NCBI GenBank assembly: GCA_024711005.1
Contig: JANJTQ010000046.1
Span: 1 to 34,179, forward strand
Length of the DNA stretch: 34,179 nucleotides
Origin: Opitutaceae bacterium
Lineage (GTDB): Bacteria; Verrucomicrobiota; Verrucomicrobiia; Opitutales; Opitutaceae
Reading direction: 5' to 3'
Position 1 is the first letter of the stretch. The number at the start of each line of letters is the position of its first letter. The notes under the pieces are model-generated. The model had not been told where the DNA came from, did not search any database, and saw only the letters and a list, made by a program, of their open reading frames with translations. Made by a program: the position numbers and the translations under genes. This document shows positions 1 to 34,179 of this stretch, piece after piece.

Positions 1-1100
1 CGCCTTAAGCTCGTCACGTCCGGCCTGGACCTGTGCGCGGTCCTTTTCCGCTTCGGCGCGCATCTTCTCCAGCGCGGCGGTTTCTTTTGCGAGGCGGGCT
101 TTTTCTTCCTTCTGCGCGGCTTCGGCCGCGGAAACTTTCTCTTCGCCCGCCGACAATGCTTTTTCCCGCTCGGCAATCTTGCCGGTTTGCTGGACCAGGG
201 CCTTTTCGCGGCCGGCCATCTCGGCGGCCTGTTTCTTCGCCTCGGCCTGAGCGGCTTCCAGTCCCGCGGCATCGGCTTCGAGACGGGATTTCTCGGCGGC
301 GAGCTTTGCCTGCGCGGCTTTGAGTTCTTCGCGTGCGACCTGCGCCTGCTCGCGATCTTTTTCCGCCTCCGCGCGCATTTTCTCCAATGCGGCGGTCTCC
401 TTCGCCAAGCGGGACTTTTCCTCCCGTTGTTCGGCCTCGGCCGCGGAAATTTTCTCTTCGTTCGCGGCCAGGGCTTTTTCGCGGGCCGTGATTTTGGCGG
501 TTTGCTCCGCCAGCGCCTTCTCGCCGCGCGCCACTTCGGCGGCCTGCTTTTTCATCCCGGCCTGGGCCGCTTCGAGCCCCGCGGCGTCGGCTTCGACCCG
601 GGCGGTCTCGGCCGCAAGCTTCGCCTGGGCGGCTTCGAGCTCCTCGCGCAAAGCCTGTGTTTTCGCCTTGTCCTTCGCCACCTCGGCGCGGGATTTCTCC
701 AGTGCGGCAACCTCCTTGGCAAGGCGCTCCTGCTCCTCGGCTTGCTCGGCCTCGGCGGAGGAGACTTTCTCCTCGTTCACCATGAGGTTCTGCTCGCGCT
801 CGATGAGCTTGGCCATTTGTGCGGCGAGGGCCTTTTCCCGACGTCCGACCTCGACGGCCTGCTTCTTTGCATCGGTCTGCGTGGCCGCGAAAGCGGCGGC
901 ATCCGCCTCGATGCGGGCGGCTTCACTCGCGAGTTGTGCCTGTTGCTCCTCCAGCTTGGCTCGCGCCTTCGCCTGGACGGCCTGATCGGCCTCGATCGCC
1001 TTTCGCAATTTTTCCAGCGCCTCCTTTTCGGCAACCAACCGGGCCTGCTCTTGCGGCAGGTCTTTTTGCGCGGCTTCAAAACGTTCTTGCTCGGCCGCCA
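1..1100 (-). repeat. 315-bp (105-codon) in-frame tandem repeat in the coiled coil
   Basis: The segment ending at position 80 (gcggcggtttc context) recurs ending at 395 and 710, exactly 315 bp apart each time. A second anchor, the gag/ctc block at 322 and 637, gives the same spacing. A diverged fourth copy keeps the phase (ccagtgc at 699, ccagcgc at 1014), and a trace persists at 1329. 315 bp is 105 residues, or 15 full heptads, so each unit keeps the coiled-coil register. The copies nearest the window start are most alike, which suggests recent duplication towards the C terminus. Confidence 0.85.
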
Positions 1101-1968
1101 AGGCTTTCTCGCGGGACGCAAGCATCGCCTCCTGTGCTTCGAATTCGGCGCGAACTTCCTCGTGGGCGTTAACCGCCTTGGAATGGGCGATCGCCGCTTT
1201 GGCGAGTTCCTTCTCGCGGGTCGCGAGACTGGCGGCGGCCTGACTCGCGGCGGCTTGAGCGGCCTCGAGCTCGGCTCGTGCAGCCCGGACGGATTCCACT
1301 TCGGCGGCCTGACGCGCTTTCTCGGCGGTCAGCGCGGCCTCCATCTCGGCCAGCGCTTTTTCACGCTCCGTCAGCTCCTGCGTGCGTGACACGCTGGTTG
1401 CGTTCGAGAGGTGATGTTTCTCCAACGCCTCCTGCAACTCGCGACCGAGCCGGTCGCACTCCGCGCGCAATGTCGTCAACTCACGGTCGTCGCCGGCGCC
1501 TTTTTTCCCTGTGGCCGCCGGACGAGACGTGCTTCCATCATCGGCAAGAAACAGGGTGAGCGGGGACCGGCAGTGACGCAGGAACACTCCGGCTTCCTCG
1601 GCGAACGACGGCTTTAAAAGCTCGTCGGCGCGCGCCAGCAACGCAGGCAGGTTCACCGGCGGATGAAAAAGATCGCGCACACCAAGCCGGATCGCCTTGA
1701 CGATAAAATCGAGCTGCGGCTTGGCGCATAACAACACCACATGCGCATCGTGCTGGTGCCCCCGGACCCGCTCCACCATCTCAAGCACACCGTCATCCTT
1801 CGTGCGGGCATCGCACACGATCAGGTCGAAACGCTCCCCCTGAATGGTCGCCATGAGCTCGGCTTCGGCAGGGATCTCCCGGTCATAGAGACCACCGGAT
1901 GTTGCGATCAATGCTCGGGCGTAGCAGACGGCAGAGCCAGTCCTGATAAGAAGGAGTTTAGCCGACAC
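1..1968 (-). CDS. Pseudo-receiver domain fused to a very long coiled coil (3' end beyond window)
   Basis: An open frame of 656 codons runs from a GTG at 1968 to the window edge, so the C terminus is missing. The next in-frame codon that matters upstream is a stop at 1984-1986, and GTG is the only start between; I see no clear ribosome binding site. Residues 1-120 read as a CheY-like receiver with Asp53 at the phospho-acceptor position (DLIVCDART). The other catalytic positions are lost: the acidic pair after strand 1 is replaced (LLLIRTGS), the Thr/Ser is Cys81, and the Lys before the conserved Pro is His102 (FHPP). After a short linker (about 150-190) the rest is an Ala/Glu/Lys/Arg/Gln-rich heptad coiled coil with no membrane segment. 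A scaffold or signalling filament is plausible; the function is unknown. Confidence 0.85.
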   Translation of the reverse strand, partial: MSAKLLLIRTGSAVCYARALIATSGGLYDREIPAEAELMATIQGERFDLIVCDARTKDDGVLEMVERVRGHQHDAHVVLLCAKPQLDFIVKAIRLGVRDLFHPPVNLPALLARADELLKPSFAEEAGVFLRHCRSPLTLFLADDGSTSRPAATGKKGAGDDRELTTLRAECDRLGRELQEALEKHHLSNATSVSRTQELTEREKALAEMEAALTAEKARQAAEVESVRAARAELEAAQAAASQAAASLATREKELAKAAIAHSKAVNAHEEVRAEFEAQEAMLASREKALAAEQERFEAAQKDLPQEQARLVAEKEALEKLRKAIEADQAVQAKARAKLEEQQAQLASEAARIEADAAAFAATQTDAKKQAVEVGRREKALAAQMAKLIEREQNLMVNEEKVSSAEAEQAEEQERLAKEVAALEKSRAEVAKDKAKTQALREELEAAQAKLAAETARVEADAAGLEAAQAGMKKQAAEVARGEKALAEQTAKITAREKALAANEEKISAAEAEQREEKSRLAKETAALEKMRAEAEKDREQAQVAREELKAAQAKLAAEKSRLEADAAGLEAAQAEAKKQAAEMAGREKALVQQTGKIAEREKALSAGEEKVSAAEAAQKEEKARLAKETAALEKMRAEAEKDRAQVQAGRDELKA

Positions 1969-2332
1969 GGGGAAGCGGGGTTGTTAACTTACAGTAAACG
2001 GAGGAGCGAGACAGGTCATGAAAGCACCCCCAGCGAGCTTTTCGTGCAACCTAAAAGTTCCCTTTGATTCATGATTTTACACCACTTTACAATTACTTTT
2101 TTTTAACAAATTAGTAAGCTCGTTCCTTCGGAGCTCATAAAAATAAATTATGTCGCGCCGGAATATCGGCCCGGAACGGAGACTTACATGAGTGCCGGGC
2201 TCGTGCGCACCCAATGGCAGACCCACCAGACTCATGCAATCAAAATGCCTTAATTGCCAGCGTCCGCTCGCGGATTCCCCGCTCGGCGTTGCGATCCCTG
2301 AGAACCGAGAATCGTCGGCGGCCCGTCGAGCT
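1969..2332. other. Gene-free stretch with an AT-rich patch
   Basis: This 364-bp stretch separates the DUF6496-type gene from the coiled-coil gene, both on the minus strand. Positions 2066-2155 are strikingly AT-rich for this genome and include a T9 run near 2097-2105. On the minus strand this holds a TAAAAT hexamer (2074-2079) about 105 bases before the GTG at 1968, but with no convincing -35 box at the right distance. It probably carries the promoter and leader of the coiled-coil gene. I see no coding signal in it. Confidence 0.4.
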
Positions 2333-2677
2333 TCAGGCGGAAGATGCCTTCTTCTTGCGTGTGGCCGCCGCTTTGCGAGCCCCGCGCGAACGTTGGGGCG
2401 AGGGTTTCGCCCGACCGGTCCCGACCGCGGTGTCGCGTGCCGCTTTTTTCCGCGTGGCGGACGACGCTTTCCCCTTTTTCGGCGCGGGCAGGTCGACTCC
2501 CGCCCGACGCGCCTCGGAAAGCCCGATCGCAACCGCTTGCTTGCGGGATTGGATGTAGGGATCGCCTCGTTCGTAGCGGCGCATCTCTTCTCTCACGAAT
2601 TCTCCCGCTTGAGCCGTGGGCTTCTTTCCTTCGCGTTTTTTGCGACGCGCGCGTTCCAATGTCGTTTGAGTGGGCAT
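2333..2677 (-). CDS. DUF6496-type small basic protein
   Basis: A 114-residue protein if the ATG at 2677 is used; a GTG at 2695 would add six residues (MKARRS). I prefer the ATG because homologues I recall begin in the same way (MPTQTTLERARRKK). The first 70 residues show the family features: an Arg/Lys-rich start, QAGEFVREEM, then SRKQAVAIGLSEARRAGV. The last 45 residues are a Lys/Ala/Arg/Ser-rich disordered tail resembling histone-H1-like or DNA-binding tails. The role of the family is not established; a nucleic-acid-associated protein is a guess based on charge. It lies 99 bp downstream of the membrane/coiled-coil gene on the same strand, so the two may be co-transcribed. Confidence 0.75.
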   Translation of the reverse strand: MPTQTTLERARRKKREGKKPTAQAGEFVREEMRRYERGDPYIQSRKQAVAIGLSEARRAGVDLPAPKKGKASSATRKKAARDTAVGTGRAKPSPQRSRGARKAAATRKKKASSA

Positions 2678-2776
2678 GCTACGACGGGCTTTCACCAGAG
2701 AACACGCGAGCGCCTCGCGGTTCCCGATTCAGCGCCATTCCGCGCTCTTGGCGGGAAAAAATCCGGCCGCTCGATG

Positions 2777-3799
2777 TTACGTGAGCCGACTCGCATCCAT
2801 CGCATCGGCCAGCGCGGAATAGCCATCGGCGGGGATATGAAATGGATCCATAATCGTTTCTCCGGAACCGGAAGGCAAAGCCTCCTGACGAGCGGTGTTC
2901 GTCTCGACGACGGACATGATCGCCGTTTCGCAAACCACCGTTCCGCGGGTCTCGTCGGTCACGTTCGATTTGGATGGTTGATCAGGTGCGAGGGCGGCTG
3001 AAGTCGGAGACGTGGGTGCCACGACCTCAGATCTCACCTCGGGAGTCCTTGGAATTTCCAATGCCGCTTTTTTCAGCTGGTCCGTGAGCGCGTCGAGGGC
3101 GAATTCCAATCCCGTGAAACGTGACTTCAGCGCATCGGCTGTCGCAGCCAGTAGCGCGCCGGTCTCGTCGCGGACCCGCTCGGCTCGCGCAACCGCGGCG
3201 GGAAGATCGGCGAGCGTCGACGCAAGAGCAACCTGTCGTTGACGCAGCTCCGACTCCATCCCGGCAAAACCGGCCAGCGTGCGATCCAGCGCGGCCGCGA
3301 CGAAAGCCGCTTGGTCTGCGCGAGCGGCGAGTGCCTCTTCCCGCCGGCTGGCTCGCTCGTCCCGGGCGCGGGCGTTGAGCTCGGCTTGATCGAGCCGGTG
3401 CGCAAACTCGTCGATCTTCTCTTGGAAAACCGCCGGCAGGCGTTCGGCGGCGGTGATATTGCGCGCGGCCAGGCCGGCGGCGTCACCCAAACCGGTCGCG
3501 GCGGCCGCCCATTGCGCACCCCAGCGCGAAGTCGTGGCGGTGGACGAGTTAACAAGATCGACCAGTTCACGCTGACGTTCCGCCAGGGCGGTTTCGCGCT
3601 GGCGCCCATCGTTGAGCACAAATGGAAGCACCATCAGGACGGAGCCGAGACAGGTACAAGCAATCATACCCACCAGCGCCCCGCCGGTGAGTTCGCCCGA
3701 TGTCCCCCACGCGATGCGCAGCGCCGTGAGCAACAACACGCCATCGGCGACGAAGAACGGAATAAAGGACAGGGAACGCGGCGGAACGGATGAACTCAT
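2777..3799 (-). CDS. Two-helix membrane protein with coiled coil (short paralogue)
   Basis: 340 residues starting at the ATG at 3799. Two hydrophobic segments, about residues 10-30 and 38-62, form a hairpin anchor. They are followed by a long Ala/Arg/Glu/Gln-rich helical region (about 65-250) likely to form a coiled coil, then a Pro/Ser/Thr-rich low-complexity tail. The protein is paralogous to the 457-residue protein at 7640-9013. Both have a 21-residue lead before the first shared hydrophobic motif, a similar second helix ending in PFVLND or PYLANY, and the phrase ERQ next to an LTER/LAER block. This copy lacks the C-terminal domain of the other. It precedes the DUF6496-type gene. Function unknown; a membrane-anchored scaffold is inferred from topology. 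Confidence 0.75.
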   Translation of the reverse strand: MSSSVPPRSLSFIPFFVADGVLLLTALRIAWGTSGELTGGALVGMIACTCLGSVLMVLPFVLNDGRQRETALAERQRELVDLVNSSTATTSRWGAQWAAAATGLGDAAGLAARNITAAERLPAVFQEKIDEFAHRLDQAELNARARDERASRREEALAARADQAAFVAAALDRTLAGFAGMESELRQRQVALASTLADLPAAVARAERVRDETGALLAATADALKSRFTGLEFALDALTDQLKKAALEIPRTPEVRSEVVAPTSPTSAALAPDQPSKSNVTDETRGTVVCETAIMSVVETNTARQEALPSGSGETIMDPFHIPADGYSALADAMDASRLT

Positions 3800-3961
3800 G
3801 CGACAAAAAAAGGAGCCCTGTTGGTGTCGCAGATTCCGGGCTTTTCAAGGGTGAAGGAGAAGACGCCCCACCTCGCCATCCCCATGCCGGGGATAACGGA
3901 TGCGCGCAGCGGATAGAGGCGGTCCCTCCACCGCACAACCGACCGGACGCTTCGCCGGCAC

Positions 3962-4567
3962 TTATTCTTTTTTTGCCTCGGCTAGCTCCTGCTCGATAAA
4001 CTTCAGGATCTCCATACGTCCGGTTTTTTTGGTCGAGGAACTCGCGAAGATCCGAGGCGGTTCCACCATAAAATCGGCAATCACGTTTTTGAAGCGCGCG
4101 ATGTTCGACTGCACCACCGAGTTGGAGACCTTGTCGGTCTTCGTGAAGACGAGCGAATACGCGATGTCCACCCCCGTCAGCCATTGCAGAAACTCCAGGT
4201 CGATGCGCTGCGGCGTCAGGCGTGAATCGATCAGCACAAACAAATGAAGCAGGACGTCGCGCTTCTCGATGAAATTGGCCACGGCCACATTGAAATCGGC
4301 CCGTTCCTCCCGCGCGACCTTCGCGTAACCGTAGCCAGGCAAATCGACGAGACACCAGTTGGTGTTGATTCGAAAAAAATTAATGAGCTTGGTCTTGCCC
4401 GGCGTGACCGAGGCTTTGGCCAGGGCATTGCGTTCCGTAAGCAAATTGATGAGCGAAGACTTGCCCACGTTGGACCGGCCGATGAAGGCGAACTCCGGCA
4501 GCGTCCATCGCGGAGACGACGCGAGCGTCGGGGCGCTTTTCTCGAAAACGGCGGATTTGATCTTCAT
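3962..4567 (-). CDS. engB: Ribosome biogenesis GTP-binding protein EngB/YsxC
   Basis: A 201-residue TRAFAC GTPase of the usual EngB length. It shows the G1 loop GRSNVGKSS (residues 30-38), the G2 Thr in SVTPGKT (about 53-59), the G3 motif DLPGYGYA (75-82), the G4 motif TKTD (142-145) and a G5-like SSSTKKTG near 177. The family is needed for assembly of the large ribosomal subunit in the bacteria where it has been studied. The gene starts at an ATG, 120 bp downstream of the FMN-binding protein gene, and is followed at 3878-3894 by a short 6-bp stem without a T-tract. All functional motifs are intact. Confidence 0.95.
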   Translation of the reverse strand: MKIKSAVFEKSAPTLASSPRWTLPEFAFIGRSNVGKSSLINLLTERNALAKASVTPGKTKLINFFRINTNWCLVDLPGYGYAKVAREERADFNVAVANFIEKRDVLLHLFVLIDSRLTPQRIDLEFLQWLTGVDIAYSLVFTKTDKVSNSVVQSNIARFKNVIADFMVEPPRIFASSSTKKTGRMEILKFIEQELAEAKKE

Positions 4568-4686
4568 GCCCCACTAAAGGAAGACCTCGCCGCCCGCAGG
4601 CAAGCAATCCGTCGACGGCCGGCACCTACACCGCACCTACACCACCCTGAATTGCGTCACGCGTTTCCGTCGCCTCGACGTCGCGG

Positions 4687-5211
4687 TCAGCGCAGATTGA
4701 CCTTCACGTTCTCGCCAAGGCTTACCGGCCGATGCCCGGTGAGCTTGCGTTTTGCGAGACCGACGAGTTTGACGACCGCGCTTGCGGACGAATCCCAAAA
4801 TTGCGCCGAGTCGACTTCGATGCGCAGGAGCGCGAGATGCGGATCGTTTACACCTAGGGGAAACCAAATTTTCGCATCGGGAGTCCACAGGTCGTTGGCC
4901 TTCTCGCGGTCTCGAACCACAAAGGCCCGGCCGGACACCGAGACATACCGCTGATCATCCGGAGCGGCGTAGGACAGACCGATTTCACGATCATGGTAGA
5001 TGTCCGCGATCTTGGGCGAATCGATGGACGTGAAAAACCACAACTCCGCGTGGTCCACGTCGATCTGCTGCGTGGCCATCGGCCGGCTGTGCAATGCGCC
5101 GTCTTCCGCCACGGTGGTCATCATGGCAACGTCGATTTCTTTGATGAGTTCCCAAAGTTTGGTGTAACCCTCGGGCCCTCGTAATGGATGAGAGGAGGTA
5201 AGTGTGGTCAT
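4687..5211 (-). CDS. Pyridoxamine-phosphate-oxidase-like FMN-binding protein (general stress protein 26 type)
   Basis: 174 residues starting at the ATG at 5211. The sequence matches the split-barrel flavin-binding fold: the strand MMTTVAEDGALHSRPMATQ (about residues 30-48), LWFFTSIDSPKIADI (57-71), and YVSVSGRAFVVRDREK, followed by WFPLGVNDPHLALLRIEV. This is the pattern of the general stress protein 26 family rather than of PdxH, since the PdxH substrate-binding C terminus is absent. Members bind FMN or FAD; their substrates are mostly unknown. The gene is divergent from tgt with 130 bp between them, so that interval should hold both promoters. Confidence 0.85.
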   Translation of the reverse strand: MTTLTSSHPLRGPEGYTKLWELIKEIDVAMMTTVAEDGALHSRPMATQQIDVDHAELWFFTSIDSPKIADIYHDREIGLSYAAPDDQRYVSVSGRAFVVRDREKANDLWTPDAKIWFPLGVNDPHLALLRIEVDSAQFWDSSASAVVKLVGLAKRKLTGHRPVSLGENVKVNLR

Positions 5212-5284
5212 AAAAAACGGCAGACCGCGACCATCGCCAAAGGATCGCCCGATCCTGTCATGGGGCTGAACGCCGATGGTCTAA

Positions 5285-7393
<2,109 letters not shown>

Positions 7394-7432
7394 TCGCCGC
7401 CAAATGCCAATCCGATATGGAGTGCGGAGACT

Positions 7433-7542
7433 TGTCGCCGCTTTGGACGACGGGACTTGTCACGTCGCCATTCATGCGAAAGACCGCGCGATAAAAGGAT
7501 CGCGACGCGGGCCGTCGGGCCGGCCCGTCGAAAGCGGCGACA
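7433..7542. repeat. Imperfect long inverted repeat downstream of tgt
   Basis: TGTCGCCGCTTT at 7433-7444 is exactly complementary to AAAGCGGCGACA at 7531-7542. Just inside it, CGACGGG (7448-7454) pairs with CCCGTCG (7524-7530), with three unpaired bases on the left. A 10-bp palindrome GGGCCGGCCC lies around 7517-7526. The element fills much of the 246-bp gap between tgt and the next gene on the same strand. It may be a REP-type repeat or a terminator-like structure; there is no T-tract. Confidence 0.6.
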
Positions 7543-7639
7543 GGATTGCCGTGGCTCCCTGAAGTGAGCGCCGCGCCTTTCCGTCTTGAGAATGCGCTTC
7601 ACCCGTCGCACAAAACCTCCGGTCGCGGACGCTCCCCCT

Positions 7640-9013
7640 ATGAATCATTCCGAAGAGGCCTCGAAACTGCCCAAATTCCCGTTCATCGCAGGCGATCTGG
7701 TTCTCATCGCCACCGCCGGCACCATCGCCTGGCGCAGCGCCACTCCCCTCAGCCCCGGCGCATTGATCGCGATCACCGCGTGTGTCGTCATCGGTGCCGC
7801 CCTTGCCGTGGTACCCTACCTTGCCAACTACGCGCGCCGTCAGGACGCCGAACTCACCGAGCGACAACACCAGATCGCCGCCCTCGCGCGCACCACCGCC
7901 GACTCCGCCGAACAACTCAGCATCGCCACGTCGGGCCTGCATGGCATCGCCGAATCTTCCAAGCACAGCCTCGACGTCATCAGTAAGCTTCCCGACCAGC
8001 TTCAGGGACGCATCGACGACCTCACCCAACAACTCGCCGGCTCCGCCATCGCCTCGCAAGTCGCCATCAAGGAAGACCTCGACCACCTCCAAGCCGCCGC
8101 CGAAAAAATCTCCCGCGCCTTGGCGCAACTCGACGCCGACATCCAAGCCAAGGCCACCACGCTGGTCTCCTTTGAAAAAGGGCTCAACGAGGCCCTCGCC
8201 CGCGCCACCACGCAGCTCGATTCGTTCGTTTCCAACGCCATCACCCATGCCGTGCGCTCGGCCGAATCAGTTGCCGTCACCCCACCCTCCGCACCCAAGT
8301 CCCACACCCCAAAATCAAAGGGCAAGGCAGGCACGCAGAGTTCGCCGCATAAATCCGCAGACAACCCCGCGACCGAAACTTCGATCGACAACGTATCCAT
8401 CGGACACGAACCCATTCCTGAGTCGGCCACTGCCGCCGAGCATCCTACGGTGAGCGCGTCCAAACCGGAAGAGCCCGCGCCTATCGCCGCACCGGCACCG
8501 GCCGCTGCCGAACCGTCCCCTTCCGCTGAACCGATTATCGCCGCCGCAGTCGCCCCGTCCGTCGAAGACGAAACCCCCGCGCCCGCCGAGGTATTCTCCG
8601 CCGCCGAACCCCACGCCGACGAAGTCCCGGTCGACGCCCCCCCGGCCCCAAAACCACCCCGAGCCCGCAAAACCAAGGCCACCGATGATGCCGGCCTGGA
8701 TCTCGGTCTCACTCCGGATGAGCCCGAAGCCACCGAAAGCGCCATCACCTCGGATGGATTTACCCGTCTGATCGCCACCGCCTACATCGGTATCGGCAAC
8801 AAACTCTTCATCCGTGGAGACGGCCCGGGGCTTTCTTGGGAAAAAGGAGTTCCACTCCAATTCGTCTCCATCGGCAAATGGCGCTGGGAAACACCCGACG
8901 CCGCCGCGCCCATCTCCGCCAAGCTCTATAAAAACGATCAGATCGAGTGTCCGGGCCTCGGATCCCTCACCCTCGAACCCGGGCGCCAGCACGAAGTAAA
9001 CGCCGGCTTCTGA
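7640..9013 (+). CDS. Two-helix membrane protein with coiled coil and C-terminal carbohydrate-binding-like domain
   Basis: 457 residues from the ATG at 7640. An upstream in-frame ATG at 7592 exists, but the 7640 start gives the same 21-residue lead as the paralogue at 2777-3799. Hydrophobic segments at about 14-32 and 40-60 anchor it. A helical Gln/Ala/Asp-rich coiled coil follows (about 65-215), then an Ala/Pro/Glu-rich linker of about 150 residues. The last 90 residues form a compact domain (TRLIATAYIGIGNKLFIRGD, then SWEKGVPLQFVSIGKWRWE and KLYKND) whose pattern recalls starch-binding CBM20/48-type beta-sandwiches. That resemblance is my reading and not proven. The protein may link the membrane to a glycan or a protein partner. 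Confidence 0.75.
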   Translation: MNHSEEASKLPKFPFIAGDLVLIATAGTIAWRSATPLSPGALIAITACVVIGAALAVVPYLANYARRQDAELTERQHQIAALARTTADSAEQLSIATSGLHGIAESSKHSLDVISKLPDQLQGRIDDLTQQLAGSAIASQVAIKEDLDHLQAAAEKISRALAQLDADIQAKATTLVSFEKGLNEALARATTQLDSFVSNAITHAVRSAESVAVTPPSAPKSHTPKSKGKAGTQSSPHKSADNPATETSIDNVSIGHEPIPESATAAEHPTVSASKPEEPAPIAAPAPAAAEPSPSAEPIIAAAVAPSVEDETPAPAEVFSAAEPHADEVPVDAPPAPKPPRARKTKATDDAGLDLGLTPDEPEATESAITSDGFTRLIATAYIGIGNKLFIRGDGPGLSWEKGVPLQFVSIGKWRWETPDAAAPISAKLYKNDQIECPGLGSLTLEPGRQHEVNAGF

Positions 9014-9109
9014 GCCAGAGGCGGCATGGGCATCCCGGGCGAAACCGGGTCTCCGTCCGGCTTCCGCACTCGCCTTTTGCCCGCACACCCGGCTTGGTGT
9101 CCGCCCGTT

Positions 9110-9631
9110 ATGTCCACTTCCGCCACCGCCCTTCCCAAACCCGTCCCTGGCCAGCCCTGCTCCTGCGGGAGCGGCCTTGATTTCGCCGCCTGCTGCGAAC
9201 CCGTCATCACCGGGAAACGCCTCGCCACGACCGCCGAAGAGTTGATCCGCGCCCGCTTCACCGCGCACGTCGCCAACGAAAACCTCTTCCTGCACAACAG
9301 CTATCTGCCGACGTCGCGTCAGCCTTACGTCGAGGACTCCGAGGTGTCGCCGCTCGCATGGACGCGTCTCGTCATCCACTCGCACGAACCCGAGGTGAAG
9401 CCCAACGTCTCCCACGTCGATTTCACGGCCCATTACACCGAGAAGGGCTTCGACGGCGCGCTGCACGAGAAATCCGAATTTCAACGCATCGACGGCCGCT
9501 GGTTCTTCACCCGTACGCTTCGACAAGGCCCGGTCCCCATCAAATCCAGCGCGCCGAAGGTCGGCCGCAACGACCCGTGCCCCTGCGGCAGCGGAAAAAA
9601 ATACAAGCAGTGCTGCCTCGGCAAAGCCTGA
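9110..9631 (+). CDS. YchJ-like protein with two SEC-C zinc motifs
   Basis: 173 residues from the ATG at 9110. Near the N terminus [18 protein letters not shown] is one SEC-C motif (CxC...CC), followed by the YchJ signature in which roughly 40 residues later a [11 protein letters not shown] stretch opens an NTF2-like middle domain. The C terminus is a second SEC-C motif, [18 protein letters not shown]. The SEC-C motif binds zinc and in SecA contacts SecB and the ribosome; the role of YchJ itself is unknown. The architecture and length agree with the UPF0225 family. It lies 96 bp after the membrane/coiled-coil gene and converges on glutaredoxin. Confidence 0.88.
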
Positions 9632-9655
9632 GGCTCGGAACGCGCAATTGAATCA

Positions 9656-9696
9656 TAGACGCGGCTTCCCGCCAAAACGGCAAGATGCCGCGTCTA
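9656..9696. terminator. Hairpin between convergent genes
   Basis: TAGACGCGGC (9656-9665) and GCCGCGTCTA (9687-9696) are perfect inverted copies of 10 bp with a 21-base loop that itself has weaker pairing (cttcccgcc with ggcaag). It lies between the ends of the SEC-C gene and the glutaredoxin gene and could stop transcription from both sides. No strong T-tract is seen, so it could equally be a dispersed REP-like element. Confidence 0.5.
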
Positions 9697-9714
9697 CGTC
9701 GGGCTGTGTCGACG

Positions 9715-9981
9715 TCAGCTGTCTTCGAGCTCTACGTTTTGCTCGTGCAGAAACGGCACCAATTCGTCCACACCGAAGTCGGCCAGAATCTTGCCGTTCC
9801 AATCCAAGGTGGGCGTGAGCGACTGACCCGACTTACGCCGCATCTCCTCGAACGAAGCGGGATTCTCCAGCACATTCACTTCGCGATGGCCGATCCCGTG
9901 CTCATCAAGAAACCCGGTGACTTCATCGCACCACGGACAACCGGGTTTGACGTAAAGGAGTGGTAGATTTTCGGTTTTCAT
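9715..9981 (-). CDS. Glutaredoxin-like thiol reductase
   Basis: 88 residues from the ATG at 9981. A thioredoxin-fold protein with the dithiol active site CPWC (residues 15-18) after strand PLLYVKPG, and a cis-Pro loop SLTPTL that would contact glutathione. Length and order match monodomain glutaredoxins. It would reduce disulfides or glutathione mixed disulfides in the cytoplasm. It is divergent from the dioxygenase/glyoxalase gene with 139 bp between, so shared oxidative or electrophile control is possible but not shown. Confidence 0.9.
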   Translation of the reverse strand: MKTENLPLLYVKPGCPWCDEVTGFLDEHGIGHREVNVLENPASFEEMRRKSGQSLTPTLDWNGKILADFGVDELVPFLHEQNVELEDS

Positions 9982-10065
9982 AACGGAGTGGAGGTTCAAC
10001 CAAAAAGTGGCCGCATAGGGCGTCCTTTTCCAGCCGCGCCCCCACAAAAATGGTTTGAAGACGCC

Positions 10066-10079
10066 GCGCTAAATAGCGC
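10066..10079. promoter_or_regulatory. 14-bp palindrome, possible operator
   Basis: GCGCTAAATAGCGC is a palindrome with 6-bp arms and an AA centre. It lies 41 bases before the dioxygenase ATG and 85 bases before the divergent glutaredoxin ATG. A MarR-type quinone sensor (MhqR) controls comparable genes in Bacillus, which makes an operator plausible. No regulator gene is nearby, so this is only a candidate. Confidence 0.3.
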
Positions 10080-10120
10080 CCGCAGATTGGACGGAACAAC
10101 CGGCGCCGATATCTTTGAGC

Positions 10121-11083
10121 ATGCAACTCACGGGCATCCATCACCTCACGGCGATCACCGCCAACGCGGGACGTAATCACCACTTTTACACCCACACGCT
10201 GGGAATGCGGCTGGTCAAAAAAACCGTGAATCAGGACGATGTCTCCGCCTATCACCTCTTCTACGCGGATGCGCTGGCCTCGCCCGGCACCGACCTCACG
10301 TTCTTCGACTGGCCATCTCCGCGAGAACGTCGCGGCACACGCAGCATCATACGCGCCGGCCTTCGTGTCGCCGGTGAAAACACCTTGCAGTGGTGGCTTC
10401 GCCGTTTCGACGAAGCCGGGGTCTTTCATGGCGGCCTCACGGTCCGCGACAAACGCTCCACGATCGACTTCGAGGACCCTGATGGACTGCGCCTCAGCTT
10501 GATCGACGACAACGGCGGAGGCGAATCGCACCCGTGGGAGGCAAGCCCGGTGCCCGCCCCGTACCAGATCCGCGGACTCGGACCCGTCACCCTTAGCGTC
10601 CCGGAATTCACCCCGACTGATCGCGTGCTCGCCGATGTGCTCAACTTGCGACGGGCGCGCATGTATTCGTTTTTCAATGACAGTAAACCCGACGTCCATG
10701 TCTATGAAATGGGCGGAGGCGGCCCGTCCGCGGAACTGCATCTGCTCGTCGAGCCTGGGACGGCGCCCGCCCGCTCCGGCGCCGGCGCGGTCCATCACGT
10801 CGCGCTGCGCACGCCGGACATCTCCGACTACAACGCATGGAACGCGCGCCTGCAGGAAGCCGGTATGCCGGCCAGCGGCCCGGTGGACCGTCATTACTTC
10901 CGCAGCCTGTATTTCCGCGAACCGGGCGGCATTCTCTTCGAAATTGCAACCGACGGTCCCGGCTTCACCACCGACGAGCCGTTGGAATCCCTCGGCAACC
11001 ACCTCGCACTGCCGCCGTTCCTCGAAGGTCGACGCAAGGAGATAGAGGCGGGCCTCAAACCGCTCGCCACCGTGGAGGTCTAG
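10121..11083 (+). CDS. Ring-cleaving dioxygenase / glyoxalase-family protein (MhqO-like)
   Basis: 320 residues from the ATG at 10121; an in-frame TTG at 10115 adds two residues. It has two vicinal-oxygen-chelate modules, about 1-135 and 148-290. The start LTGIHHLTAITANA, then LGMRLVKKTVNQDD and YHLFYAD, followed by GTDLTFFDWP, is the signature of the MhqA/MhqO/LinE-like group. Candidate metal ligands are His in IHHLT, His in VHHVAL (second module) and Glu in FEIATD. In Bacillus such proteins are induced by quinones and catechols and help to remove them. The actual substrate here is unknown. It converges on trmO with only 10 bp between the stop codons. Confidence 0.88.
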   Translation: MQLTGIHHLTAITANAGRNHHFYTHTLGMRLVKKTVNQDDVSAYHLFYADALASPGTDLTFFDWPSPRERRGTRSIIRAGLRVAGENTLQWWLRRFDEAGVFHGGLTVRDKRSTIDFEDPDGLRLSLIDDNGGGESHPWEASPVPAPYQIRGLGPVTLSVPEFTPTDRVLADVLNLRRARMYSFFNDSKPDVHVYEMGGGGPSAELHLLVEPGTAPARSGAGAVHHVALRTPDISDYNAWNARLQEAGMPASGPVDRHYFRSLYFREPGGILFEIATDGPGFTTDEPLESLGNHLALPPFLEGRRKEIEAGLKPLATVEV

Positions 11084-11093
11084 GGAGCGTCTC

Positions 11094-11897
11094 TCACTCC
11101 TCCGGCCAGCGGGCAAGGAACGCCATCTGCGCATCGCGATCAGGGATATCCTCGTAGCCGTCGCGCGTGAGAAATCGCAGCGGATAACCCGTCTCCAACG
11201 CGCGCACGACCACCGTTTGTCCGTCGACCGAAAACTCCGCCCGCCACGCACCGCAGCCGATCTCAAACGCTCCCGACTTCCGCTTGCGAATCCGTCGGGT
11301 GCGATGCGGCGACGGATCGCACGATAACAACTCCGTCAATCGCGCAGTGAAATCCACGTGCCAGATCTCTCGCAGCCATTGCACCTGCGCCTCCGCCCGC
11401 TCGGAAAAACCCACCGTGAATTGCGCCGGCGCATTCACCTGTGCATCCACCTCGGCGATCCAACCGGCCTTCGCCTCGGGAAACGAGTCGTAGGCCGGCA
11501 CGTACGGTTTCACATCGAAGACCGGCGTGCCATCGACCAGATCGCACGCGCCGAGTCGCAAAATGCGTCCTTTTACCCCGAGCAGACGCACCGGGGTCAT
11601 GCCGAGCGGATTCGGCCGATGCGGCGAACGCGTCGCAAACACTCCGCGCCGCTGCGACGGCCCGCGTGGCGGCAACACCAGCGGGCGCCAGGTCTCGTTG
11701 CGATGAAACCACCACAACAACCAAACGCGGTCGAAGCCCTCGATGTCTTGCAATGCGTGCTCAAAATTTGAGCCGGGCAGCAGCTCCAGGACGTTGCACT
11801 CCGCCTCGCCCTCGGCGGGCTGGTGGAGCGCCTGAAACTTCACCCGCTTTTCGGTGCGGATGAACCCGATGGGCTTGAGCGTGAGCGAGTCGGACAC
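11094..11897 (-). CDS. trmO: tRNA (t6A37) N6-methyltransferase TrmO (TsaA/YaeB)
   Basis: 267 residues from the ATG at 11897. The N-terminal beta-barrel TsaA domain (about 6-145) starts [10 protein letters not shown] and contains [12 protein letters not shown], the hallmark [16 protein letters not shown] (about 90-105) and [20 protein letters not shown] smaller C-terminal domain (about 150-235) follows. TrmO uses SAM to methylate N6 of t6A at position 37 of ACY-reading tRNA-Thr in E. coli. The enzyme that starts t6A synthesis, Sua5, is encoded at 31369-32376, so substrate pathway and modifier are both in the window. It is somewhat longer than the E. coli protein, mainly at the C terminus. Confidence 0.92.
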
Positions 11898-12023
11898 ATC
11901 CCCAGCAAGCCGAGGATTCGCGCGGGGTCTATGCTGAACTCACACCCGACACATCCGTGTCCCCTCGCGGACAGGAACCGCATCCCGCCCGCTCGGTCTG
12001 CCGGAGCCAACCCCCGATTCTTT

Positions 12024-12197
12024 ATGCTCAAATGGGCTCTCATTTTCTTCATCATCGCGCTCATCGCCGGAGCGCTCGGGTTCACCACCATCGCCGGCAC
12101 CTCCATCGCGATCGCGAAGGTGCTGTTCTTCATCTTTCTCGCCCTCGTGGTGATCTTTGTGATCGCGGCGATCTTCATCGGGAAAAAAATCTTCTGA
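12024..12197 (+). CDS. DUF1328 (YtjA-type) small membrane protein
   Basis: 57 residues from the ATG at 12024. It is almost wholly hydrophobic, with two transmembrane helices: [19 protein letters not shown] (2-20) and [20 protein letters not shown], ending in the basic GKKIF. The central [14 protein letters not shown] is the conserved UPF0391 pattern, and the length is normal for the family. The function is unknown; homologues in proteobacteria are often stress-induced. It is divergent from trmO across 126 bp. Confidence 0.9.
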
Positions 12198-12297
12198 CCG
12201 TCTCCGGACGCGCGCAGCGAGTGGGACATTTCCCCGCCGCCCGACAAGCCCCGGACCCGATGGTCGCGGAGCGGCGTCACCATTAACATGGGGCACC

Positions 12298-12618
12298 ATG
12301 TTAGCCGACCTTGCCATCATTCCCATCGGGCACAGCCCGCACACCAGCAAGACCCTCGCCGAGGTCCTCAAGACAATCAAGGACTCCGGTCTGCCTTATC
12401 AACTCACCCCCACCTCGACCTGCATCGAGGGCAGTTGGGATGAAATCCTCGCGGTCGTGAAACGGTGTCACCAGATCGGACGCGCCGACGCTCCGCATGT
12501 GGTCACGCTGCTGCGCCTTGAGGAAGACGAAGCGACCGAGGGCAAACTAAAGAGCAACCCCGAGTCGGTTGAAAAGAAAGCCGGCGAATCGTTTGAAAAA
12601 AATCCCGCGGTGGCCTGA
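12298..12618 (+). CDS. MTH1187/YkoF-type thiamine-binding-family protein
   Basis: 106 residues from the ATG at 12298. It is a ferredoxin-like alpha/beta protein of the UPF0045 family: LADLAIIPIG strand, KTIKDSGLPYQLTPTSTCIEG and EILAVVKRCHQIG. Structural work on the family (MTH1187, YkoF) shows thiamine binding in some members; whether this one binds thiamine is unproven. The tail (about residues 78-106) is charged and probably disordered. It sits alone, followed by a hairpin. Confidence 0.85.
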   Translation: MLADLAIIPIGHSPHTSKTLAEVLKTIKDSGLPYQLTPTSTCIEGSWDEILAVVKRCHQIGRADAPHVVTLLRLEEDEATEGKLKSNPESVEKKAGESFEKNPAVA

Positions 12619-12625
12619 CCGGGAC

Positions 12626-12649
12626 CGCCGGAAACGCTACCTTCCGGCG
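12626..12649 (+). terminator. Hairpin after the thiamine-binding-family gene
   Basis: CGCCGGAA (12626-12633) and TTCCGGCG (12642-12649) form a perfect 8-bp stem with an 8-base loop, starting 8 bases after the stop codon. Only ATTT follows, so termination may be weak or Rho-assisted. Confidence 0.5.
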
Positions 12650-12780
12650 ATTTGACCGGGGAGAATTCGTCTCGCTCAGCGAAGCCTTTGCGGTGGCTCG
12701 ACGACCGGGTCCGGTGATTTCCGGCGCATTTTGTGTTTGCCTAGGATGTCCGCCATCCGTCTGGTTTCCGTTCCTTCCCT

Positions 12781-12865
12781 GCCCGGGTGGTGGAATTGGT
12801 AGACACGCAGGTCTCAGAAGCCTGTGCCTAACAGCGTAGCGGTTCGAGTCCGCTCCCGGGCACCA
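12781..12865 (+). tRNA. tRNA-Leu (anticodon CAG)
   Basis: Acceptor arms GCCCGGG (12781-12787) and CCCGGGC (12855-12861) pair, followed by discriminator A and an encoded CCA. The D arm GGTGGAATTGGTAGAC, a long variable arm of class II type (TGCCTAACAGCGTAGC) and the T loop GGTTCGAGTCC are all present. The anticodon stem CAGGT/GCCTG encloses the loop CTCAGAA, giving anticodon CAG, which reads CUG, a major leucine codon in GC-rich genomes. Confidence 0.97.
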
Positions 12866-12870
12866 TTTTG

Positions 12871-12908
12871 AAAAACCGTTGTTCGTTTCCACGGACCACG
12901 GTTTTTTT
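12871..12908 (+). terminator. Rho-independent terminator of tRNA-Leu
   Basis: AAAAACCGT (12871-12879) pairs with ACGGTTTTT (12898-12906). Inside, GTTCG pairs with CGGAC around a TTTCCA loop, separated from the outer stem by single unpaired bases. The right arm runs into a T-rich tail. It begins 6 bases after the tRNA CCA. Confidence 0.85.
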
Positions 12909-12931
12909 ATGAGTTCGCCTTCCGCTTCGTC

Positions 12932-13921
12932 ATGCCGCTCCCGCATTCCTTTCCGTTCGATCCCACCGGCGGTTATTCGCCCGAACAGTTGCGCCAACTC
13001 CGTCCGGTCATCGATGAACCCGCCGACTTCGCCGACTTCTGGCGCGCTTCCTTCGACGAGGCCATGCGCGCCCCGCTCGACTGGTCGATCAAGCCCTCCG
13101 CCCATCCCGGCAACGACGACCATGAGGTATTCGATATCGAATACGCGGGCATGCTCGGCAATCGCATCGGCGGCTGGCTGACCACACCCCGTCGTCGACC
13201 GGTACGCCGCGGCTTCCTGATCAGTCACGGCTACGGCGGCCGCGACAATCCCGACCTTTCCCCGCCCGCCGACGATGCGGCGACCATCCAGCCGGTCGCC
13301 ACCGGCCTTCCCACGCGCAGTCTCCGCGCCGGCATTCCTTCGCAGGGCGGCGAACACGTCCTTCACGGAATCGACCGGCGAGAAACCTACGTTCATCGCC
13401 ACTGCGTCATGGACCATTGGCGGGCGGCCTCCGTGCTCCTCGAAGCCGTGCCCGAGTCACGTCCGCGTCTCGACTATATCGGCGGCAGCTTTGGCGGCGG
13501 GATCGGCGCGATGACGCTTCCGTGGGACAAACGCTTTCGCGCCGCCTATCTCTGCGTGCCGAGCTTCGGCAATCATCCCCTCCGCCTTCAACTCCCGTGC
13601 AGTGGCAGCGGCGAATCCGTACGCCTTCTCGCGCAACGCCGGCCCGAGATCCGTGAGGTGCTCGCCTACTTCGATGCCGCGATCGCCGCGCGCCACACAA
13701 CCATCCCGGTGATCGTTGCCGCGGCCGCGTTCGATCCCGCCGTGCCGCCCGCCGGGCAATACTCGGTTTACCATTCCTTGGGCGGCCCCCAGGAGCTTTT
13801 CCCGCTCACCGCCGGCCACTACGAGGGCTACCCGGGCCAGTCTCGCGAAGAACTTGAATTACAAGCCGCTCTCCGTCGCTTCTTCGCCGGTGAACAGGCC
13901 TCTCCGTCAAACATCCGTTGA
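12932..13921 (+). CDS. Acetyl xylan esterase / cephalosporin-C deacetylase family (CE7)
   Basis: 329 residues from the ATG at 12932, the usual CE7 length. An alpha/beta hydrolase: N-terminal FDPTGGYSPEQL and DFADFWRASFDEA, the oxyanion strand GFLISHGYGGR, the nucleophile elbow YIGGSFGGG (Ser186; CE7 proteins often have GGSQGGG), Asp268 in AAFDPAVPP and His296 in TAGHYEGY complete a catalytic triad. CE7 enzymes remove acetyl groups from xylooligosaccharides or cephalosporin C. No signal peptide is seen, so it would act on imported acetylated sugars in the cytoplasm. It has its own tRNA-Leu terminator upstream, so it is probably transcribed independently. Confidence 0.9.
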   Translation: MPLPHSFPFDPTGGYSPEQLRQLRPVIDEPADFADFWRASFDEAMRAPLDWSIKPSAHPGNDDHEVFDIEYAGMLGNRIGGWLTTPRRRPVRRGFLISHGYGGRDNPDLSPPADDAATIQPVATGLPTRSLRAGIPSQGGEHVLHGIDRRETYVHRHCVMDHWRAASVLLEAVPESRPRLDYIGGSFGGGIGAMTLPWDKRFRAAYLCVPSFGNHPLRLQLPCSGSGESVRLLAQRRPEIREVLAYFDAAIAARHTTIPVIVAAAAFDPAVPPAGQYSVYHSLGGPQELFPLTAGHYEGYPGQSREELELQAALRRFFAGEQASPSNIR

Positions 13922-13951
13922 CAGAGCGCACAGGGGTGGAATGACAGCGAG

Positions 13952-16651
13952 GTGACGCTTTCGCTTTCACCACAGGGACACCTGCATCTCGACGAGACCA
14001 ACGCCGCCGGTCTCTCTCCGCTCGTGGCGGATGGTCTGCGTGCGGCGGTCGCCCAATCCTCCGCGCATGCCCTCCGCTGGCTGGCGACGCGCGGCCTCGA
14101 TGCGCCCTTGGTTCCGGCCGACGCATTTTGGCGCGACTTCGCCCGGCGCTATTTCACCCGGCTGTGTCACACGCCCGAATTGGATGCGATTGAAACGCTT
14201 CCGGCTCCGCCCCCGGCCGAGTTGGAAGCCCTCGCCCTCTCGGCGCCTCCGTTGCCCGGCGCCGAGTATTTGAAAGCGGATACGTTGCTCGGCCTCTGGC
14301 GCGAGCTTGACACGCTGGTTTTCTCCGAGATCGCGGAGACCGACGACGGCGCACAGGCCTGGCTTCGCGAACAAAACCCCGTCTGGAGCCTCGTTGGTCG
14401 CGTCACTTTCCATCTCGCGGAAAACAAGCGCGATCCCGACCGTCCGTTCGCTTTTCTCGCCACCTACATCCACCGCGTTTCCGATCAGGCAAAGCCGCAA
14501 TACCTCCCTCTCGGACACGCCTTGCAGGAATACTCCGGCACGGGCAATCGCGATGCTCTCCTCACCCTCCTCGCGCCCGTCCAGCGCGCCGCGGCAAAGA
14601 GCTCCCTCGTTCGCGAGCTGGTTGCGTCCAAGCGCGTCTACCAGCCGCAGGCGTGGACGCCAAAAGAGGCGCATCGCTTCCTGCGCGACATTCCCCTTTT
14701 CGAAGACAGCGGTCTGCTGGTGCGCCTGCCCGATTGGTGGCGCTCCGGCCGGCCAACGCGTCCGGCCGTAAGCGTAACCGTGGGCGAAAAGAAACCCGCG
14801 GGCATGGGCCTCGGCGCGTTGTTGGATTTCAAGGTCGAAATCAGCCTCGATGGCGAAACCCTCACCAACGACGAATGGAAGCACCTCTCTTCCACCGACG
14901 GTCTCGTGTTGCTGCGCGGAAAATGGATCGAGGTGGACCGCGAGAAACTCGACAGCGTACTCGCCCATTGGAAAGAACTCGAAAACGCCCGCTCCCAAGG
15001 AGGCCTTTCCTTCGCCGAGAGTCTTCGCCTGCTCTCCGGCGCCCAGCCCGGCGGAGGCGCCCCCGAAGCCGAACAGGAAGATGTCCGCGCCTGGTCCGCG
15101 GTGCGGGCCGGCGGCTGGCTGGAGCAAACGCTCGCCACTCTTCGTCAGCCGGGCGGCGCGGACGAAACCGGCGACGACACGCCCACAGGGCTGCGCGCAA
15201 CGCTGCGCCCTTATCAACGCATCGGCGTCCGCTGGCTGGCGTTCCTCGCCCGCCTCCGACTGGGCGCGTGCCTCGCCGACGACATGGGTCTCGGAAAAAC
15301 CCTTCAGGTATTGGCCACGCTGATACAACTGCGCGCCGATCAACCGGACGCCGCCCCCGCCCTCCTCGTCCTGCCCGCGTCTCTACTCGGCAACTGGCGT
15401 GGCGAGGCCGAGCACTTCGCGCCGTCGTTGCGTCTGTGGGTCGCCCATCCGTCGGAAAGCGGCGTCGAGGCATTGTCCCTCGCCGCCCGCAATCCCAAGG
15501 CGGCGTTCGCCGACGTGGATCTCGTGCTCACGACCTACGGCCTGGTGGGCAAACAGGATTGGCTGCGTCGCTTTGACTGGAGCGTGGTCGTGCTCGATGA
15601 AGCGCAGGCCATCAAGAATCCGGGCGCCCGCCAGTCCCGCGCCGTCCGGGAACTCAAGGCCCCCGTGCGTTTCGCACTCACCGGCACGCCGGTGGAAAAC
15701 AGCCTCGGCGATCTCTGGTCGTTGTTCGACTTCCTCAACCCCGGCCTGCTGGGCAGCGCGACCGAGTTCACCCGCTACGCCAAACGCATGGCCAAGGCCA
15801 CGGAACCGGGCGCGTTTGCGCCGCTGCGGCAGCTTGTCCGCCCCTACATCCTGCGTCGTCTCAAGTCCGACCGCAGCGTCATCTCCGACTTGCCCGACAA
15901 GACCGAGGTGCACGCGTTTTGTCCGCTCACCAAACGCCAGGCGGTCTTGTATGCGGACGCCGTGCGCGAACTCGCCGCGCGCCTGGCCGACGTGCAAGAC
16001 CTTCAGCGGCGCGGAGTCGTCCTCGCGTTTCTCATGCGCCTGAAACAGCTGTGCAATCATCCCGCGCAATTCCTCGGCTCGGCCGACTACGCGCCGGAGG
16101 ACAGCGGAAAGTTTCAACGCCTCGCGGACCTCGCCGGCGAGATCGCCTCGCGGCAGGAAAAGGTGCTCGTCTTCACCCAATTCCGCGAAATGACCGGCCC
16201 GTTGCATCATTTCCTCACCGGCATTTTCAAGCGTCCCGGACTCGTGTTGCACGGCGGCACCAGCGTGAAGGACCGCCGCGGCTTGGTTGAACAGTTCCAA
16301 CGCGAGGACGGCCCGCCTTTCTTCATCCTCTCGCTCAAAGCCGGCGGCACCGGCCTCACACTGACGGAGGCCGGCCACGTCATTCACTTCGATCGGTGGT
16401 GGAATCCCGCCGTCGAAAACCAGGCGACCGATCGCGCCTATCGCATCGGTCAGAAAAAAAACGTGCTCGTGCACAAATTCGTCTGCCGCGGCACACTCGA
16501 GGAAAAGATCGACCGGCTTATCACGGAGAAGCAATCGCTTGCCGACGAGGTGCTGGCCGATGGCGGCGAGATTCCTCTCACCGAGATGGGCAACGACGAG
16601 TTGTTGAAATTCGTTTCGCTCGACCTGCGCGCCGCAATGCAGGAGGAGTGA
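13952..16651 (+). CDS. SNF2-family DEAD/DEAH-box helicase with bacterial N-terminal DUF3670-like domain
   Basis: 899 residues from a GTG at 13952. The N-terminal half (about 1-380) is the bacterial SNF2-associated region, with GLGALLDFKVEISLDGE and the phrase LVLLRGKWIEVDREKL around 325. The ATPase core follows: LRPYQRIGVRWLAFL, Walker A DDMGLGKT (Lys449), the Walker B box DEAQ (549-552, AQ rather than AH), SAT-like LTGTPVENS, then in lobe two VLVFTQFREM, LKAGGTGLTLT and the motif VI region ATDRAYRIGQ. It lacks obvious nuclease or methylase domains. SNF2 proteins translocate on duplex DNA. The stop overlaps the Shine-Dalgarno sequence of the SWIM gene, so the two are surely one operon. Confidence 0.95.
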   Translation: MTLSLSPQGHLHLDETNAAGLSPLVADGLRAAVAQSSAHALRWLATRGLDAPLVPADAFWRDFARRYFTRLCHTPELDAIETLPAPPPAELEALALSAPPLPGAEYLKADTLLGLWRELDTLVFSEIAETDDGAQAWLREQNPVWSLVGRVTFHLAENKRDPDRPFAFLATYIHRVSDQAKPQYLPLGHALQEYSGTGNRDALLTLLAPVQRAAAKSSLVRELVASKRVYQPQAWTPKEAHRFLRDIPLFEDSGLLVRLPDWWRSGRPTRPAVSVTVGEKKPAGMGLGALLDFKVEISLDGETLTNDEWKHLSSTDGLVLLRGKWIEVDREKLDSVLAHWKELENARSQGGLSFAESLRLLSGAQPGGGAPEAEQEDVRAWSAVRAGGWLEQTLATLRQPGGADETGDDTPTGLRATLRPYQRIGVRWLAFLARLRLGACLADDMGLGKTLQVLATLIQLRADQPDAAPALLVLPASLLGNWRGEAEHFAPSLRLWVAHPSESGVEALSLAARNPKAAFADVDLVLTTYGLVGKQDWLRRFDWSVVVLDEAQAIKNPGARQSRAVRELKAPVRFALTGTPVENSLGDLWSLFDFLNPGLLGSATEFTRYAKRMAKATEPGAFAPLRQLVRPYILRRLKSDRSVISDLPDKTEVHAFCPLTKRQAVLYADAVRELAARLADVQDLQRRGVVLAFLMRLKQLCNHPAQFLGSADYAPEDSGKFQRLADLAGEIASRQEKVLVFTQFREMTGPLHHFLTGIFKRPGLVLHGGTSVKDRRGLVEQFQREDGPPFFILSLKAGGTGLTLTEAGHVIHFDRWWNPAVENQATDRAYRIGQKKNVLVHKFVCRGTLEEKIDRLITEKQSLADEVLADGGEIPLTEMGNDELLKFVSLDLRAAMQEE

Positions 16652-16659
16652 GCCCAACC

Positions 16660-17556
16660 ATGTGGGATCGCATCTTTCCTCCTTACGTCAACGCCGCCAC
16701 CCGTCGCGCCCAAGCCGCGCGGGCCGTCGCAAGTCTGACGAAGAAAGGGACAAAACTTAACCCGGTAAAAGTCACCGGCCGTCTCATCGCCCGTACCTTT
16801 TGGGGTCAGGCTTGGTGCAGGCACCTTGAGTCCCTCGGCGACTATGAAAGCCGCCTGCCCCGCGGACGTACCTATTTGCGCAATGGCTCCGTGCTCGACG
16901 TCCAAATCTCGCCCGGCCGCATCAAGGCGCGAGTCATGGGTTCGACGCTTTACGAACAGACGATCCAGATCGTCCCGCTCCCGGCCGCCCGTTGGACCGC
17001 GCTCAAAACCGCCTGCGCCGGGCACATCGATTCGCTCGTCGAATTGCTCCAGGGCCGGCTCTCCGCCGGAGTGATGGCGTTGATCACCGATCCGGATACC
17101 GGCCTCTTCCCGACCTCGCGCGAAATCAAAAAAACCTGCTCGTGCCCGGATTCCGCCGGTCTCTGCAAACACCTCGCCGCGGTGCTCTACGCCGTGGGTT
17201 CACAGCTCGACGAACGTCCCGAGCTCCTCTTCGTGCTTCGAGGCGTGGACCACCTTGACCTCATCGGTTCCGCGACCGCCGCGCAAACGCTGGCGAGTGA
17301 AGCTCCGGCGTTCGCGATGGATCAACTGTCCGATGTCTTCGGTATCGAACTGGCAACGTTGCCCACGCCGCCCGCGGTGACCCAAACGCCCGCCAAACGC
17401 GCTGCCAGCGCAACGAAGTCGAAAGCCAAAGCCGCACCCAAAACCAAACCGACTACTCGCAAAAAACGCCCGTCGGCCGCCGGCATCACCGACGCGGTCA
17501 AGCCGCGCACGCGGACGGCCGCCACCCCGGGCCGAAGAAAATCGCCCAAGGGATGA
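16660..17556 (+). CDS. SWIM zinc-finger protein (partner of SNF2 helicase)
   Basis: 298 residues from the ATG at 16660. A strong ribosome binding site, AGGAGGAG at 16641-16648, overlaps the end of the helicase gene and fixes this start. The N-terminal part (FWGQAWCRHLESLGDYESRL, residues 48-66, then RGRTYLRNGSV) is the pattern conserved in SNF2-linked SWIM proteins. The SWIM motif CxC-x6-CxH uses Cys160, Cys162, Cys169 and His171 and would bind zinc and probably nucleic acid. Residues from about 240 on are Ala/Thr/Pro then Lys/Arg-rich, like an H1-type tail. Bacillus YwqA/YwqB are a comparable pair. Confidence 0.92.
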   Translation: MWDRIFPPYVNAATRRAQAARAVASLTKKGTKLNPVKVTGRLIARTFWGQAWCRHLESLGDYESRLPRGRTYLRNGSVLDVQISPGRIKARVMGSTLYEQTIQIVPLPAARWTALKTACAGHIDSLVELLQGRLSAGVMALITDPDTGLFPTSREIKKTCSCPDSAGLCKHLAAVLYAVGSQLDERPELLFVLRGVDHLDLIGSATAAQTLASEAPAFAMDQLSDVFGIELATLPTPPAVTQTPAKRAASATKSKAKAAPKTKPTTRKKRPSAAGITDAVKPRTRTAATPGRRKSPKG

Positions 17557-17599
17557 TTTCCCATCGAAGTGCTAGCGAGGTCGGCTTCGTGCTAGTTTT

Positions 17600-17636
17600 G
17601 GCGAGATTTCCACTCGCCGCCGGATGGCGACCGGCG
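17600..17636 (+). promoter_or_regulatory. Two adjacent stem-loops before eda
   Basis: GGCGAG (17600-17605) pairs with CTCGCC (17613-17618), and immediately after it CGCCGG (17618-17623) pairs with CCGGCG (17631-17636), each with a 7-base loop. They end 19 bases before the eda ATG. Just upstream, GTGCTAG occurs twice, 20 bp apart. They may be the terminator of the SWIM gene or leader structures of eda; I cannot tell which. Confidence 0.35.
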
Positions 17637-17655
17637 TAAGCGTGTCCTCTTCCCC

Positions 17656-18297
17656 ATGAAAAAAGACGCCATTCTCTCGAAGTTCAAAGCTGAGAAAGTC
17701 ATCGCCCTGATCCGCGCCGAGTCCGCGGACGGCCTGCTCGATTGCGCCAAGGCGCTCGCCGAGGGCGGACTCACCTCGATCGAACTCACCATGACCACGC
17801 CCGGCGCCATCCGCGTGCTGGAAAAGGTGTCTGCCGAGCTGCCCGATTTCGTGTTTGGCCTGGGCACCGTGCTCGACGCCGAGACCGCCCGCATGGGCAT
17901 CCTCGCCGGCGCAAAGTTCATCGTCACGCCCGCCCTGCGCCCCGACGTCATCACCCTTTGCAAACGCTACAGCGTTCCGATTTTCAGCGGCGCCTTCACG
18001 CCAACCGAAATCGTCGCCGCATGGGAAGCCGGTGCCGATGCCGCCAAGGTGTTCCCGGCCGAGTTCTTCGGACCCAATTACATCAAATCGATCAAGGCCC
18101 CGCTCCCGCAGATCGAGCTCGTGCCGACGGGTGGCGTGACCGCGGAAAACCTGGGTGATTTCCTGAAGGCCGGCGCCTTCGCGACCGCCGCCGGCAGTTC
18201 GCTCGTCGAGGCAAAGGCGCTCCGTGAAAAGAATTGGGCCGCCATCACCGCCCGGGCCAAGGCCTTCGTCGCCGCAGCCGCCGCCGCGACAAAGTAA
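17656..18297 (+). CDS. eda: KDPG/KHG aldolase
   Basis: 213 residues from the ATG at 17656. A class I TIM-barrel aldolase that splits 2-keto-3-deoxy-6-phosphogluconate into pyruvate and glyceraldehyde-3-phosphate (Entner-Doudoroff and uronate routes). Visible residues: Arg20 in ALIR, the general acid/base Glu43 in IELTMTTP, GLGTVLDAET (68-77), FIVTPA (88-93), and the Schiff-base Lys131 in AAKVFPAEFFGP. PTGGV near 157 binds phosphate. Length is typical. The C terminus has an Ala-rich stretch (AAAAAATK). No edd or kdgK neighbour is present. Confidence 0.95.
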   Translation: MKKDAILSKFKAEKVIALIRAESADGLLDCAKALAEGGLTSIELTMTTPGAIRVLEKVSAELPDFVFGLGTVLDAETARMGILAGAKFIVTPALRPDVITLCKRYSVPIFSGAFTPTEIVAAWEAGADAAKVFPAEFFGPNYIKSIKAPLPQIELVPTGGVTAENLGDFLKAGAFATAAGSSLVEAKALREKNWAAITARAKAFVAAAAAATK

Positions 18298-18313
18298 GCA
18301 TAGACTGATCGTC

Positions 18314-18373
18314 GTAGCGGAAGCGCGGAGCGCTTTCGTCCGAAAACCCGAAACGACTCCGTCGTTCCGCTAC
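18314..18373. repeat. Paired REP-like element with compensating stem changes
   Basis: The left arm (18314-18338) and the reverse complement of the right arm (18349-18373) are related 25-mers. Both begin GTAGCGGAA and end TTCG. The middle is GCGC-GGAG-CGCT on the left and CGAC-GGAG-TCGT on the right. Thus each arm can fold on its own into a small hairpin around GGAG, and the stems differ by paired substitutions. The whole is also a long imperfect hairpin, placed between the convergent ends of eda and the P-loop gene. Confidence 0.7.
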
Positions 18374-18395
18374 GCGCTTCGCTCCCCACCCGCGT

Positions 18396-19262
18396 TCATT
18401 CCAGATACTTGACGATGTCCGGGATTTCCTTGGCGCGACGACCGTTCGGCAGGATCTCGAAATAAGGCTCCACCTCGGGTTTCCAATCGTCGTCATCCGG
18501 CGGCGATTGGTTCGGGTGGCCTTGGTTTTTCCCGTTCGCAGGCTTCGAGGGAGCCTCGTCGTCCGACTCGGGCTCATCTTCGCCTTCGGTGCCAAACTCG
18601 ACGCCTTCAAGGTCGATGCCGGTCCACTCATCGATGTCGAAAATATGCGACATGCGCCGCGCCTGCGGATCGAGCACCACCAGCGGGTTCTTCACACGTC
18701 CGCCTTTTACAAATTCAAACAGGCACGGATAACACTGCTCTTTGAATCGAAGCTGAAAATCCGACATCCACTTGTTGGCGACGCCTTCACGCTTGTTGAG
18801 CAACGCCACATCCGAAAAGTGGATACACGCCTCGTACCAGGCGATCAGGGGTTTGTGTTTTTCAGCCAGGCCGCAATCCACCACGGTAATGACGCGCCCC
18901 ACCTCGACTTGCACCGCGGTGATCCATTTTTGAAGCGCCTCCAGCTGGTCAACCGGGTTCTGACGTCCGTCGGTCACGAAAAAAATGTGCGTCGCGCCGG
19001 GTTGCACGGCGGCGTCGATGGCGCCCTCGCGCCACGTCCAGCGAGCCACGCGGACGAGCCGGGCATCATCGTCGCTCGCGGTCTCGGTCGCGGACAACAA
19101 CACGACCGGGTGCTCGCCTTCGGCCAGACCTCCGTCAATCAGGTCCGCCAGCACTGCGCGACGCCCTGATCCGGCGGAACCAAGAATAATGTAAACGAGC
19201 GGGCTCTCCGTAGAGACGACTTCGTCGGAATCCAGCAACGGCACAGCGTCCATACGGGTCAT
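18396..19262 (-). CDS. Degenerate CobW/G3E-like P-loop protein
   Basis: 288 residues from the ATG at 19262. The N-terminal strand-loop LVYIILGSAGSGRRAVLADL (22-41) sits where a Walker A motif would be, but Lys and Ser/Thr are both replaced by Arg (Arg34, Arg35). Further along, ITVVDCGLAEK and FSDVALLNKREG (149-160) resemble the VDA and NKxD regions of CobW/G3E GTPases. The tail beyond about 225 is strongly acidic (GEDEPESDDEA; PPDDDDW). A nucleotide-binding fold with altered chemistry is likely; the role is unknown. Only 6 bp separate it from aroC upstream, so it is in the aroC operon. Confidence 0.7.
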   Translation of the reverse strand: MTRMDAVPLLDSDEVVSTESPLVYIILGSAGSGRRAVLADLIDGGLAEGEHPVVLLSATETASDDDARLVRVARWTWREGAIDAAVQPGATHIFFVTDGRQNPVDQLEALQKWITAVQVEVGRVITVVDCGLAEKHKPLIAWYEACIHFSDVALLNKREGVANKWMSDFQLRFKEQCYPCLFEFVKGGRVKNPLVVLDPQARRMSHIFDIDEWTGIDLEGVEFGTEGEDEPESDDEAPSKPANGKNQGHPNQSPPDDDDWKPEVEPYFEILPNGRRAKEIPDIVKYLE

Positions 19263-19268
19263 CTTTCG

Positions 19269-20369
19269 TTATTTTTGCGGAAACTCAAACGCACGATTTT
19301 GCGCCGTCTGGCGCATCGCATGATCGAGCAGGACGAGCGCGGCCATCGCCTCGACGATCACCACCGCCCGCGGCACGACGCAGGGATCGTGGCGCCCCTT
19401 GCCCATGAGCTCCGTCGGCTGGCCTTGCAAATCAACGGTCTGCTGCGGCTGGAGGATCGTCGCGGTCGGTTTAAACGCCACGTTGAAACGGATCTCCTCA
19501 CCGTTGCTGATGCCGCCTTGCACGCCCCCGGAGCGATTGGTCACGGTGCGCACCTGCCCCTCACGGTTTTCGAAGAGGTCATTGTGCTCGGAACCTTTTA
19601 AGAGCGTGCCGCCGAATCCGCTGCCAATCTCGAAACCCTTGGTGGCCGGAAGCGAGAGCATGGCTTTCGCGAGGTCGGCCTCCAACCGATCGAACACCGG
19701 CTCACCCAAGCCCACGGGCACATTCCGGATGCGACACTCGATGATGCCGCCCACGGAATCCCCTTCGCTTCGGGCTTTTTTGATCACCTCGATCATGGCT
19801 TCCGCAGTTTTTGGATCCGGGCATCTCACTGCCGTAGCTTCCACTTGGGCAAGGGTGGGGAAATCCTCCATGGCCGGCATCCGCAGACGATGAATGCTGC
19901 TCACGAAGGCGCGAATCTCCACACCGTACGCCAGCGCGAGGATCTTTTTCGCAAAGGCGCCCGCCGCGACCCGGCCAATGGTCTCGCGCGCCGAGCTGCG
20001 TCCGCCGCCATTGGGATCGCGCACGCCAAACTTCGACTGATAAGTAAAATCCGCGTGCGAGGGCCGGAAGGCCTGCTTCATCTCGCTGTAGGCACTCGAC
20101 CGCTGATCGGTGTTGCGCACAAATAACCCGATGGGCGTGCCGGTGGTTTTCCCCTCATACACTCCCGACAAAATCTCCACAGTATCCGCCTCTTTGCGCG
20201 GGGTCGTGATGTCGCTTTGGCCGGGCCGGCGGCGATCGAGTTCGGCTTGGATTTCCTCCGCGGTGATCGGCAGAAGCGGCGGACATCCGTCAATGACGGC
20301 ACCAATCCCGGGACCATGGCTTTCACCCCATGTGGTGATGCGAAAAAGATGACCGAAACTATTGGGCAT
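19269..20369 (-). CDS. aroC: Chorismate synthase
   Basis: 366 residues from the ATG at 20369, chosen because AroC proteins begin with [17 protein letters not shown] (3-19). It catalyses the last step of the shikimate pathway, EPSP to chorismate, using reduced FMN. Signatures visible: [20 protein letters not shown], a slightly changed [10 protein letters not shown] (usually RPGHAD), [16 protein letters not shown], and near the C terminus the [20 protein letters not shown] motif. All are intact. An upstream extension of 35 codons is open but rich in Cys/Trp/Gly and not family-like. It is divergent from gspD, with 153 bp between. Confidence 0.96.
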
Positions 20370-20522
20370 GCGAGGCGTCAGAGTTGGGGGCGCTCCGACC
20401 TCCCGCAAGGTCCAAAAAAATAGCCCGCCCAAAATCCCGCATCCAGCACAACTCCATTTACAACCATCCTGCATTCGCCTCTCCTGTTATTTTTAAGCCC
20501 CTGACGCCCTGTATCCTTTTTT

Positions 20523-22637
20523 ATGCGACTTTCCCGTCCGTTTATCCTCGCCGGGCTCTGCCTTACCCCCGCCGCCCTGAATGCGCAGACCCCGGAGCCT
20601 GTCACCACCACCGCAGTCCCGGCCGCCCAAGCACCCGAAGAAATCATCGACTCTCTTCGCCTTCGCGATGCGCCCCTCGACCTGGTCATTGACCGGCTTG
20701 AAGTGTGGACCGGTCGCATCGTGCTCCGACCGCAAGCGCTCCCGCAGACGACCATCACGCTCAATATCTCGCGCCCCGTTCCCAAATCCGAAGCGGTTCA
20801 GGCCCTCATCTCCGTTCTCGCGCTCAACAACATCGGCGTCGTCGAGATGGGCGACAACTACCTCAAGATAATTGAACTGGCCAATAAGACCCGCACCGAG
20901 TCGCCCGAGATGATCACCGGTTCGTTATTGGACATGCCGCCCAGTGGCCGGGTCGCATCGAAGGTCTTCGAACTCACCAATCTGCGGGCCCAGGAATTTG
21001 TCCCCCAGCTCAACACCCTCCTCAACGTGCAGCTCGGCGGCGCGGTGCTTTTCAACAACACCAACGCATTCCTGGTCACCGATTCCATCTCCAATCTCCA
21101 ACGCGTCGAACAGCTCATCCTCGCCCTCGACCGCCCCGCTCCGACCGACTTCACCCCAAAGTTCTACTCGCTGCGCTTCGCCAAAGCCAGCGACCTGGTG
21201 AGCCGCGTAAAACTCATGCTCCAGAGCCCCAATCAACTGGCGCTCGGCAACTCACTCTCGCTTTCGGCCGATGACCGCACCAACCAGGTCGTCCTCATCG
21301 CCGATCCCAAGCAGCAACCGTTCTTCGACGAACTGATCAGCAAACTCGACGTCAAGGCCGACCCCAACACGCGCAACGAGGTCATCTACCTCAAGCACGC
21401 CACCGCCAAGGATGTCTCCACGCTCCTGACGACGGTCATCACCGGCCAGACTTCCGCCGCGGCCAAGAGCAATGGCGCCCCCCGCGCCGGCCAAACGGGT
21501 TTCGGCAACACCAGCCCCTTTAATCCAACGCCCCCCGCCCCGCCCGCCGCCAACACCAACGCCACCCCTCCCCCGGCTGGCAGCGCCGCCTCCTCCGCCT
21601 CCGCCCTCGCCGCCGATTCCGCCACCCAGTTCAGCACCCTGCTCACCGTCGCCTCCGACGATCGGAGCAACGCCGTCGTCGTCAGCGGCACCGTCGACGA
21701 CATCCGCCTCATCCGCGAGCTCGTCGACAAGATCGACATCGTCCTCGCCCAGGTTCGCATCGAGGTGGTCATCGCCGAGGTCACGCTCTCCGACACCAGC
21801 AAGACCGGGCTCGAACAACTCAACCTCACCGTCGGGCCCAATTCGAATGGCTCGACTCAGATCACCAACTTCGGCGGCGCGGTCGCTGGCTGGACCGTTT
21901 CGAACGGTACCGTCGACCCTCTCGCGTTCCAGAACGTGATGAGCAACGCCGGTCAGAAGAACAACCTCAAGGTACTGTCTTCGCCCACCATCGTCACCAC
22001 TCACAACAACGAAGCGCAGATCATCGTCGGCGAATCCCGCCCCATCATCACCGGCTCGACCTCGACGGCCAATACCAGCGGAACCGGGGGCCCGACCGTC
22101 AGCTCCACGGTCACCTACAAGGACATCGCCATCGATCTGAAGGTCACGCCCCTCATCGGCGAAGACGGCAACATCCAGCTCAAGATCGACCAGCAGGTGA
22201 ACGACATCGTCGATAACGTCACCATCGATACCAACGTGCAGCCGGTCATCGGCCGCCGCCAGGCCACCTCTTTCATCAATGTACTCGACGGTCAGATGAT
22301 CGTCCTCGGCGGCCTCCAGCGCACCAAGAACACCCGCAACCGCACCAAGCTCGGATTCCTCGTCGAGATTCCCATCATCAGCCATCTCCTCGGCGCCCGC
22401 ACCACGACCGATGAGCGCACCGAGCTTCTCCTGTTTATCCGGCCCCACGTGCTCCCGCCTTCCATCGGCTCCGCCCAGGCACGAACCGAGATCGACCGTC
22501 TCTCCAACGGGGATCAGATCACGAATCATCTGAACAACACCCCGTTCAATCCGCCGCCTCCGTTGCCGACTCTTCCCCACGAGCCCGTCGCCGCGCCGGA
22601 AAGAGATTCGTCCATCACCATTAAGAAAAAACGCTGA
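20523..22637 (+). CDS. gspD: Type II secretion outer-membrane secretin GspD
   Basis: 704 residues from the ATG at 20523. A signal peptide (1-21, ending AALNA) is followed by an N0 domain (about 40-120), N1 (146-205), N2 (about 211-280) and N3 (about 284-400). N3 holds a Pro/Ala/Ser/Gly-rich insert of about 60 residues. The secretin core (about 410-660) contains VRIEVVIAEVTL, LKVLSSPTIVTTHN, VGESRPIITG, and VLDGQMIVLGGLQ, then EIPIISHLLGAR and ELLLFIRPHVL. It forms the multimeric outer-membrane channel through which folded proteins leave the periplasm. The last residues (about 665-704) are Pro-rich then basic. gspE follows 11 bp later. Confidence 0.95.
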   Translation: MRLSRPFILAGLCLTPAALNAQTPEPVTTTAVPAAQAPEEIIDSLRLRDAPLDLVIDRLEVWTGRIVLRPQALPQTTITLNISRPVPKSEAVQALISVLALNNIGVVEMGDNYLKIIELANKTRTESPEMITGSLLDMPPSGRVASKVFELTNLRAQEFVPQLNTLLNVQLGGAVLFNNTNAFLVTDSISNLQRVEQLILALDRPAPTDFTPKFYSLRFAKASDLVSRVKLMLQSPNQLALGNSLSLSADDRTNQVVLIADPKQQPFFDELISKLDVKADPNTRNEVIYLKHATAKDVSTLLTTVITGQTSAAAKSNGAPRAGQTGFGNTSPFNPTPPAPPAANTNATPPPAGSAASSASALAADSATQFSTLLTVASDDRSNAVVVSGTVDDIRLIRELVDKIDIVLAQVRIEVVIAEVTLSDTSKTGLEQLNLTVGPNSNGSTQITNFGGAVAGWTVSNGTVDPLAFQNVMSNAGQKNNLKVLSSPTIVTTHNNEAQIIVGESRPIITGSTSTANTSGTGGPTVSSTVTYKDIAIDLKVTPLIGEDGNIQLKIDQQVNDIVDNVTIDTNVQPVIGRRQATSFINVLDGQMIVLGGLQRTKNTRNRTKLGFLVEIPIISHLLGARTTTDERTELLLFIRPHVLPPSIGSAQARTEIDRLSNGDQITNHLNNTPFNPPPPLPTLPHEPVAAPERDSSITIKKKR

Positions 22638-22648
22638 GCCGAGGCCCC

Positions 22649-24373
22649 ATGCCCGCCGCCACCGACACCCTTCTTCCCTCTTCTCTCGCCGAACGTATCT
22701 CCGACGCCCAGCGCCAGGCGATTGTCGAGGCCCCGCGGGGCCAGCGACTCAAACTCCTCGCCTCCGCCCTCGCCTCCGATGAGCTCCAGGTCCTCGCCTC
22801 CCTCGCCGCCGCCGCCGGCATCGATACCGCCAGCAACCTGGAAGCCGACGACGCTTCACTGAGTCTTCTTCCCGCCCGTCTCGTCCACGACTACCAACTC
22901 GTGCCGATCGTCTTCGGCGAAAAGAAGCCCGACGACGACACCGACCCGCTCGCCTCCTCCGCCCCGCTGCACCTCGCCACCGCCTGGCCGCCGGAACCCG
23001 TCATGGCGGACTGGATACGCACCTTCACCGCCCGTCCTCTCGTCTGGCACCTCGGCGTCCCCGAAAAGATCCACCACCTCATCCTCCAGCACTTCGGCGT
23101 CGGTTCCGGCAGTCTTGAGGGCGGCGATGAGGACTACGTCGCGCCGGAGACCCTTCAGCACGCCGAAGCCGACGTCGACGAAGAGGCCGCCGTCGTCCGC
23201 TTCGTGACGGACGTCATCACCCAGGCCGTCAACGACGAGGCGACCGACATCCATTTCGAGCCGCAGGAAAACCAACTCACGATCCGCTACCGGGTCGACG
23301 GCCTCCTCGTTCAAGTGCCCGTTCCCGAAAACCTCCGCCGCTTCCAGGACGCGATCATCTCGCGCCTCAAAATCATGGCGAAGCTCAATATCTCGGAAAA
23401 ACGCCTCCCCCAGGACGGACGTATCAACTTCCGCGCCGGCTCCAACGTCCTCGACATCCGCGTCGCCACCGCGCCGACCATCTACGCCGAATCCGTCTCG
23501 CTACGCCTCCTCAACCAAAAAAAGGAGGCCTACACGATGGACCGTCTCGGCATGAGCCCGGACGAGCAGGCCCAGATCAACCACGTCCTCGATTATCCTC
23601 ACGGCATCATCCTGGTCACCGGCCCCACCGGCTCCGGCAAATCGACCTCGCTCAACGCATTTCTTCGCAAGATCAACTCCACCGATCTCCGCATCATCAC
23701 CGTCGAGGACCCGATCGAATACGAAGTCCCCGGCGTAAACCAAATCCAGATCCGCTCCGAGATCGGCCTCACCTTCGCCAACGCGCTCCGCAGTATTCTT
23801 CGCCAGGACCCCGACGTCATCATGGTCGGCGAAATCCGCGACCGCGACACCGCCGATATCGCCATCCGCGCTTCGCTCACCGGTCACTTGGTGTTCTCCA
23901 CCCTTCACACCAATGACGCTCCCGGCGCCATCACGCGCTTGATCGACATGGGAATCGAGCCGTTCCTCGTGGCCTCCGCCATCGAGCTCGTCATCGCCCA
24001 GCGCCTTGTTCGCCGCCTTTGTCACGATTGCTCACGTCCCGAACCGGTTCCCGCGATCAAGCTCAAGGACACCATGGCGATCCTCGGGCTCGACGAATCC
24101 GAAGCCAACGGGATCACCCACCTGCACAGTCCCGTCGGGTGCGACCGGTGCCGGGGAACCGGCTACCGCGGACGTATCGGGCTCTTCGAAATTCTCAAAC
24201 CCAACGACGAACTCCACGACCTCGTGCTCAAACGCGAGAGCACGCGCACCCTCGCCCAATGCGCCCGTGAGCACGGCATGCGCACCCTCGGCCAGTCCGG
24301 CTGGGAAAAAGTCCGGGCGGGCCACACCACGTTGGACGAGGTCCTCCGCGTGGTCACTGTCGCCGAGAAATGA
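22649..24373 (+). CDS. gspE: Type II secretion ATPase GspE
   Basis: 574 residues from the ATG at 22649. An N-terminal domain (1-170) is followed by the ATPase core: Asp-rich DIHFEPQENQLTIRYRVDG, Walker A GPTGSGKST (325-333), Asp box and Walker B region with VEDPIEYEVPGVNQIQI and MVGEIRDRDTADIAIRAS, and the His box LVFSTLHTNDA. The zinc-binding tetracysteine motif is CHDC...CDRC (about 458-498), then GYRGRIGLFE. It powers pseudopilus assembly on the inner membrane with GspF and GspL. It lies between gspD and gspF; the gap to gspF carries the repeat described separately. Confidence 0.96.
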   Translation: MPAATDTLLPSSLAERISDAQRQAIVEAPRGQRLKLLASALASDELQVLASLAAAAGIDTASNLEADDASLSLLPARLVHDYQLVPIVFGEKKPDDDTDPLASSAPLHLATAWPPEPVMADWIRTFTARPLVWHLGVPEKIHHLILQHFGVGSGSLEGGDEDYVAPETLQHAEADVDEEAAVVRFVTDVITQAVNDEATDIHFEPQENQLTIRYRVDGLLVQVPVPENLRRFQDAIISRLKIMAKLNISEKRLPQDGRINFRAGSNVLDIRVATAPTIYAESVSLRLLNQKKEAYTMDRLGMSPDEQAQINHVLDYPHGIILVTGPTGSGKSTSLNAFLRKINSTDLRIITVEDPIEYEVPGVNQIQIRSEIGLTFANALRSILRQDPDVIMVGEIRDRDTADIAIRASLTGHLVFSTLHTNDAPGAITRLIDMGIEPFLVASAIELVIAQRLVRRLCHDCSRPEPVPAIKLKDTMAILGLDESEANGITHLHSPVGCDRCRGTGYRGRIGLFEILKPNDELHDLVLKRESTRTLAQCAREHGMRTLGQSGWEKVRAGHTTLDEVLRVVTVAEK

Positions 24374-24388
24374 CCGCGCTCCGTGCAG

Positions 24389-24484
24389 AATGTCCAATGA
24401 CCAATGACGCAATGAACCACCTTCCAATCCCTCCGCAGCCTCCGACTCCGGTCATTGGACATTGGTCATTGGACATTGGTCATT
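24389..24484. repeat. Inverted and tandem short repeat between gspE and gspF
   Basis: The unit GTCATTGGACATTG occurs at 24451-24464 and 24465-24478, with a partial third copy to 24484. The segment AATGTCCAATGACCAAT (from 24389) is the reverse complement of 24461-24477, so the spacer can fold into a hairpin of at least 17 bp with a 53-base loop. AT-rich composition sets it apart from the flanking genes. Similar ATTGGTCATTGG strings occur between genes in other bacterial genomes (from memory). Confidence 0.8.
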
Positions 24485-24499
24485 AAGCGCAGCGTTGCC

Positions 24500-25774
24500 A
24501 TGCCGTCTTTCTCCTACACCGCCCGTGACCGTTCCGGTCAGATGCACCACGACATCGTGGATGCACCCAGCCGCAAGGACGCCCTTCGCCTTCTCGGCGC
24601 ACGCGGGCTCACCCCCACCCAGGTCAGCGAGGCCACCACCCGAACCGTCGCCGCCAAACGCAAAAAAATCTTCTCCACCTCCGCGCAACCCGGAGCCCAG
24701 ACCTCGACCGTCCGCGTAAAAACACCGGAAGTGGCTTCGCTTTCCCGCCGCGAACGCCTGCCTTTCCTCGAAGCGCTCGTCGATCTCACCTCCAGCGGAC
24801 TCTCCGCCGGCGAGTCGGTGCGTCTCCTCAGCTCGCGACTGAAAGAACCGCGCCTGCGCCTCGTGTGCAATCTGCTCTGGGAACAGTTGAGCGAAGGCGC
24901 GCAGCTCTCCCGCGCCATGGGCACGCTCCCCGCCGTCTTCGACCCATCGACGCTCAATCTGATCCAGTCGGGCGAGGCCACCGGCAACCTCAACGACGTG
25001 CTCACCCGACTCATCGTTCATCTCCAGGAGCAGAAAGAACTGCGGCAAAAAGTCCTCAGCGCCCTCGCTTATCCGGCGTTCATGATGCTCGTGGCCGGCG
25101 GCGTGGTTATCTTCTTCATGGTGTTCCTGCTGCCGCGCCTGCAGACGCTCCTCAACTCTCTCGGTGGCGAGTTGCCGACCTCCACGCGCCTCCTGCTCGG
25201 TCTTTCCGATTTCGGCCTCAAGTACGGCGTATTCGTGATCATCGGCTTGGTCTTCGCCGCCGTGGCCTTCTGGCGCTGGCGCCAGACCGAGGTCGGTCGC
25301 CTGCAAACCGACGCATGGATGCTCAAACTCCCGCTCCTCGGTCCGTTTTCGGTTTCCCAAACGGTGCTCGCGTTCAGCCAGACGCTCTCCGTGCTGCTCG
25401 AAAACGGTATCACCACATCGGAGGCGTTGCGCATGACCGAACGTCAGATCCAAAACCGGGTTCACCGTCACGCCTTTGATGAAGCCACCGGCCGCGTGCT
25501 CGAAGGCGAAGCGCTTTCCGCATCGCTGGCGCGCACCGACTGTTTTCCGGAGCTGGTGCTAGACCAATTGTCCGTCGGTGAAAACACCGGCAACCTGGTT
25601 CCCAGCTTGAAGAAAGTCGCCGTGGCGTATCAGAAAGCGATTTCCTATCAGCTCAACGCCTTCACCCGCATCATCGCGACCGTCGTGTTGCTGGGTGTGT
25701 TCAGCTTCGTGGGTTTCATCGCTTTCGCGATCATCAGCGCCGTCTTCCAGCTCAGCTCGAGTTTCAAGATGTGA
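24500..25774 (+). CDS. gspF: Type II secretion inner-membrane protein GspF
   Basis: 424 residues from the ATG at 24500; a further in-frame start at 24455 would translate the repeat and is rejected. N-terminal MPSFSYTARDRSGQMHHD is the classic opening. Two T2SSF domains (about 85-208 and 288-410) each carry the G-E-x-T-G-x-L pattern (SGEATGNLNDVL; VGENTGNLVPSL). Transmembrane helices lie at about 188-212, 242-258 and 395-420. It is the polytopic platform protein that couples GspE to pseudopilin assembly. It ends the plus-strand half of the secretion locus and converges on gspM, 68 bp away. Confidence 0.95.
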   Translation: MPSFSYTARDRSGQMHHDIVDAPSRKDALRLLGARGLTPTQVSEATTRTVAAKRKKIFSTSAQPGAQTSTVRVKTPEVASLSRRERLPFLEALVDLTSSGLSAGESVRLLSSRLKEPRLRLVCNLLWEQLSEGAQLSRAMGTLPAVFDPSTLNLIQSGEATGNLNDVLTRLIVHLQEQKELRQKVLSALAYPAFMMLVAGGVVIFFMVFLLPRLQTLLNSLGGELPTSTRLLLGLSDFGLKYGVFVIIGLVFAAVAFWRWRQTEVGRLQTDAWMLKLPLLGPFSVSQTVLAFSQTLSVLLENGITTSEALRMTERQIQNRVHRHAFDEATGRVLEGEALSASLARTDCFPELVLDQLSVGENTGNLVPSLKKVAVAYQKAISYQLNAFTRIIATVVLLGVFSFVGFIAFAIISAVFQLSSSFKM

Positions 25775-25780
25775 GGTAGC

Positions 25781-25821
25781 GCAGGCTTCCAGCCCGCTCG
25801 CTCCCACCCACAGCCCGCTCG
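25781..25821. repeat. Hairpin and direct repeat between gspF and gspM
   Basis: GCAGGCT (25781-25787) and AGCCCGC (25791-25797) form a short stem with one mismatch around TCC. The 12-mer CAGCCCGCTCGC is present at 25790-25801 and again at 25811-25822. Situated between the convergent ends of the two secretion operons, it may help termination. It resembles a dispersed intergenic repeat more than an intrinsic terminator, since no T-tract follows on either strand. Confidence 0.45.
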
Positions 25822-25842
25822 CCGGCTCCAAAATTTGGCCTC

Positions 25843-26367
25843 TCACCGAGCGATCTCGACCGAGGTCACGCGCCAGGAGGCGGTCAATTGGGTCGGATTC
25901 GACCGGTTGCTCGCCAACGCGAACTGCTCCAACCCCAGATACGGGGCTCGCTGCGCGAGCGTCCGATAAAACTGGATGAGCTTGGCGATGTCGGCGTTGC
26001 GGGCGGTGAACTGCACCGAATGCACCGCAAACTGACTGGTGCGCGCCGTGCGGCTGTCGGACACATCGTAGTTGGACAATCCCGCCGTGCGAGCCAGCGC
26101 GTTGAGCTCACTCTGCAGGCGCACACTGTCAAAGGTCTTGGACGGATCGAGGTGTTCGATTGCCAGCTCCGCCTCACGCTCGATGCGCTCACGTTGCTGC
26201 AACCAGCGATTCTGCACGTCGAGATCGGTCGAGGTGGCCCTGAATGAGCGCACTTGCGAACCCACTCGTTCGCTCACACCGGATAGCCAGATGGCCGCGC
26301 CAATCAGCACGAATACCACCAGCAGGATTTTCTCACGCAGGAGCCGGCCTAGGAAATATGCTCTCAT
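25843..26367 (-). CDS. gspM: Type II secretion GspM-like protein
   Basis: 174 residues from the ATG at 26367. A cytoplasmic start (MRAYFLGRLLREK) and one transmembrane helix (about 13-30, ILLVVFVLIGAAIWLSG) are followed by a helical stretch (about 40-95) and a ferredoxin-like periplasmic domain (about 98-174), the layout of GspM and PilO. The sequence is divergent, so the name rests largely on topology and position after gspL, with which it overlaps by 4 nt (ATGA). GspM pairs with GspL to hold GspE at the membrane. Confidence 0.75.
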   Translation of the reverse strand: MRAYFLGRLLREKILLVVFVLIGAAIWLSGVSERVGSQVRSFRATSTDLDVQNRWLQQRERIEREAELAIEHLDPSKTFDSVRLQSELNALARTAGLSNYDVSDSRTARTSQFAVHSVQFTARNADIAKLIQFYRTLAQRAPYLGLEQFALASNRSNPTQLTASWRVTSVEIAR

Positions 26368-27599
26368 GACTTGGTCTCCGGTTCGGGTTGTGTCGACTCG
26401 GATGGGGCGACTGGCGATTCAGGAGAAGCGGGGGTTCGCGGTGAGGGCGGTGGAGGTTCCTCCACGACCGTAAAAGCATCGGGACTAAAGGTGACCACCA
26501 GGCGAAAGGTCGAAACTCCGTCACGACTCCGCGGATCCAGCACCTCGGCCTTCTCGCAACCGTCGAGACCATTGAGTGCGGACCGGAACACGTCGATGTC
26601 GCCCGTTGAGTGAGTCTGCGCATCGACTTCCATCGTATGGAGTCCGCTGGTCACGGTCCTCATGAACTGGATGGTGGGAGGACGCACCGTGTTGATCAGC
26701 GCGAGCATCTCAAAGGGCAACAGGCGCTTCGTCGACAGTTCATCGATGCGCGTCGCGAGAGCCTGTGAAGTCATGATTCCCTCGACGATCGGCCCCTGCT
26801 CCGCCACCAACGCAAGTCGCTGCTTCTGCCAGATTCCAGTGCCAATCAGCGCGACTTCCAACAACGCCGCGAGACCGACCGCCGCCAGACAGCCGAGAAA
26901 CGTACGCCACAACACCACATCGCGCGCATGCGCTCGCCGACGGGCGGCCAGATCGCCCTTGTCCCGTACATCAAGCGGAGCGACGTCGGCCGCGTTGAAA
27001 TGCGACTCAATGACGCCGGCTCGAATAACAAACTCCCCTTGCGGCGAGGCGGGATCGAACTGCGGTTCACTGCCCGCATCGATCACTTGAAGTGTCTCGG
27101 AAAAGGCGCGCAACAAGACATCGCGCGCGGCAGCCCGGTCCTCGTCGGTTGCTTCAGCGGGGAGCTGCGCGACCTGCACCCGCGTCGGAACACCGCTCGC
27201 ATCGGAAAAATAAAGCCCGGTGAGCGCCTCCGGTCCCGGCACGATCACCACGGTCTCCGGCGCGGGAGGGTCATCCTTGCGCAATACGGTCACGAATGAC
27301 GGCAACACCGCCTCGGCATCAGCCCAGGTCTCCACTTCTTCGGCGGTAAAACGCTTCCGGTAAGCGGAGTAAATCAACGCATGCGGCGAGCCCGGCAGCC
27401 AGTGATGTCCGTAATACAGCTGAGCAATGGGAAAAGGCGCGAGTGCCTCCACCGCAAGCTCGGCCTGCGCCGCGACGTCGGCGGCGGTCGCACCCTCGGT
27501 CACCGGTACCGACCGCACAAAAAAGAGCGTGTCCGGCAAGAGCACGACGTGGCGAAGCGGCGGCGCGGGAAGAAAGCGTTTAAGCGAGGAGAGACTCAT
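26364..27599 (-). CDS. gspL: Type II secretion GspL-like protein
   Basis: 411 residues from the ATG at 27599. A cytoplasmic region of about 225 residues begins with strands such as RHVVLLPDTLFFVRSVPV and is consistent with the actin-like GspL fold. A single transmembrane helix spans about 228-255 (FLGCLAAVGLAALLEVALIG), followed by a helix and a ferredoxin-like periplasmic domain (about 300-375). The C terminus is a Pro/Ser/Glu-rich tail of about 35 residues, unusual for GspL. Assignment is by order and topology; sequence similarity to known GspL is weak to my eye. It is coupled to gspM by an ATGA overlap. Confidence 0.75.
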   Translation of the reverse strand: MSLSSLKRFLPAPPLRHVVLLPDTLFFVRSVPVTEGATAADVAAQAELAVEALAPFPIAQLYYGHHWLPGSPHALIYSAYRKRFTAEEVETWADAEAVLPSFVTVLRKDDPPAPETVVIVPGPEALTGLYFSDASGVPTRVQVAQLPAEATDEDRAAARDVLLRAFSETLQVIDAGSEPQFDPASPQGEFVIRAGVIESHFNAADVAPLDVRDKGDLAARRRAHARDVVLWRTFLGCLAAVGLAALLEVALIGTGIWQKQRLALVAEQGPIVEGIMTSQALATRIDELSTKRLLPFEMLALINTVRPPTIQFMRTVTSGLHTMEVDAQTHSTGDIDVFRSALNGLDGCEKAEVLDPRSRDGVSTFRLVVTFSPDAFTVVEEPPPPSPRTPASPESPVAPSESTQPEPETKS

Positions 27600-27736
27600 G
27601 CGGTCGGTTCGTCTGACTGGGCGGGCAAGGGAATCCTATTATCGTTTTCACGGATTTCGAGAAACGTAAACGGGTATTTAAGATCAACGACCTCGGGAAC
27701 GGCCGTCGTTGGAGTGTTGGACGAGGCCGGGGGGGG
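27596..27736 (-). other. Out-of-frame 3' extension of gspK after a C8 run
   Basis: On the minus strand gspK reads through eight C residues (27729-27736) and stops at 27684. Skipping one C puts it in a second open frame that runs to a TGA at 27596-27598 and encodes VPEVVDLKYPFTFLEI followed by RENDNRIPLPAQSDEPTA. That stop overlaps the gspL ATG as ATGA, as at the other junctions of this operon. The bases 27600-27683 would otherwise be the only real gap within H-I-J-K-L-M. Either the run has one base too many in the sequence, or the gene is truly shifted or slips during expression. Confidence 0.7.
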
Positions 27737-28781
27737 CGGCGGGAGCAGCCTCCTCGTTTTCAGCGGGCTTGGCATCCGCGCTGGCGACGTTGCTGGCGGG
27801 AACGACCTTCGCTCCATCGGCCGGTGCCACCACGGTGGTCAGTTCAAAAGACGAACGGCCCTGCTTGACGGCTATCGTGATTCTCAACGCCTGCACGGTC
27901 ATCCCATAGCCGAGTTTCGACGGTTGTCCGCCGGCCACGGCCGCAATGCTGCGCTCGCTCTTGAAAAAGCCCGGACCTTGCGACTGATAGCCGCCCGTGC
28001 CGCCGAGATATTCGTTCACGCGCTGGACCTGCTGGGCGTCAAAAATTTCCTTGGCGAGCAGAGGCTCGAGCCGGCCTCCATTGATATTGGGGGTCTTGAA
28101 CCGATAGAGCGAAAACGTCTCCACGAAATGCCGGTGCAGGTCGTTCGGATTCCCCTCCTCGTCGAAAAACGCCTGGCGCACGCCCTCGATCGAGGCGAGT
28201 TCCGCAAACGAACGCAATGAGCGCTGCGGCGGTGCGAAGGGCAGCGGCAGTGCGTCGTAGTCGCGCGTCGTCGCGGCGTTCATGTCGGTCGGCGTGTAGT
28301 CCTTCCGGATCCACACAAGCAGCGAATCGGCGATCGGCTCCGCCTGGGTGTTCGTGAGCCCCCAGTACTCGAACAACGACACGAGCATGTCGGGTTTCAC
28401 CTCGGGCAGTGAAAGCTTGGCACTCTCATCCTCCATCCGAACCTCGACCGTCACACCCTCGGTGGGTTCGTAACCGGCGAATTCAAGTGGATTACTCCAG
28501 CCCTCGGCCGGGCTGTGCAACCCTTCGGCCACCTCGCGGAAATCCTCCAATACAGCCAAAGTGGTTTCGAGAGCCGAATAGGCTTCCAGCCGCAGCCGGC
28601 TCGCGTCGGCCTCACGAATCGGAACAATCAGATCCGTACTCGCCTTCTCGATAAAGAGCAGCAAGGCGGACGTGGCAAAGACCAGTGTGACCAGTACGAT
28701 GAGCAGCACGGAGCCGCGTCGGCGCAGAATGACCTGCGAACGGTCGACAACGGATGAAAGGGATGGGGCCAGGTCGTTCAT
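27684..28781 (-). CDS. gspK: Type II secretion minor pseudopilin GspK
   Basis: 365 residues from the ATG at 28781, as the frame stands. The prepilin leader ends RRRG before SVLLIVLVTLVFATSALLLF (about residues 24-43), and Glu at +5 is absent as is normal for GspK. The large globular part (about 50-320) includes GspK-typical ESAKLSLPEV and ADSLLVWIRKDYTPTDMNAA, where a helix-hairpin region with acidic metal ligands is expected. GspK forms the pseudopilus tip with GspI and GspJ. A one-base change in the C8 run at 27729-27736 would replace the last residues and lengthen the protein to about 394. Its start is one base after the gspJ stop. Confidence 0.88.
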   Translation of the reverse strand: MNDLAPSLSSVVDRSQVILRRRGSVLLIVLVTLVFATSALLLFIEKASTDLIVPIREADASRLRLEAYSALETTLAVLEDFREVAEGLHSPAEGWSNPLEFAGYEPTEGVTVEVRMEDESAKLSLPEVKPDMLVSLFEYWGLTNTQAEPIADSLLVWIRKDYTPTDMNAATTRDYDALPLPFAPPQRSLRSFAELASIEGVRQAFFDEEGNPNDLHRHFVETFSLYRFKTPNINGGRLEPLLAKEIFDAQQVQRVNEYLGGTGGYQSQGPGFFKSERSIAAVAGGQPSKLGYGMTVQALRITIAVKQGRSSFELTTVVAPADGAKVVPASNVASADAKPAENEEAAPAAPPGLVQHSNDGRSRGR

Positions 28782-28782
28782 C

Positions 28783-29424
28783 TCAGAAAACCGGCACACC
28801 TTGCGTGACCGTCGGCAACATGATGAGCACCTCCTGCGAACGCGTTCGGTAGGTGAACTTTAGGCGCAGACGCCGGGGTGCCTCGTATTCACCCTGGGCG
28901 TTGCGACGCGGCTGCGGCTCGTTTTTCCAGTTCTTAAAATCCGCATCGTAATAGTCATAGCTCATCGCTGACACCAATGGGGACACAACGGTTTCCCGGG
29001 GCGACTGATCCGCGAAATTTTTTTCCAGCCGGGAATGCCACAAAAACAACAACCCGGTGCCTTCGCGCACCGACAAGGAACACACCACCTCGGGCAGCGG
29101 CTGGCCCGGCCAGACAAACATGCGACTGCCTTCAAACAGTTCGAAGGTGAGCAGCGTCTCCGTCATCCCCGCCTGGGTACGAATCTCCTGAACCGTGATC
29201 GGCGGCTGGTCGGGGGTGCCGGCCGGCGGCAATGCGGCGGAGCGCAGCTCGTTTTCAAGGAAGCGCGTGACCGCACGGACATGTTGATCGAAAAGCCGCA
29301 GATCGGTGTTCCGCCCCCATAGTTCGCCCATGGAAAACACAAACGTGTTCAGCGCGATCATCAGCAAACCCGTGAGGGCAAGGGCGACCAGCGTCTCAAG
29401 CAGGGTGAATCCGCGGCGCCTCAT
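28783..29424 (-). CDS. gspJ: Type II secretion minor pseudopilin GspJ
   Basis: 213 residues from the ATG at 29424. Short leader MRRRG then FTLLETLVALALTGLLMIAL, with the conserved Glu at +5 of the mature protein. The globular domain contains RAVTRFLENELRSAALPP and a late strand LRLKFTYRTRSQEVLIML, consistent with GspJ size (about 200). It belongs to the GspH-I-J-K minor pseudopilin complex at the tip of the pseudopilus. It overlaps gspI by 4 nt (ATGA) and is followed by gspK after one base. Confidence 0.88.
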   Translation of the reverse strand: MRRRGFTLLETLVALALTGLLMIALNTFVFSMGELWGRNTDLRLFDQHVRAVTRFLENELRSAALPPAGTPDQPPITVQEIRTQAGMTETLLTFELFEGSRMFVWPGQPLPEVVCSLSVREGTGLLFLWHSRLEKNFADQSPRETVVSPLVSAMSYDYYDADFKNWKNEPQPRRNAQGEYEAPRRLRLKFTYRTRSQEVLIMLPTVTQGVPVF

Positions 29425-29882
29425 TTGTTCACCCCTTCCAAAATCTTGACGATACGATCGCGCGAAGCGGCACGCAGAGTCGACCGGTCGGCCGCCACCG
29501 ACCAAGTCGGACGCAACACGCGAAACACCTGCCGAATCCCCTGGGGCTTGAGCGAGCCCGAGCCCGTGATCTCACACTCGAAGGTAACCGTGAAGAGATC
29601 GGCTTCGTTGGTCGGTTCGATCGTCGCCGTCCAGCGGATACGACGGCCGTCGTTCCCTTCAAATTCCCCGCCTTGCCGGGCGAGTTCCACATCGGGTTGG
29701 TTGAGCAGCTGCGCACGGGCAAACTGCATCTCGGGATCGTTCACCGTCGCCCGCCTCGCGGCCTCGTATCCATTGAGCACATTCACATAGCCCACCGCGA
29801 GCGCGATGGCCGAGGTCGCGAGAATCGCGATGGCGATCAGCACCTCGATCAGAGTAAAACCCGACTGACGTGGACGGCTCAT
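29421..29882 (-). CDS. gspI: Type II secretion minor pseudopilin GspI
   Basis: 153 residues from the ATG at 29882. Leader MSRPRQSG is followed by FTLIEVLIAIAILATSAIAL, with Glu at +5. The small globular domain (about 45-150) fits GspI size. It recruits GspJ and GspK to start the pseudopilus. It is coupled at both ends, by ATGA overlaps with gspH upstream and gspJ downstream. An upstream open stretch of 34 codons in the same frame lies inside gspH and is not used as a start here. Confidence 0.88.
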   Translation of the reverse strand: MSRPRQSGFTLIEVLIAIAILATSAIALAVGYVNVLNGYEAARRATVNDPEMQFARAQLLNQPDVELARQGGEFEGNDGRRIRWTATIEPTNEADLFTVTFECEITGSGSLKPQGIRQVFRVLRPTWSVAADRSTLRAASRDRIVKILEGVNK

Positions 29883-30400
29883 CGGACGGGTTGGTTGGTG
29901 AGAATGGGCGCACAGGTCCAAGGATCGATCTCCAGCACACGAGCGCCATTCCGGGTTTTCAGTTGCACGCGAAACGGTGAACACGTGCCGTCCCGATAAA
30001 ACGTCACGAACGGCATCGTCTGCGTTTCAATCAACTCCCCGCCGACCAGCATCGCCGAAAACGTTCCGGGGGATTTGGGCGGGAGAAAATCGAGTTCGGC
30101 GGTCTCCTTCGCAACGAACGGATACCGCACTCCTCCGTCTTCCGAGGACGCGACGAATTCACCTTTTGCAGGATCGAAACGCAGGCGCACATCCCGATTA
30201 CCGAGCAGCGCTTCTTTGCGGACTTCGCCGACAGCGCTCCAAAAAAGCTCCTCCGGAGTTTTCGGACGATCGCGCAGAAGACTGTTGGCCCCCACCACGA
30301 GCACACCGGTCAGCAGCGCGATCAGCGCAAGCGTCACCAGCACCTCAAGCAATGTAAAACCGCCCCGGCCGCAGGGGGATCTCGGAGCGGTTGCAGACAT
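29879..30400 (-). CDS. gspH: Type II secretion minor pseudopilin GspH
   Basis: 173 residues from the ATG at 30400. The leader (MSATAPRSPCGRGG) precedes FTLLEVLVTLALIALLTGVL, with Glu at +5. The following domain contains FWSAVGEVRKEALLGNRDVRLRF, the pattern of GspH/FimT-type pseudopilins, and ends with strands FVTFYRDGTCSP and a C-terminal Cys-containing stretch. GspH links the minor tip to the GspG shaft. 28 bp separate it from gspG, and it overlaps gspI by 4 nt. Confidence 0.87.
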   Translation of the reverse strand: MSATAPRSPCGRGGFTLLEVLVTLALIALLTGVLVVGANSLLRDRPKTPEELFWSAVGEVRKEALLGNRDVRLRFDPAKGEFVASSEDGGVRYPFVAKETAELDFLPPKSPGTFSAMLVGGELIETQTMPFVTFYRDGTCSPFRVQLKTRNGARVLEIDPWTCAPILTNQPVR

Positions 30401-30428
30401 GAGACGCGTGGCAGTGGCCGCGGACGGC

Positions 30429-30875
30429 TTACCAATTGCCAATATCGTCGGGCGTACCCTCGGCCTTGTCGGGACCCTTGGAGAACAGATCGTAGCTGTC
30501 TTTGTTCTTCGTGCCGGGGTAACGATATACGTAGGGCTCCTGCCAGGGATCGACGGGGACCTTGGCCCCCGGGGACTCAAGGTAGGGTCCGCGCCAGTTG
30601 TCGGCCTTGTTTTGCGGTGCCGTTACCAGCGCCTGCAATCCCTCGGCCGTGGAGGGATAGTCTCCCATATTGATGCGATAGGCGGCGAGGGGGGCCTTGA
30701 TGCTCTGGCGGACAAATATTTCGGCGGTGGAGACTTGGGAGCCACCAAAGATCTTGCCGGCATTGGTCACGCCGAGACCGACCAGCAGTCCGATGATGGC
30801 CAGGACCACCAGGATTTCGAGCAGGGTGAACGCACGACGGGATGCGCGAAGGGATTTGCGGGGAGATAAACACAT
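30429..30875 (-). CDS. gspG: Type II secretion major pseudopilin GspG
   Basis: 148 residues from the ATG at 30875. It makes the shaft of the periplasmic pseudopilus. The leader ends SRRA before FTLLEILVVLAIIGLLVGLG, so the residue before the cleavage site is Ala15 and not the usual Gly. The rest is typical: YRINMGDYPSTAEGLQALV, NWRGPYL, VPVDPWQEPYVYRYPG, and the C-terminal calcium-site region FSKGPDKAEGTPDDIGNW. Length is normal. It is the first gene of the minus-strand secretion operon and lies just after tRNA-Arg and its terminator on the same strand. Confidence 0.95.
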   Translation of the reverse strand: MCLSPRKSLRASRRAFTLLEILVVLAIIGLLVGLGVTNAGKIFGGSQVSTAEIFVRQSIKAPLAAYRINMGDYPSTAEGLQALVTAPQNKADNWRGPYLESPGAKVPVDPWQEPYVYRYPGTKNKDSYDLFSKGPDKAEGTPDDIGNW

Positions 30876-30906
30876 ACGAAGGAAGAGGAGTTGACGGTAG
30901 AAACGC

Positions 30907-30932
30907 TAAAAAGTTGCGCGGTAATAGCGCAA
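30907..30932 (-). terminator. Intrinsic terminator of tRNA-Arg
   Basis: Read on the minus strand, TTGCGC and GCGCAA (plus-strand 30927-30932 and 30914-30919) form a 6-bp stem with a 7-base loop, followed directly by CTTTTTAG. It begins about 17 bases after the tRNA and ends 31 bases before the gspG start codon. gspG therefore needs readthrough or a promoter in this short gap. Confidence 0.7.
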
Positions 30933-30948
30933 AAGCGATTTGAAAGAC

Positions 30949-31024
30949 TGGTGCCCCCGCCCGGACTTGAACCGGGATACGCGGTTTAGGAAACCGCTGC
31001 TCTATCCAGTTGAGCTACGGGGAC
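30949..31024 (-). tRNA. tRNA-Arg (anticodon CCU)
   Basis: Read on the minus strand, GTCCCCG pairs with CGGGGGC (one G-U pair), followed by A and encoded CCA. The D arm TAGCTCAACTGGATAGAGCA, the T arm CCCGGTTCAAGTCCGGG, and the anticodon stem GCGGT/ACCGC around TTCCTAA are all clear. Anticodon CCT reads AGG, a rare arginine codon in GC-rich genomes. 76 bases including CCA. Confidence 0.97.
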
Positions 31025-31069
31025 GATCAAAACGCCAATCAAGCGCCAACTTGGGGACTGGATTGTAGG

Positions 31070-31099
31070 TTGACAATCTTTGCCTGCACCGGTTTTCAT
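31070..31099 (+). promoter_or_regulatory. Probable sigma-70 promoter of rpsR
   Basis: TTGACA at 31070-31075 is a perfect -35 box. With an 18-base spacer, TTTCAT (31094-31099) matches four of six -10 positions. Transcription would start near 31106, only about 9 bases before the rpsR ATG, so the leader would be very short. The divergent tRNA-Arg promoter shares the same 90-bp interval. Confidence 0.4.
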
Positions 31100-31114
31100 T
31101 CTCCCCTTTTTCAA

Positions 31115-31309
31115 ATGAGCACGACCGAAACCACCCAGCAGAGCCTCACGCCGGAACAGATCCCGTTCACGACGCCCCAAGCCTTGCGCAACTACGTCAC
31201 CGACACCGGCAAGATTCTGCCGCGCAAATACACCCACCTGTCCGCCAAGCAGCAACGCGCCGTTACGAAGACGATCAAGCAGTCCCGTAACAACCTGCTC
31301 GCCCTCTAA
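31115..31309 (+). CDS. rpsR: 30S ribosomal protein bS18
   Basis: 64 residues from the ATG at 31115. The C-terminal half LPRKYTHLSAKQQRAVTKTI followed by KQSRNNLLAL is diagnostic: bS18 proteins carry R-x-T-x-[LV]-x-x-x-Q-R-x-[LV]-x-x-A-I-K-x-A-R at this point. It binds bS6 and 16S rRNA in the platform of the small subunit. The N-terminal third is Thr/Gln-rich and poorly conserved. It is unusually separate here, without rpsF, ssb or rplI beside it; instead it is followed by a strong terminator and sua5. Classical zinc-binding Cys residues are absent, so this is a C-minus form. Confidence 0.93.
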   Translation: MSTTETTQQSLTPEQIPFTTPQALRNYVTDTGKILPRKYTHLSAKQQRAVTKTIKQSRNNLLAL

Positions 31310-31331
31310 GCGACCGGTAACGATTTTCAGC

Positions 31332-31362
31332 AAAGGCCGGAGCTCACCCCTCCGGCCTTTTT
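31332..31362 (+). terminator. Intrinsic terminator after rpsR
   Basis: AAAGGCCGGAG (31332-31342) pairs perfectly with CTCCGGCCTTT (31350-31360) across a 7-base loop, and the arm runs into a T5 tract. It ends only 6 bases before the sua5 ATG at 31369. Confidence 0.9.
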
Positions 31363-31368
31363 CATGCA

Positions 31369-32376
31369 ATGAAGCCAGCCGTCACCGCACGGATTTATCG
31401 CCCGACTCCGAGGAACCTCGCGCTCCTCGCCCGCGTGCTCGCACAGGGCGGCTTGGTCGCTGCTCCTACCGAGACGGTATATGGTCTCGCGGCGGATGCC
31501 CTGAACGCAAAGGCCTGCCGGGCAATTTTCCGGGCCAAGGGGCGTCCCGCCGACGATCCGCTGATCGTCCATGTCGATTCCGTCACCCAAGCCGGAGAAA
31601 TCGCCGAATTAAATGATGCGGCCCGCAAAGTCGCCCGCGCATTCTGGCCTGGCCCATTGACACTGATACTTCCGAAGCGGCCCGCAGTGCCTGCCATTGT
31701 CACCTCGGGGTTGCCCAGCGTCGCCGTGCGCATGCCCGCCCACCGAGCTTTCCGCGAACTCATCCGTCGCAGCGGACGACCCCTTGCGGCCCCGAGCGCC
31801 AATCCTTTCGGCTACGTCAGTCCGACCACGGCCGACCATGTGCGCGACGGACTGGGACAGCGCATCCAATACATCCTCGATGGCGGGTTCGCAAAAATAG
31901 GCGTCGAGTCCACCATTCTCGATCTGCGCGATCCCAATAAACCCGCGCTGCTACGTCCGGGCGCAATCTCGCGTGAAGAGTTGGAACGCGTGCTCGGGCG
32001 GAAAGTCGCAGCCTACCGGCACAAGGTACGACCGGCCACCGCGGCCGTCGCCCCCGGCATGCTGGAGCGGCACTACAGTCCGCGCACCCCAATGACTCTG
32101 ACCCGGAAACTCACGCGTAACCACGTACAACAGGCGGGGACCAACGAAGCGCTCCTCTTTGTTCAACGACCCACAGGACTCGTCGGAAAAAACGTCTTCT
32201 GGCTGTCCGATGAACCCGATGGGCTGAACCAGGCGGCACATCGCCTCTTTCGGCAGCTGCGATTCCTGGATAATGGCAAATGGTCGCATATTCACGCCGA
32301 GTTCGCCTCCGGTTCCGGAGCGCTTGCACGGGCGATCAACGACCGCCTCGCCCGCGCCGCCGCAAAAAGAAAATAA
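31369..32376 (+). CDS. sua5: Threonylcarbamoyl-AMP synthase, Sua5 type
   Basis: 335 residues from the ATG at 31369. The N-terminal YrdC/TsaC domain (about 8-205) shows GGLVAAPTETVYGLAADA, FRAKGRPADDPLIVHV, WPGPLTLILPKR, SVAVRMPAH and PLAAPSANPFGYVSPT, plus VESTILDL. The linker PGMLERHYSPRTP (about 228-240) and a C-terminal Sua5 domain (about 245-330) distinguish it from the shorter TsaC. It joins threonine, bicarbonate and ATP to make threonylcarbamoyl-AMP for t6A37 in ANN-reading tRNAs. A two-codon open frame (ATG CAA TGA, 31364-31372) overlaps its start codon. The stop lies in the following hairpin. Confidence 0.95.
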   Translation: MKPAVTARIYRPTPRNLALLARVLAQGGLVAAPTETVYGLAADALNAKACRAIFRAKGRPADDPLIVHVDSVTQAGEIAELNDAARKVARAFWPGPLTLILPKRPAVPAIVTSGLPSVAVRMPAHRAFRELIRRSGRPLAAPSANPFGYVSPTTADHVRDGLGQRIQYILDGGFAKIGVESTILDLRDPNKPALLRPGAISREELERVLGRKVAAYRHKVRPATAAVAPGMLERHYSPRTPMTLTRKLTRNHVQQAGTNEALLFVQRPTGLVGKNVFWLSDEPDGLNQAAHRLFRQLRFLDNGKWSHIHAEFASGSGALARAINDRLARAAAKRK

Positions 32377-32404
32377 GGGCGGCCGGTGTGCTGGCCGCCC
32401 TTAT
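32373..32404. terminator. Hairpin between convergent sua5 and tyrosine-kinase genes
   Basis: ATAAGGGCGGCC (32373-32384) pairs perfectly over 12 bp with GGCCGCCCTTAT (32393-32404), 8-base loop. The sua5 stop codon lies in the left arm. Because it is symmetrical and A/T-flanked, it can end transcription from both directions; the kinase gene ends 26 bases away. Confidence 0.75.
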
Positions 32405-32429
32405 CGGGAGTGGTCTTCAGTTCGCCGGA

Positions 32430-34179
32430 TCAGCGTTCCGGAGCGGGATCGTCCTTGGACATCACCACATAGTAATCCTTGTAGGACTTGTCGTAGTATT
32501 GAGCGTAGTAGTACCCGGATACAGCGAGGTTCAGACCATTGAGCACCGCACCGAATACCGGAACGTTGGTCTCGAGCAGTTTCTTGGCGCTGAACTGGGC
32601 GGCTTTACGACGCACTTTGTTGAAGAAAATGGTGAAGACCGAGCCATCAACCAACGGAAGGATGATGAGTGCATCACTCACGGCCGCCAGCGGAGGCGTG
32701 TCAAAGAAGACGCGGTCGTAACGTTTACGGAGATCCGCGATCATGGACTCAAAGTTCTTTCCGTTAAGGATCTGGGTCGGGCTCTTGGCCCGGCCACCCG
32801 TCGGAATCACGTCGAGGTTGGGATGAACACCACGAATGACCACGTCGTCGATGGTCGCCGTGCCCGCACAGATATCGATCACACCTTTGCGATTCTCCAA
32901 CCGGAATGATTTATGGATATTCGGTTTGCGAAGATCGCAATCGACGATGGCAACGCGCTCGCCGTGGGCAGCAAACGTGAGCGCCAGATTGGTCGCGGTA
33001 AAGGACTTGCCTTCGCCCGGAATGGTGCTGGTGACGAGAACGCACTGGGCGTTCTTACTCTCATCCTTGAGGCGCAAGCTGGAGTGTAGGGTGAGAAACG
33101 CTTCGCATACCTGACGATCCGCATTGTTGACGACGATCTGAGCCTTGTCCGGCTGCTCCATTTTTTTGATCTGCGGAATGATGCCGATCAAGGGCAGCCC
33201 CACCACTGCCTCGATGTCGAAGGAGCTCTTCACCCGGTCGTCAATGAAGGCCACGAAAAAGGCGAACGCCAAACCGAGGACCAAGCCACCCACAAAGCCA
33301 CCGCCGAGATTGAGCGGGATTTTGGGGAACACATAGTCCTTCTCCTGCGAAGGGGACGCCTTGTCCACGATGCGGGCATTTTGCGTCTCGAGATTAACCG
33401 CCATCGTGGTTTCACGCATACGGCCAATGATGCTTTGCAGCAACTCTTCGTTAATGAGCAACTTACTGGCGCGCTCGTTGTATTCGACGGCGGCGCGATC
33501 CAGCTCCATCGTTTCCATACCCGCCTGAACGAGTGAGGCACGAGCCTGCTCATCATTGCGACGGGCATTTTGGTATTCGGATTCAATGGTAGCGGCAGCA
33601 CTATTGATGGCGCGTTCCAATTCACGCTCGGCCTGTGCCAGCGAGTTCATCGTCTCCATCATCATCGGATGCTTCTCGCGATAGCGGTCGCGCAGTTGAG
33701 CGATCAGAATTTTTTTAGCGGATACCTCTCTGGACAACTGGTCGATCAGCGGCTGACTAGAGATAAAGGACAGTTCGATCAGATCGCCACCCGAAGCACG
33801 ACGTTCCTGCACCTGCTTCCAACGGATTTCGGCGTCCTTCAATTTGACGTCCGTCTGCGTGGCGTAAAGGTTCAGCGTTTTGAGTTTCTCGGTTACAATG
33901 TCCTTTCGATGATCGAGCGAGATCATGTTGTTCTTCTCGCGATAATTCTGAAGTTCGTTGGCCAGATCCTTAACCGTGCGCTCCTGCTGCTCGGCCCGGA
34001 TTTTCAACTCCTCGACGGCCTTCATCGTCTCGTCAATACGGACGCGCGCGTTGTAGGTGATGAACTCGTCCACAAACAAATTGGCCACCTTGGCGGCAAT
34101 CTGCCGATCTGGATGGCGATAAACGACGTGTATCAGGAGGCTGAGACGCTGCGGAATAATTTTCCGGTTCTCACCGAGC
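32430..34179 (-). CDS. Polysaccharide chain-length regulator / BY tyrosine autokinase (5' end beyond window)
   Basis: At least 583 residues; the frame stays open through the window end (ending with LGENRKIIPQRLSLLIHVVY in translation order at the edge), so the true start lies outside and the GTG at 34088 is internal. The visible part is the end of a Wzz domain with a long periplasmic coiled coil, then a transmembrane helix (GGGFVGGLVLGLAFAFFVAF), then the kinase: Walker A STIPGEGKSFTATN, A' VDCDLRKPN, and B FFDTPPLAAVSDA. The C terminus has the tyrosine cluster GYYYAQYYDKSYKDYYVV, the autophosphorylation site region. It controls export and length of a capsule or exopolysaccharide. Confidence 0.95.
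   Translation of the reverse strand, partial: LGENRKIIPQRLSLLIHVVYRHPDRQIAAKVANLFVDEFITYNARVRIDETMKAVEELKIRAEQQERTVKDLANELQNYREKNNMISLDHRKDIVTEKLKTLNLYATQTDVKLKDAEIRWKQVQERRASGGDLIELSFISSQPLIDQLSREVSAKKILIAQLRDRYREKHPMMMETMNSLAQAERELERAINSAAATIESEYQNARRNDEQARASLVQAGMETMELDRAAVEYNERASKLLINEELLQSIIGRMRETTMAVNLETQNARIVDKASPSQEKDYVFPKIPLNLGGGFVGGLVLGLAFAFFVAFIDDRVKSSFDIEAVVGLPLIGIIPQIKKMEQPDKAQIVVNNADRQVCEAFLTLHSSLRLKDESKNAQCVLVTSTIPGEGKSFTATNLALTFAAHGERVAIVDCDLRKPNIHKSFRLENRKGVIDICAGTATIDDVVIRGVHPNLDVIPTGGRAKSPTQILNGKNFESMIADLRKRYDRVFFDTPPLAAVSDALIILPLVDGSVFTIFFNKVRRKAAQFSAKKLLETNVPVFGAVLNGLNLAVSGYYYAQYYDKSYKDYYVVMSKDDPAPER

Follow-up and report, generated by a model that had tools for sequence, protein, structure and literature searches.

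A one-base excess in a C-rich linker probably parts gspK of an Opitutaceae draft genome from its conserved C terminus

Introduction

In the type II secretion operon analysed here, the deposited reading frame of gspK stops at 27686-27684, 84 nt short of the gspL ATG (27599), while an open frame continues up to gspL in another register. Where does the GspK protein end, and what separated the two frames? The first-pass annotation had singled out this gap as an outlier among otherwise tight minus-strand junctions from gspH to gspM, and had proposed that a run of eight C breaks the gene through an indel error, a real frameshift mutation or slippage on the run. Both the 84-bp gap and the tightness of the other junctions were borne out by the deposited sequence: gspH and gspI, gspI and gspJ, and gspL and gspM overlap by ATGA, and between gspJ and gspK there is a gap of 1 nt, the gspK ATG at 28781 lying 1 base past the gspJ stop.

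The gsp operon and gspK as deposited

The window, i.e. the whole stretch of 34,179 nt that was analysed, is contig 30 of an Opitutaceae draft genome of 5.0 Mb in 351 contigs. The nearest named relatives of this genome are metagenome-assembled Opitutaceae, namely Rariglobus sp. and Opitutaceae UBA4094 (Verrucomicrobiota). The operon lies on the minus strand with the ORF order gspG-H-I-J-K-L-M and includes the following features:

29879-30400, minus strand: gspH-like ORF, intact; named by position and prepilin-like N terminus
29421-29882, minus strand: gspI, intact; Pfam N_methyl, start at an ATGA overlap
28783-29424, minus strand: gspJ, intact; Pfam N_methyl, start at an ATGA overlap
27684-28781, minus strand: gspK, minor pseudopilin, deposited form of 365 aa; Pfam T2SSK_1st, ends prematurely at 27684
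26364-27599, minus strand: gspL, intact ORF; kept as the neighbour of gspK in relatives, no Pfam match
25843-26367, minus strand: gspM-like ORF, intact; ATGA overlap with gspL, named by position, no Pfam match

The assignment of gspK is based on its match to PF21687 (T2SSK_1st; E 4e-9, 37.6 bits against a cut-off of 26.2) and on its location between gspJ and gspL, as judged from the neighbouring ORFs, their junctions and the adjoining gspL in relatives. The gene thus resembles known type II secretion GspK in Pfam family, in the gene order G-H-I-J-K-L-M and in a hydrophobic prepilin-like N terminus. GspK of an intact relative gave a weak match to the solved GspK 3ci0_K (3CI0 chain K) over 77 residues, and its AlphaFold2 model, built from three sequences, reached a pLDDT of 41, which corresponds to very low confidence. 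Scanning the minus strand for promoters and terminators revealed nothing relevant. At the upstream end of the operon, gspG and gspH are separated by a 28-nt gap (30400-30429) if gspH starts at MSATAP; the junctions downstream are tight.

The out-of-frame tail as the C terminus of GspK

Three features at the end of gspK bear on the question of where the protein ends:

27729-27736, minus strand: C8 run, likeliest site of a net one-base excess; the shift falls within the linker, at about 27721-27780
27596-27728, minus strand: out-of-frame stretch, strongly supported as the true gspK C terminus (..SSNTPTTAVPEVVDLKYPFTFLEIRENDNRIPLPAQSDEPTA, TGA); in frame in 10/10 complete congeneric genes
27596-27599, minus strand: ATGA shared by the gspL start and the out-of-frame gspK stop; ATGA or GTGA in 10/10 congeners

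In agreement with the first-pass annotation, the run comprises exactly eight bases in the deposited sequence (G8 on the plus strand, C8 on the minus strand), which exceeds every other G/C run of the window in length, and the frame beyond it is open up to the TGA at 27598-27596, which forms ATGA with the gspL start. This alternative frame encodes the tail PASSNTPTTAVPEVVDLKYPFTFLEIRENDNRIPLPAQSDEPTA.

For comparison, we used 13 genomes of the genus, in which 10 others contain a complete gspK (L004-L013). All ten genes encode an (L)(K/N)YPFTFLEI(R/H)END tail in frame and share a 4-nt overlap with gspL, whose start codon is ATG in seven and GTG in three of them. In the closest relative (G001, 81% identity), gspK is split across two contigs inside the linker; the second of these contigs shows the same tail and ATGA junction, consistent with the other congeners. 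Beyond the genus, other genera of the family have a variable linker rich in S/T/P/A and, after it, the motif LNYPFTLLEIxEN; in most of the order's other families, GspK ends in a weakened form of this motif. The tail of the window itself is identical to that of L006 at 32/36 residues (pN/pS 0.41) and to that of L004 at 30/36 (pN/pS 0.35). Against the three most similar tails, pN/pS ranges from 0.35 to 0.49, so that the tail appears undecayed; it should therefore still be translated, or have lost its translation very recently, or be broken only in the assembly. Among about 40 relatives whose C terminus could be read, we found neither a loss of the tail nor a second broken gspK.

Since the tail is in frame in every complete congeneric GspK, the match exceeds what chance would produce, and the comparison strongly supports the out-of-frame tail as the true C terminus of GspK. 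The first-pass annotation had suggested looking at related gspK genes, where a short C terminus would speak against its proposal; the relatives carry the tail. That the short GspK is native and the open frame downstream a product of chance has the deposited reading on its side, but members of the genus and the family keep the tail's sequence, its position and its junction. We consider this reading refuted by the comparison with relatives, its probability being practically nil. For annotation, this means that the gspK entry is truncated, with its true C terminus out of frame, and that a gene caller would miss here a peptide conserved at the C terminus of Opitutales GspK.

Across the Opitutales sequences inspected (L004-L031, L092-L110), GspK ends in a [YF]PFxxLEIxEN-like peptide that is preceded by a highly variable low-complexity linker. 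This combination of variable linker and conserved C-terminal peptide sets them apart from the usual GspK, and no direct precedent for the tail was found in the literature searched.

Position and origin of the frame change

Homology to relatives reaches as far as about VVPASNVAS in the upstream frame and sets in at about SNTPTTAVPE in the downstream frame. The linker between these homologous parts (about 27780-27721) is hypervariable, with many in-frame indels among relatives, and codon usage alone did not pinpoint the shift site. Taken together, homology and codon usage place the frame change somewhere within the variable linker, where the C8 run is the likeliest of the possible sites.

Because every relative checked has the tail, an ordinary indel, be it an assembly error or a recent mutation, very probably accounts for the locus and no new mechanism is called for. 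According to this explanation, the gspK linker, which codes for proline and alanine, carries one base in net excess, most likely at C8; this would bring the ribosome out of frame, so that the deposited GspK ends 84 nt before gspL. The excess would have arisen by chance, as an indel in a linker that is rich in C and evolves fast, without a programmed signal. Its source may be an error in the draft assembly, which is slightly favoured; the alternative is a mutation of very recent date or a variant of a minority strain. The intact neighbouring gsp ORFs, the undecayed tail and the hypervariable linker are all consistent with a chance indel. If the excess base were real in the cell, GspK would lose its conserved C-terminal motif. 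The translational coupling of gspL would probably be lost as well, since no Shine-Dalgarno-like sequence was found upstream of the gspL ATG and the gspK stop overlaps the gspL start in all complete congeners.

An assembly error has, in our estimate, about an even chance of being the cause. In a census of all runs of exactly eight C/G across the genome (n=28), 9/28 are no more than 100 nt away from a contig end, compared to 0.39 expected, an excess which suggests that the assembler was troubled by C-runs. The G001 assembly is also broken at a C-run in the gspK linker (end of contig 76, L113; start of contig 5, L112). Against this explanation, about 6.4 kb separate the gspK run from the closer end of its contig, and several C8 runs in the interior of contigs are in frame within or between domains of conserved genes. 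The latter comprise runs at residue 61 of MnmE (inside TrmE_N, 29-143), at residue 300 of a radical SAM protein (domain 188-337), at residue 437 of carbamoyl-phosphate synthase, where two domains flank it, and at residue 353 of a chorismate-binding enzyme (inside Anth_synt_I_N, 295-444); a further one lies in an autotransporter-repeat protein. As these runs pass in frame through conserved genes, C8 does not seem to be generally miscalled, and the deposited C8 in gspK may likewise be right.

Homopolymers are mutation hot spots, and a recent slipped-strand insertion in the C-run, fixed in the population, could have truncated GspK and uncoupled gspL. We regard a real, fixed frameshift of this kind as a serious candidate whose chances nevertheless stay below even, because the downstream tail is without decay, the neighbouring gsp ORFs are intact and the tail is kept in all relatives compared.

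Two further observations concern C-runs in these assemblies. Runs of 8 to 24 C/G bases cluster strongly at the contig ends of the genome studied here (G000 contigs C99, C116, C168, C195, C216 and C249, and further C286, C299, C218, C220 and C340). The two contig ends in the gspK linker of G001 have a short C-rich sequence in common.

Slippage and phase variation

A homopolymer at the frame junction together with a preserved downstream frame would also fit a slippery site, at which polymerase or ribosome slippage yields both short and full GspK or at which the gene is switched on and off. Phase variation at homopolymers has been documented for other bacteria (e.g. PMC5084427), and the locus shares with such contingency loci, as with homopolymer indels in draft genomes, that a mononucleotide run differing by one base in length breaks the frame. 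In contingency loci, however, the run is typically long and strain-variable and the off state recurs, whereas conservation of the gspK C8 is lacking and the relatives showed no further off state. A run of C8 or longer is present at this place in 0/10 complete congeners, none of which requires a shift; all read straight through the junction, so that no conserved slippery sequence is seen there. The single long C-run seen in a relative (C10, L028) is in frame, other C8 runs of the genome are read in frame, and about 40 relatives, which belong to other species, provided no second off state and no further broken copy that would accompany a varying run length.

We therefore give the slippery-site reading little credence. 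As C8 is absent in the congeners and the frame break does not recur, we regard both phase variation and programmed frameshifting as very unlikely. A more specific version, in which cells of this one species carry C8 and make short and full-length GspK by slippage, thereby tuning the pseudopilus tip and the coupling to gspL, appears fainter still. From the three options of the first-pass annotation, the comparison with relatives thus retains an indel that parts gspK from its true C terminus; slippage as a working mechanism finds no support, given that the run is absent in congeners and a second broken case is missing among the relatives.

A DNA-conserved block at the end of gspK

Within the C-terminal peptide, one stretch is unusually conserved at the DNA level and deserves attention of its own:

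27641-27679, minus strand: 39-nt block coding KYPFTFLEIREND; DNA-identical in eight congeneric species

The block, AAATACCCGTTTACGTTTCTCGAAATCCGTGAAAACGAT, is identical in the window and in G001, G002, G004, G008, G009, G010 and G012, where it is single-copy in each genome; a ninth species shows two mismatches. Folding with RNAalifold proposed an RNA hairpin in the block (columns 41-64). This candidate has one co-varying pair in congeners; the aligned codons of other genera preserve it inconsistently, and it was rejected as unproven.

Codon invariance was counted in six of the eight species sharing the block, using complete gspK genes only, whose proteins are 71-90% identical. While 44/225 of the invariant GspK residues have an invariant codon across these six species, the 39-nt block presents 13 invariant codons in a row, compared to a longest other run of 2 in gspK and 3 in gspL. 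In the genus as well as in other genera, GC3 of the tail motif is low, at 0.48-0.50 versus 0.72-0.84 in the preceding part of gspK; for the family, the values are 0.50 and about 0.8. These patterns suggest a putative nucleic-acid constraint where gspK ends, which might concern the accessibility or processing of the mRNA or the coupling to gspL, and the block is a candidate cis element close to the start of gspL. Taken across the family, codon identity in the motif is 0.498, which is not elevated over the 0.484 expected from codon usage, indicating that strict identity at the DNA level belongs to one clade of the genus.
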